Source: Pseudofabraea citricarpa
Taxonomy: Eukaryota; Ascomycota; Leotiomycetes; Helotiales; Dermateaceae
Assembly (NCBI GenBank): GCA_029641185.1
Contig: JAPWGK010000003.1
Span: 744,001-808,000, forward strand
Reading direction: 5' to 3'
Length of the DNA: 64,000 bases
The notes under the pieces were generated by a model. That model saw only the letters and a program-made list of their open reading frames with translations. It ran no database searches and was not told the DNA's origin. The position numbers and the translations under genes were made by a program. The stretch's first letter is position 1. Each line of letters starts with the position of its first letter. This document shows positions 1-64,000 of the stretch, piece after piece.

Positions 1-1024
1 ACTCGAAAATAAATCAAGCGCAGCGCAGAATTGTGGCATTTAGAGAACCAAAGAGCATTGACATGTACGTGCCATCACGTGACAGTAACATCCTTCATCG
101 CCTTCCAGCGAATAGATTTGAGATACATGACAGCTTGAGATAGCATCTGAGATAACAGGATAAAGTGTAGGGTGACACGTTCAAAGCAAGGGGAGAATTT
201 CCGTGAAGCTAGAACTTGACAGACCTCTGTAAGTTGACGATTCAAAGCCACTTGAGAGAGAAGGCCAGTGGCAACATGACGACCAGCCACACCAAGCCAT
301 CCAGCCGCGTTCTAAAAGGTGCTCGATCGTCAAGCAGCTGATGGCTAGGAAGATCCTTATAAAGGGGGAAGCCAGCCACTGAACGATTTCACCAGCAAAC
401 CACGTGAGAGAGGCAAGCCCCTCTAATTCCAGGAGGAAAGAGCCGCAGTAGCTAGGGCAGGAGAACAAAGGAAGGATAACGGAGAGGGATTGCTGAAACA
501 ATGGAATCGAATTCCTGGGGCGTTTGACCACCTACTCCTCGCGTAAGATGGAAAAGGGAGCACGCGTTTGTAGTCACTAATGCCAACCCCAGGAATGCTG
601 GACGTGCTAAGCGAGGAATGCGGAGCACTAGCAACCACACCAACCTGCCCTCGAACCCTCGAAAAGCATCTTATCGATAGCACAAGATACGTGAGACTTA
701 TTGATTGCCTGATTGCGAAAATCTTCAACCCAGCCTTCTCCATGAGGAAGATGTTGCCCTTTGGTACTCGATCCCGTCGATTCCATCAACCAGCCCTTCG
801 AGCGAGGGGCGGGTTTATTGAAGCTTCCATCCATCTACCTACTTTATGACTTGCTTTCGTTGATTTGAGACCTCTTTTCTTCATCCTTCTCTTTAACATA
901 TTTTTGCGTCCTTACAAATAAATATTACCCTGGCGGTGATGTCAGTTTACTAACCAACAGCTCTTTACACAATTCATCCGATATATCTAGATATAGCAGA
1001 GATCTAAAAGGAAGGTAAATAAGT
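1..1024. other. Intergenic, upstream of the four-helix membrane protein gene
   Basis: I see no convincing gene here. The open frames are short and lack a family signature. A pyrimidine-rich run near 870-895 and an A-rich stretch before 1025 fit the leader of the gene that follows. Confidence 0.5.
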
Positions 1025-2892
1025 ATGCGTCCAGAAAAGCAAGACTCCTATGGGGGCGAAATCGACTTGCGACCAACCACGAGAACCTCAAAGCTCCTCA
1101 CGCCAATGATTGTAGTTACCGTCGTGGCAGGCTTGCTCATATCTTCGGTCACCGGCGTACTTATCGCTGCCGCCGTATTATCCTCAAAATCCAACGCCAG
1201 TTATACAGGCGTAAGCCAGTCATTCATTGCGATTGCAGTAAGTCCTTCCACGATTCTCAACTCCAGATCCATCACTAACGGATAGCAGTCTTCGATTTCA
1301 TTTTTATACATATTCCTTCACTGTATTGCAGCTGTGCGTAAACTTCCAGTCGGAACCTCAAGACCACCGAAGCATAAAATACACGCCTTCTGTTTCATTC
1401 TTGCTCGCCTTGCAATAGTGGCATGGCTCGTGTCCCTAGTTACTTCAGCTGTTGTTGTTTCAAAGGCATCGGTTTGCCAAAATGGTGGGCTTCAATGCCG
1501 TTTGCAAATTATAGATGTAGTTGTGTGCTCTTTAGCATTGTAAGTCTATACAAAACGGCAAGGAGTTCGAGGCTAATATAAAATAGCATTGCTACAGGTG
1601 TCATCTTGACAGCTCTAGAGTCTTGCCAATATCCGTTTCAAGGCCCGCGTTTCTGTTCCGGAGTGAAATGTCGAGTAAGCTCTTTTGGCAACGATTTGAC
1701 CATCCGCCCAATTTCAGCCAGCACTTCATCCGTCAAGGAGAAAGGCGCCGAGGGTGATAAGATTCTTTGGCAAAACAATGTCAAGAGAAAGCCTGTAGCC
1801 CCGCCGCCATTTGCCAAGACGATGGGAGGAGAGTTCCCAAGCGATTATATAGTTGAACGACCAATGACACCTCTACTACCACCCATTCGAACTAAATCAT
1901 TGCGAGATAGCTGGGGCGAGGCATGGAAGCATCTGGCAGCAGACACTAGCGAAGACATCCAACCGAGCAACAAGCCTCTGTCAAAATCACTGTCATTGAA
2001 CTCCATCTCCTCAATCGGCTCGTCGGGTTGTTCGAGAGACTCTAGGGCTTCCGATAGCACGGCAGATTCCCTCTCAAAACGGCTTGGCCGCGCAAGAACA
2101 GTCACACCTAGCAGCAGTATAAGCAATCTTTCTCGTAGATCACCATTATCTACCATGAGGTAAGCCGGAACGTCCAGTTAGGTTGACAATTGCTGACGAT
2201 CATGTAGATCTGCCGAATTTCCAGACATCGTCATCCGGCCCGAGTTATACGTTCTACCACCAAAGATACCACCCCCGCACGAGTGGTCAACATCGAAAAC
2301 AGAGACCATGCAGCAACTGCTACCAATCTCAGATCTACGACACGTACAGAGACGACCTTCAAGTATACATCACAGACCGTCAGCGAGAGTTGCACCATTG
2401 ACCATTCGCAAGTATGGAGGCAACAGGCAAGGCTCATTAAGGCGGCCACCTCCCATGGGAATTATGAGAAGGACCACAGTCGATATCAAGGTCCCGGGTG
2501 CATTCGTCGACTATCGTTTGAGTCGGGCAGATGAGGCGAGGGTTGAAGACCACGCGCGCAAGATCGAGGTAGAATCATTGCGGAGTGTCGCTCGGAGTGA
2601 GAGCCTACGATCAACAAGACCGAAAACACCCATACGGCTCCCAGGAGGCGACTTTGAGAAGATGTACGCTCCGAGCCGCGTTGATTCGAGAACCAGGTAT
2701 CGGGAGCAACGGCCGCATTGGCCAGGTCCGGTGGTGGCTCGACACAACACGGTATCTGGCCTTGCTCAACACCCTCCGGATGCATCATCCGGCGCGAGGG
2801 CATTCAGACGGGACGATCGTGGCACGAAGCAACTGCGGCGCCTGACTCTAGGCGACCTTGATTTTGGTCTTGGAAAGCTCTGGGACGTGTAA
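1025..2892 (+). CDS. Four-helix membrane protein with long cytosolic tail (hypothetical)
   Basis: The model has exons 1025-1237, 1289-1539, 1587-2159 and 2208-2892 and encodes 573 residues. The introns are 47-51 nt, with visible branch sites such as CTAAC at 1275. For intron 2 the acceptor at 1586 is required by phase; the AG at 1597 would break the frame. Four hydrophobic helices lie within about the first 175 residues, and a short Cys-containing stretch sits between helices 3 and 4. This layout resembles MARVEL-type four-helix proteins. The remaining roughly 400 residues are Ser/Arg-rich, probably disordered and cytosolic, with many RS/SR dipeptides that could be phosphorylated. No enzyme motif is seen. 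I do not recognise the gene, and the MARVEL-like reading is inferred from topology alone. Confidence 0.7.
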
Positions 2893-4165
2893 CGACGATC
2901 TTGCCGTGTAGCCTCGGGGTGCTGGGACGTGTAACGATGATGGATTTTGATTTGGTGTAGCTTAGCACGTAGCATATGGCGGCATGTCGCATTTAGCATG
3001 TATAATGAATGAACCAATATGATCATGACAGACACGTCTGCAGTTCACTCGAATCATGGCCGCGATTGCTATGTATCTCTTGCACGAGACCACCACCACC
3101 ATTCAGCGATTGCCAGGTGCAAGTGGGTTCGAGTGGAGGACCCAGGATTTCCTAATCGACTCTGATGCAGCACAACAGTCCAGATCTCATTCGGTGATCG
3201 GGTAAAGATGTTCCTGTTGCAACCCTACGGCCGAGAGCCAATGAAGCTGGCCGTGCGAAGGATGCACCGTGACGTGTGTTGTGAGTTCTGGAATTCTTTC
3301 TTTCAGAGTTCCCGCAGAGGGCGGGGTACATGTCGACATGAGGCAGGGTGAAGCAGGGTAGTGCAGTGTAGAGGAAGCGCAACCCCAGGTTGGAGAGGCG
3401 GAAGAGAGAGATGGAAGATGGGAGATGCGATGGGTACGATTCGAGGGCCCTCAAGATGACGTCGGTGCAGTAGGGTCGGGGGTGTTCGCGCAGTGCAATC
3501 GGGTCGTGGGTCGTCTCTGTTTGTGAGCGTCGCGCTCCAAGCGACCGCTGAGCGAGTTTGGTGGTGGTGGTGGTGGTGCTGCTGCTCCTCGGTCATCCTG
3601 TTCTGTTCTAGGTACTCTCCCTAGGTACCTTTCGTACAGTACAGTAGTAAGTACTGTCTGTACGTCTGCCCAAGACTGCCCTCCTACCCCCCCAAGCCAC
3701 CCCTCCATGCCGTAACTACACCCTTACACTTACACTTCACATGCCCACATCCAATTGAGACAACCCAGCCCACCACAACCCACAACCCACTTCACACGAA
3801 CCACTCACTCCCTAACCAAGCCCAGCCCAGCTTGCCTCCGGAGTCAAAGTCACATCTCATCTCATCTCATCACATCACCAATCCTCTCTCTCCATTCCTC
3901 ACCAACAATCAGCAGAGGCCACGACCATATTGCGCACACATCATCGCATTTCTCACTCAGAACCAGCTCACATATTCGCCCACCTTTCATCCGAACCGTC
4001 ACTGCCACTGCCCACTATACGCGAACCTTCAGCATCATCTACCTACCTTAAACTGCGAACTGCAGCCGCCAGCCGCGAGACCCTGCCACCCATAATAACA
4101 AAACACACTCCGACATCTGCCAACTCTGCCTTTCAGACGCTGCTTCGCATACATCTTCCTCCACA
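2893..4165. other. Intergenic and leader upstream of glc8
   Basis: No gene is recognised. From about 3720 to 4160 the + strand is C/A/T-rich with few G residues, including a CATCT run near 3856-3885, as in long fungal leaders. Short open frames here are Pro/Thr/Ser-rich by-products of that composition. An imperfect inverted repeat around GTAC lies at 3632-3664. Confidence 0.5.
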
Positions 4166-5074
4166 ATGACCACCATGGCGACGCACGAGTCTGCAACGCA
4201 GGTTATCCACAGTCCTCCGAGCCCATCTGCAAAGCGACCGAAAGGTACATTGGTTGACCCCTCATGATCCCTCCCTTGACAACCCCGCTGACCACGTTTG
4301 GCAGGAATTCTCAAAAACTCCTTCCACCGCTCACCACCGCAACAACCCCCGATCACGACGAGCTCTCCTCCTCCTCCCGTCCATGCACCCGTCCGACCAG
4401 CGCTCGCCAGTGCCGGTGTAGGATCGTCGGACAAAGATATCACCCTCGCCAACACTCTTCAGAATGCCGGACATCGCCGTTCGTCATCTGCTGCGCGGCT
4501 TTCGCGCCGCCACAGCAGCACCGCATCTTCTGTGAACGACGACGAGAACATTCAGCGTTTGAAATGGGACGAGGCAAACCTCTATTTGACCGAGCAGGAA
4601 AAAAGTGCTACAATGAAGATTGACGAGCCCAAGACTCCATACGCCAAGCATTATGAGCCTTCAGAGGACGAAGATGAAGACGAGGTTCCTATGCTAGACG
4701 CGGAAGAGATCGTGGTTGATGAGCTGGATGCTGCTCGAGAGGGCAAGACCATTAAAAAATCCAAGAAGTCTCGTGAGGATGAAATTCCCGGCCTGAGCCT
4801 AGGCGAGCCAGAAGAAGCCGTTCCAGAGAACGAGTTTGAGGATTCTAGTGAGAAGAGACGCCGAGCGCATGACAAGGCAGTTCATGTTGATGATGCTATC
4901 CCAGATGGACAAGAAGGCTGGACCAAGGAAGAGCGAGAGAAGCACCGCAAATTCGAGGAAATGAGAAAGAAGCATTACGAGATGAAGAACGTAGCCAGCC
5001 TGCTCGGCCATCCCGAAGAACTGGACGAAATAGACGATGAAGGCGACGAGCCCATGAATGGAGCCGCAAGATAG
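4166..5074 (+). CDS. glc8: Protein phosphatase 1 regulatory inhibitor-2 / Glc8
   Basis: Exons 4166-4244 and 4305-5074 encode 282 residues. The first ATG (MTTMATHES) is used and the single 60-nt intron interrupts the codon for Gly27. Three inhibitor-2 signatures appear in order. The first is the PP1-binding KGILKNS motif formed across the splice joint (residues 26-32). The second is the KWDE block followed by [10 protein letters not shown] (about residues 112-140), whose Thr-Pro is the family's GSK3/Pho85-type phosphorylation site. The third is a C-terminal [11 protein letters not shown] helix. Between them are long acidic runs. Family knowledge: the protein binds the PP1 catalytic subunit and acts as inhibitor or maturation factor depending on phosphorylation, in nucleus and cytosol. 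The length is close to fungal homologues. Confidence 0.92.
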
Positions 5075-6548
5075 TGCCTCAAAACATACACGAACAGGCT
5101 ATGCAGGCATGAATTTATGGCTTACGGCACGGCGTTTACTTTGTTTCATGGTGGATAACACTTGCATACCGAGGATATGCTTGTGAGGTTTTGGGGTTGT
5201 ATTAATCTACTTCTTGCACGACGACTTTTTTCTGTCCTCTTGTTTTTCCCCTCTCGTGTAGCCACTAGTATTATAATACAAGATGCATCACTGCAGAGAT
5301 TGATACACGAAAAACATTGAAATGAAGCTCTCTCATTCGTTCTGAAGGAGGAATGGAAGAATTGCTGTGCAACCACCATCATGCCATCATGTGCGTCGCG
5401 TCGATCACCTGTTCTGCGCATGCACGCGGTCACATGAGGCATGCGCGAAGAACATGTGAGGGGGGGTGGAATTTGTGACAGATCAAGTTTTTTTTTCCTT
5501 CTCTTGTCTCATTTTCTTTCCTTCTCTCGACCCGCTGCTTGTGAAACAGGGAATGGGATCATCTGAAGTGGGTAGGAGAGTAGGGTGGTCGAGAATCATC
5601 AACAAGTAGCTAGCTGTGTTTGACCTTGACAGAGGTCTGGTGTGGCTGCTAAGACAGAGCAGTGTAAGTTGGAAATAGATAAGATTCAAAAATGGGACTT
5701 GGTGCGTGTTTTTGATACGGATAAGTGATTGAGATGGTTTGCTTGTATGCTTATATTTTCCTTTTTTTTCTTGTGTTGTTTATACGTATTTTATATGGGA
5801 TCGAGGTTACTTGCTTTTTGCTTCCTGCTTTTTGCTTCCTACTTCTTGCTTCTTGCCTCTTAGTATCAAGGGGTTTATTTAATGATTATAAGAAGAGAGA
5901 AGATGAAAAGATGAGAAGAAGAATAATAATTTATGCGTATTTTATATAGAATCGAGGTTACTTGCCTTTTGCCTCTTGCTTTTTAGCAGCTAGGTTTTAT
6001 TAGAGGATTGTAAGAAGAGAGAAGATAAAAAGATAAAGAGAATAATAATAACTAAAACTTATACTTTAATTCTAGAACGCTCTTCGAAATCTACCTCGAG
6101 AAGCTTATCCTTTGAGCACCTAAGGCTATGAAAGTCAGTCCTGTCTTCTGTTGACAGGTGTACTCTCAACTTACGGATCATACACCTTCTCCCAAGACCA
6201 CACTGCCCCTTTCCTCACAACTTGTTAGATGGCACCACAAGAGATCGCCAATGTAACAGGGGAGAGGAGACCACCTCAAATCCTTCAAGTCCACACGGCA
6301 CGTGGCGAGAAGGATTCGCTTGACCCGGGGAATCGATAATCCCCGGCAGTAGCGTCTGAGCATGGCGCTAAGCCTCGATTGGGAGCAGCAGAGCCAGCCC
6401 TGAGCGCTCTCGATACTCCGCAGATGCAACTCTATCTGCAGCTCAGTCGTGATTCCTCCTCTCAGCCCTATTATCCAATTTTAATTACTCTGTGTCATCG
6501 CCGTCGCCGTCGACCTGTCACACGCCGCAACCGTGTCCGGCTCCCGTG
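5075..6548. other. Intergenic between glc8 and the Zn2Cys6 gene
   Basis: Apart from the duplicated AT-rich block at 5781-6057, I see no gene or RNA. The segment 5470-5530 is pyrimidine-rich. The region contains the 3' flank of glc8 and the promoter of the following regulator. Confidence 0.4.
5781..6057 (+). repeat. Imperfect tandem duplication (~150 + ~125 bp), AT-rich
   Basis: Two adjacent copies begin at about 5781 and 5931. Both contain ATTTTATAT, then ATCGAGGTTACTTGC, a run of TTGCTT/CTTGC variants, and a purine-rich AAGAAGAGAGAAGAT segment. The first copy has extra TTTTGCTTCC units. No coding function is seen. Confidence 0.6.
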
Positions 6549-8205
6549 ATGCTAGAGGAAACTATGAGTAACCAGAGCCCGAGTGAAACAGTCGCGGCCT
6601 CAACCTCGAAACCCAAGCACAACAGATCACGTGGGGGCTGCACACGCTGTCGCTCACGACGCCAGAAATGCGATGAGAAGAGGCCGGCGTGCGCGCGGTG
6701 CCAGGAGAACGGGAGTGCCGACGCCTGTACCTACGCTGTGAATCTGCAATGGGGCGGCAGGAACTTTTCGTCGTATGCAAAAAACTCGGATATCAAGAAG
6801 TACGGTATGTATGCGGGAGCGCCAGTGCCACCCACGGGAGCGCGGACAGATAAAGCTTTATCACATGAAGCACTGAGCTGACTGCGTAGAAACCGAACCG
6901 GGCAATTTTGTCTATGTTGCTTCGTCGAGTAGTAGTGCTGCTACGCCGCCAATCAAACGGTCGCCGTCCATCTCATCGGCTGTTTCTTCAGCCTCTCTTG
7001 TTCCTCCACCACCAAGGGCGATAGACCCATTGGCCTTGGTCAAACCCATGGAAAGACTGTTGCTTCATCACTATGCAAACGAAGCAGTCAAGATAACATC
7101 ATGTCACCCTCAGATCCAAGCAGACTTCTGCTCTTTCTTACTTCCCATGGCCGTCAACTACCCACCACTGCTTTCGGCACTGATGGCACTCTCTGCTATA
7201 CATAGAAACTCGCTCTACGAGTCCTCCGCAGAGCCAACCAACATCATCGCTTTGAAAACATCCAGCATCACCAAGCTCCGCAATGAACTCTTACTGCCGA
7301 ACAAGCCGGATGCCCGTATGAAAAATGCGGTTCTGGCAACAGCCCTCACTTTGTGTATGTGCGAGATTCACTCAGGTGCCGATCAACCTCGCTCATGGCG
7401 GTTACACCTCGAGGGCGCAAAGGCTCTTATCGGTTCCAAAACAAAGACCGAGGTAGATGATCCTGTCGGGGAAAATAGCCTGTTGGCAAGATGGTACGTG
7501 TCCATCGAAGCTCTTGCAGCCCTTACTGCAAAAGGGTTACATGCAGGCCAACTTTCGTCAGGATCTTCCACGGCTGAGGTGGTTGAAGAAGCTCCCGAAG
7601 AGGTTTACCTGGATGACTATTTTGGTTTTTCGACCGACCTAGCGCAGGTTTTTAAAGAAATTGGTGCGGCAGCATGGGAACGCAAGCGAATGGACGAGAC
7701 GAGTGCACACGTCTCTCTCTCTGAGGAGGATCTAGAAGTCGAAGCAAACATGCTTGAACGCTCTATCTGGGCCATGATTGTACGTGATCAAGCGACGCCT
7801 CCGAAGTTCTTCCCTGGCGTAGCCGAGCGCCTGGCACCAGAAGTGGTCCAGGAGTTCTATCTCTGCAACGAAGCCTATCAGCATGCAGCATTGATCCATA
7901 TCCTGCGTCGTGTCAAGCAAGTTCCCAAGACGGAGATGGTCGTTCAGCGATCGGTGAAGAAGGTGCTTCTGTGTTCGAGTTCCATCTATCCTCGACCTGG
8001 ACTGAGCCCTTACATCGTATTAACTATGCCTCTCTTCACGGCCGGTGTCGAAGCGCTTGAGGAAGACCGAGAAGCGTTCAGAGTACTGTTCCAAAAATTG
8101 TACGCAGACCTCAAATTGCTCAATATCCAACGGTCGTTGGATTTTCTGGAGCAGCATTGGGAAGCGCAGGATAACCCTGACTCGGTGTTATCACAAGGTA
8201 AATAG
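6549..8205 (+). CDS. Zn2Cys6 transcription factor with fungal-specific domain
   Basis: Exons 6549-6804 and 6890-8205 encode 523 residues. The first ATG in frame with the zinc cluster is at 6549; the frame is open farther upstream but has no ATG. The binuclear cluster uses Cys31, 34, 41, 48, 51 and 60 (C-x2-C-x6-C-x6-C-x2-C-x8-C) and is preceded by basic residues. A Ser/Pro-rich linker follows, then from about residue 130 an all-helical region resembling the fungal_trans_2/DUF3468 group. The family binds CGG-type DNA in the nucleus. The gene ends about 295 bp from the convergent MFS transporter gene, so it may regulate that transporter, but nothing in the sequence proves it. A GTAAAT just before the stop could be a donor for a further exon; I kept the simple stop. 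Confidence 0.85.
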
Positions 8206-8500
8206 ATTCCTCCTTTCCCATCACAGCCCGGAGGAAATCAAGAAGACTGACAGAAGAAATGAATCAGATGCAGATAATTGTGATTTCATCCCCTATTAAG
8301 AAGACATGCAACCATCTACAAATCCATGCATCTTTCTTAGGATGGGACAGAGAAACGAACGGAAATGAATAATATTCTCTAAATATATAATATAAAGGCG
8401 AAGAGACACGACAAATCTAAGCTTGAAATTGCCGGCGCAAAACGGGAGGGGGACTTTTCGGAACTGGAGTACAAAAAATTCACGGCCGAGATGCCAATTC

Positions 8501-10631
8501 TCATGAAACGGCTTTCTCTGTAGCAGCTGAAGCTGGACCGCCTCCCAGATACATCGGCTTACGCCATTTGGCGCCGAACCATTGCAGGATCATATAGGTT
8601 GGGACGATGCCGAAGGTGCAGATGATGGCTTGGGCGGCGAAGGACCAGGTATACCCTATATGACGAAAGGCACTGGCGTTAGTTTTGTTTCGTCTTTTTT
8701 TTTACGTTGGGGGGTTTTCAACGCGGGAAGGAGTCAGATGGTGGAGGAGGAAATTCTTTTTGGATCTTACCTGAGCTTTCTACCCAGATGTTTATGAACC
8801 ACGGCTCGATGAATGCAGATAACTTTTTGTTTTACGTTAACATGATTTTCAATTTTTGTTTTCCCTCGCCTGCTTTGGGGAATCGGGTTTGTAGCTTACG
8901 TTGATTAGGACAGAATAGAACACAATGATGTCCATTGAGTGGTCGTAGTAACTATCGACAATGTAGTTCGACAAGGCCGTGTTTCCAATCTGCAGACCAG
9001 CGCCAACTATACAACCCCATCATTAGCCTCTGAGATGTCTCGTACGACTTAGGATAGGTAACTTACAAAGGAAGAAACCGATCTGGCCAGTCATCCAATG
9101 CCAAGTGCGATCAATGCTCAAACCCCAGATCAAGAGGCCAAGACTACACAGCTATTGCGACGAAGAAGAGTCAGTTAGCACAGAACCAAGGCAGGCAAAC
9201 GAGTTTCCAAAACCGAGCAACAAAGGAGAAAAAGCAAAAAGCAAAAAGGAAAACATACCACAGCGCCGGGATATCCCAACCAGAGCCGTGCCTCGGGCAC
9301 TCTCACGCCGCCGTTCCTCTTCGCCGTCCTGACCATGATCCAATCGCTCAACCTCCCAGAAACCAGGACCTCGGCAACGACGGTGCCCACGATCAAGCCC
9401 GTGAAGAACAGGCCCTGGACCTGCAGCTTGTAGCCGGCGTAGGCGGCGGGCTCCATGGTCAGGATGGACAGCAGCCACCAGTACTGGAAGAAGGTGAAGG
9501 CCATGGTGCTCAGGACGACCGTCGGGTAGGCCCAGATGCGCATGAAGCGCACGAGCGTGTCCCACGGCTTGGGGTGGTTGATCCCTGGGATCTTGCGGAA
9601 TGTCGGTATCGTGGGCAGCGTCTTCGTTCGCGCGATGGTGATGGTTGACGATGGCGTCGAGAGGATGAACCCCCGCGGATACAACGTCTCTGGCAGGAAG
9701 AGGCATTCGAGAAGAAGCAGCGCTGAGAAGAGGATGGTCACTTGGTAGGCGATCCAGTACTGGTCGACGGTGGCTATAAATCCACCGACTGGTTTGAAAT
9801 GTCGTGTTAGTAAAATAGGATAGGTGATGGATCGCTTACCTGGACGCCTCCAAAAGTACACACTTGAGATTTTTTAAGGAAAACCAAACCCGCAACAAAA
9901 CCGAAAGAAAAATGAAGAATTTAAAAAATGGAAAACTCACAGAATGCTCCAAATAATCCACCCAGATCAATCGCCATCACCCAGAGCCCGATCCGGAATC
10001 CTCGCTCGTGCTCCCACGACACGTCGTTGATGATGCTCAAGCCGACCGTCGCGGCTGGACTCGCCCCGAACCCCTGAAAGAAGCGAGCTGCCATGTAGCC
10101 GCTCAGGCTGATGCCGCGAAGAGACGTACACCCGCTCGCGATGACGGCGATGATGCAGCCTCCGATCATGACGATGCGGCGGCCATAGATATCGGCGAGT
10201 GCAGAGCAGCAGAGGGGACCCAGAGCGAGACCCAGGGAGGGGATAGCAAAGGACCACTAGACGAGATACATTTATTAGTTTCTGGTCCTATTGAAACTCG
10301 TCCCAAACTCGCTGGAATCACCTACGTTGACCTCCGTATAACTTGCATCGAACTGCTCTTGCAGCAGCGCAAACGATGGAATCGGCGCCGTCGTCAGGTA
10401 TGTGAACAGGAAGTACGCATAGCATACAATGGCGACGCAGATATACTTGTGCAGTTTGGACCAGTTCAACGGGTCCATGGGGTCGTCGGTCGGCGTGGGC
10501 ACTAATGGGTTCCCAAAGGGATCGAGTCGCGTTGGGAGATCCAAGACATCTCCCTTCTCGGCGAGGCCCTCGGATGAAGGGGGACTGGGACTGAGCTCGA
10601 TGGCTTTCTTCTCTTCGGGGGAGTTCTCCAT
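8501..10631 (-). CDS. Major facilitator superfamily drug/metabolite:H+ antiporter (DHA1-like)
   Basis: Seven exons on the minus strand encode 516 residues: 10631-10326, 10256-9941, 9788-9259, 9151-9067, 9006-8900, 8822-8771 and 8655-8501. The N-terminal tail reads DPMDPLNWSK, the usual start of fungal DHA1 transporters. Helix 1 is followed after the first joint by EVNWSFAIPSLGLALGPL, then the loop 2-3 motif DIYGRR and the helix-5 region ending GLFGAFFGG across the second joint. LPETLYPR precedes the central loop, and the last helices end with a NYIVD segment. Intron 2 is long (152 nt) and contains a 23-nt stretch bounded by AG and GT; including it would break the frame. The likely role is efflux of small molecules at the plasma membrane; the substrate is unknown. 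The gene is convergent with the Zn2Cys6 gene and divergent from hri1. Confidence 0.88.
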
Positions 10632-11480
10632 GATGTCGCTCGCGGTATCGATAGAGAGAATACACAGCAGTCAAGAAGGGAAAAGGGGAAGTGCAAAAGA
10701 ATGGGATACAGATTAATAAAAGTCCATGGTTGGAGTGAGGTGGTCCGAGAGAAGGAGGGTGAGAGAGATAGGTATATCAGAGACTTGGGTCATGATTGGT
10801 ATCGGATTCAGTAAGTATCACTCACACCAATCAGCCCTATCTTATCTTTACATGAGATCTTCTCGAGCCATCTCTCATCGCTTGTCGTACGCGAGAAAAG
10901 GAGCAGAAGAAAAAGAAACAAAAAGAAAGAATAAATGGGGACGGGCGCGGGGCTAGCAGGGGGTCAATCGCCAATCTCCCTGTCGTCCCGCGGGAGCACG
11001 GGCACTTGTCCCCTTTAGGTACCTGCAAGAGAGGACCAATCACATGCCCTCTCTTCGCTCTCTTCGAGATTCCTATCCAGAAGAACACGGCAGCGTCTTC
11101 GTCGCTGCGTGCATCTCCATTTCTTATTTATATCGATCCTACATACCCCACACTGTCCGCCGTGCCCTTTACGTGTTTTGTCGGAGTGCCCGTGATCGTG
11201 CGACCTCATCGACTATGCTGCTTCGAGTACTTGTAAGAGATGGGATTCCCCCTCTTCTCTTGCTCATGCCATAGAAGGCCGGCCGGCCTGTGGATGAGGT
11301 GGGTGGGAGGAGAGGGGCAGCTTCTTTGTCTGAGTGATGACAGGTACTCCGTATGGTACCTGTCATTTGGAAGCTACTCCGCAGAAATGTAGGTAGTATC
11401 AGGTCTCCCTCTTTCGTTCCCCCCTCGTCTTTGGAGTTATATCCTCTTTCATCTCTCTCTCACCTTACAACAAGAAGAAA
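10632..11480. promoter_or_regulatory. Divergent promoter region of the MFS gene and hri1, with perfect palindromes
   Basis: This 849-bp region separates the two divergent starts. Two perfect symmetric elements are visible. AGGCCGGCCGGCCT occupies 11276-11289. An inverted repeat with 10-bp arms TGACAGGTAC and GTACCTGTCA (8-bp loop) occupies 11338-11365, about 115 bp before the hri1 ATG. A pyrimidine-rich run at 11405-11460 precedes the hri1 start. Regulatory function is inferred from position and symmetry only. Confidence 0.45.
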
Positions 11481-12174
11481 ATGGCTGGTTTAATTTCTAC
11501 CCGTCTCAGCTTGCGCTGGGTTCCTGATGAGCCAGAAGAACTGACCGACACGTTGGTCTTCAATGTCGGGACGTACTTCATGGATCTCCGTGTGTTGAAA
11601 TCCGACGGGTCGGTTGATTGGGGGATGGCAGGTGTACGAGAGATCCTCAGCGAGAGTCCTTGTAAGTCCTGTATCTCTTCAGTGTCTGCTCCTTGATGGC
11701 TGACATGTCGTAGTGAAGTGCCGCTGGAATAAAGCCATCGATTCCCTCGGGGCAGCAGGCGAAGCAGACGAGGGCGTCTTCAACAAACTTGCAAACGGAG
11801 ATGATCTCGAGACGGGCTCGATGCCGTGCCCGCACAAGAATGATGTCGTGACGGACTATGAGGAGGTGTGGAGGATCTTGACTCCCCGGCCCGGGTCGGA
11901 TAGAGCCTGGATCTTACAGAGCGTTGATGGGAAGACGTTTGTTGGGAGAGTGGGTGGCTCGTATATAGCGATGACGCAGGGGGAGACGGTCTTCTCGGCA
12001 AGGAGAGAGGATTTAGAAGACGGGAGTTGGAAATCCGTCTATGTTATTGGAGAGAAAGATGTCCTGCCGTCTATTGAGGGGATTGATACCAAGGAGGAAG
12101 CGAGCTGGAAGGTGGGTAGCAGTTTGCAGATCCAGGGGAAGGAGTATATCGTGCGTGCTTCAGAGGTGATATAA
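11481..12174 (+). CDS. hri1: HRI1 family protein
   Basis: Exons 11481-11661 and 11714-12174 encode 213 residues. The ATG at 11481 follows an A-rich context. The N-terminal ISTRLSLRWVPDEPEE, the strand VFNVGTYFMDLRV followed by SDGSVDWGMAG, and the joint-spanning PLKCRWNKAIDS are characteristic of fungal Hri1 proteins. Later segments (PCPHKNDVVTDYEEVWR, WILQSVDGKTFVGRVGGSYIA) continue the beta-rich two-half fold. Family knowledge: yeast Hri1 is a non-essential cytosolic/nuclear protein of lipocalin-like fold that interacts with Hrr25 and Sec72; its biochemical role is unclear. The length is close to the family norm. No operon-like relation to neighbours. Confidence 0.88.
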
Positions 12175-13357
12175 GAAATGATACATGGTTGAAATGCTTG
12201 TCATAGCAGCGAATTTTCCTTATCCGCTGTCAACATTTTGTTTGGCATTCTATAATATTAATTATCTCTAATTGTTCCAAAGGAAGTTTCAACCAGTGTT
12301 ATCTAGTGGATCCGAGTAGCTATTTCCAGGTCAGGAACAATCCTAAAATCATCGTAGGCCCCTAAAAACAACATCTCAGATGTACGTGGAAAACACGTGC
12401 CAGTGAAAAGATTCAATTGATACTTTTCTGGAGGGCACATTCTATTTAGTACCTAGGCGATCCTGTTATTGATATTGCCTTCACACCACTCTCAACTTCC
12501 AACTTAGAGGAAGACCGAGTGATATCCTGGCGCGTATATATTACCATCTAAGCGGTGGTGGTAACAGCGAAGCGAAGACGATTCTTAGTCCTTCTCTCTT
12601 TGCGAACTTTGTTCTTCCCCTATCCCTGCACCTACTTAAAATGACTCTCAGCCCATCTTCTTTTAAGAGATGCCACAGCGGGATATCTATCAATTAACGT
12701 CAAGACTACAGGTGTAGAGAAAATGTTGCAGAAACAACAGTGTTGAAGGGATCTCCTTTCACCTGGGCAAAAATAGGTGTGGTCATCATGCTATTGTCAG
12801 CCCGTCTTCTGTTGTCGTTATATATGATCTGTGGTTATTACATCTTTGTGCTTTCGCGATATACTTTATCCGAAATAGATAAGTTTCATTATCATCCTGT
12901 TTTCGGTCTGTGTTCGGTTCTTAAGTATAGATTCTGTTATCATTATATCTATCCTTATACTTATGTGGTATATTTCTTGGCTAAGATAAATAATCGCTAG
13001 CATTATATACTCTTACTAGATCGGTTTATATATTTTGACGATATAGTTAAGGAGTTCTAAATTACAAGTACAATGTATTTCATTATTCACACCAAAGGAA
13101 CAAAAAGAAAAGGAGAAAAGAGAAATTCGGCCCATTCATATTCTCTTGCAGAATCCATATCCTTTCATTCCAGTCGTTGAATATCGAGATCCTATTAAGC
13201 CCAAATCAACTCCTCATGATATTCATCAAGCGTTCCAGATCATACAATACAAGCGAGACAACATAACACAACAATAACATAACAAAGAGCAACAAATACA
13301 GCGAGGGAAAGCCTCTGAAAGAAAGACAATAGAAGCTTGGTGATGAATAAAACTATC
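12175..13357. other. AT-rich intergenic between hri1 and the Cys/His module genes
   Basis: No gene is recognised. The hri1 3' flank passes into AT-rich sequence with scattered short open frames lacking family features. None of the Cys/His module signatures found to the right occurs here. Confidence 0.4.
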
Positions 13358-15326
13358 TTAGATACCTCCCCGTCGTCTTCCGAATGCCGGATAATTCGTA
13401 TCATAATCGCGTCGAAAATCGGCACCAAAATCAGGACTGATTCGCGCGTTATAATCTACATTTGCTCGAATCAGCCAACCAGCCATAGCTACAAAAGCCC
13501 GTATGTTCTACGCTATACTTACGATCCATACAGTAGCCACCAATGCGAGGCTCGGGGGACTTCTTCTCGCTGCAGCTAGGTACTTTGCATGCATCTATCT
13601 AGGTCAGCATGGCTGGGTTTATTCACTTTATTGTTGTGAAGTATGGAGTAGATTTGAGTCTACGTACGATTCTGACAATACCCAAGCGTGTTCCGGATTA
13701 CATTGTGGCAGTTTTGATCTCGGCATTCATCTGCACATATGGAATTAATATGCGTAAGGGTCAGATGTAACTTGTAAGAGGAAGAGTGACATGACATACG
13801 TTGATCGCAAAACTCGCTCTGACTGGGTCGGTCGTTGGAGGCAAAATAGTACTTTCTGGATTCAACACAACCTTCTTTCTTGCAAGTGTCTGTGATCATT
13901 AACCCTTTGTTTGTTTCGAAGTTATGGCTAGAGAGATTACTTACGTTTATCGCAGAATAGATCAGCGCCTTCGGCACAACCTCGAGCGAAACATGTATCT
14001 ATCATCATTCAGCTACTGACAGCTTGTTTTGGAATACTCGAGACACATACGATTCTCGCAATATCTCGAACTCGGAAATTGTTCTCTATTGCAAGATGGG
14101 CTGCTACACTTCATGACCGGCGGCGGCGGCGCTATATAGTCTTCTGGAGTTTCAGCGGATTTCCAAAGATGCAAAAGATATGTTACAACTTACGTCTCGC
14201 ACAACATCTATCGTAACCAGAACCGATTCTCTTCCGCATGCGGGTGCAATCCGTCGTGGTGCAAGTATGTCTAACGCAAAGGTTTCCAGTGCCCTGCTTC
14301 CTCTCGCTGCAATTCTTTGCGTCGCACAAGTCTGCGATGGTTGTTAGTATATGTGGGATTGTCAGTTGGTCTTTTGGTAGATTATACGGATGAAACAGAA
14401 TCTCTCTCGTTGCATAGAATCCTCGTAACAGTGTCGCCGGTGGAGACACCCCTCGCTGCTGCATTTATGTTCTCTGCAGTAGCCAGAGTCTCGCATGGGG
14501 GATTTTCCACAGCCTTCAATTTTACATGCTGGTGGAGCTGGCCTGGGCACAGGGGCATGTTTTGGGGTGTCTAATGTTTGTTAGCTTTTGATATTGTATC
14601 GGACTGCTGAATACTGACGATTCTCACAGAACGAAGATGGTGTTTTGGTTGCACGGTTGATTGACTTGGCTGAAGTACATCCTGCATGCTCACAAGTATC
14701 TTGAAGCCTGTTAGCAGCGGTTGGGAATATTCATGGGAGAAAGGTATGCCCATACGTTGTACGCAATAGCGGAATTTGGTAGACCTGACATCTTCTTTGC
14801 GAAGATTATTGCAGTTTCTCGCCTCGCAGCAATCTTAGAAGACAATCAGCTTTTCCCTCAACAGATCGATATCAACACTTACGCCCAGTGCAGTAGAGAG
14901 CATCTCCAGCTTTCTCCTTGTCGCAGATTGCAACTTTACATTTATCTATACGCCACCTGTGAGTATGCATGTCAAAATAGCTAATTGGTTCCATAGAGCA
15001 CTCACGAGGGATGCAATATTTTACTCCTTTCGCGCTCTTCTCCTTGCAATTTGCAGCCTGGCAACCATCTTTCGAGTATGTTAGTAAAGAAAGTACTTCG
15101 TGTTTCAACAGCTGGGTTGCTTACGATGTGAGCAGTACTTGTCAGTGTGACTTTTCTCTCGAGGGCAGGGTACTCCAGGATCTAGAAACAGGTCACAGTG
15201 GTCTTGAACAATCGTCAGCCCTTAATCAAGTATGTCCAAGAACAAGGCCAACTCACGAGCCTTGCAAAAATCTGTTCCTCTGTGGCCGCCAACATCCTTG
15301 CAGCCTATCCGAATGCACTTAAACAT
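13358..15326 (-). CDS. Multi-module Cys/His repeat protein, one module per exon (gene B)
   Basis: Fourteen exons give 403 residues: 15326-15257, 15202-15125, 15068-15006, 14945-14883, 14833-14756, 14699-14619, 14570-14388, 14331-14194, 14131-14051, 13998-13945, 13889-13800, 13730-13668, 13594-13523 and 13455-13358. Each internal exon is a multiple of 3 nt (54-183) and sits between phase-1 introns. Fifteen modules are readable, with consensus C-x4-C-(7 to 21)-[F/Y]-C-x2-H-x-C, for example KCIRIGC...FC and HTCKKEGC...FC. The histidine codon is split C|AC or C|AT by the intron in most modules and is uninterrupted within the 14570-14388 and 14331-14194 exons. The last exon is a Cys-free Arg/Asp/Tyr-rich tail ending GRRRGGI. 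The spacing suggests a zinc-binding C2CH finger array; I do not recognise a named family. No signal peptide is seen. An in-frame ATG at 15434 would add 36 residues. Confidence 0.75.
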
Positions 15327-16386
15327 GATTATTTGTTTCAGCACTAAAACAAGACGAGAGTCTTCAATGGCAAATCGATAAATTAGGGTGAAATCAAAGT
15401 TTTCTGCTAGGCCAGTGAAAGCGTTGTTGGGCAACCCAGAGTCTAACAGCCGGTGGGCTCTTATAGAAACCCGAGAAAGAAAAACGTATCAAACGGCAAG
15501 GCGCAGCTTTTTTGCTCTCTTTGGTTGATTGTCATCCGAACCGTGTCATTTTGCAGGCTGCGATTTTTTTGGTTGAGTTGGTGTGCCCACATGGACAGCC
15601 TCCTGTGCCAAGGCAGCGCCCTATGGATGTGCTTACTGAGGACCGTTCTACAAGGCTCAGCACTTGCTGCAAAGATGGCTTTTTGCTGCACTGCCTTCAA
15701 ATTCCCTGTTTGCCTAATAGCACATGCAATTACCTGATTGCCAATGATGGGGAGAATTAGGTGGAAGCGCTGCAGTATCAAAAAAAAATCCAGGAACTCT
15801 GGACAAGAGCCTCAGAGCCTCAAAAAAACCAAATCAGTTTCGCAGCTGAGGTTCTATTAAACTGTGATAAATTAAACCCCTCCAGTGTAAGTTTAAGTTT
15901 CTATGCATTAAAATTGTATGAAGGTCACTTAAAACTATACCTGAAAGGATGAGATGCACCCCATCCTTGTAAATTAATGTGAGGCTACACGAAGGCCTCT
16001 GCTCAAAGTAGGCTTGAAGGATTGTGCTGGTCAGATGCTGTTCGGCTTATTGCCAGAGCTAAATCCACTCACCGAAATGGAGGGGTGAGAAGGTTGTGCG
16101 GTTGGGAGGTAATTGCGGCTAAGAAGGCCAATTTCAAGTGGCTCATCCTCTGGCTTACACGATTTGCACAGGGTTCGTGTAACCATCTGAATTACATAGG
16201 CTCAGCCGCAATTTTCCTTTCTACAAGCGATAAAACACTAATATACGCATTCCTATGAATATAAATCAAACACAGCCAGAAATTGCTAGGACTGAAATGA
16301 ATAAAAGTACAACAAAAGAGCATCCTCGCATCCTACAAAGTTCTTGCCTCCTATCACATCTAGAAAGCGAAATCATGAGATTATCT
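15327..16386. other. Spacer between the two Cys/His module genes
   Basis: I see no Cys/His module with flanking splice sites in this roughly 1-kb gap, which should hold the promoter of the downstream gene and the 3' flank of the upstream one. An open minus-strand frame at 15461-15781 has no family feature. The 15434 ATG lies at the left end and could be the true start of gene B. Confidence 0.4.
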
Positions 16387-18063
16387 TCACCTAGGGCGTT
16401 GAAATATCTGTGTGAAGCGGGTTCCGTTTGTTTCGCGTTGAGATGTTGGGTGTAATTGGTTCTGCATATCCTGTTTGATTATGAAGTCATGATCTATGGT
16501 TGGTCAGATTTGAATTTTCATTAATCATATGACCTGACTTACGTTCAACACAATGCCCATCAATTCCTTTCGTCCTCAATCCCTCGTTTATACATTCGAC
16601 TATCGTACAGGCATCTACAAGTGAAAATCGTTAGCTTTTACAGTATGATATAGTACTTGAAGACACGTACGGATATTACAGAAACCTAAGCGACCGCTGG
16701 TCGGATCTCTCGTCTTTTCATGACACTTTTCCTTTCTACATTCATCTATATGTGGTCAGCCATAATATATGTAGATGAAGGTATGATTCTCTAACGAAGC
16801 TGGCAGTATCCGCTCTGTATGCTTTTTCCTTTCTTGATGTAGTATCTTGATGGCTGGTCACAGTCGGTTTCTATGCATGTATCTGAGTGAAATATTTAGC
16901 ATCGTGGTCTTGAATGGCAGGGAAACCATTACGCTCGCTGCAATATAAGATAGCTTCGTTGGGGCATCCTTGATTAAGACAAGTATCTATAAATAGTTAG
17001 TGCGTCTACTCATGGAATTCTGAAGGCAGTAACTTACGGTTTTTGCAGAAATTCGAGTCCCGGAATCTTTCGAGAGAGCAATCTGAAGCGACCGTCTTAC
17101 ATCTAAGTATAGCATTATAGTCTACACAAATGTAAGTAAGGGTTGAGAACTCCTTGAGTTGAGAATTGATCATACGGTCTTGGCAGTACGTCTCGAATCC
17201 CGTACCGTTCTCTTTCTTCTCTTTAGAGCATCCCAGGAACATACAGGTATGATCATTACAACATTCGGAATTTCCCCTTGCAGAGTTGCTGCAGTTCTTC
17301 GTCAAGCAAAGTGTGACAGGGAAAGCTTGCAAAATATCTACAAAATCAACATCGTCACATCATATTGGACAGTAAGTGTAAACTTACGGGCTGCACAAAA
17401 TAAAGAGCCGTTCTCAGGTTGCCTCTCCGTACATTCTGAACCCTGGCAATTGTCTAGGCGTATTCATTAGCGTTTGCGTAAGAGAGCTTCTGATGAGAAT
17501 CTTATGAAAGCTTACGATCCACACAGTACTTAAATCGGATTCCATCCGTGAATTGCTTTTGTTTGTTGTGACAATTATCCAGCGAGCACTTATCTGTTTC
17601 TTTGTAAGCGTCATTTCGCCTTCTTCGGATTCCAGGACTTGATCTTACGATTTCGACAGAATTGCAGAACTGATCCTATGGCATCTCTATCTCTAATATG
17701 TTTACAGCCATCAATCTCACATAGGTCTAATCTCTAATGTTAGTAAATGATGCATAAACCACCGTCCAGAGACTTACGAGACTTGCAGCCAGCCATGCCT
17801 ACCCTCCGCATTTCTTTACAGCTGCTAAATGCACAAGTATCTCGAAGCTTGAATTAGATACATTATAGCAGTTCTAAAGCATAGAAAAACTCACGGTTTT
17901 TACAACAATCCGTATTATGGGATGCCTTTTTGTGACATTGGGGTTTTTTACTTGGTACGTAACGGCAGTTGTCTGTGCATAAATGAGAAACTTCAAGTCG
18001 AGTTAACATAAAAGAGTAACCTACGAAAGGTGCAATATGAAAAGCCTCTTGCCGTTTTCTCAT
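16387..18063 (-). CDS. Multi-module Cys/His repeat protein, one module per exon (gene A)
   Basis: Twelve exons give 360 residues: 18063-17895, 17840-17778, 17726-17649, 17593-17516, 17453-17388, 17337-17176, 17121-17038, 16986-16933, 16870-16796, 16745-16671, 16614-16543 and 16493-16387. The architecture matches gene B: phase-1 introns, internal exons of 54-162 nt all divisible by 3, and modules C-x4-C-...-C-x2-H-x-C. The exon 17337-17176 carries two modules with an intact CAT codon between them (CCNDHTC), which confirms the split-histidine reading elsewhere. The 16870-16796 module has lost a cysteine, and the terminal exon is degenerate (NGTRFTQIF without Cys). The 5' end is uncertain: an alternative donor at 18024 joined to 17972 would attach an upstream piece ending YCTF and also rebuild C-x2-H-x-C. 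Probably a zinc-binding array; function unknown. Confidence 0.7.
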
Positions 18064-19618
18064 AGCAGCCTCGTTATGTGCAAGCCATGGCTAATTTTCA
18101 AGAGGACGAACCAAATGTTATGTTTAACTCGTGTTGGTTGAGAAGACTAAGATCGGTCCGGACAAGCGAATGGAAAGTCGCATGGAGAAATAGGGTTTGT
18201 GACAGATCAATTGCTATATATACAAGGAACAGGAGGGGCAGAGTGCAAAAGATGGTGTTTTGCCACACCTACATGTCTTTGGTCCATTTCCCTGCGAGTC
18301 TCAATCAAATGCCTAATATACCGGGCGCGCTGCGGTGGTGGCTTTGAATCATGCATAGGCTTGATCGAAGGCTGATTTCGCCCGACTGAAGATGAGGCTT
18401 TGGCATATATCTGCAAATGAATGTCTGCAGCAGAATAAACAGGGCCTGACCGACCAACTATTAGTCAAAAACGGTACAATTCATCGGCTTCACTTCCCTT
18501 AGTAATTACAACTTTTTACTAATGAATTTCTAGTAGAAATTATCTACGGAATCAAAATGAAGAAAGGTAGAAAGAAGAAAAAGAAGAAGAAAAGCCCGCA
18601 TTTGATGCATACTACTTAGCTCCCAAAGGAAATCATAATTTATGTAAAGCATCACAGGCAAATAATCAGATACTCGGTCAACAACAAGAATTGCAACTCG
18701 GCACAGCCTCGGCCTATATTGTTCTTGTTGTTGCCTTACTCTCCGCCCGATAAACAGCCCTATGTGCAACATATCTGCATGGGGAGAATACGTATGGTCA
18801 GATGTCACATTGCCTTCGGAGGTGATCCGATCAAGATACTCGAGAAGAGGCTGTGACAGCAGGGCTTTTGTACATCTGCATTTCTGCATGCTTTATGCAG
18901 CTTATGCAACCACTTGGAGGACATAGCCATAGCCACAATCATAAACATCCATACAGTATCAACGCAGATGCAGAGCCTCGTGTTGACAACATTTGGTTGG
19001 AGGGAAAGTAGATGAAAAGCCAATTCGAGGTATTAAAGTTGTGAGTACGGTAGAGCGGAGCTGGTATGCTTTGTGCTCGGCAGCTCGCATTCTTGGCAGC
19101 ATGTATTTGACGTACTCAAATTTCCAATTGGGATGTGGTGATTGGAGAAGGCTTATTAACACTAGAATTAAGCCCTAGCCAGCGCATCGTTCTGCAATTT
19201 AGAAAGTACCGAGAAGGTTGAACTCAATGCTGGCGACATCTAATTTGGCCACTCAGTGCCGTGCCGGAGAGGCAGAGGTGGATATTGCCGGTTGTTGGGG
19301 AGAGGTTGAAGTTAGAAGTCGAGGTTGAGCGTGTTGACGATAAGGTGGAATCGCATCACGTGAGCATCACCAGCCACACGTGTCCGAGCTCAAGCTCAAG
19401 CTCTCTCGGACTTTACCGCATTTGGCGTGTCCGGGCTATCGTGTCAGCGTGTCAGACCAGTGACGTCGGACTAATTTGTATCAAGTTCAGGTCGCGCGTA
19501 CGATATCATGGCATCCCGCGACTAACAACTCCACCAGCCACCACCACACGTCCTTCTTTCCCCTGATCTGCTCTGATCTGATGGATGCCATCTCTTCCCC
19601 ATAATCATAGTCATCATC
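18064..19618. other. Intergenic between gene A and the PhoD-like gene
   Basis: No gene is recognised. A possible extra 45-nt coding piece of gene A lies at 18025-18069. The last 250 bp before 19619 form the promoter and leader of the phosphatase gene. Confidence 0.4.
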
Positions 19619-21656
19619 ATGTCTACACTACAGGACAAAGTGACGGTTGCAAGCTCTTTGGCTCTGCGAGCCTTGACTTATGCATTCCTGCGGATTATCC
19701 CTTCACATGTAAGAAGCTCGTTGTCGTTCCACTGCGCGCATCCATCATGCTAATTGTCGATCAGGATCTTCCCCCAGTCCTATACACTCTCTTTGCAATC
19801 TACATACCTTCGTTCATTGCCAGTTTCTTGACACAACCACAATACAAAGTCGTAGAAGACGATATCAACATTACAATTACTGAAACTGAAATCGAGGAGC
19901 AGCCACCGACACTTGCATCTACTGCTGCTCATTCTCGGAACCTGCGGAGGCAAGATAAGCCTACCAAGGTGGAGGAGGAGATTGACGTGGAGGAAACGAT
20001 AGTAATTCAGGAGAGATCTGCGAAATTCTGGAGGACTCTTTTGACAGGTCTTCCTTCGCCAACCTCGGCACTACTATCTCTGTTAACTCTTTTGATAAAC
20101 GTCGGTTTGATACTGGCAGCTACCGACTTCATATACAGAGCGAAGGTTTACCATCCGAGCAATGACCTATCGTTTGCACGAGTCGGCTACGTCTCTCCTA
20201 CCGAAGCCAAGCTATTGATTCGAGAGCCAAACCCAGATCAACTGCCTGTTTTTGTATCTTATCGCGAAGGTTCTGAATATTCTTGGAAGGATGTTGGTGG
20301 GCTTGCTCAGTTGGGGAATGATACAGACTTCACTGGCGTGGTTACAATCACCAGCGTTGTTCCTGATCACACCTATCAGTGGGCAACATCAAATAATCAT
20401 ACCGGGTTTTTCACTACACCACCTGCCCCAGGTAATGTGAAGAAAGATGGAACTTTTACGTTTCTCACGACTTCTTGCATTAAGCCTCGATTTCCTTACA
20501 ACCCAAAGCAACATGCTCTAAGCATACCAGGGTTTAGACACATGGCGGACGTGATCAAGGCCATTCCAGGTGGTGCTCAGTTTATGTTGTTCCTCGGCGA
20601 TTTTATTTACATTGACAATCCCAAGCGATTCGGCAGCACCAGAGAGGACTACAGACGCGAGTATCGTCAGGTTTATGCTTCCCCTGAATGGCCTCTTGTT
20701 GGTCAAAATCTGAGCTGGATTCATGTTTTAGGTAAGGGTTCTACTTTCTAGTCTTGCTGTACTATAATAACTGACTACTTTCAAAGATGATCATGAAATC
20801 CACAATGATTGGGATGGGAAGGACACCGGTGTTTATGAGGCAGCAGTGGTAAGTATAAATAGCCAAATGTTCATGCGCAAGTCTTGTTAACCAGTTGTGA
20901 CCTTAGGATCCATGGCACAACTACCAAACCTCTGTCAATCCGCCTCAAGCACGTCAAGCTGGGACCTTCCACGCCGTGAGAAGGAATGCAACATATTTTG
21001 AGTTTACTCAAGGCCCAGCGTCATTCTTCATGTTGGACACAAGAAAGTATCGGGATTCAAATAGTCTCCCAACCAACAGCACCCAGAAATCAATGCTTGG
21101 TGCCGAACAGCTCGCAGATCTACTCTCTTTCCTTGCTAGGCCTGAACCAAACGGCGTCAAGTGGAAAATCATCGCTTCCAGCATCCCATTCACTAAGAAT
21201 TGGCGTGTAAACAGTATCGACACTTGGGCTAGCTTTTTGCATGAGCGCCGGATAATCTTAGAAGGGATGTGGGACGTTGGTCTCAAGGGTGGTGTCGGTG
21301 TGGTTATTGTTTCTGGAGATCGTCACGAATTTGCAGCAACTGCTTTCCCACCTCCAGCTGGAGGAAGATGGCCAATTAGTGCCACGGTGAATGAGTTCTC
21401 AACAAGTCCCCTCAGCCAATTCTATCTACCAACACCCACATACTTCCAAAATGATGATGAGGATGTCATGGTCAAGTACATTCCAAATGGCAATTCGAAG
21501 CTTGGGGCTATTACCATCGAGAATTCCCCCTCAAGCGAGCAAAGCATATTGAAGTACCGCCTGTACGTAGATGGTGTCGAAACATGGTCAAGTGTCCTGC
21601 TATCACCTCCGGCTGTCCCCGGCAAGCGCTGGGGCAAGGATGCTCTATGGGGATAA
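19619..21656 (+). CDS. PhoD-like phosphatase (alkaline phosphatase D family), membrane anchored
   Basis: Exons 19619-19708, 19765-20731, 20787-20848 and 20907-21656 encode 622 residues. I chose ATG 19619 with a 56-nt first intron rather than ATG 19585 without it: the spliced N-terminus joins cleanly into a hydrophobic helix, and the joint is flanked by GTAAGA and CAG. Two hydrophobic segments (about residues 10-55 and 130-155) bracket an acidic linker. The catalytic part follows, with metal-site motifs GDFIYID (Asp309), LDDHEIHND (Asp353, Asp354, His355) across an intron, and SGDRHE (Asp511, His513). PhoD enzymes are Fe/Ca- or metal-dependent phosphomono/diesterases. The membrane part suggests a secretory-pathway or surface location, with the catalytic domain probably luminal or outside. 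The substrate cannot be read from sequence. Confidence 0.88.
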
Positions 21657-22106
21657 TTCCGATGTCTCAATATTTGATGACCGGCGTTTGGCTATGTTGG
21701 CAATAGACGAGATTTTATCTTTGCAGGCAGGAGGGATCAGATGATTTATAAATGCCAAACTTGGTAATTGGTAATTCGCTTCGTGCTCTACTGTAGTATT
21801 AAATATTTACTTGAAAATTCTCCAATCTACGTGAATCAAATAGCAGTCCTGTGCAGAGTATGACGTAAATCTAAGGCAAGTACCTCACAGTCATTCTTGG
21901 AAACGAGATTAAGTCCAATGAATATATATGATGCCATTTCGAAGCTGTATGGTACAGCTAGAAACTAGCTACCTTTATTTCCGAGTCCTAAACACTTCTT
22001 CATACTAAAACAAAGCTACGGGAATAGACAAGTGACCAAACAGAGGACTTGGGTCTTTAGACTTCAGAAGATTTTAGGCATATGGTATTATGCGAACAGT
22101 TTTGCA
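21657..22106. other. 3' flank of the PhoD-like gene
   Basis: AT-rich sequence with no recognised gene, leading into the repeat array. Confidence 0.4.
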
Positions 22107-23722
22107 TTTCGTTGCGTTACGGACTCGGCCCAAGCTTCTGTGGATAGTGCTAACTGGTATATATCTAGGTTTAAGGTACCTACCTACCTTGTTCCTTACC
22201 AGTTGATTTCGTTGCGTTACGGACTTGGCCCAAGCTTCTGTGGATAGTGCTAACTGGTATATATCTAGGTTTAAGGTACCTACCTACCTTGTTCCTTACC
22301 AGTTGATTTCGTTGCGTTACGGACTTGGCCCAAGCTTCACTGAATAGTGCCAACTTGCAGATAGGTACTCAGGCACTGTATTCCCTACTATTTCATTTCG
22401 TTGCGTTACGGACCGGTCAAAGCTTTAGTGAATGGGATCAGTCTACAAGTGGAGCATAGAATTCCGTTGCATTACGGAGTGGTCCAAGCTTCTCTCTTTC
22501 CTAAATGAAGAAAGCCAACTAGTAAATATTTCGTTGCATGACAGAGTGATCCAAGCTTCACTAAATATAATATTCACTAGTAAGTATGTATTTAGGTACC
22601 TCTTGTCAAGTACCCTCTGCTCTTTCGTTGCATGACGGACTAATCCAAGCTTCACCAAATGATACTCACTGGTAAATATATACTTAAGTACCTCATGTCA
22701 GATACCCTCTGCTATTTCGTTGCGTTACGGACCTTTATCAACATTCACTACTAGTGAGTAGTGAAAATGGTGTATCACAGGTTCTTTCGTTGCATGACGG
22801 AGTGGTCCAAGCTTTTTGATAATAGTACCAATCAGTAGATACATACTTAGATATGTTCCTACTTCGTTGCGTTACGGACTGTTCAAAGCTCAGGTGAATA
22901 GGACCAGCTAACAAGTGGTACTTTGGAATTTCGTTGCGTTACAGAGCAATGAGTAGTGAATGAATAAACATAGTATATAAAATAAGATGATAAGCAATAG
23001 CATTTCGTTGCATGACGAATATTTCAGTGAATGTAGTTGGCTGATATATAAGTAAAGATAGGTAGGTAGGTACCTAGGTACATAAGCACTAGAAATTCCG
23101 TTGCACTACGAACAGCGGTCCAAGCTTTTGTTAGCACTCACTTACCCTCACCTTCGAGATATAAAATTTCGTTGCACTACGATCAATGGTCCAAGCTTTT
23201 GTTAGCACTCACTTACCCTCACCTTCGAGATATAAAATTTCGTTGCACTACGATCAATGGTCCAAGCTTCTGCTAACACTCACTCACCCTCACCTTGGGA
23301 TCATGACCAAGTAATCAATTTTCGTTGCGCGACGGACTTTCAAGTCATTCCAGTGTGAGTTTCTCTGGGGCTTAAACACTATATGTTGTTCAAAATCGTT
23401 GCATGACGGACCTTCAAAAAGAAAAGCCTTAGTGAGTAGGCAAAAGCAGGTTATGGATCTTCGTTGCGTGACGGACTTATGATTCACTCCAGTGGGTGGT
23501 TTTGCAGCGCCAAAACCCTATGATGGTATCCTAAATAATGGAAACACAGAATTTTACCTAGGAATTGTAAGTAGGTATAAATAAGCAGGCAATAGCTTTC
23601 GTTGCATGACGGACGTTCAAAAAACGGAGGTGCATTGTACTTAGCGATCGCTTAAAAGAGGGGTTCTGGATTTGTGCAGTTCACGTGATACATAATTGCC
23701 AAAGTTTTGTTGCATATCGCAC
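22107..23722 (+). repeat. Array of ~20 copies of an 18-bp core, TTTCGTTGCRTKACGGAC
   Basis: The core TTTCGTTGC[GA]T[TG]ACGGAC recurs about twenty times, at roughly 22107, 22207, 22307, 22396, 22463, 22530, 22623, 22713, 22783, 22862, 22929, 23002, 23096, 23167, 23238, 23321, 23396, 23460 and 23597, with a degenerate copy at 23705. Many copies continue into a second block, YGGTCCAAGCTTC. Spacing is 65-140 bp. The first three copies are exactly 100 bp apart with near-identical spacers, and 23167/23238 are a 71-bp duplication; other spacers are unrelated AT-rich sequence containing GGTACCT runs. All copies are on the same strand. No open frame runs through it, and no terminal inverted repeats or target duplications are visible. 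Its nature is unknown. Confidence 0.85.
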
Positions 23723-23741
23723 CTTCAGCTTCAGGGCTGAT

Positions 23742-23818
23742 TGAGCCCTGACTGAGCCCTGATTGAGCCCTGACTGAGCCCTGACTGAGCCCTGACTGAG
23801 CTCTTATTGAGCTCCGAA
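23742..23818 (+). repeat. 11-bp minisatellite TGAGCCCTGAY
   Basis: Seven head-to-tail units, the last two diverged (TGAGCTCTTAT, TGAGCTCCGAA). Related CAGCCCTGA pieces on either side extend it to about 23725-23841. It directly follows the 18-bp-core array. Confidence 0.85.
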
Positions 23819-23841
23819 TCAGCCCTGACACAGCCCTGAAC

Positions 23842-24667
23842 CACCTTCAAGTAGGTAGTTAGTGATTCACCTCTAAACACTCAATGTTTTATTCAACTGC
23901 TCCGCTTTCTACAAAGATGCAGGAGAGATAAACATTAATACAAGAAGTGTGTTCCCGGGAGGATAGCTTTAAAGGAAGTTTGAAGCTGAATAAAGAGATT
24001 TTATATAGCCTAGACTGAGTTTAGACCCCACTTTCCTAAGATATTTGGTCCTGCCAAAATTATTCATTTGACATGAGAAATTCTCGAGTGCTGTATAGAC
24101 AAATAGTTGCAATCAGGTGAGTTTCTGCTTTGTGGTATACCACAGAGCCCAGCTGATGCATGTAGAAAATCAACATCTATGTGGTGCATCGTTAGCAGGA
24201 AAAGGATTCAAGACACTACATTCTCTAGAGTGAGTTGGTAAGCTGGAATTTCAGCTTGAAGGGTTTGGCACTTTTGATAGTCTTACCAGATGAGTATGAA
24301 TAGGCGCTGTAAAGCTTTATCCCCCAGCAGTTGGGAGATGATATTTCCTCCATAAAACTCTGTCCACTTCAAAGATTGCGGACTAGTCCCCAAAATTTGC
24401 AGTCAATTCCGAACACTGCAGTGGTAAGAATAGATTGAGGCAGGCTTTTGCTAGGTTGTGACAACAGCATGAGAGCTCAAGCCAATCGAGTATGACAAAA
24501 AAGGTAAAGCTCAAGATGCATGGCAGTATTGTTAAATTGGGAAGCTCAACTTGGAAATGTTAACTCTTTGCCTGATCTATTCGGGATGATAAGATTTTTG
24601 TTGACAAGTCAGAGTTGTTCCGGACGAGGCTTCTCGTGATTGGATTTCTGGGCCTCCTCTGCAACAA
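23842..24667. other. Intergenic
   Basis: AT-rich sequence. I see no gene, RNA or repeat. Confidence 0.4.
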
Positions 24668-24991
24668 TTAATCTAGAGAGTTGGACTCTGCAATATCAAT
24701 GAATACAGGATCATCACACTGGTACTGCTAAAGAAGATACAGAATTAGAATATCTCAGCTGTTGAGGATAGCTGAGTGAAGGAATTTTGAGCGATTGACG
24801 AGAACACTCACGAGCTCTTTGTCTTTGTTTTCGTGCATCTCTTGGCATACTTTTATTCTTTGAACTTCTGGATCGAGTTCCTCGATAATATGCCTTGATT
24901 CTGTTTTTGTAAAAGTTGGCTGAGGACTAATATTTACTCGGCGTGACCCCGGCGAGGAGCAACTGAAATCCACTTTTACAAGGAATGCCAA
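24668..24991 (-). CDS. Possible small two-exon gene (hypothetical, weak)
   Basis: An ATG at 24991 opens 60 codons to 24812, followed by a consensus donor GTGAGT. An 84-nt intron with a TCTAAT branch-like site ends at TTTAG, and exon 24727-24668 continues in frame to TAA, giving 79 residues. The predicted protein is charged, with a helix-like middle (ESRHIIEELDPEVQRIK). There is no family signature, transmembrane segment or signal peptide. It could equally be chance. I give it because frame, donor, branch and acceptor agree. Confidence 0.25.
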
Positions 24992-26278
24992 TTCTCTGTG
25001 ATTTGCAGATTTAACCTTTGTTGGCTTCGAAGTACGAGACGGCCAAGATTATAGAGTTCTAAGAAAACGTGTACTTTCATACCAAGAGAAATACGGGGGA
25101 GCTTATAGTAGGTAAATGGTCTTGTTACTCGCTTGACTCATAAGTTATACTTCCTAAAAGGCCTAAAAGGGAGAACCTTAGGACTGGAGGTCCGTCAATT
25201 TCTATGGAAGATAGCTAAATCAAAGTGTCATTTCTTCCAATTTTCTTTAGATAAGAAAGTACGTAGATAGTAAGAAAGACGCTACGGATTCCTGTGGGTT
25301 TATTCACCTCCTCGCTTAGTATTGGTATTGTAACCACCCACCGACCCGTCCTCTCTACCTATTGTCAACTTGCTATTCTTCATCTTCCATTCTACATCCC
25401 ACAGTATCATCATCATTCCCGTCAATAAACTCTCTTGCTCATTGCTTCCTATTTTCTTCTACAAAAGAAGAAGCCTTTAATAGAAGACCCTCTTTCCAAG
25501 TGTTTGACTTTGGAGAAGATTCTTGGTTAGTATACACTATGGTTTTTCTACTGCCTCTGTTTTCTCCTTCGATCTAATTCACACTACTCCAATTTCGATC
25601 TAATTTGTTTTGTGCGCCGCACTAGGTGACAGTCTTGGAGATTCAGTGGACGGACATCATAGTTGTCGTCGCTACCTAGCTGCGCATCCTGAACTGCACG
25701 AGCAAACGATCCAAACCACAGAACCACCAATCATCATCCAATCACGTCGCCCGAAGTTGCGCAAGCAAACGATCCAAACAACTACGTGCCAGAGAACTCT
25801 TCGGCTACCAGCCAATTCAGCAGTCTGACCTCAGACAACCAATCGACCTAATCGATCTAAGCATTACTATCTTTTCGACCATAATTTCCCCATCGGTTTT
25901 CTCCGAACCTGCATTACCACCATCATCTTCAACATAAGAACTATTGGTACGTCTGTTATTATGATCATGTTCTATTCTGTCAGAAAATTTTATATATGTT
26001 CCCCGATCTACGTCAGTTGTAAGTCGGATATCCCATATATTCTTACCACCAACAACTGGCTCTCATGCTCTACTTGCGCATTTCAAAGCCTTGTGTATTT
26101 CTTGGTTCTGTCCAATCCTCCCACGGCATATTTTATTCACAGCACACGCCACAATTGCGCAACCACAGCACTTTGTCCAATTTCATGAGAGATCTCAAAG
26201 AAATTGTACAGAGGCTGTGTTCCTTTGCCCTTTCCAAGCCTAGCGGTATCAGGTGCACTTACTTACAATACTAACAAT
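24992..26278. other. Promoter / long leader region of the PAM2 gene, left part
   Basis: No protein-coding gene is recognised. From about 25310 the strand becomes pyrimidine-rich, as in fungal leaders. A direct repeat AGCAAACGATCCAAAC occurs twice (about 25700-25780). A GTACGT at 25949 and an ACTAAC near 26272 hint at an intron in an untranslated leader, unproven. Confidence 0.35.
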
Positions 26279-26853
26279 CTTTCTTTGGGGTTGGCAAAGA
26301 AAGTTCCATTCCAGCTCCAGAGAAAGAGAGGGAGAGCGCCAGACAGACAGGGGGAAAAGGAGACCAAAAGAGCAGAACAATAAGTCTGTTCATTCGGACA
26401 AACAACTCTTTATCCCTGACATTGCAAAATGTCAGATCATCTCTTCGGCTTTGTCCTACTGACAAAATACAGAGGGGAGAACAAAAGCAAAAGAATGGAA
26501 GACTTGAATCCATTGATTCGGGATCACTTCCCTGCTTTTGTTGTTTTTGTCATCTCTGCCTTAAGGTATTCCCCACTATTCCATCCTCGTCACGTACAAA
26601 GCATATCATGCTTGGTGAAGCAATTCAGGCTCGATCAGCAAGTGCTCGCTTTCAAGCGAGCGACACCACACTCTCTCGTTAACCCCTAGCCACAACACAA
26701 CACAACACAGCACAACCACAGCACATGTTACTGGATAACCACTGTACCAGTAACAGCAGGACTTGATAACTCGCTACCTCGATAAGCGTACCTTATGGGA
26801 TTAATCCTATAAGGATCCTGTCTTCTCAACCTTGAGAAATATATTTCTCAAGG
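26279..26853 (+). promoter_or_regulatory. Cluster of six inverted repeats upstream of the PAM2 gene (structured leader?)
   Basis: Six symmetric elements lie in 575 bp. They are 26279-26303 (9-bp arms CTTTCTTTG), 26416-26435 (8-bp arms CTGACATT, loop GCAA), 26644-26661 (8-bp arms GCTCGCTT, loop TC), 26727-26754 (8-bp arms GTTACTGG), 26791-26814 (arms CCTTATGGGATT, near-perfect, the mismatch being a possible G-U pair) and 26830-26853 (perfect, 12-bp half CCTTGAGAAATA). They end 108 bp before the ATG at 26962. In RNA they would form consecutive stem-loops. Whether this is transcribed leader is inferred. Confidence 0.6.
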
Positions 26854-26961
26854 GCCACCCTTTCCTCCTTTCATCCACAACTTCTGCTGCACTATAGCAA
26901 CCTTTCATTCATTTGCTCAATCTCAACATCCTGTTACTGACGCGCTCTGCAGAACAGCACA

Positions 26962-28971
26962 ATGGGGCAAAAGAACCGCCGCGTCCCAAAGTCTGGTGCC
27001 TCCAGCACTGGCAGCCAAACACCTTCTCTGAGCGCAAGCAACACCAGCAACGGCAGCGATAGCTCCCCCAAGGCTCGCAGCACCAAGGCCATCAAGCCAA
27101 GCAGTCCATCTCCCTCCAAGTCTGGCGCTGCAGAGAATAAAGAAGATGCTCGCGCTGTTGCTATTGCTGGACCTGATGCACCCGTCGCTAAGAACCCTCC
27201 TGCGAAAGAAGACGCTGAGCATAAGGGTCTCGGCTTCAAGTCGTACCAAAATGGCACCCTCAAGACTGACAACTTCAAGCCCATGGATATCCTCCCCTCT
27301 GAAGTTCCTCGCACCCCCGCCGCCGCTGTCCCTCCTGAGCCTCCCGTTACGCCAAAGCTGAATGCTAAGGCAGCTGAGTTTACGCCACGCCCGCAACAGC
27401 CTGCTATTGTTCCTGCTCCTACTCATCATATCCCGGCTCAGCAGTATCATCAACCGCAAGAGCGCTACGGAGGCCAGGGCTACGAAGCACACGGTAACTA
27501 CAAGTACGGACGAGCACAGAACTACAGTAACGCCCAAGGCTACATGCGAGGCCGATCCCAAGATGCTCGAGTATCCGGCCCTGGATTCTACAACCCCGCG
27601 CACGCCAACTACCACCACGGCGGCCAGGCCTATCAGCAAGGCAGTGGCTACAGCAAGCAGGTAGGATATGCGGCTCCTCAGCAGTTCTACCAAGCACCAC
27701 AGGAGTTCGGACCGCAAGACTTCCCCGTGCAGGAGTACTACCCGGCGGCGCACCAATACCAGCAACAGCAAGCATCTCCGTCGGTGGCCAAGATCAAAGA
27801 CTTGATCCGCAGCATGCCCCCTCCCGTCAGCAGTAGCAATATCACTGTCAACGGCTACGACGCGTTCCCTCGCTTTGCGGACGGCACCCAAGTCGACGTC
27901 GGCTATGCGCTTCGGAAGCGATCGAGCCCCCCACCCAATGCACCCACGGCACCAGCCAGCATGCGGCGTCCGAAGACGTTCCTGCGACGAGCTGATGTCG
28001 GCCGCAAGGACATCATCATCTCGGGACCCGACCTGATTCGCAACCTCGTTCGCGTCACCAAGTTCTACACCCCTGACGGCTCGCTTCACGAGGAGATGTC
28101 GGATGAGTTCCACCCGAACGTCTATGACTTCGCAGCCGATCTCAAGACGCTGTCTTCCCGTGACAGACGCCACTATTACCGCGACACCGAGGTCGAGATC
28201 TGCATTGATGTTGCAGCTGAGAATGCCGAGGGCGGCGAGGACGACAACGCAGCTGTGGCTCTGCTCGAGGGACCAAAGGGAGAAGAAAATGATGCAGCTG
28301 AGGTTCGAGCTCCCATGACACCCGAGGTCGTTGCATCCAGCATGGCCCAACTCGAGATCTCAGACCCCATTGAGTTTCCCCCATTCTCCGAAGCAGCAGC
28401 AGCAGCTTCTCTGGCTAAGGAGAAGGGTAAGGCGATCGAGGTGGAAAAGCAGCAACAGCTCGTCGTGCACAAGGCCAACATCCTCAGCACGCTCCGCGAC
28501 CTCGACGGGCCGGAGTTCGAGTTCTCGCACAGCATCACGAGCGTCACCGTGGTGCTCAACTTCCCGCTGAACTACATCAACAACTCGCGCAGCTCGCCGG
28601 TGTACAAGCTCATCACGGCCCTGGTCGATGTCCTGCAGACCTTCACCAACATGCGCCACCTGGACGTCGTCCTGTACGTGCCCGAAGACCGCACCAAGCG
28701 AGACCTGCTGGATGTCCGACAAGTCGAGCTCGTCCTGCCCTTCTACGACCTGGGCTTCACCGACTGGCGCCTCATGTTCCAGCTCCCGTACATGAGCGCT
28801 CCCGAGGAGGTCACCGGCTGGATCATCTCGCACCTGGATCTCCAGATGAAGCTCATCATGCAAGAGCGTGATCGCGTCCTGCATCGCTCTCATGCTCAGT
28901 ACGCCGTTGCTCCTCGGCCCCAGAGCGCCACCACCTATCGCGTTCGTCGCCGTCCAACTTACAACAACTAG
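26962..28971 (+). CDS. PAM2-motif protein with prion-like segment (probable mRNA-associated protein)
   Basis: A single exon encodes 669 residues. The N-terminus is Ser/Thr/Lys-rich and disordered. Around residues 131-142 the sequence KLNAKAAEFTPR matches the PAM2 consensus (LNxxAxEFxP), the peptide that binds the MLLE domain of poly(A)-binding protein. Residues about 155-275 form a low-complexity segment rich in Tyr, Gln, Gly and Asn with many GY/YG and Arg-Gly pairs, resembling prion-like regions of RNP-granule proteins. The C-terminal third (about 470-640) looks folded, contains an Asn-Tyr-Ile-Asn-Asn element and ends in an Arg-rich tail. I know no named family for that part. I infer a cytoplasmic role in translation or mRNA granules through PABP. 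The long structured leader is consistent with a post-transcriptionally controlled gene. Confidence 0.85.
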   Translation: MGQKNRRVPKSGASSTGSQTPSLSASNTSNGSDSSPKARSTKAIKPSSPSPSKSGAAENKEDARAVAIAGPDAPVAKNPPAKEDAEHKGLGFKSYQNGTLKTDNFKPMDILPSEVPRTPAAAVPPEPPVTPKLNAKAAEFTPRPQQPAIVPAPTHHIPAQQYHQPQERYGGQGYEAHGNYKYGRAQNYSNAQGYMRGRSQDARVSGPGFYNPAHANYHHGGQAYQQGSGYSKQVGYAAPQQFYQAPQEFGPQDFPVQEYYPAAHQYQQQQASPSVAKIKDLIRSMPPPVSSSNITVNGYDAFPRFADGTQVDVGYALRKRSSPPPNAPTAPASMRRPKTFLRRADVGRKDIIISGPDLIRNLVRVTKFYTPDGSLHEEMSDEFHPNVYDFAADLKTLSSRDRRHYYRDTEVEICIDVAAENAEGGEDDNAAVALLEGPKGEENDAAEVRAPMTPEVVASSMAQLEISDPIEFPPFSEAAAAASLAKEKGKAIEVEKQQQLVVHKANILSTLRDLDGPEFEFSHSITSVTVVLNFPLNYINNSRSSPVYKLITALVDVLQTFTNMRHLDVVLYVPEDRTKRDLLDVRQVELVLPFYDLGFTDWRLMFQLPYMSAPEEVTGWIISHLDLQMKLIMQERDRVLHRSHAQYAVAPRPQSATTYRVRRRPTYNN

Positions 28972-30593
28972 ATCTGCATCTGGGTGTCGGTTGGGAATGC
29001 TTGGCCCTTGTTCATTCTCGTTTCTTCTCGCTTATGCGTCCCGCTAGCATTGCTTGCAGCTGCGCTCTCGACTCTAACTGTACCGGCACTTACACGCTCT
29101 GCACGGCCTTCGAATTTCTATTTCTAGCTTCCGGAGTCAGGAGTCAGGAGTCTATCCGCACTCTTCTTTTTCGCGCCGAAGGCGAGAGAAGGGAGGAAAG
29201 AATTCAGATCCTTGACATGAGACGTCCTATCCTGCTGGGGCATTTTATTATTTTTTATTCCACTGCTTGCCTGCCTTGATCAAGACAGGGCTAGGGTGCT
29301 GAACTGCACACTACAATTTGTACTTTAGCAGACCCGAATCGAATCTCAAGCAAAAAAAAAAAAAAAAAAAACCGTCTGACTAACCCTGGTGCACAGGGAA
29401 AACGTGGTGATTTTTCTGCCCAGGCTAATTTTCTACATGTTCCCTTGCCATCCTTGATTCCTGCCCCCTTCCGTCTCGCTTCTCGCTAGAGGTTAACCGA
29501 CCGACCCCTATCGCATCTTCCCCGGACAGACAGACGACGCCCAACTTTGCCCACAGCCTTTCGATCCCTCGAAATTTCACTCTCCTCTCATCTCTTCTCC
29601 TGTGCTCGCACTCCTTTCCTCCTCCTCCATCTGATCCAATCCCAATCCCAATCCCAATCCGATCCAATCCCAATTCCACGCATCTCAAGTAGACTCAATC
29701 CTCAATCCTCAAGCCTCAAAAAAAAAGAGAGAAAAAAAAAAGAAAGACTTTCACCTTCGCTCACTCTCCAGAGAAAGACCAGCCAGGGATTAGAACTCCA
29801 TTCCCATCTATCCATCCATCTTTCCATCCATCCATCTATTCACAGTCCAATCAATCAATCAATCAATCAACCAATCAATCAGGTAATGAGATCAGATCAG
29901 ATCAACCCTCTTGAAATTCTCTAGACAAAAGCAAAAGCAAAGGTAAAAAAGAGGTATCAAAAAAAACAAAAAAAAAACATCGAAAGCACGAAAAAGATGT
30001 ATGTATGTAAATATATCAGACAGCCTATCCCAAAGCCCAAATCGAAACCGAATCCCAATCCCAATCCCAAACCGGAAACCCGAACCCCAATCCGTAAAAC
30101 ACCCCCCTTCCGCCCTCCTCTGGCCCGAAAAAGAAAGAAGACCAGGTTAGGATGAGAACAAAAAGAAGAAAAGAAGCAGAAGAAGAAATAGACAATAGTA
30201 GTAATAGTAATGATATGCACATTCTCGAAGCAGAAGGAAGAAAGAAAGAAAAAAGAAAAAAAGAAAAAGATAGAAAAAAAAACGGGACAGATCGGGGTTG
30301 AATGATTAATAAGAAGAAAACAACTAGATGCATCCATCCATCCATCCTATCTCCTATCCATCATCATGTAACATCATGTAACATCATCTCATATCATATC
30401 ATGCCATGCCATGCGTGCGTGCCGTGACAAATCATCAAAACAAAACCCGGCCGGCAAGCAGAGCAATCCCTATCCCCCACATCTAAAAACATCTAGCCCG
30501 TCTCTATATATCGTGATAACCCTACTGATTCCCAATCGGGCCAATCCAAAAAACCCCCGACAACAAGAGACAGAAAAGAAAGAAAGAAAGAAC
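28972..30593. repeat. Intergenic with many simple repeats
   Basis: No gene is seen. Simple repeats include an A homopolymer of about 18 near 29354, (CAATCC)n at 29636-29675, A-rich runs at 29718-29745, (CATC) variants at 29808-29850, (CAAT)n at 29848-29880, (CAATCC)n again at 30050-30070, and CATCATGTAA repeats at 30362-30390. It lies between the tail-to-tail 3' ends of the PAM2 and UPF0592-like genes. Low-complexity open frames on the minus strand here are not taken as genes. Confidence 0.6.
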
Positions 30594-33500
30594 CTAAGGA
30601 ATCGCATTCAACTCCTCCCTCTGCCTCAAGTACTTCTTCGCCAGCTCATCTCCGCCGAGCGCGCTGAGTTCCATCCAATGGTACGCAACACACATAGTCG
30701 CCGGATCGCTCCTCTCTCGATCGCCCTCCTTGATACCAGGGGGGCCGTGCATCTCCATAACCTGAGCCTTGAACGTCTCACGCGGTTTGCTGAGCGGTGC
30801 CGTGACGCGCTCCACGAGCTCGGGGTGCGTCAGGTAGAAGATGGCCAATTCTCGTTCGGCGACGGGGTCGCCTTCCTTCGCTGTGATCGTCCACATCTTG
30901 GCCGCATCTTGCATGCTGTATTTCATGAGCTCACCCGACACGGGGAGCGCATCTGCTGCGGCATGGGACGATGAAGTTGTCTTTCGTGTCTGGGTGTAGT
31001 GCACGACAATCTCGTCTGCAATTTCGATCAAGGTGCGGCAGACATCTTGCTTTAGACCCAAGGCTGCTAGACCGGCGTCCCAGAATGCCTTTCCACGCTC
31101 AGTCTTATCCAGAACGGCTGCAGGGACGAAAGATGCAATGAATTGGAGATCGCGGAACAAAGTCTTAGGTCTGATATCGGCGTCACGGAAAAGATCTTGA
31201 AGCACCTCAACAATCATATCAGTGCTTGCCGGATTGGGTGTGGCAAGTGAGCGTTCAGGATTCCTGTGAGTTGGCGCAGACAGATCTGGCTGGATTGTCT
31301 GAGACCTTCGGTCTTTGCAATTGTCGATGGCCTCTTCAATGTTCTTCGCTCGTGGCGTTGATATATTCTCATTGGGTCCAAAAGCGTGGACATGCTGAAG
31401 GTCAGGTGAGAGGGTAGTGGTGGCGGACAAGGTATCGTGTCGTACTCGCGGTCGGCGAACAGATGGAGTCAAGAATGCTATGATGAGGTGCTCTAGCTCG
31501 AAAAGAGCGTTGAGTTTGGCATAAGGATTTGGATGAACAGAGAACATTCTCAGAAGACGTCGGAACGCTTTTCTGTACGGAAAATCAGGTGAGTCAAGCT
31601 CCTTTGCAGCCTTCCTAGTGCTAACACTGATATCGCTTGTCGAACTCTCCGCTGTTGAATGAACTTCTGATATGCTATGCCCGATTGATGTCCTGTTACT
31701 CGTAGTCGATCCTTTTTCTGAGCGATCTCCATGGTGATCGCTGTGTTCTATTGCAGGATCCACCTTTTGAGGGTTTCTCAGGTCTCTGAAGCTCTTTTTC
31801 TTCTCAATCACTCGCTTTCTGCTTTTCCTTCGAACTTTGCGATCCGTTCGGTCTCTCCGTTCCATACAATCCTGACCGAGATCGCCTGAGAACCAGGTAT
31901 CTGTTTCGCTGCCACGTGCGAAGACTAAAGTGCCGAGATCACTTATCAGCAGACTGGTGAGAGTCTGCTTTAGATCACCTAAGAATCTTTGCTTGGCCAT
32001 ACCAGCACGCTCCTCTTTCATCGTGACAGTCTCGTTGGTTGATGAGGACGTTCCGGGACGAACACTGCCAATGCTAGTTGTAGGCGACTGAGCTCGCGTC
32101 TGGAAAGGCGACCAGAATGTTGTAGAAGAATCAATTGTGAGTACTGGACTTGCCATACCAAAGTAATCCTGGGAGTCCATAAGATCGCCCGTGGTACTCA
32201 TTCGCGACATACTGAATCTTCCAGAGTCGAAGCTCTGCTGAGATCCATTCCGTGCTGACATTGCCCGTAATCCCGAGCTGCGAGTTGAGGCAAATTCGGT
32301 ATTTCTCAAGCCTCTACGCATGGATTCAGTCTCACTAATATCATCTCCGGACAAGTTCAGAGATCCAAAACCATTGATGAACAAGTCGCCTTTCTGCCGG
32401 CCACTATCGAGGATTCGCTTATCTCTGTAAAAGAGCTCGCTTGACCACAGCACCGGGCCATCCATGAGATTATCACCAATAAGCTTGTTGATACAAGCTT
32501 CGATCTCCAGTGAGAATCTATGAATGCGCTCTTCGCCCTTGCAGAAATTCTCGATGCCAAATTGCGACAACCATCGCAAAGTCTTCTCAGACTGTTCATC
32601 AGACAGTTTGTTTGGACCGCCCTGATCTTCAACGGCAGCCATCATATCCATGACTTGAGCCTCCGTCTTCAGCAAGAAATTGTTGGCCGATGATCTTGAG
32701 ATATTTCGAGGGCGAATACTGGCCGGAGGCAAGTATCTGTTGACTTTGGGTGATGCCATTGTCTTTAGAGCAACTGCAATATTCCGAGCACCCTCGTATG
32801 CTGCTGAATTCCTCACATCTGTAACGTACCACATCTTGTCTCGCAAAGCTTTCAGACGCTTCATCATCGATTCGATAGTGACATCATGCCGCTCCTGTGA
32901 CTGCTTGAGCCAGACAAGCCATGCATCGTATTCTTCTATCGCACTGGTAGAACGTCGAATCGAGTCCCGTGGTCCCCTAGAGAAGATGCTCAAAAGAGAA
33001 GCATAACCGTCGCGTTTCAAAGAAGCAGAAGAGAGCTGGTGTAGCTGATTTAGAGTCTTCCAGTACAAGTGCGCATTGACAAAGTCCGATTGTGCTTGGC
33101 ATTGTGCTTCTGCCGCTTCCAACATAGATATCAAGACCGATGTCGCTTCTCCCTCGGTAGGTTTTTGATTCTCGGGATCCACTTGATGCCTTGAGAGCTT
33201 GTTCTCCCCCAACTTCGAGGATTTTTCGGGCGATGGCTCGCGCTGAAGATATGGGTTTCGGGATTGTGTGCTCGCGGCTGTCCCCGGCCTGCTACTACGG
33301 TTCTTCCGTCGAGGACTCTCTAGTGCAGAGGTTCTATTGCTGAACGTCTTCGTCTCACTCTTGGAGCCAAGAGTTTGCGGAATCTCATAATCTTCAACTA
33401 ATTTCAAGATCGAGTCTCTCAATTGATGATAGTCTTTGTCCAGATCCGGCCGCGAACCTTGAACTTCGTCCTCACTATCACTATCTGACATAGTCTCTTC

Positions 33501-36026
33501 TTCATTCTCATCATCGTCGGGATCGTGCATCATCTGAGTCGATAGAGTCTGTCCGTCAGGTGACATAAATAAGACAGTCCACCGCTCAGCACAAGGGTGG
33601 CAAGAACCAGAGATCGCTTCTACGCCCAGTGTCTGCGTCATCTCATGTATGGCAAGCCGAAGCTTATAGCCATCGTCCTCGTAGTAACTGGCTCTTGAAC
33701 TTGGAGCCATGGAGGAGGATATCGATGTCGAAGAGTATCTCTGAGTGGCATTTGACGAATCGTCAAGAAGAGGCTCGCGTGAAGTTGTCGTATCACTGAT
33801 CACCGAGGAGCCGCTGTTGCTCACGATTGACGCATTATCAAAAGCTGTACGGGCTTGCGGCATGGAGACCGAGGCCGAAATGGCTGAAATTCCAGAAATT
33901 GAAGAAGCAGCAGATCGTAGGCCATTGAAATGAATATCCCGTTCCAAAGAACTCGAAACGGGCCGCCTCTCTGGGAAAAGTGCGTTTACGATAGTGATCA
34001 AATCCGAAGGGCCTAGGACAAGATATGGGTGCACTTCTACCGTCTCTCTCAATGAGGTCAAAGATCTCGCAGGTAATAACCTGGCATTGCTTCTAGACGG
34101 TCGACTAGACCGGAACCGAGCCAGAATGTTTTCGATATGAGGTTTGATTGTCAACGGAGTCGAGGCGGTTTTATTCCTGCACATTTTATCAGCCGCACCC
34201 GAGTAATTCGGATCCTAGTGATCATACCAGGTCATATCTACAACGAATCTCTGCGCTCTCATAGCGACTTCTTTCAAGATCTTCTGCCTGCCATACTCGG
34301 TAATATGATACTCAGACATCATGCCATACGACTGAAAAAGATGTCAGTGACGTGAAAATCCAGATCAAGACAGAAAATATAGTTGGTACCTCGGGATGGA
34401 TAATGGCATTGAAAAGGAAAACAGAAAAGAGCCATTTGGAAACAAGAAACTTCCTTGTGTTGCTGTGATACTTTGCATCAAGCTTCCGAAGGATGGCATT
34501 TCCGAGTTCAATGAGACCCTCGGGGATTCCACCGGCTCCTGGATCATCAACAACCTCAAAGAGTCCCAGAATGGCAGCATCATAGAACTCATCGGCAGCT
34601 ATCGAGTCCTTGGCATTCCGTGGCTCAACATGGATTCGAGTTCCTGCCTGGTCCTCGGCTTTATCCAAAAGGAAAGCTCCATCTTCTAGGATCTTCATCA
34701 GGTACCACTCCATATTGCTCCTCCCCGACCAATCGCGCATGGCTGTCCAGACATTAAGAACGCTGCAGATAAATGGGTCTGTTCCGCTCTTGCTCTGGGT
34801 AATTAGCCTGGCGCATGTGGAAGCCCAGATATCCGTCCTCCTCAGGTCCTCGACCGAGTCTGGACCAGCAGAATTGGCAAAACAAGTATGAATTAAAGCA
34901 GACAAGGGATCATGACGTTGAAAAGAAAGCAAACGCTCAACTGCAGAGGGTATATGCGCGGAATTGCGAAGAGTAGTACTGGAAGCATGGGCCTTGGAAC
35001 GATTATGAAATGGCAAAACGGAATCTATGGGCTCCAATCCCTGGTGGAAAACGGTCAGCGCTGCCAGCTCCGTTGGGGTCAGGCTGGTGACTCGGCTGGC
35101 GAGGTAATCTGGGTTGGTGCGGATTGAGGTCAAGAAATTGAGAAGGGTCTCACGAGAACGCTGGGGTATCTCATGCATGAAAGTTGAGAGCACACTGGGA
35201 TCCTGCCCGCCCTCGGGGTTGGGTCGGCCATTGTCCAAATCGGGTTCCAAGAGGGCGTATCTTCTGGTGGCATCACATGAATTCCGCACGTCATGGATGG
35301 CATTGTACAAGCTGGCAAAGCTCTTTTTATCATCGCTCCGGAAATTGTCCACCAGCGTGCGGTGCGCGAGATCTCCACAGCGCGTGAGACGGGCAGAGAG
35401 AGCCGTGGAAACCAAAGACCTGTGCAGCCGTACGCGGGAGTGGATGCGCTTCCTCTCCTGGTACTTGGACAGTCTCACCAGGTGTGCAAGCTCCTCCAAG
35501 GATGTGCTGGCCGCTGGAGCGGTTACCTCACTGATATGTGTATTCAGATACTGTGAAACATCCTGGAGTAAGGGCAGCTGGGGGACTTTGGTAGGAGAGG
35601 GGGCAGGCTTCTCGGAGGGATTGAAGCTGGATTTGGAGGGAGACCTGGTTATGCTTGTGATGCTGGTTCTGCGCGCCGTGGGGCACGGGGAGGCATCGCG
35701 CGTGTTGCGCCGGGGACGTTCAAGGTCGAGCGGCTTGTTCTTGTGCGAGGAGGGAGGTCTATCATTCCTGTGAGGACTTCTCGACTGGAAACGATGTAAT
35801 CGAGGCGGGATGCCACTGCTTTCATGTGGCAAAGGGGTTGGGCTTCTCGAGGAGACCTGGGTGATGGTGGGGGAAACGGCTGCAATTCGAGAGAAGAGTC
35901 AGCAGAGGTCGCAGGAAGACGGGCGCATAGAGGTAGAAGACGAGAGCGAGATATCATCCTCTTGAGGGACGTAAACATACGTGGAGACGAGTGTCCCGGC
36001 CCGGGCAGGGACAATGAACGCTGCAT
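30594..36026 (-). CDS. Large UPF0592-like protein (Ahk1-type scaffold?)
   Basis: Exons 36026-35981, 35879-34390, 34331-34228 and 34176-30594 encode 1740 residues. The start at 36026 (MQRSLSLPGPG) is needed: the longest open frame farther down lacks an ATG, and a 101-nt intron with GTATGT...TTGCAG joins it in frame. A Ser/Pro/Arg-rich N-terminus is followed by a helical region with LFSVFLFNAIIHPE and EYHITEYGRQKILKEVAMRAQ across the third joint. A long Ser-rich, acidic middle leads to a conserved C-terminus with DAAKMWTITAKEGD, LAIFYLTHPELVERV and AYHWMELSALGGDELAKKYL, which looks like Sel1-type helices. The combination resembles fungal UPF0592 proteins; as I recall the yeast member is Ahk1, an adaptor in the osmosensing HOG pathway. 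The family assignment is from memory and moderately sure; the role is inferred. Confidence 0.75.
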
Positions 36027-36372
36027 TTTGGCTACCGCTCCATCTAGTCAGGGTACAATCTCGAGCCGGCAAGCTACGAGATATGGAAGCTGAGAGTAGG
36101 AGAAAGGGAAAAGAGAGGGAGGAGAGGTGCTTCAGCTTCAGGACCAGCTTCAGCTTCAGCCTTTCTCGACTCGCAGAGCTTGAGTTGGAGTTGGAGCGCG
36201 GGGCGACGAGGGCGAGGGTGGTGAGGATGCGGGCTTGGTTCCGCACGTAGTAGTGAGAGAGAAAGAGGGAGAGGGAGAGGAAGAAGAGGTGAGAGATAGC
36301 AACGAGGAGGGTTGTTGAAGGGTTCTAACGAGCATCTGTCTGTAGTCGGGTGGGGTTCAGCAGTGCAAGAAA

Positions 36373-36403
<31 letters not shown>

Positions 36404-38103
36404 ACAAGAGCTTTTCTCAGCGAGCGATAGATTATTTCCCATGTGGTTGTTGTAGATCATCGGGCTTCTTCTTTGCTGACTTGACTTGGCCAGTGCCAGT
36501 GCCAGTGGCCCAGTGCCAGTGAGCCAGTGCCCACAGAGTTGCCCACTGCCCACTGTCCACTGTCCGCCAACTGCCAACTCACTCACTCACTCACTGAACC
36601 CACGCCCACGCTCCAGGGTTCATGGCCCGCACCAGCCAATGAAGACGGCCCGTCGCCAGCGCATCCGCAGACTGGGGGCTCGGGAAGGGAACTTGGGAAG
36701 AGGGAAGGAAGACTCGAAGACTCAATATCCCTTTAGAGCCTCACGCATACCCTCTCGAGCCAATCCATGCACCTAAGCACCACCAGACCCGAAGAAGATG
36801 CCAAACCACCACACATGAGTCGGTCGCTCCCTCTCTGTCCGTCCTCTGCCTCTGCCCTCGTACAAGATCTCCTCAGCTGAACATCGACGTCGGTAACGAG
36901 ATGAGAAATGTGATGGGAGGAAAGAGTGTAACGCTCTCATGGAAACATCAACAACTACTCACTACACTACCTACTCCATCCTCAAACCAGGTAACAAGAC
37001 AAGACAAGACAAGCTCCTCAACCCTCAACGCCTCAAACACGCTGAGCTCACGATGCGCTGGTCGGTTGCAGGAACGGCCGCAGGAAAACGATCGATAGAC
37101 AGATAACCCATGTCCTTAACAGCAGAGCCAGCATCTACATATGAACACCTACAATACAATACTGTACTGTACAGTATCTCCCTGTATCTCCCTGTATCTA
37201 CCGTTTCCTCGGCACGCTTGTCCGCCAGCCAGCCAGCCAGCCAGCCAGCCAGCAAACAAGCATGGATGCAGTGATGTGTTGGCGACGCATCCCAGCAGAC
37301 CCCTCCTCCTCCCCCCTCCCCTCCCCTCCCCTCCCTCCTTTTCCCCTAAGCTCATGCAGCAGGACCAACAAGCAGCACCAGCAGCAGAACCAGCACAAAA
37401 TGCTCAAACCCGCGCTCTCTCTCTCTCTCTCTCTCTCCCAGTGATAATAGAAACTGCCAGCCTGCACGAACCCCCCCGAGAAAATCAGCTGTTCATCTCA
37501 TGTCTGGGAGTGATTCGTCCACAGCAGTTCCCATTTCCCATCGCATCCACGCCAAACAAACCTGCTGAACCAAACAGACTTGAGTCAGGGTCTGGATCCT
37601 CTCATTCGCCTCTGTCTCTGCCTCTGACTCTCTGGTCCAGACTGGAGTGAAGTGAAGTGACTCAGAACGGTACGGCCCGAATATCGTACCAGGTGTCTCT
37701 TTGTCTTAAAACACGACCGAGAATGAGAAGAGAGATGCGGAGAGGGTGCGAACGAACGAAAGTCAATCAAGGGACCTCCATGATTCATTCTATCAGACAG
37801 CACAGCGAATCAGACTACAGGCCAGCGCGAACACCCTCCAACCTGTGATATTTCAAGGTGGTCCCATGCGCATAGCGCATAGCACATCGCATAGCACATA
37901 GCACATCGCACGCATGGGTGGCGAGAGCTATCTTGAGAGCTATTATCTATAGAACTGCACGCAGCCATCCATCCATCATCATCAGTCGAGAGATTCAGCA
38001 CCAGGACAAGGGATTTCTGGATCAGAGATGCATTGCATTATCATTAGAGCTGCCTTCTCCCGCAACTAATAAGCCTTCACGGCGCAGAAACCCAAGATCC
38101 CCG
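36027..38103. other. Intergenic with simple repeats, upstream of the UPF0592-like gene
   Basis: No gene is recognised in 2.1 kb. Simple repeats are (CCAGTG)n at 36490-36530, (CTCA)n at 36565-36597, (GA)n at 36374-36397, (CAGC)n at 37218-37254, (CT)n at 37414-37438 and GCACATAGC-type repeats at 37865-37912. The region holds the promoter of the UPF0592-like gene and the 3' flank of the RNase T2 gene. Confidence 0.5.
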
Positions 38104-39374
38104 TCAGACCTCAGAACCTGGGGTACGCTGGTAGTAGCGCAGAGCACCCGCCGTCGTCGCACAGCTGCTGATGCTCCCTCCGTTGATGGACGCGTTGACG
38201 GGCACTCCACGCGCATCCTGCACCCGCCCGTAGACATGATAGTAGTACCAGGCCTCGGTGAACTCGGTGCGCCCGTTGTCCAACGTCCCATTTCCTGCTG
38301 CCGTGGCGTTGAACCGTGGACCAGAGCACCCCAGGTATGGCACCGCCCCAAACCCCTTGGTGAGGGCAGATTGGAATTGGGTCAACGAGTACGTCGTCGT
38401 GTTCGAAGGTACAATCTCCTCTGCCGCTAGCCAGTCATATGTCGGCAGGGTTTCGTGGTAGGTGATGGTCGTCTCGAAGAAGTCGACGACCTCTTCATGC
38501 TGCTGGTATTGCGGCCCGTAGCAAGGCAGATCAAAGGTAGAGAAGCAGGTAGCATGCTTGGAGAATTCGTGGCCCCAGAAATCACCATTCGGCTGTGCCT
38601 GAGCTACCCAGTATTTGCTAGAGAAGCCATTAGCCAAACGTGACATGTCCAATGAAAGGCTCCGTGCATACTTCATGTATTCTAGCAGATCAAATTTCCC
38701 AAACGGCTCGAGGAATTTCGCAATGCTCGTGCCATTGTACGCCGGTACGACGGTCCCTGGGCGAGGGTAATCCGTGACGTTCGGTGAGGGGATAGGATCA
38801 TATTGACGACTAAGTACCAGAATCAGCCAATGCAAATTTCCCTTTGCTCAAATACCAGAACCAAAAACCAAAAACCAAAAACCAATTCCAAAAAATGAAG
38901 AAGAAAAGTGAAAACAAAAATTAATAGCCAGAGAGAACTCACCCAATGTCACAATACTGCGTGTAAGAACCATTACAATAATCCGGCCACAGGCCATGAA
39001 TGGTCCAGCTCTCCTTGGGCAAGACCTGGCCCAGCGCCTCCCGACCCGTGTAGGTATCCCAGAACTGCGTCGCGAGCACGAGGCCGCCGAAGGTTTCGGT
39101 GCAGCAGGAATCCGTGACGTTTGGCTGCGCGAAGGCCGAGCAAGACAGGTACTGCTTTTCTGCAAGGACCAGAAAGAGGACTTGGTCAGTTACGCCGTTG
39201 CGACTTTGGCTTTTGTCTCTTGTCTCGGGAGGGGAGAAAAGAAAATTGCGTACTTATCTGACATGTATGGTTCAGGTTGCTCTGCCCGTACAGCGAAGCT
39301 GCAGCTGTGGAAGCTTCAGAGAGAACGACGACGGCCGCAGCGGCGGCAGCGGCTGGGGAAGAGGAGAACTTCAT
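38104..39374 (-). CDS. Secreted ribonuclease T2
   Basis: Exons 39374-39254, 39159-38943 and 38809-38104 encode 347 residues. The start at MKFSSSP is followed by an Ala/Val-rich signal peptide (about residues 1-27). The two catalytic segments of the RNase T2 family are present: CAS I as WTIHGLWPD with His95, and CAS II as FWGHEFSKHATC with His193, Glu194, Lys197 and His198. Paired cysteines (for example DSCCTETFGG) fit the usual disulfides, and several N-glycosylation sequons (NVT, NGT, NTT, NAS) support secretion. The enzyme cleaves single-stranded RNA to 3'-nucleotides through a 2',3'-cyclic intermediate, extracellularly or in the vacuole. An in-frame ATG 16 codons upstream (39422) would give a less typical signal sequence. 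Confidence 0.93.
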
Positions 39375-40234
39375 CGCGAAGAGAAGGGATTCGATGGCAA
39401 TCACAAGTATGATTATAATCACAATCTTGCGATGACGAAGTACAGAAGAGGGACTCCAAAGTAAACTTAGCTTTCACAGGGGACCTCCCATCTCCTTTAT
39501 ACTTAGCTACTTAGTTCACATAAGAATAAAAAGAATAAAAAGATGCTTGGCCCCGTCCTCATCCTCGTTCTCCTTCCAGAGAGAGCTACAAGCTCCGAAG
39601 AAGCAGACGAGGAGCTGGAATTCTAATTGGACTTCGACGACATGTTGCAAGCCCCGAAGCTCCCAGGCACAAGGTACGCTACCTAGCTACGGTGGGGGAT
39701 TTTCTTGGGTACCTGATAGATCCACGCAGAGCGGCGAATCAGAATGCGCCATTGAGAAGCATGCGGAGAAAGAGATGAGAAGTATATACCACATCGCGGC
39801 AGGGCGATGGGAAGATGGAAAATTGGCGTCAACAAGAAAAGAGGCTTGAGGAGATCAGGAAGGTCGAGGATAGTGAAGATAGCACGTGGGGAAAAGATAA
39901 GCAGGGAACCCTCCTCCCTCGCTTCCAGAGGAGCCGACCGGCCGGCTCCTCTCGCCACAGGCGAGTAGTACCGTACCGTAGTCAGGAGTCAGGAGTCAGG
40001 ACAAGTACTTCATAAAGGAGGATCTCTGAAGGAGGAGAGGCAGCTTTCAAAGACAGAAAGTTGATATTTATAAGAAATAGCGGCTATCAATGCTGACGCC
40101 AATGCTATATTTTTGTTGTAAACCTATGGGTACTACCGTTGACGCCGTTTTTATCTAAGAGCTGGATTGCAGCTCGTTCTCCCTTATGTGCATCATCAAA
40201 GCCATGAGATATCTATATATACGTTATAAATTGT
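39375..40234. other. Intergenic between the RNase T2 gene and hapX
   Basis: No gene is seen. A palindromic GAGGAGCCGACCGGCCGGCTCC element lies near 39928-39950 with arms GGAGCCG/CGGCTCC. A triple GTCAGGA direct repeat lies at about 39981-39999. Confidence 0.45.
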
Positions 40235-41833
40235 TTATCCTCTGCCAAATCGTCTATCAAACAGCTTCAGCACTCCCATAACACTCGCCGCCTCTACCTC
40301 CATGGGAGCCCTTCCAACATGCTGAGGTGGAGTGGCATGAAGACGTCCAAGCCAAGTACTTAAATCATCAGTTGCTTGGTCAAAGGCTCTATGTGTTGAT
40401 AGAGTCTTGTAAGTATCTGCAACGGACAGGCTTGGAGGCTGTGAAGGTTGTGATGTTTGAGATGTTTGAGGTTGCTTGCAACAACCTCCACCGTTGGCAT
40501 TACCACCACAGCACCCGGCTTCAGGGGTAGCAGATGATGATGCACGCATGGCTGCCAGCGAACGACAGAAGAGGCCAGCCTTGGGATCACTCTGGCACTG
40601 TTGACATGTACCCGGACCATTGACACACGAGTTTGATGGCGCTTGAGCGCCGACAGGTCGATGCATCTGATTTGGTTGCAGTGATGGCAGCTTGAGTTGT
40701 CCACCCTCGACGTCTGTATCTGATGGTGGGGGAGTGACCTCATTCAATAGAGGTGCAAGTCGGTTCTCACGATCGTCAGCGGTCTGTGCCGCGTTCTCTG
40801 CACAAACACAGAAACCTCCATCGGCACAGAAACCACACGACTCGCCCGGAACACGTTGTACCAGGTGATCTGTAGACTCTTGGATCATGATATCTTGATC
40901 CGAAATCCGCTTACTTGAGAATTGAGCTGTGAAGTCAACCTCGAGAGGAGTGATTGGATCTGCTGACTGGCGGTGACGTTTCTCGATTGAGTCTTCCGCC
41001 GATGGAGAGATTGGTCGCTTGAGATCTTTCGGGTTTGGCGGTGCGAGCGTAGAGACTTCGATGGTCTCTTGCAAACATTGACAATGAGTCTCATCTGAAC
41101 ATTTCCCGCAGCCTGTGGTCGTGATCTTAATCGCCTCTTCCAGACACTCACACTGGTTCGGAGTGCATTTACCGCAACCGATGGAAGTAGATAGCTCGGG
41201 TTCGGGCGCAGATACAAATGGGACATATCGTTGTTGGTGTTGTCGAGTTTGGACGGGCTCCTTTGGTTGTTGATTACGATTACGTCTTGGTGGCAGTGGA
41301 ACCGCATCGGTGCCGGTGGTGCGAGCACCATTTCGAAGGTAGGATAACTCCGTCAGAGCACTCTCTTTTTCTCTCCGTTCATAATCCACGATGCGGTCCA
41401 AAGTATCACACCGCAGTCTCCATGACTGCACCTCTCCGCTGAACCGGAGGACCTCTGCCTCGAGTCTTGTAATCTTGTCCCGCAGCTCTCCCTCTCGCTT
41501 CTGCTGCTCTTCCTTGGTCTCTTCCAGCTGCTCCTCTAATTCACCCACGCGGGCGGCTCGTCTCTCTCTAAAGGCTCGTTGAGCAGCTCGGTTCTGTGCT
41601 TTTCGCTTGGTGGGTGGTGTGTCGGTTGCAGGCTTTCGTCCAGGCTTCGGGCGGGGCGGCACGATCCATTCCTTCCTGGTGACGATGGTCGGTGTAGCCA
41701 GGCCTGATGCTGGAGAGATAGCAGCTGTCGTGGATGAGGAGTTCATGTTCTTGATGGCAAGCATGGGTGGTGCTGGAGCGAGAGCACAGGGCGAACCCGC
41801 TGTCGAGGGACTGGAAACTGCAGGTGAGGCCAT
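40235..41833 (-). CDS. hapX: Iron-responsive bZIP regulator HapX
   Basis: A single exon encodes 532 residues. The signature order of HapX is clear. EWIVPPRPKPGRKP (residues 55-68) belongs to the N-terminal region that contacts the CCAAT-binding complex. The basic region around KRKAQNRAAQRAFRERR (76-92) is followed by a coiled coil to about 165. Cysteine-rich regions come next: CGKCTPNQCEC (220-230), CGKCSDETHCQC (242-253), CGFCADGGFCVC (333-344), and CVNGPGTCQQC with a further Cys at 423. A final CC...CC cluster spans 441-452. Family knowledge: with the CCAAT-binding complex HapX represses iron-consuming genes and activates siderophore functions when iron is short, and the cysteine regions sense iron as Fe-S ligands when iron is high. 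The upstream GATA motif (42093-42101) fits repression by the SreA-type factor. Divergent from cog2. Confidence 0.95.
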   Translation of the reverse strand: MASPAVSSPSTAGSPCALAPAPPMLAIKNMNSSSTTAAISPASGLATPTIVTRKEWIVPPRPKPGRKPATDTPPTKRKAQNRAAQRAFRERRAARVGELEEQLEETKEEQQKREGELRDKITRLEAEVLRFSGEVQSWRLRCDTLDRIVDYERREKESALTELSYLRNGARTTGTDAVPLPPRRNRNQQPKEPVQTRQHQQRYVPFVSAPEPELSTSIGCGKCTPNQCECLEEAIKITTTGCGKCSDETHCQCLQETIEVSTLAPPNPKDLKRPISPSAEDSIEKRHRQSADPITPLEVDFTAQFSSKRISDQDIMIQESTDHLVQRVPGESCGFCADGGFCVCAENAAQTADDRENRLAPLLNEVTPPPSDTDVEGGQLKLPSLQPNQMHRPVGAQAPSNSCVNGPGTCQQCQSDPKAGLFCRSLAAMRASSSATPEAGCCGGNANGGGCCKQPQTSQTSQPSQPPSLSVADTYKTLSTHRAFDQATDDLSTWLGRLHATPPQHVGRAPMEVEAASVMGVLKLFDRRFGRG

Positions 41834-42092
41834 CGCTACTAGTGGGTGGTGGTAACCTCACGTGGGGGGCCCGGAGTCGTTCGTTTACCTGACTCGGGTT
41901 CGTATAGGAACAAATTGGACTTGTGGCACCATGAAGGGTGACAACAGGAAGATGCAAGAAGCTGCAGCAATGAACATGCACGTCTGTAAAGCTGCTGGAC
42001 CTGGACCGTGGAGGAAGCTTTGATGAGGGGGAGCAGTGGAATAATATTGAAGATTCTTGGAAGGACGTGTGAGTGGGAGGAAAGATCAAATC

Positions 42093-42101
42093 TTATCAGA
42101 T
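42093..42101 (-). promoter_or_regulatory. SreA-type GATA site ATCTGATAA upstream of hapX
   Basis: On the minus strand this reads ATCTGATAA, an exact match to ATCWGATAA, the consensus of fungal iron-sensing GATA repressors (SreA/Sre1/Urbs1). It lies about 260 bp before the hapX ATG. Known biology in Aspergillus is SreA repression of hapX in iron-replete cells; the site here is inferred from sequence. Confidence 0.65.
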
Positions 42102-42169
42102 GGAACTAGCGATCCACTTAACCGCTGCGCCGATTCTCGCTCCTTCAGCTCCATCAGGGCCGCAGTTGA

Positions 42170-42174
42170 CCAAT
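42170..42174 (+). promoter_or_regulatory. CCAAT box in the hapX-cog2 divergent promoter
   Basis: CCAATCAG, a strong core for the CCAAT-binding complex, lies between the divergent hapX and cog2 starts (41834-42441). It is about 340 bp from the hapX ATG and 268 bp from that of cog2. HapX itself works through this complex, so feedback is possible but unproven. Confidence 0.45.
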
Positions 42175-42441
42175 CAGAACGTGCCTGCCAGGCTCGTACG
42201 AGCTGGTGTGGGGGCAGTCTTGGCTTGGCTCTGCGCAAATTCTCATTCGTTACGTAGCAAAAGTGCCGACGCACTCGCCGTCACGCCGATCGGCCATTAC
42301 TAACTGCGACTTTACCGCGATTTCACACCCTGCCGCCTCTCGATGCACGGCACGTGACCTCTTCGACGGACATATCTACACCAGAAGTGCGACCAACAAG
42401 AGGGCTCAGAAACCGCTTTACGCAAGCAAGACGCAATCAGC

Positions 42442-43311
42442 ATGAGCAAGTTCTATTTCGGGGGTGCTTCAGGAGATATATCCTCGGACGACGAAGATCT
42501 GCCATTCCCCAAAGCACTGCCCCGGTCGGATTTCATCGCGCCCTCCTTCGACGCTGCAACATATCTCTCAACCCTCCAAGACCGTCACCAGACCCTGGAG
42601 GACCTTCGCTCTGACCTCCGAGAACGGTCCCAGGCCTTGTCCAAAGAGCTGCTGGATTTGGTCAACACCAACTATGAGCAGTTCCTCAGTCTAGGTTCAG
42701 ACCTCAAGGGCGGGGAGGAAAAGGTTGAGGATGTCCGGGTGGGCCTGCTGGGTTTCAGGAGGGGAGTGGAGGATGTCCGCACGAGAGTAAGAGAGCGCAA
42801 GGTTGAGGTCGACGTCTTGCTGGGAGAGAAGAAGACCATCAGCCAGCAGGTCGCCATGGGACGGAAACTGTTGGAGGTCGATGATCGATTAGAAGAGCTC
42901 GAGGATCGCCTGATGGTGGCTTCACTTGGTCACAGTGTCAATGGAGCGGACGATGAGCCCTGGAGTGACAGTGATGATGACGATGAGGAGGATGACGATG
43001 AAGGCTTGCCGGCGGAAAGTAATGTCGGTGCAACTAGCACGAAGAAGCTCCAACGGCTTGTGGTCGACTGTCGATATGTTGAGCACTTGTCAGCTACAAT
43101 TGGCCAAGACCATCCCTTCATAATTGCCCAGGAACCTCGTCTTCTTCGCGTAAGAAACACGATTCTTCTTGATCTTAACCATGCATTGAAGACCACCCTA
43201 TCTATGGGCGAAGCAGGAAAGACCCGTGCTGTGAAGATCCTGGCCATATATCAAGATTTTGGGGCAGGTGTAGAGGCTATCAAGGTCTTGAAAGATATCA
43301 AGTCCAAGTAG
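42442..43311 (+). CDS. cog2: Conserved oligomeric Golgi complex subunit 2
   Basis: A single exon encodes 289 residues. The N-terminal SDFIAPSFDAATYLSTLQDRHQTLEDLRSDLR and the helix KELLDLVNTNYEQFLSLGSDLKGGEEKVEDV match the COG2 family N-terminal domain. A coiled coil (about 95-160) and an acidic run (180-195) follow, then a second conserved helical part (LQRLVVDCRYVEHL...). Family knowledge: COG2 is a lobe-A subunit of the octameric COG tether, which acts in retrograde vesicle docking at the Golgi. Fungal versions are short like this one, so the length does not suggest truncation. Divergent from hapX, with the shared CCAAT box at 42170. Confidence 0.9.
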   Translation: MSKFYFGGASGDISSDDEDLPFPKALPRSDFIAPSFDAATYLSTLQDRHQTLEDLRSDLRERSQALSKELLDLVNTNYEQFLSLGSDLKGGEEKVEDVRVGLLGFRRGVEDVRTRVRERKVEVDVLLGEKKTISQQVAMGRKLLEVDDRLEELEDRLMVASLGHSVNGADDEPWSDSDDDDEEDDDEGLPAESNVGATSTKKLQRLVVDCRYVEHLSATIGQDHPFIIAQEPRLLRVRNTILLDLNHALKTTLSMGEAGKTRAVKILAIYQDFGAGVEAIKVLKDIKSK

Positions 43312-44864
43312 GGTGGTCGGAGAGTTTGCAAAGCATAGCGTTGGAGTTCCAGGGATATCATGGGGTTTGCAATTATGATACAGCTGATTTTATAAGCTGT
43401 ACATCCTACAAGACAGCGGAGAAGAGCTGATTAAACTTCTCAATATGTGATTTTTATAAAAGTTGAAAGTCGATAAATAAAGAAGTAACCACGTGGTCCT
43501 CCTTCATCCCACGTGACGTTCACACAATCCATCTTAATTTATCAGGATCTCAAAGTGGTTTTGCAATGATTTGTTTAATATGTGAATATAAGTATTGACA
43601 ATATAGAACGGTATGTAATTCGAAATTCGAACTTGTTCGAGGATAGATATAACTTTTCTGAAGAGTACTTAGTTGAGAGAAGAGACCAACCCATATTTGA
43701 AAATGCCATGCCAGATGCTCGTTATCAGCATTGCCTGTTCAGACTACAGCAACTACTACTCGTCTTCTTCTTATTCCACCATTACTCCAGAACGCCTTGC
43801 CAAAGTCTTTTGCCCAAGTCTTTTGCCCAAAAGTTATGAGTGAAAGATGGTTAGGAATAAACGAGACCAGTACTGAACGAGAACAAACATATCACAGACA
43901 ATCAACCATACAATACCCCATTGTCCCAGAAGGTTATATTCATAGTTCCCAGATTCTACTAGTCATGTAGTAATAATAAAGATACAAGTCTCACCTGAAC
44001 TATTACCTCGAGTCGTATTAAGCGAGCACTTAAGTAGACTCCTCTGTATTACCGTGATACAAAGTACAAAATATATGAGACACTATCGTATAGCTGAAAT
44101 TGAGATTCAAAGTGATTCTACCCATGGCTTTTGAGTAAGTTTGAAATCCAGACTTTTACTATCAAGTTCGTTGTCGGTAAATATTTGGAATTGTATGACC
44201 ACTAAAGTTGTTACTAACATATAGTAATGGCAATTATTAGAGAAATTGGTTTGAGAAAATGATGATATCACTGCGGGAGAGAAGGGATACCATAGCTTAT
44301 TCAGCCTTGCCTCAGAGGGATAGCACTGTAGCCTGCTGCTAACGTTGCATTTGCATACGGAGCACAGGTGGCAGTTTCATGTCACAAGTCAAACTTTGTT
44401 AGAGTATATAGCTAACCTGCCCGAAGAGAGGATTTGGGAGCAACCGGATTCGAGAAAGAACTAGCCGGTGATACCTGGAGCTATCACGTACTTGCAGAAA
44501 AGTTCTGTCGTTATTACACATTCCTGGTGCATGTTGATGTCTGCTCTATCAACTGCTAACATGGGAACATAATTAAAGGGCGTGGAAGAGAAATGAAACA
44601 ACGAGAGAACCCCCACAAAGTTTCGGATGAAGTCATGGGTCATTCGAAGAGATCAAGTCTGCCTAGATTTCGGGTTGTTACTGGAAGTAGTAGCAGCTTT
44701 TCGATAGCGCTAGAACTAGCTCTAAAAACGTATCTCGCGGCTTACAGCTCTTACGATTCCTGAAAAACTACCTACTGATCGGGACCCTAGGTTTGCCAGC
44801 TCTAGGTTTAGGAATGTCATGGGGGTTGAAATTATGGTACAGCTATATCTACAAATTGTATATC
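43312..44864. other. Intergenic, AT-rich
   Basis: I see no gene, RNA or repeat in this 1.55-kb stretch between the 3' ends of cog2 and the uL1m gene. The short open frames have no support. Confidence 0.4.
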
Positions 44865-45824
44865 CTATGACGCAGTTGACAACTCACGAGGTGTGACTGA
44901 ACCTGGTGTCCTGAAGTCTCCGTTCAAGCTAAACCCAGGCGCATGCGTAGAGCTCAATACCACCTCCGCAATATCCTTGCTGATCTTATCACTCAGTTGC
45001 GCCATATCTTTCTTTACTCCTTCAACAAAAACCTTGATGTTTCGTTGCATCTCTTCCGGCGTAAATCCAAGCTGACCTACAGCCATTCTCACTACACCCA
45101 TACGTTCCCTGTACTCAGCACCTCCGACCAAATCTTTCAGAACAAGACTGGGATCTTTCACCACCGTCCCCATCTTAGCATTCGGCATCAAACCACGAGG
45201 TCCCAAGAATCGACCCATTCCAGCCTTGTTCATCTTGGGAAGGGAGTCGACCTGGCAGATACATCTATCGAATTCAATTCGACCATCTTTGATAGCTTCG
45301 AAGATGTCCTCCTCTCCAACTAATGAAGCTCCGGCGGCTTTGGCGGATGCTGCGTATGCGGAGTCTGGTGGGCAGATAACACAAATCCGGAGATCTGTCT
45401 TGACAGGATGTGGAAGACGTAACCGGTTCCGCACAACAGGACCATTCTTTATTGACTTCAACTTGATGTGCACCTCGTATTTGGGCTGGTTGGGCGGTTT
45501 CCCAACCTCGAAGGCTCTTATGTATCTGTAACATGTTAGTTTTGGCTCCCGCTAAAGGACCACCCCAACATACCGCATAGCATCGCAGAGAGAGAATTTC
45601 TGCAATGGTTTCATGTCATATTGAATGAAGGTTGTTCTCGCTTTCTTCTTCTTTGGCGCGTCCTTCTTCTTATATTTCTGCGCGTTCTTTGGGGCGGTTT
45701 CCTTCTTCTTCGCAAGTGCAGGTGTGATGGACAGAAGTCGAGTTTGAACGTGGTTGACCGTAGGCCTGGTGGAAGACAAACATAGCCTGCTCAATTGAGC
45801 AAGGCATGACGGTGTTGGTACCAT
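44865..45824 (-). CDS. mrpl1: Mitochondrial large-subunit ribosomal protein uL1m
   Basis: Exons 45824-45574 and 45525-44865 encode 303 residues. The N-terminus is rich in Arg/Ser/Thr/Leu with few acids (a mitochondrial presequence, about residues 1-38), followed by a Lys-rich KKKDAPKKKKAR stretch. The L1 core includes YEVHIKLK, the DLRICVICPP strand and the family signature GRFLGPRGLMPNAKMGTV, then MAVGQLGF and the final helix of the fold. The protein binds 23S-like rRNA at the L1 stalk of the mitoribosome. The 3' end carries a GTGAGT inside PRELSTAS, so an alternative last exon ending slightly differently is possible. The start lies 210 bp from the divergent GluRS start, so the promoter is shared. 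Confidence 0.92.
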
Positions 45825-46034
45825 GTTGTGAATGACCGTCTCCTAACTCCTAGTGAGATGAAGCTCCGTGAAACCTCGATATTCTGGAAATCTAGCCTCG
45901 GACCGGAATAACATTTGGGCGTCAGGTAAATCGTTAGTCCGACATGACAGGGCTGTTGACTCAGACCCCACCAAACATTTTCGAGCCCCTCACGCCCCTC
46001 AGAGAGCAACGAAGCAACTGCAACACCAGACAAA

Positions 46035-47959
46035 ATGAAAGCGGGCGATCTCGATCAGGTGGCCGCAGGGCTTTTGAAGCCTGACTTTAAGTCAAATGAG
46101 CCACATCTTCTTGCATTAGACAAGCATCTCACACTGAGATCGTATGTTGACGGATACTCTATTAGCGAGGCTGATACAAAACTCTGGACTACGATTCGAA
46201 GCAATCGCGCTGCGTATGCCTTCTCGAAGAAGGGTGTCCTTGCCAATCTATCACGATGGTTTACGTTCATCGAGGAGTCTCATCCTGAAATCCAACAGGA
46301 AATCAAGGCTAAGGACGAGGCGGAGCGAGCAAAGAAGACCGCAGCTAGCAAAGCTGGTGGAAGTTACAACATGGCGCTACAAGATACCGAAAAGGGTGTA
46401 GTGACAAGATTTCCACCGGAGCCTTCGTGAGTATATAGATATATCGTAGTGGTAACTAATACTAATGTTTTGGCAGTGGATACCTGCACATTGGACACAT
46501 GAAGGCTGCATTACTCAATGATTATTTCGCCCACGAACTTTACAAGGGTACCTTACTGTTACGATTCGACGATACCAATCCCTCAAAAGAGAAGCAGGAG
46601 TATCAGGATGCAATTGTTGAGGATCTTGCTCTCATTGGAGTGGTACCAGACAAAACAAGTTATACCAGTGATCACCTAGGGACACTTTATGAGTACTGCA
46701 TTCGCATGATTAAGGAAGGCCATGCATATGCAGATGACACTGATCAAGAGACTATGCGAGATGAGCGAATGAAGGGAATTGCAAGTAAGCGCCGCGAGGA
46801 GAGTGTTGAGTATAATCTCGGAATTCTCGAGGAGATGAAGCAGGGAAGCGAGATAGGGCTGAAGAACTGTATCCGTGCAAAGATGTCAGTCGACAATCCT
46901 AACAAAGCCATGCGGGATCCTGTTATTTATCGTTGTAACCTTCTTCCTCACCACCGAACTGGTACAGCTTGGAAGATTTACCCAACCTACGACTTTGCTT
47001 GCCCAATTGTTGATTCGCTTGAGGGTGTTACACATGCGTTGAGAACTACCGAGTATACCGACAGAAATCCACAATATCAATGGTTCCTCGATACGTTGAA
47101 GCTACGTCAAGTCCACATGTGGGATTTTGCTAGAATGAACTTCATCCGAACATTCCTTTCGAAGCGAAAGTTGACGAAGCTGGTTGATGCTGGTAAAGTT
47201 TGGGGCTGGGACGATCCAAGAATGCCTACAATTCGCGGTGTTCGAAGAAGAGGTATGACGATTCCAGCACTCCGTGACTTCATCTTGAAGCAGGGACCAA
47301 GTCGGAATATGGTCGTTATGGATTGGACCAACTTCTGGGCTTCGAACAAGCAAAAGATTGATCCAATTGCACCACGTCATACAGCCGTTGACGAGAAAGA
47401 TATCTGCAAAGCTACTGTTGTCAATGGCCCAGATGCCCCTTACACAGAGGAGAAACCCAAGCATATCAAGAACCCGGCTGTTGGCACCAAGAAGGTTGTT
47501 TATAGCAAAAACCTTCTCTTTGACCAAGAGGATGTGAAGCTTTTCAAGCAGGATGAGGAGATCACCATCATGAACTGGGGTAATGCATTCGTACGGAAGA
47601 TCACCGGATCTAACCCTATCACCCACATCGAGATTGAGCTCCATCTTGCCGGAGACGTCAAGAAGACCGAGAAGAAGGTTACTTGGCTCTCAGCTGATCA
47701 AGATCTCGTTAAAGCTGATGTTTACGATTTTGACTACATAATCACTAAGGACAAACTGGAGGAAGAGGATAACTGGGAGGATTTCTTGACTGAGAAGTCA
47801 GAGTTCAAGTCCTCTGCCGTAGTTGACTGCAATGCTACCGAGTTGAAGGAGAACGACATCATCCAGCTCGAGCGTAAGGGTTACTTCAGAGTTGACAAGG
47901 CAGCTAAGGATGGCAAAGGATTGGTTCTGTTCAACATTCCTACAGGAAAGACGAAGTAA
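46035..47959 (+). CDS. gus1: Glutamyl-tRNA synthetase, cytoplasmic
   Basis: Exons 46035-46426 and 46477-47959 encode 624 residues. An N-terminal GST-C-like helical domain (about 1-110) is the part that in fungi docks on the Arc1-type cofactor. The joint-spanning PPEPSGYLHIGH (His135, His138) is the class I HIGH signature. LLLRFDDTNPSKEKQEY follows, then the conserved DYPTYDFACP-like block read here as YPTYDFACPIVDSLEGVTHALRT split over residues 295-320. The KMSKS counterpart is LSKRKL (about 357-362), followed by VWGWDDPRMPT. The C-terminal anticodon-binding beta-barrels are complete. The protein charges cytosolic tRNA-Glu. It is of the archaeal/eukaryotic type, not the mitochondrial one. Confidence 0.95.
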
Positions 47960-48264
47960 AGCGGTTAAGCCAAAACATTTCAATGAAATCCAGCTATCTT
48001 TGGCATGGTCAGAAATGATGAAGCAGCAATCAGACACAGCCAGACTCACTCTATGCTTTGGAACTAGTTAGCTAAATGAATCAATGATGAATGATGCCAG
48101 ACGAGTGTACTACAGCTTGTATTGTCGTACACACCCAACGGAGTATCTCGTAACCATTTGAGATACAATCCAAGATCTTTTGCTCCAACAAAACCCAACA
48201 GTGCTCATCTTACATTGACGCCATATATACCCCTCAAGTGCAAATCCAGGCTCGAGTTCTGAAT

Positions 48265-48759
48265 TTATATCAATCCCTTCCTAGCTAACTCGACCTTCCT
48301 CGCCGCCTCGCCGGCTTTGAATCCACCCTTCGAGATACAAATCGCTTTGCCTTCGCCCAGTTCGAATTTCTCCTCATACATTGGGTGCGGGCAGGGGCAG
48401 TGATGCGGGAACGACACACAGGCTAGAGTATCCGGACAGAGGTAATTATCGCAGTGAGCTTTTTACAATATTAGTCCCATGCCGACGAATCTTTTCTGAG
48501 TTGCAGCAGGCCAAGAGGAAGTCTTACCATTCTCGTATTGTTGCTGGTACCAGTTTGAATCGCTGGGTACGTTTTGTGGTTGTTGGTGCTGTTGCTGTTG
48601 GCCGCCTGCAGAGAGAGGGCGCGTTAGTTGGAGGTCTGGTTTGAGAGAGGGAGGATAGGACGAACCATTGAACATCTGTTCGAAGAATTGGAATTGGGCG
48701 GTTGCGCTTGTGATGAAGAGCAGTGCTGCTGCCAGCAGGGAGAAAAAGAACCTCGCCAT
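48265..48759 (-). CDS. lcl2: Long chronological lifespan protein 2 (Lcl2)
   Basis: Exons 48759-48666, 48605-48528 and 48458-48265 encode 121 residues. The short open frame that reads through the first intron is not the real product. Splicing at 48665 (GTTCGT) to the TGCAG before 48605, with a CTAACG branch site, restores the family's [22 protein letters not shown] core. The signal peptide is residues 1-20 ([21 protein letters not shown]). Conserved cysteines lie in [13 protein letters not shown] and HHCPCP, and the C-terminus [10 protein letters not shown] is typical. Family knowledge: a small secretory-pathway protein probably linked to ER-associated degradation, found throughout ascomycetes. 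Divergent from the bL27m gene, 224 bp apart. Confidence 0.92.
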
Positions 48760-48983
48760 ATTTGCGCGCGCAGTCGTGAAGTAAGACGAAGTGGTAAATT
48801 GTTTAATCTCTCGGCGTTCTGAACAAGACAAGCTGGCTACTTACTGTACGGTATTGAAGCTCACTGGACTCTGGAGACCAGCGGCGCAGGGGGAACGAGC
48901 TGACTAAGCGAGCGTTGATCTTCGACGTCTCTCGTCTTTTTGGGAGACGGGAGAGATTCGAAGCTCAAGACTCCAACGACTCA

Positions 48984-49864
48984 ATGTTGCTTCCACGATT
49001 ACAGCCGCCGCTGAGAGCTGCCATCTCGGTGCTCGGCCGATCGGCGACTCCTTCTGCGTCTGCATCTCTTCTTAACGAAGCATTTGCTCAGCTCGCCATC
49101 AGACCTTCCGCCGCCGGCTCTCTAACCTTCGTCCGTCACGCATCGCATAACCAGCAAGGAGCTGTGAACAAAGCGAAAGATGGGCCCGGAAAGCGATTAG
49201 GAGCAAAGAAATCCGGCGGTACGTTTTTTTGCAATGCACGATGGAGGGCGAGGGGGGGGATCAATTGGCTAATGAGATGGTGGGTGCGCGAACAGAACAA
49301 TATGTGATTCCAGGAAACATCATCTTCCGCCAGCGAGGAACGCTCTGGTTTCCCGGCGAGAACTGTGCCATGGGCCGCGATCACACCATCTATGCTACAG
49401 AGCACGGTTACGTCAAGTACTACAAGGACCCGGAGAAGCACCCCAAGAGACAGTATATCGGCGTCACGTTTGAGCGGAATCAAGTCCTTCCTCTACCGCG
49501 GAATAGCCAGCGCCGTAGACGGTTGGGCATGGAAGCTACGAAGATGGAGGTGCCGCCCACGGTTGTCGATGCAGCAGAAGCCCGCTCGGATCTAGTTACG
49601 GCTGCGGATGGCTCGACGACCGTGGTGACGCAGACGAAGACCAAGAAGATCAAGATCCGCAAGGGTGAGGAGGGTCGCGACCTTAAGCTCAGACCGGGAT
49701 ACATGTATCGTGAGGCCAATTGGGAGATCGGACGGGCGGCTGAGAGGGCCAAGGTTCAGGTTAGGGAGTTCAAGCCCAGAGATCGATGGACGGCGTGGAG
49801 GAAGACAGCGATTAGAAAGAAGAAGAACCAAGAGAAGAAGGGCCTCAGCAGGAAGATTCGCTGA
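48984..49864 (+). CDS. mrp7: Mitochondrial large-subunit ribosomal protein bL27m
   Basis: Exons 48984-49218 and 49296-49864 encode 267 residues. A presequence rich in Arg/Ala/Ser (about 1-50) is followed by the bL27 core: [27 protein letters not shown], read here over residues 51-77, then after the joint [16 protein letters not shown] and [13 protein letters not shown]. The first in-frame ATG after an upstream open stretch was chosen. A long basic C-terminal extension (about 150-267, ending [14 protein letters not shown]) is usual in fungal bL27m. The protein lies near the peptidyl-transferase centre of the mitoribosome. Confidence 0.93.
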
Positions 49865-50341
49865 GTGTGTAGAGCTTAGTGAGCAAGCATGTGTCGATAT
49901 ACAAACCTTGTACATGTATAAAAATGGAGTTTGGAGGTTAGGTCCTGACATGTATTCAGTTCCTTGTACTACTACTTCTACCGTCAACACCATATGTGTG
50001 GACTGAGATTGGAGAGTGTGAGAATAAGACAAGCTCAACAGGATGTATAGATTCCAGGTTTATACTGAGGAACTTTTTAAACCCCCAATGCTAGAAATTG
50101 GAAGACGAGACAACACAGTGCAACTAAAATCTTAAGATGCTCTTCGAGTATATTTCTATCTCATCTACTAGTTTTGTTAATCGTCTTGATAGCCTAAGCC
50201 AATGAATGCACCGGGAAAAGATTTATTTTTTCTGGAAAAATCATCCTCCTGCCTTGGATGTCCCATTGATACGCCATATACAAAGCAGTCGCCAGCTAAT
50301 GCAAAACAAAGACTTACAGAGACTTCTCTACCTAAATCTAC
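49865..50341. other. Intergenic
   Basis: Convergent 3' flanks of the bL27m and DUF3431 genes; nothing else is seen. Confidence 0.4.
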
Positions 50342-52847
50342 TTAATCGATACATCCGCAATCCTCCTTCTCTCCACCTCTCCTCCAACCTACACGAAGAT
50401 TCGGACACCGCCAAGCGATCTCCCTCGTCGAGCACTGCAGCAGGACCGCCCACAGCCTCTCAACCGTGTACCCGAGGAACGGTTTCTGGAGACTGTCGCG
50501 CTCGCCGGAAATGGTCAGGTTCCTCTCGACGCCGATCTTCTTCTCGTCGTGGGCCCAGGCATTACCCAGGTCCTCGTTGACGAGGGCGTTGTACAGCGTC
50601 TCCCAGACGTCCCGCTTGACGCCGCGGATGCGCGCCGCCGACGCGATGAAGTTGTTCCCGTGCGTGAGCAGCACTTTCTGGCACGCATGTTCCGAGTCGG
50701 GATGGGCGGCTCCTACCATGCTCGGAATCAGGTGGAAGGTGTCGCTCCATCCGTGCGGGCCGGTCTCGACTTCGTGGCACGTCTCGCAGTCGCATGTCCG
50801 GTAGCTTCCCAAGTGCAAGAAGCCTGTGATTGGGAACATGTTTTCGGGGAACGGGTAGCCGGATGGCGGTGAGTGGTATTGCGATATGCGTTTGGTGATC
50901 AGGTCGAAGTTCTCTGTAGTAGATGCGGCGCTGGAGAGGAAGATGGTTTGTGTGGGCAGAGTATCCCAGTTTTCTAAAATGTGTTGTAGGTAAGTTGCTG
51001 TTGTGCCGCCGGTGTTCTTCAGAGATTTGATACTACTCTCGTCTATCCCCGTCGCATCTAGAATCTCGTGTGTTAGGTTTTCTGCGGCCGATTTGGTGTA
51101 GATTGTTATGCGTGGATTGAAAAATAGTAGTGCTGAGTTGGAGGTGATGTAGGTTATCAGATCTGCTACGCCCTCAACTGCTTCTCCTTCAGCATGGCCG
51201 ATGATAATTTCTACCCTTTCTTGACTTGGTGCCCTGTACACCGTATCAATCGTTACGGGTTCTGCAGGCCAGGACTTCAGGCTGTGGCTGAAAGACACCG
51301 TGTCGGTCCAGTAGAGGAGAAACGTGCTGGTGAAGAACGCAAATAGCACTGTGGTGCCGACCAAGAAAGCTGGTCTGTGAAACAAAGCATACCATCTGGT
51401 GTCTCGTGCTCTCCGTCTGAGAAAATTGATAAGTTTAGGAGGGTATAAACTGATTTGTTTCGGTCCAACGCTGATAACGTAGACCATGACAAATACCAAG
51501 ACTTGTTTCCAATCAATCAGATTTGTCTCGATGATAGTGCTGATTGGTAATAGTATGAGTGAGACTAAAACTGTAGCATCGATAGCATCAAGAACGTTCT
51601 CGCCACCGTTTTGATATGCTGTTCCCTCTGTAGTAGAAAGCGGAAATGTTGCACGCAGAGGAGTATTCCATAATAGATGCGTTAGTACTCCCGGAGCCAA
51701 GTATGCAAAAGTCGTTGAAAAGCCCCAAGTCTTAATGAGGTCAAATGCCGAGTCCACGTTCTCATACTTGTATGCTGCATAGGCTGTGACGAGTAAGCAC
51801 GGAGGCATACCAGCCCACAAGAACCAGATCAAGGAGCAGTCCCATGTATGTTTGCCAGTCTTGGGAAGCTGAGGTCCGATGCCTGAAAGAATCCTTGCGA
51901 CACTGACGAGAGTCGCAGCGCCAATTATAAACGGAAGACTGGCATAATTGAGTCGATAGTCCTCGAAAACCAGACCTAATGCAGAGACACAAACAACCAG
52001 CGACCAGATGATGGTTCGCCAATCCAATGCATTATCAGATTGAATAAGTGCGCAGCTAGCGGCCAGACTTAAAAGAATACAGTCAATGGCATAAGTCACT
52101 ACCTATTAAGAGATTAGACAAGCAAAGATTTTGTTCTGGATTGAGAATAACATACCGGCAACATTACCAAAACAGAAAGGTTGCTATATCGCATCAATGC
52201 CTCCATGCTGCAAATAAGCGCCGTCATGGAGATGATCACTGATATGCAGTATCTTGAGGTAATGAAAGCCATCACGGTCCACTTGACCATAGAACCAGGC
52301 TGGCATGGCCTCTTCTGCTTCTTGACTAAGTCCGATATCTGAATGCCAGCGACGAATAAGGCCACGCAGCAATAGGCTGCTGCTTGTAGCAGGACAAGAA
52401 AGCATATTGCTAGACACGAGTTAGTCACGTGGCAGCAAAGAAGAATGAGCAAAATAAGAGGATTAGGTGGTTGCAAAGAGCAGAGCCAGAGGTCAAACGT
52501 ACGGTAAGCTAAGATAATAGTCAATATATGAGAAGCAACAAGACAGTGTTGGTGGATACGTACGGAATGTTGAAGTCAAGAGCCTTCTAGCCGTCAGAAT
52601 CGACCAGATACTGAATATGATCCATAACCTGTTATCAACACATCAATTGCCGTCATCCAGTGTGGAACTGCTCCAGTTCTTACCCCGGACTCAACGAAGA
52701 GAGTTTCCCAAAAGTCCTGGACCTCCGTATTCCTACGACAGATTTCTCTTCGTCCTCGCTCAGATTGGCGACGGCTGCCGACTCGTCTCCGGTCAGCAAA
52801 GCATAGCTGCTCTCTTCTGGCTCATTATTGTTCTCCAGGTCCTTCAT
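50342..52847 (-). CDS. Multi-pass membrane protein fused to a DUF3431 domain
   Basis: Exons 52847-52684, 52628-52564, micro-exon 52508-52503, 52409-52156 and 52102-50342 encode 749 residues. An acidic N-terminus (MKDLENNNEPEESS) precedes about ten hydrophobic helices (about residues 55-430). These resemble the drug/metabolite or nucleotide-sugar transporter fold. A last helix near 410-430 leads to a hydrophilic domain (about 460-720) with IFLSSA, HLGSYRTCDCETC and CQKVLLTHGNNFIASAARI, which I recognise as DUF3431, a group thought to be glycosyltransferase-like. The 6-nt exon is in frame whether included or skipped. It is kept because both flanking introns have proper GTACGT donors and AG acceptors. 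A role in Golgi or cell-wall glycosylation is inferred. Confidence 0.78.
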
Positions 52848-53612
52848 TGCTACCAAGACATGATCTAAGGCTGTCAGGAGGGAAAGAACAGAGAGCTAAA
52901 GAGTCTGGTAGAAAGCCAGCGACTCAGCACTGCATCTGATCTGACGGGGTACATGGGGGGGGGTTGCGTTGCTGTAGTTTACGGGTTACGAGGCTGCAGA
53001 AAAGACCAGGGATCAGACGGGCTGATTGGGTGGCTATTTTCAAAGGACACGATGTGGCGTATCCAGGCACAGAATGCACCCATTTTTGCTTTTGTTCCTT
53101 CGAGCAGGTGGATTATTTCGGACTTCCTCTGTAGGAACTGGCACCGTTGTTCCGGCTTGGGGTGGCTTGGAGCTTTGGAGGCTGGAGCACCGTTACCGTT
53201 GATGCACGAACTCTGCGGCCGGCCGGGCATCCCATGATTGGGCCGTGCAATTTTAAGAAGTTCAGACGCGTCACTCTGGCCAAACCCTGTCGGCCCGATG
53301 AAACTGATGTGAAGAAAAGCATATCGGCAACATCATGCCCTCTGTTGATATCAGTCCATGTCGGCCAACTCTGGATAAGAACACTTTCACAGATCATCAA
53401 GTACCTAAGCAAGTGATAACGATGAGGAGAAAAGATGATCCGAGTTCTAACAGGGGTCACCCCTAATGCCATCAATGTCAAGAAGAGCTGTCACTTCATT
53501 TAGCCTTCTCTACCTATACCTACTGTACGAGATGGACCCCGCGGCCTCCCTCGAGAAGGAATGCATCAAGATATCCAGGAATAATCCCCATCGTCAACAG
53601 AAGCTTCGCCAG
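52848..53612. other. Intergenic, promoter of the DUF3431 gene
   Basis: No gene is recognised. The region contains the upstream flank of the DUF3431 gene and the 3' flank of the monooxygenase gene. Confidence 0.4.
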
Positions 53613-55397
53613 CTATGCCTTGATCTCGGTACCGCTAACGACCATTCCTTCAACCCCTTTCGCCAATTCACCTACTCGATCAATGACTACATGACCTTCG
53701 GCATCTGTATATTTTCCTTTGAGATTATCATACCGGAACTGTGCTCCTGGGTGGGACTTGGGTAAGAAAGTTTCGCCGGGCTTTCGATGCAAATTCTCGC
53801 GGAATGTGCCTCCAGGCACTGCGTAATCCATCCACATCAGGCCTCTCCTCTGAAGCTCTGGAATGAGTAGTTCGACGACATCCTCATACGATTCCGGATT
53901 TGACACATCTGACAAAGTTGTTAGCATGTGTATCCAGGCTCAAGAAGTACTGTTTTGATTTACAGAGATACGCACATGATACGTTGAAGCCATCGATATC
54001 CGCTTCGTTGACCCATCTCTCCATCAGATCAGCAACCATTTCTGGTGTGCCAACAGGTTTTGGTGCGAACCCGCAGAATGCCATCATCTCACCTAATTTT
54101 CTCGGCGTCAACGTACCATCTTGGTCGTATCGCTTGATGGTTTTCAATATAGTATGAATGGAATTGTCCGACCCGGAATCATCAAAGACAAAGGGTTCAT
54201 CCAGAGGTAGTTTGCTGAAGTCGAAGTTCACAAAGCTACTAATCTTAGCGAGACCACCTCGATAGTCTACGCATTTCCTATATCTCTCATATTTTGCCTC
54301 GGCTTCTTCAAGTGTGCGGCCTAGGATCGGCGTTATTTGTGGGAAGAATTTGATATCGGTTGGATCTCGTCCTTCCGCAACAGCTGCCTCCCGAACACTC
54401 TTCACAAGAGGTGCCGTATCTGAAGGGACACCTCCTCCACAGAAAACAGCCTCGGCATTCTTAGCTGCGAAGGCTTTTCCACTTGGCGATGCACCAGCTT
54501 GGAACAGAATAGGAGTTCGTTGTGGTGAAGGATGTACTTGGCCAACGGCATTTGTTTTGTGGTACAGGCCATTGAATCTAATGTTATGGATCTTGTCCGG
54601 GTCGTAAGCACCCTTCTCGTGATCGAATATCTGTGCGCCATCTTCCCAAGAACCTTCCCAAAGACTACAACGTTAGCGGATCAGAATTATTCCATCAGAT
54701 CCAGAAACTCACGCATAGCAAAGGTCTAGATATTCAGCAGCCTCGACATATCGCTGATCATGGGCAGTCACGGATTCTTTTCCCATAGCGTTGGCTGCGG
54801 CATTTGTGAAACTGGTTACCACATTCCAACCGATTCGGCCACTGGTCGCATGGTCCAGAGTCGACCAGGTCCTTGATAGTATGTATGGCTACAAAGTCTT
54901 AGAAACCAACCAACAAGGAATCTAGGCGGTCTTTACTGACAGGTATATATGAAGTACTACCTGTGATTCCAAAACAGACTGATTTGGTCACGGCAGCCAT
55001 CGCTGATACAAATACCACCGGGTCGAGCTGGGCCACCATAGACCCACCTCGATAAGTGGCATCGAATTTGTCTTGATACGTCTGGTCCACTATACAAAGA
55101 TTCAGTACTTGATCTTACAGACATTCAACCGTGTGCATTTGCATCATACCGGCATATGTATCTGCAAAGAAAATAGACGTTATTTTGCCTTTCTCGGCCA
55201 ATTTTGCGAGCCACAGGTAATATTCGATGCGATCTTTGGTATGTACATTGTCTTTGGGATCCCTGTCATTCGAAGTAAGTCTTCAAAATCATCTCATTTA
55301 ATTTACAACCCTCCTACCTCCAAAGGCCGATTCCCATGTGGTTACCTGCACACGAAACATCGAAGAAATTTAGGTGGATCTGCTTCTTCGGTGCCAT
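53613..55397 (-). CDS. NtaA/SnaA/DszA-type flavin-dependent monooxygenase (copy 1)
   Basis: Exons 55397-55318, 55262-55150, 55089-54941, 54888-54713, 54664-53976 and 53908-53613 encode 500 residues. The sequence runs from KKQIHLNFFDVSCAGNHMG through FFADTYA, the FMN-barrel segments GITGSTSYIPPYILSRTWSTLDHAT and GRIGWNVVTSFTN (each spread over a joint or strand), to HPSPQRTPILFQAGAS. It ends with ADIDGFNVSYVSNP and VPELQRRGLMW-like elements. These are marks of the luciferase-like long-chain group that includes nitrilotriacetate monooxygenase component A and DszA. Such enzymes use reduced FMN from a partner reductase and O2. The natural substrate in fungi is unknown. The gene is divergent from the Zn2Cys6 gene, which may regulate it. 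Confidence 0.9.
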
Positions 55398-55557
55398 TTT
55401 GAGATTGGACAGGAATAGCAGTTTAGATTCAACTGCACCATAAGCACAACAACCATCTCGCCTTTATAAGCCGCGCCATCAACGAGAGTCCGTCGGCAGC
55501 AATGGTGCACCAATTCATGCAACGAAGGTTATTCAGAGACCACATATCACTTTATAT

Positions 55558-55572
55558 CGGAAACATGTACCG
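55558..55572. promoter_or_regulatory. CGG-N9-CCG inverted repeat in the divergent promoter
   Basis: The 462-bp gap between the divergent monooxygenase (start 55397) and Zn2Cys6 gene (start 55860) contains CGG at 55558-55560 and CCG at 55570-55572, an inverted half-site pair of the kind bound by dimeric Zn2Cys6 proteins. It is a candidate site for the adjacent regulator; inference only. Confidence 0.4.
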
Positions 55573-55859
55573 TACAACGGCACAAATAACCGTTTGAATT
55601 ATGGTAGTAGCTCCCACTGTTGGATGGCTGTCACGTGGATCTGATAAGGAATACCAACTCCAACACAAGTTCGTAGCTCCGATAGCTTTATCCGTCTATC
55701 TCCCCGCAAGCCAGCTATCTGTACCCTCCAATATTGCTACCTAGTTCCCCACTTCTCCCACAGCATGGCATACGACTATCTTGTAATTGATAATGGGATG
55801 ACCGTTTCTCAGTTCATCCAAAATACTTACAGTCAGACCATCAGATTCCACCATCGGAT

Positions 55860-58497
55860 ATGGAAGACGCAAACCCGGAAACACAGCCGTCGCAGCCTCC
55901 GGCGAAGCGTGCAAAGCGAACAAGAGTACTTCTAGCTTGTCAGAGGTGTAAATCTCGCAAACAAAAGGTCCAACACTCAATATTTTGGAATTTACCTTTG
56001 CTGATAAAGAGACAGTGTGATGGTGGTCAACCAAACTGCTCGTCGTGTGCAAGGCTGAATTTAGATTGTCGCTATGTAATGCCTTCTCATCCAAAGCCTC
56101 AGGAGGCAAGGATATACATCAAATCTCTGGAGAACCGGGTTGCTGAGCTAGAGATGTCATTAGCCAGAGGAGGACAAGGTGACGCTGCCTTAGATCATTT
56201 AACACAACTCAACAGTCCAAGCGAGGGTGACTCAGTTGAGAGAGCTGAAGTATTTTCTCTCCTTAGTACCGTTCGAGACCTCTCCTTGAATACAAGCGGT
56301 TCTTTTGTTGGAGGGACAGCTACTATCACGTTAGCACGGATACTTGAGTCAGTTGTTGGACGCAAAGATACCGAGCCCTACGCAGTACATGTAGGCGACT
56401 GGGAAAAGGCTGACAGTCCACCACCTGAATTTATATCCAGTGACAATGGCTGTATATCCCCAGCGAGCGCACCCAGTACAACAAACTCATTCCAGGTCCA
56501 GCCGAATGTTGGCGACAAACTTCTACAGGCTTACCTTAAGCACGTTTCCAGCAACTTTCCTGTGGTGCACTCAGCTCAAATAAAGGACCTACATAAGCGA
56601 CGTGAGAGTTTAGTCGACCCTTGTGAAGAAAGTATATTGCATCTTGTCTATTCTCTTGGTGGACAATACCTCGAATCGGTTAGTATGATAGCTTTGTCAC
56701 CGATTACGTGTTTTGCTCGTGTCTCTCGTTTACTCATATATGGTTGATCTAAAGTCTAATCCGCCATATTTTATTTTCGTATTTTGTTTCAATTGAAATC
56801 GGTGGAATGCATGAGCATGACAATAGACTGCTACTTAGGGGTTTGAAATCTCTGCTTTCTGAGCCGCTATAAGATGTAAAGAACAGCATCGTAATTTTAT
56901 TTTGACTGCTTTTAGAATCTCATAATGGTCTCAAGCCTCGCTCTATAATTTCATTTAACTACACCGGCCAGTTCTATGATTCTAACATATTGCTAGACAC
57001 AGTCCGGTGATTCTGGCAACTACCAATGGAGATATCACTTCGAAGCTGCGCTCAATAATAGACACAAGATCCTACAACTTGGGAACACCCGCGCATTGGC
57101 CTACCTACTACTTCTAGTCCAGCATTGTGTCAGAGTACCAAGGCATCCTGGATCATGGACATTTACTGGTATCGCGATGCGCCTTTGCGTTGAGCTGGGC
57201 CTTCACAGGAGAAAACGCTCTCAAACACAACCCAATCTGCAATCAGAAATCGAGAAACGCCTCTTCTGGTCATGCTATTATGTCGATCGAGAACTATCTC
57301 TGGCCTTGGGACGACCACCATGTATCTCTGACCATGATATAGATTGTCCTGTGAGTTCAATCTAAGCTTCTAACGTTATTCGATATTCTGATCAAAATTA
57401 GTTGCCATTAGATGTTGACGAGGAGAATCAAGATGTCGAGGTGTTTCGTCGTGCTACGAACAATGGCATGCCTGCTAATCCACCAACTTCGATGACCTGT
57501 TTTATACATATTGTGAGGCTGAAGAGAATAGAGTCTGAGATCCAGCATTCTATATATCGTGTTGACTCAAACAGTGCAGATCTATCAGAAGAGACAGAAA
57601 GGTTTCTTGAAAAGCTACAGGCCTGGAGAGAATTGATCCCTCAGAATCCTGAGCATGGGATAGATGCATACGTGAGTTCTGTAACGAAAACAACTGTGCC
57701 ATTCATTAAGAGTACTAATGTCTTATTCAATAGATGGTAGCATATTACAAATGCTTGAGGTTGCTTCTTCAACCTCAGCTATACGAGGTTACAATCGATG
57801 AACGATACCTCAAGCTTTGCACCGAGGCGTGCAGTGGCGTGTGCGAGACATACCGAAGACTTCACGATTCTCAACCCATAGCATTTTCGACCTTATCACT
57901 ACAAAGCGTATTTCTCGCAGGTATGGCATTGCAAAATCTCAGGGTTACCACATAGATACTAAAACCAAGACAGGTCTCACACTTGTATACTGCATATGGG
58001 TCGCGCCCAGCAGCGCCGCAATCAAATACATGAGCTCGCTAAGCGACTGCAGCATCATGCTGTACATCATGACTGAGCGATGGCCCATCATCCGCCGCTA
58101 CCGCGATTCATTCGAAGCCATCAAACGCTCGGTGCTGCATCTCATAGCTGAAGATAAGCACCAGCCACGCAAAGCCATCCCGGTGATCCCGGCAGATGTG
58201 CGCACGACGATCCAGAGCCTCGAGATGAACATGGCGGAGAACATCAACCGCGACGATCTGGAACAGATGATTGGCGACATGACGGGTGAGCATCTCGCCT
58301 TCTGGAATCAGGTCAATTTGGGCTTGGATGACGCTATGGCTTTTCCTATTGATGGAGAGGGAGATCTCCAGTTTCCGTCCATGGAGGATGATGCACATCA
58401 GGGTAATGGTATGAGTGACCTCACTTCGGATTGGATTGATTCGGTGGATGGGAGGTTTCTCAGCTCGAATATGGGCTGGGATCCTGATGGAACTTGA
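55860..58497 (+). CDS. Zn2Cys6 transcription factor between two monooxygenase genes
   Basis: Exons 55860-55967, 56016-56678, 56997-57350, 57402-57671, 57734-57920 and 57974-58497 encode 701 residues. The zinc cluster uses Cys27, 30, 37, 44, 47 and 54 (C-x2-C-x6-C-x6-C-x2-C-x6-C). Intron 1 lies exactly before Cys37, is 48 nt, has the weak donor GTCCAA and contains no stop, so its retention would insert 16 residues inside the cluster. A linker and coiled coil (RIYIKSLENRVAELEMSL) follow, then the fungal-specific transcription factor domain with the middle-homology motifs WTFTGIAMRLCVELGLHRR and RLFWSCYYVDRELSLALGRP. Intron 2 is unusually long (318 nt). The position between two paralogous monooxygenases suggests a pathway-specific activator responding to their substrate. 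Confidence 0.88.
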
Positions 58498-59275
58498 AAC
58501 TTTTGACGTTTGGAATGATGCCTGGCTATGTACATGGACCTTATTCTTTTCTGCTCTTTTATTTGTTATATTTGGCCATCTTTATCTACCTATATGTATT
58601 TACAATAATCCTAGGTTCTATAACACTTTCTCCTCCTACTTTTTCCAAATTTGATGCGAGGTTCTATGCGGTCTGGGAAATTTCGTATTTAAATGAAAGA
58701 AGAAGAAATAGCTGAGCTTCTAGAATTCTCACTAAAGTATTAAATCCGATTGATTTTTCTCCGTCTCTTTCCCATACATCCCCTTTAAGCTACGGTCTGG
58801 CGTAGAAACCGGCACCTGCCAGACACTCCCGACGACTCTCGGGAGTGGAGTCCCGACGCTCGCTTCAACCCCACCTTTTATCACCAGTTCAGAAATGCAT
58901 ATCATTCTTTCCCGCTGTCGGGACATTGTTCCTGGTCTAGAGCCCGCGCTTTCTTAATAGCATACTTCTACTGTGGTTGGTTTTTCCTACGGGAAGACAG
59001 AGATGGCGCGAACCCGGGGATCGGGGTGTGGATATCTGAAGCTTGGCCGAGTTATGCCGCATGATACCATAGGATTGAACTTTATCACTTGCAAAATCCT
59101 TTTGTTCTTAAGCCTTTTCTTGTTACCTTGGACTGCTGTCGTAGTTGTTGGTCTTTGGGGTTCTTGAGCACTCGCCCTTGTTGTCCTCGTCTGTGCCACC
59201 TGCTACGGCTCGGCTCGCTTGACTTTTGTCTCTTTTCTTGAAGTTGCCGATTTGAGGGGGTAGAGCCTAGAAAAG
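58498..59275. other. Intergenic, promoter of monooxygenase copy 2
   Basis: No gene is seen. An inverted pair CGACTCTCGGGAGTGGAGTCCCGA with arms around CGGGA/TCCCG lies near 58833-58856. Confidence 0.4.
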
Positions 59276-61383
59276 ATGGGCGAAAGCACTACTCCACCGT
59301 TGGCATTACCGCAGGAGAGGAAGAAGGTGTTGCAGCTGAATTTCTTTGAGACGGCTTGTACGGGATCGCACATGGCTACTGTAAGCTTTTTGAAATCTCC
59401 TTGTCGAAAAAGAAAAAAAGGTTTCATGAGCTCCTGTTCCCCATTATTCTTCACCTCCAAAGACCATATCGGCATGCTGATACTATATTTTAATAGGGAC
59501 AATGGAAGTAAGCAGTTAGCTATCAAAATCTGAATATGCAAAACTAACAGAATAACCTAGGAACCCAACGGACAACTCCCGAGATAAAGACCGGTTAGAA
59601 TACTACCTCTGGCTGGCCAAGCTAGCAGAGAGAGGTAAAATCACCTCCATCTTCTTTGCCGATACGTACGGTGTCCACGAGACCTACCAGGGCTCCCCAG
59701 CAGCAACCTACCGCGGCGGCTCACAAGTCGGGACCATGGATCCCGTGTGCATCGTATCCGCCATGGCAGCCGTGACGTGCAGCGTAGGATTCGGGATCAC
59801 TGGTAGCACGAGCTACCTCAACCCCTTCATCCTGGCGCGGACATGGTCGACGCTGGACCACCTCACGCGCGGGCGAATCTCATGGAACGTCGTGACGAGC
59901 TACTCGAACTCAGCCGCGCGAGCTATGGGCAAAGAGAAGGTTCTGCCGTCTGAAGAACGGTACAAAGCCGCCCACGAGTACATGGATCTGGTGTATCAGC
60001 TGTGGGAGGACTGCTGGGACGATGGCGCTCAGCAGTGGAGCGTCGAGCCCGAGATGGCCTACGACCCCGAGAAGATCCACCGCGTCGAGTACAAAGGGAA
60101 GTATCATCAGATGTCGGGATATGGACAGGTCCATCCCTCTCCGCAGCGCACACCCGTCATCTTCCAAGCTGGAGCCTCGAAATCTGGTATCGAATTCGCG
60201 GGGAAACATGCTGAGGGTATATATACGGATGTTAGCACCATCGCTGATATGCTTGCGTATACAAAAGCTGTGAGAGCGGTAGCGGCTCGGAACGGTCGCG
60301 ATCCAACCTCGATCAAGTTCTTTGCAGCCATAATGCCGATTCTGGGACGTACGGTTGAGGAAGCACAGGCTAAGTATGATGCGGCAGTCAAGAACATCAG
60401 TGTGCAGGGTGGGCTCGCCAAGTTCAGCAGCTATACGAATGTGGACATGTCACAGTTTCCGCTCGATGAACCCTTCGACTTCGAAGGTTCGTATATTTTC
60501 TTTTCATCTTCATACTTTTTTCCACTTTGTCGTGCTTTTTTTCTGATTGTATAACGTGCTCTTATAGGCAAAACGGCAGATAATACCATTACAGGCGTCA
60601 TCAACAATTTCAAGACCTACTCCAAGACCATGGCGGAACAATGGACACCTCGCACGCTGGGAGCAATGTTAAGTCTCGGCGGCACAACACCCATGCCTAT
60701 CGGGACGCCGACGATGGTAGCTGATTTCATGGAGAAATGGTTTACGGAATCTGACATTGACGGGTTTAATTTGACCTGTACGTCTACATCACGTCCTTCA
60801 TACGAGACACGGGAAGCAGAAGATACTGACTAATAACAAAGGCGTCTCTAACCCCGGTTCCTTCGAAGATATCGTCGATTTATTGGTTCCCGAGCTACAG
60901 AGACGTGGGCTCATGTGGAACGAGTATCCCGTGCCAGGAGGGACCCTCCGCGAGAATGTTCAGTGCTCGCCTGGGAACCCATTCTTACCTGGCACGCACC
61001 CAGCAAAATCGAAATTCGAGCGCCCCAATTATCTCGACGAGGATCGGGTGAAAGCGCGAGAAGAACTCGACGGAACAAATAAAGTGAAAGAAGAAGAGTC
61101 GGGTATTGGGATTGAGAAAGAGCTCTCAGAGCCCAGCACGGCAGCATCCACCAAGACAATGAAAGAGGAAGAGCAGCTCACTAAAATCGAGCCGATGATC
61201 ATTGCCGAGTTAGAGCCCGAGAAGCCAGAATCTGTCAAAGAGGAGAGAGTGATAGTTGAGAAACAATTGGATGATATAGGGGCGCAGAATCCCATCAACG
61301 CCGAACAAGAAACAAAAGTGCTAGAGCCCGTTGCCAATATAGAAAGCGACGTGAAGGCATTACCTATGATTGTTAGTGCATAA
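59276..61383 (+). CDS. NtaA/SnaA/DszA-type flavin-dependent monooxygenase (copy 2), with acidic C-terminal extension
   Basis: Exons 59276-59380, micro-exon 59497-59507 (11 nt), 59561-60486, 60568-60777 and 60842-61383 encode 597 residues. The 11-nt exon GGACAATGGAA is required: it restores GSHMAT-GQWK-NPTDN as in the family and keeps frame. Core motifs parallel copy 1: LQLNFFETACTGSHM, FFADTYGVHE, FGITGSTSYLNPFILARTW, GRISWNVVTSYSN, HPSPQRTPVIFQAGAS, DIDGFNLT and LVPELQRRGLMWNEY. After the usual end (about residue 487) comes a further 110-residue Glu/Lys/Pro-rich stretch with repeated EEE and KxE elements, absent from copy 1 and probably disordered. The enzyme probably oxidises a small organic substrate with FMNH2 and O2. 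It forms a small cluster with the adjacent regulator and copy 1. Confidence 0.9.
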
Positions 61384-62330
61384 CTCATCCCAGATAGACG
61401 ATTCATTCATATTCTCTGGGGTTCATCAATTTTGTATATACTACATACTACATTCAATATCAATGGGGGGTTTCAATTCACATGCGCTGATGAAAGCCGA
61501 GTCAGAAATCCGATCGCTTAACTTTCAAGAAATTTCAAGAACAGCAAATCTTTTTAACTCATCACTAGCCCTTTGTTAGCTTACCATCTATTATACTTAT
61601 CCCACAGAAAACAAAAGTAAGACTTTAACTAAGGGATTAGAGAGGAAAACAAAAGATTTCGAAAACTCACTCATTCATACTAAATTCCAGATTTAGCACA
61701 TCACTCACCCCATATTCACATCAAAAAAATCAAAGGCAGCATGTCAACCAGTCTAGATATCAAAACACTTTTATAAGGCAGTAAGTAGTGGGCAGGCAGC
61801 AAAGCCAGCCAGCCAAGGTATTTAGATATTAAAGCAAGCAAAGCTATATACCATCCCGAGCTGCCAACTACATACCCTCGAAGAAGGAAAAAAGAAACCC
61901 TCCAGATAAACTCGACATCACAGAGAAAAAAGTTTCGAACAGAAGAAGAAGATGACATCAAAAAAAGATGATAACGCCAGACAACAATGCCAGCCCAAAT
62001 CCACACAACACCAACATAAGTAACCCAGCCCAAGCCCAAGCCCAGATCCCACATCCCAAGACCCAAATCCCGTAAAGCAAAGAATTTTGTTATACAATAT
62101 TCGCCCCGTATGGTCCCCCCTTCCCCGCTCCTGCGCTGCGCTCTCCATTATGTCCCTGGCTCCGAGTGAGAATGCATGCCCCCCACCAATACGCCAAAAA
62201 ATGCAAGTCAAAAACGCTCGAACAGATCCCGTCCTAAAAGTCTATTGCTTCTCTCATTTTCCCTCTACCTCGAATCGAACATTTCACATTTCCGGTCGTG
62301 ATCCAAAATCACGTCGTTACTAGCTATTTT
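61384..62330. other. Intergenic
   Basis: Convergent 3' flanks of monooxygenase copy 2 and cyk3. An AGCCCA-type simple repeat lies at 62027-62045; no gene is seen. Confidence 0.45.
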
Positions 62331-64000
62331 TCAGACGCATGTCCACTCGGCAAACACGCACCATCTGGCACTCCTATCTGCAAGTACAAGGCCTCGCCAT
62401 ACTCCTCGTTCACCACACTTGATGATGGTCTCCCATGTACCTCCATCTCCTACCTCAACTGGCTGACTTGTGCTATGCATCCTTTCTTCCTTTCTCATCA
62501 GTCTCAGGATTTTGCCACCAGGAGACTGAATGGCTAATTTTGCCGGTTTCTTAGCAGAGTAAGAATTCGTCGTGCTGGGGTTGGAACCAGAAGCCGAAGA
62601 ACTCGTCATGGACATTGCAGATGTAGGGCGAACAAATGGGATAGGAGACGCCCCGCCAGGATTTGGCGATGCCATCGCGAGGGAGGAAGGATGCTGTCGA
62701 ACAGCAAAGACGAAAGTATTGTTCACAGCCAACCGTTGACATTGAGGCTGTGCAACGTAAAGATCGTGTCTCTGTGCATGTGGTGTAGGGTGACGGGTTA
62801 AGAATTCGTAAGGGGGGTTATCGCCAGTGTGAATGATGGGTAAAGCAAATGCAAGAGGGTGTGGGATGTCTTTGATCGACTGCATCAACCCTCTTTTACC
62901 AGCATAGATTTTAAGAATACCTTGTCCTTCGTCACCTGGCAGTAAAGCTTTCACAGTGTATCTCTTCTGCCCACCAATCCACTCGGCTTGTGCAAGGGCA
63001 CGTTTCCTAACGACTTCTCCGCTTTCGAAGAAATCTCCATCCTGGTCACGCTCGAAGGCACGAGCTTCTACCTCAGCTACACATTCAACGTCGGCAGGGA
63101 CTATGAATTTGACGTGCACCAATTCAAGATCTTCTACTCGAACAAGACTAGTGTCGTATTCGGTCATACTGAGCTCGTTTTTGAAGTATGGTGGACAGGC
63201 ACATGGAAGAGCAAGCAAAACCTCGTGGGCCAGAGGCGGACAAATGTGCTGTTGGTGATGCTGCTCGGCGACGTGCGTCCAACAGATTTCAGTTGGCCGT
63301 GCCAAGAACCACCACGATTCTGCAGTTTGAGATCCGGCGCTTGAGTAGAGATGCCGGCGAGGATTCGAGGGACTTGCCAGAGAACAATCGAGCATCCTCC
63401 ATTCACCATCAACCACGACACCATTCCACCAATGATTGGAACGTGGCATAAATCCTAATTCAGGTACCTCTCCAGGTGTCTTCAAATAGCCTCTGATAAT
63501 CTCTGCATGTATTCCTACAGCAGCGCACATCTCGGTGACTAAAACAGCAACTTCTTCAGCGCTGCCTCTTTTGGTTGAAATGACTCTTCGCGGATCGACG
63601 TCGCTCTCAAATTCTTCTTCCCAAGTGATTTTCTCGCTAACCCAGGTAAATATTGCTCGCAATCGTTGAACATCGCTTCGGTAAGGCCTGCATACGAATC
63701 CAGTCGCTAAGCTAACGGGATTCGTCGAAGGAGGGAGACTGTTGATGAATCTCGCATTCTTGTCAACCAGGCTTAGATTAACAGCTTGAAAATTCATAGG
63801 CTCAAGCACAGGAGTCCCATCTGCACCCTCGTCACCATCAGTGGTTTCAAAGAGCTCGTCAACTGGGCTGATTGCTGGATGATCCATCATTTGACATCTC
63901 TCTTTTCGCTCTACTCGTTCGATGCGACTCAAGGAGTTTGAGCGGTTGACATCCCGCCGTACTTGTACCCAATCGATTCCTGAATTACTTCCTCCAAGAC
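62331..64000 (-). CDS. cyk3: Cytokinesis protein 3 (Cyk3), C-terminal part; cut by the window edge
   Basis: The frame is open from the stop at 62331 to the right edge of the window without an intron, so at least 550 C-terminal residues are visible and the N-terminal SH3 domain is missing. RRDVNRSNSLSRIERVERKERCQMMDHPA precedes a transglutaminase-like domain (read here over the segments FTWVSEKITWEEEFE, KRGSAEEVAVLVTEMCAAVGIHAEI and SNHWWNGVVVDGEWRMLDCSLA). The His and Asp of the usual triad are present, but the position expected for the catalytic Cys (KRGSAEEVA) has Ala/Glu, as in known Cyk3 proteins that act without enzyme activity. Family role: assembly of the primary septum at the bud neck or septum site with Hof1, Inn1 and chitin synthase. 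The frame could contain an intron farther upstream. Confidence 0.9.
   Translation of the reverse strand, partial: LGGSNSGIDWVQVRRDVNRSNSLSRIERVERKERCQMMDHPAISPVDELFETTDGDEGADGTPVLEPMNFQAVNLSLVDKNARFINSLPPSTNPVSLATGFVCRPYRSDVQRLRAIFTWVSEKITWEEEFESDVDPRRVISTKRGSAEEVAVLVTEMCAAVGIHAEIIRGYLKTPGEVPELGFMPRSNHWWNGVVVDGEWRMLDCSLASPSNPRRHLYSSAGSQTAESWWFLARPTEICWTHVAEQHHQQHICPPLAHEVLLALPCACPPYFKNELSMTEYDTSLVRVEDLELVHVKFIVPADVECVAEVEARAFERDQDGDFFESGEVVRKRALAQAEWIGGQKRYTVKALLPGDEGQGILKIYAGKRGLMQSIKDIPHPLAFALPIIHTGDNPPYEFLTRHPTPHAQRHDLYVAQPQCQRLAVNNTFVFAVRQHPSSLAMASPNPGGASPIPFVRPTSAMSMTSSSASGSNPSTTNSYSAKKPAKLAIQSPGGKILRLMRKEERMHSTSQPVEVGDGGTWETIIKCGERGVWRGLVLADRSARWCVFAEWTCV

Follow-up and report, generated by a model that had tools for sequence, protein, structure and literature searches.

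How does a gene come to be a string of exons that each encode one small Cys/His module, and what becomes of such a gene once it has been built? This question is raised by two adjacent genes, A and B, in the window, by which we mean the whole stretch of 64,000 nucleotides of Pseudofabraea citricarpa DNA analysed here. Our exon models (Table 1) agree with the coordinates and the minus strand given in an original prediction, as well as with its counts of about 26 exons (14 in B and 12 in A) and of about 12 modules in A and 15 in B. They represent a module plan read from the DNA, from which the transcripts are predicted. Upstream of its 12 exons, gene A has a thirteenth, first-exon-like module with an in-frame stop, in view of which a protein with this array may not be made from A; translation could instead begin at 18063, from where the frame of exon 17972-17895 is read on across the intervening intron. 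No signal peptide was evident by eye.

Table 1. Features of genes B and A in window coordinates
Feature	Position	Strand	Basis
Gene B, whole coding span (14 exons, 15 modules, 399 aa, no internal stop)	13358..15326	minus	exon model
B exon 1: start codon and module 1	15257..15326	minus	exon model
B exon 2: module 2, without first Cys	15125..15181	minus	exon model and module alignment
B exon 3: module 3	15006..15068	minus	exon model
B exon 4: module 4	14883..14945	minus	exon model
B exon 5: module 5	14756..14833	minus	exon model
B exon 6: module 6	14619..14699	minus	exon model
B exon 7: modules 7 and 8, intronless joint between	14388..14570	minus	exon model
B exon 8: modules 9 and 10, intronless joint between	14194..14331	minus	exon model
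B exon 9: module 11	14051..14140	minus	exon model
B exon 10: module 12	13945..13998	minus	exon model
B exon 11: module 13	13800..13889	minus	exon model
B exon 12: module 14	13668..13730	minus	exon model
B exon 13: module 15	13523..13594	minus	exon model
B exon 14: tail and stop codon	13358..13455	minus	exon model
Gene A, whole span including first-exon-like stretch; 5' end putative	16387..18088	minus	exon model
A first-exon-like stretch: start codon, module with in-frame TAA, final C before GT	18025..18088	minus	exon model
A exon, module 1: atypical first Cys pair (x9)	17895..17972	minus	exon model and module alignment
A exon, module 2	17778..17840	minus	exon model
A exon, module 3	17649..17726	minus	exon model
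A exon, module 4	17516..17593	minus	exon model
A exon, module 5	17388..17453	minus	exon model
A exon, modules 6 and 7, intronless joint aligned with that of B exon 8	17176..17337	minus	exon model and alignment
A exon, module 8	17038..17121	minus	exon model
A exon, module 9	16933..16986	minus	exon model
A exon, module 10	16796..16882	minus	exon model
A exon, module 11	16671..16745	minus	exon model
A exon, module 12	16543..16614	minus	exon model
A last exon: tail and stop codon	16387..16493	minus	exon model

The joints follow a single rule in A, in B and in a third gene, C, described below. All 35 introns (12 in A with the putative first, 13 in B, 10 in C) are phase-1 GT-AG introns preceded by C and followed by AC or AT, so that the closing His codon is split after its first base (C|AY). 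The original prediction had put this split at 'almost always'; in these models it is invariable, and the putative first intron of A obeys the same rule as the 24 modelled introns of A and B. Every internal exon in the three genes is, as had been claimed, a multiple of 3. Since internal exons start with AY and end with C, any exon can succeed any other, with both reading frame and metal ligand restored, and the common intron site in the His codon means that an entire exon can be added or removed while the remainder stays intact. By a hand count from the models, introns occupy 35 of the 38 module-module and module-tail joints; three exons, one in A and two in B, hold two modules, while the others bear out the proposed arrangement of one module per symmetrical 1-1 exon. 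Single-module exons measure 54-90 nt, internal exons overall 54-183 nt and introns 45-78 nt.

Within the modules, C-x4-C is kept in 33 of the 37 copies in A, B and C (broken in four) and the closing C-x2-H in 36 (broken in one), in line with the predicted ligand spacing, whereas the aromatic [F/Y] that the prediction placed before the closing Cys is a majority feature, present in 25 of the 37. All four ligands are kept in 25 of the 27 modules of A and B; these 25 form the ligand alignment, which leaves out the two atypical ones, module 1 of A and module 2 of B. Cysteine makes up 11 to 14% of the arrays, and pairwise identity between modules of one gene is as low as had been noted, with a mean of 33-34% and a maximum of 56%.

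A chain finder, designed after genes A and B had been seen, returned chains of 11 and 10 in the A/B region and chains of at most 1 elsewhere in the window; among 300 dinucleotide shuffles of positions 13000-18400, 299 contained no chain at all and the remaining one a chain of 1. Support independent of this tool comes from gene C and from an annotated protein of another species. Across the genome, two donor-side patterns showed no overall enrichment (32 matches versus 61 in the reversed control, and 29 versus 34 in the control), only the clustering of matches at C23 and C28 being notable, and an acceptor-side pattern gave 167 matches versus 140 for the control, with matches listed as far as within C23. 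Of the donor-pattern matches, 47 lay beyond the described genes (22 of 32 and 25 of 29), and scanning these loci on both strands with at least about 1.4 kb of flank on each side yielded a strict module exon at none of them and relaxed, chance-like matches at three; genes that use other donors or lack [F/Y]C could escape such scans. When the genome was searched with protein B, only B itself was recovered and not even A, which marks this search as a blunt instrument, while the array of C retrieved C together with a single weak match in each of the other two genes.

Gene C lies on another contig (C28:281391-283198) and has the same build as A and B, with 10 modules, a helical tail and all 10 introns at the same place in the closing His codon. 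Its tail differs from those of A and B, as it would if the module had moved between unrelated proteins, but the tails could also have diverged. The sole database match of gene C is the uncharacterized protein BP6252_09694 (P0001) of Coleophoma cylindrospora, which, as a member of the Helotiales, accords with the fungal origin that had been claimed; this is a predicted protein, compared as protein only, with 71% identity over 86% of the query (E 8.5e-103). All nine modules of P0001 match those of gene C one to one and in order, and the two proteins have similar tails, modelled in P0001 as two helices, one of 96 residues (pLDDT mostly >93) and one of 44 (81-90). Where they differ, P0001 lacks exactly one exon's module, a stretch of 28 residues encoded by exon 10 of gene C, which is the only gap between the arrays besides one residue near the N terminus. 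In the aligned arrays, Cys is identical at 28 of 29 positions, His at 8 of 8 and other residues at 116 of 177. P0001 itself carries no function assignment and no Pfam domain.

The relationship between A and B is uneven along their length. As whole arrays they score 189.2 against a permuted mean of 118.5, with none of 2000 permutations as high, because their last seven modules match: A6-12 and B9-15 are co-linear by themselves (again 0/2000), whereas the 5' parts, A1-5 and B1-8, are no more co-linear than permuted arrays (938/2000). In the 163 codons of the 3' block, the Cys/His columns are identical in 28 of 31 cases versus 32 of 132 for other columns, and agreement at codon positions 1, 2 and 3 is 0.56, 0.57 and 0.36, as expected of a constrained protein. 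The same aligned joint, between modules 6 and 7 in A and within exon 8 in B, is missing its intron in both genes. The 3' half of A and B is a copied array that has diverged by point change and carries this missing intron in common; the 5' halves may have changed exon by exon or diverged past recognition. B and C are not co-linear (847/2000) and A and C weakly so (77/2000), so that here, as for the 5' halves, common descent is argued from the module and intron plan alone. No RIP signature was found in A or B (composite index -0.34 and -0.51), which leads us to reject RIP as a cause of their divergence.

These observations bear on how the arrays came about. The original prediction had seen in them actively shuffling or alternatively spliced exon cassettes that generate variable arrays, and every internal exon is indeed interchangeable by frame and ligand, P0001 and gene C have 9 and 10 modules, A has 12 or 13 against 15 in B, and the 5' halves of A and B are not co-linear. 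Yet the 3' halves are, the nine P0001 modules follow gene C in sequence, and no pair of modules within a gene exceeds the 56% given above, leaving no sign of recent exon duplication. Exon shuffling is thus partly supported: an exon-sized difference lies between C and P0001, but the co-linear 3' halves count against it, and we regard an active cassette system as unlikely. It is similarly doubtful that each exon acts as a complete metal-binding unit that can be exchanged for any other, the zinc ligand being rebuilt at the joint in every case, and that the skipping of exons, or the gain and loss of single ones, yields a repertoire of arrays; if this were so, the nine-module P0001 and the unlike 5' halves would be visible outcomes. 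In another reading, the array could first have been intronless, with introns inserted later, one after another, at one favoured site in each module, either by gain at a recurrent proto-splice site or in an introner-like wave. Some fungi show waves of new introns, the introns here are uniform in site, phase and length, three of 38 joints are intronless, and mean intron identity is slightly above that of shuffled sequences (0.475 versus 0.455 for A, B and C; 0.480 versus 0.463 for A and B alone). However, the best of 595 pairs reaches 0.62, against 0.63 for the best shuffled pair; no pair among the 35 introns beats the shuffled optimum, which speaks against a recent wave and rules out a recent introner-like origin. 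Introns hardly more alike than shuffled ones indicate that the joints are old, the intronless joint at one aligned place in A and B fits a single ancestral pattern, and the absence of a whole exon's module from P0001 is what one would expect if exons are the units of change. Later insertion therefore strikes us as rather improbable.

One may also ask whether A and B still encode proteins, or whether these duplicates of a formerly useful array are relics in decay. The in-frame stop in the first-exon-like module of A, two donors in A that appear atypical by eye, a G+C content below that of most of the window and the fact that no annotated relative of A or B was found are compatible with decay. 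Against this, B is open from start to stop across 14 exons, A has its alternative in-frame start, neither gene bears a RIP signature, and the ligand columns have been kept far above the others, so that we give decay little credence. Alternatively, the proteins could be metal stores or buffers resembling metallothioneins, devoid of a binding partner. Their cysteine content would suit this role, but metallothioneins are marked by CC and CxC clusters, whereas the spacing here fits structural one-zinc modules with a His ligand; moreover, non-ligand residues are kept between A and B and between C and P0001, and the latter pair has the long helical tail in common. A storage role is therefore very unlikely.

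The prediction that the module belongs to no named family held in our searches. Neither Pfam nor NCBIfam, the latter built for prokaryotes, has a family that recognises the full-length proteins or the modules at cut-off; among PDB structures a module profile gave one chance-like match (E 1.9) and an array profile none; no homologue of protein B was found at E 0.001 among 218 candidates, nor of protein A at E 10 among 75; and our searches of the open-access literature listed no paper on the family of A, B, C and P0001. Below cut-off, Pfam gave weak matches to Zf_WRKY19, zf-C3Hc3H and EsV-1-7. The impression of a WRKY19-like array noted in the original prediction is reflected in the short Cys/His unit common to both, but Zf_WRKY19 (PF24906) scored 15.8 and 14 bits with whole proteins against a cut-off of 27, matched one of 23 modules scanned (E 0.005) and had four sub-threshold and no over-threshold matches in the genome; it has an inter-module spacing of its own and a plant and oomycete range. 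Four families, zf-C3Hc3H (PF13891), zf-TRM13_CCCH (PF11722), WRC (PF08879) and Perm-CXXC (PF15629), each weakly matched one or two of the 23 modules, and no full-length A/B-type protein reached their cut-offs; the first scored 12.5 bits against 27, with two weak module matches (best E 0.017) and none at E 1 in six frames of the genome. The EsV-1-7 family (PF19114; IMMEDIATE UPRIGHT of Ectocarpus) resembles our arrays in its repeated cysteine-rich motif (8.8 bits against a cut-off of 25; one of 23 modules, E 0.026). Its motifs are separated by a longer linker, whereas H-x-C is the usual joint between modules in A, B, C and P0001. Where two papers treat its range, they describe a patchy distribution across eukaryotes and viruses (PMC7457493, PMC12993054). 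AlphaFold2 models leave the modules at low confidence, both for a two-module exon in alignment with 20 further exons from the window (mean pLDDT 63.5) and for P0001 (58.2). As no zinc-binding family reached cut-off and the models are of low confidence, zinc binding is argued from the ligand pattern, according to which each module most likely holds one zinc ion.

In our view, A and B are likely to be members of a small fungal (Helotiales-like) family, as yet undescribed, of intracellular CCCH arrays that grew by duplication of 1-1 exons. Its proteins would be strings of 9 to 15 modules, typically C-x4-C-x(7-19)-C-x2-H; this tandem pattern is found in A, B, C and P0001, and the phase-1 intron in the His codon in A, B and C. 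The ancestral module would have been encoded by one exon flanked by phase-1 introns, with its closing His codon split behind the first base, and tandem duplication of such exons would have built the arrays. A later duplication of a common ancestral gene would have given rise to A and B, still matching over their last seven modules, with C as a separate gene whose array carries a long helical tail. Subsequent change would have consisted largely of point substitutions, the ligands staying fixed, with occasional gain or loss of whole modules. The proteins probably reside in the cell, where they would act as zinc-stabilised arrays, probably binding nucleic acid or other proteins.

With symmetrical 1-1 exons that coincide with modules, these genes conform to class 1-1 modular proteins, and they resemble the shuffled modules of metazoans in having one module per exon. 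A review on exon shuffling describes the domain types involved as class 1-1, mostly extracellular and animal, and asks why the process is limited to Metazoa (PMC8001218). Unlike the metazoan modules, those of A, B and C are fungal, are encoded by single-module exons of only 54-90 nt and have their introns within a metal-ligand codon. Gene finders may miss the family because its internal exons are so short, and the module is new in that no Pfam or NCBIfam model recognises it at cut-off. A, B and C thus represent a fungal, probably intracellular family of class 1-1 exons with ligand-codon introns throughout, which offers a clean natural test of whether introns allow repeat proteins to expand and contract.

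Manual and scripted reading of 13358-18088 on the minus strand yielded models for two neighbouring genes, A and B, composed of Cys/His modules of the form C-x4-C-x(n)-C-x2-H (see table). The internal exons all have lengths divisible by three, and every intron, at 48-75 nt, is in phase 1. All 24 modelled introns have C before the donor and AC or AT after the acceptor and so split, after its first base, the codon of the His that forms the final ligand of a module; in three exons two modules sit side by side, uninterrupted by an intron. The original prediction, which had placed this joint almost always in the closing His codon of modules encoded one per exon, is thus borne out in slightly stronger form. 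At the 5′ end of gene A, a first-exon-like stretch keeps the Cys spacing of a module as far as YC-x2-C| and would be spliced to exon 17972-17895 across an intron again splitting a His codon; it also has a TAA codon between the first two Cys of its module. A second ATG at 18063 reads through this putative first intron in the same frame as exon 17972-17895. Judged from these features, gene A may start at 18063 or elsewhere, or may be broken at its 5′ end.

Features of the A/B locus, the adjacent motif array and gene C. Coordinates refer to the window (C23:744001-808000; source genome 44.0 Mb, 43 contigs) unless another contig or stretch is named
Feature	Location	Strand	Description
Gene A first-exon-like stretch	18088-18025	minus	ATG start; position equivalent to exon 1 of gene B
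Gene A	17972-16387	minus	12 exons, 334 residues counted from first clear exon
Gene B	15326-13358	minus	14 exons, 399 residues, open from start to stop
17-bp motif array	22106-23614	plus	19 copies of TTCGTTGCRTKACGGAC with up to 3 mismatches; chance 0.32
Gene C	C28:281391-283198		11 exons, 10 modules, 415 residues
Gene C last exon	L021 3892-4409 (C28)	minus	Long Lys/Glu/Ala-rich stretch and conserved C-terminal segment common to P0001

A striking array of a 17-bp motif, separate from the two genes, lies some 4 kb beyond the 5′ end of gene A; part of it resembles the mammalian CENP-B box. The copies start 65-138 bp apart, with mostly unrelated spacers except for three short runs of 2-3 tandem units. 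Genome-wide there are 192 exact copies against 0 for the reversed pattern, clustered among the matches listed. Five other clusters that we fetched (L024-L028) contain 10-37 copies with no more than 4 mismatches, mostly 50-110 bp apart, uniformly oriented in four and 31 of 37 one way in the fifth; any two of the six arrays have only 0-19 20-mers in common. Such an array could serve as a set of binding sites or as a chromatin nucleation site, or could consist of subterminal repeats of a transposon. It adjoins an 11-bp unit repeated in tandem (CTGACTGAGCC, 9.4 copies, 23737-23839) and coincides with 22001-24000, alone among the 2-kb blocks of the window in having a composite RIP index above zero (0.16). 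Elsewhere, an open frame of 532 residues (40235-41833, minus strand) resembles, on reading, a bZIP factor of the AP-1/Yap1 type whose ends are rich in Cys.

An exon-chain finder recovered chains of 11 and 10 at the A/B locus and at most 1 in the remainder of the window; of 300 dinucleotide shuffles, 299 gave no chain and the remaining one a chain of 1. As the finder was written after the genes had been seen, we looked for independent support in further genes and relatives. A donor-side pattern matched the whole genome 32 times, fewer than its reversed control (61), with eight matches in the A/B locus and two, about 270 bp apart, on contig C28; a second donor form (29 matches, control 34) added two at each place. 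These led to gene C, all ten of whose introns lie in a His codon and whose tail is rich in Lys, Glu and Ala, while the other 47 matches of both forms yielded no module chain.

Searched against 5.8 billion proteins, residues 1-250 of gene C gave, among 388 candidates, one match at E 10 or better: P0001, an uncharacterized protein of Coleophoma cylindrospora, also of the Helotiales (E 8.5e-103, 71% identity over 86%). Its nine modules pair one to one and in the same order with the first nine of gene C, and in the aligned arrays identity extends to 28 of 29 Cys, all 8 His and 116 of 177 residues of other kinds. Leaving aside a single residue close to the N terminus, the alignment of the arrays has one gap only, of 28 residues that are exactly exon 10 of gene C, so that the two proteins differ by a single exon, unless the annotation omitted one. 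The tails are similar as well (96 of 150 aligned residues identical); that of P0001 is predicted to form helices of 96 and 44 residues, the latter segment being well conserved with gene C.

The architecture put forward in the original prediction holds; its further reading as exon shuffling in its purest form is too strong. Genes A and B, 34% identical in whole-protein alignment, are co-linear in module order across the full array (score 189.2; permuted order 118.5 ± 15.3; 0 of 2000 as high). The signal lies in A6-12 against B9-15 (0 of 2000, modules numbered from the 5′ end), A1-5 and B1-8 reaching only 938 of 2000. Across the 163 codons of the co-linear block, Cys/His columns are identical at 28 of 31 sites and other columns at 32 of 132, codon positions 1, 2 and 3 agree at 0.56, 0.57 and 0.36, and the intronless joint of A exon 17337-17176 aligns with that of B exon 14331-14194. 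Taken together, co-linearity, codon pattern and shared joint mark the 3′ halves as constrained copies of a single array. For the 5′ halves, either whole-exon change or divergence past recognition may account for the sequences. The evidence thus leaves room for shuffling in the 5′ halves and lends it no support in the 3′ halves. Co-linearity with gene C was weak for A (77 of 2000 permutations as high) and was not found for B by the same test (847 of 2000). Modules within a gene are on average 33-34% and at most 56% identical, and the 35 introns of the three genes are hardly more alike than shuffled ones (0.475 versus 0.455; best pair 0.62 versus 0.63), indicating that the duplications that built the arrays are old. 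We conclude from these sequences that tandem copying of a symmetrical 1-1 exon probably built the arrays; whole-exon change since then has likely occurred, albeit slowly, given P0001 and the 12 or 13 modules of A versus 15 of B.

The absence of a named family held up. Full-length proteins matched no Pfam family at cut-off, nor did P0001, tail included, and NCBIfam, solved-structure and genome-wide profile searches returned nothing further at cut-off. A TolA match in the tail of P0001 (NCBIfam, residues 218-325; 27.1 bits, cut-off 59.45) was taken as compositional. Single-module scans against Pfam, which covered 23 of the 25 modules of the A/B alignment and left out two as too short, gave no more than weak matches, to zf-TRM13 (E 0.0037), Zf_WRKY19 (0.005), zf-C3Hc3H (0.017), EsV-1-7 (0.026), WRC (0.027) and Perm-CXXC (0.038), each in one or two modules; these families have the ligand set in common with our modules, which does not imply descent. 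The proteins are basic (pI 8.2-8.9), with no signal peptide evident by eye, and we take them to be intracellular zinc-stabilised arrays that would bind either nucleic acid or protein, a role guessed from the module plan. Zinc binding by the modules is very probable; nucleic acid as the ligand of the arrays is a tentative reading, slightly to the doubtful side of even.

As read from the sequence, internal exons start with AY and end with C, so that any pairing on splicing should give C+AY, a His codon, and the joint of any two exons would preserve the frame and so the metal site. Because the joint would rebuild both in every case, exon gain, loss or skipping would be silent for the remaining modules. 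As far as the Pfam, NCBIfam, protein and literature searches made can tell, A, B, C and P0001 form an undescribed family, one of a familiar kind, with tandem short Cys/His modules, but with an unusual gene structure.
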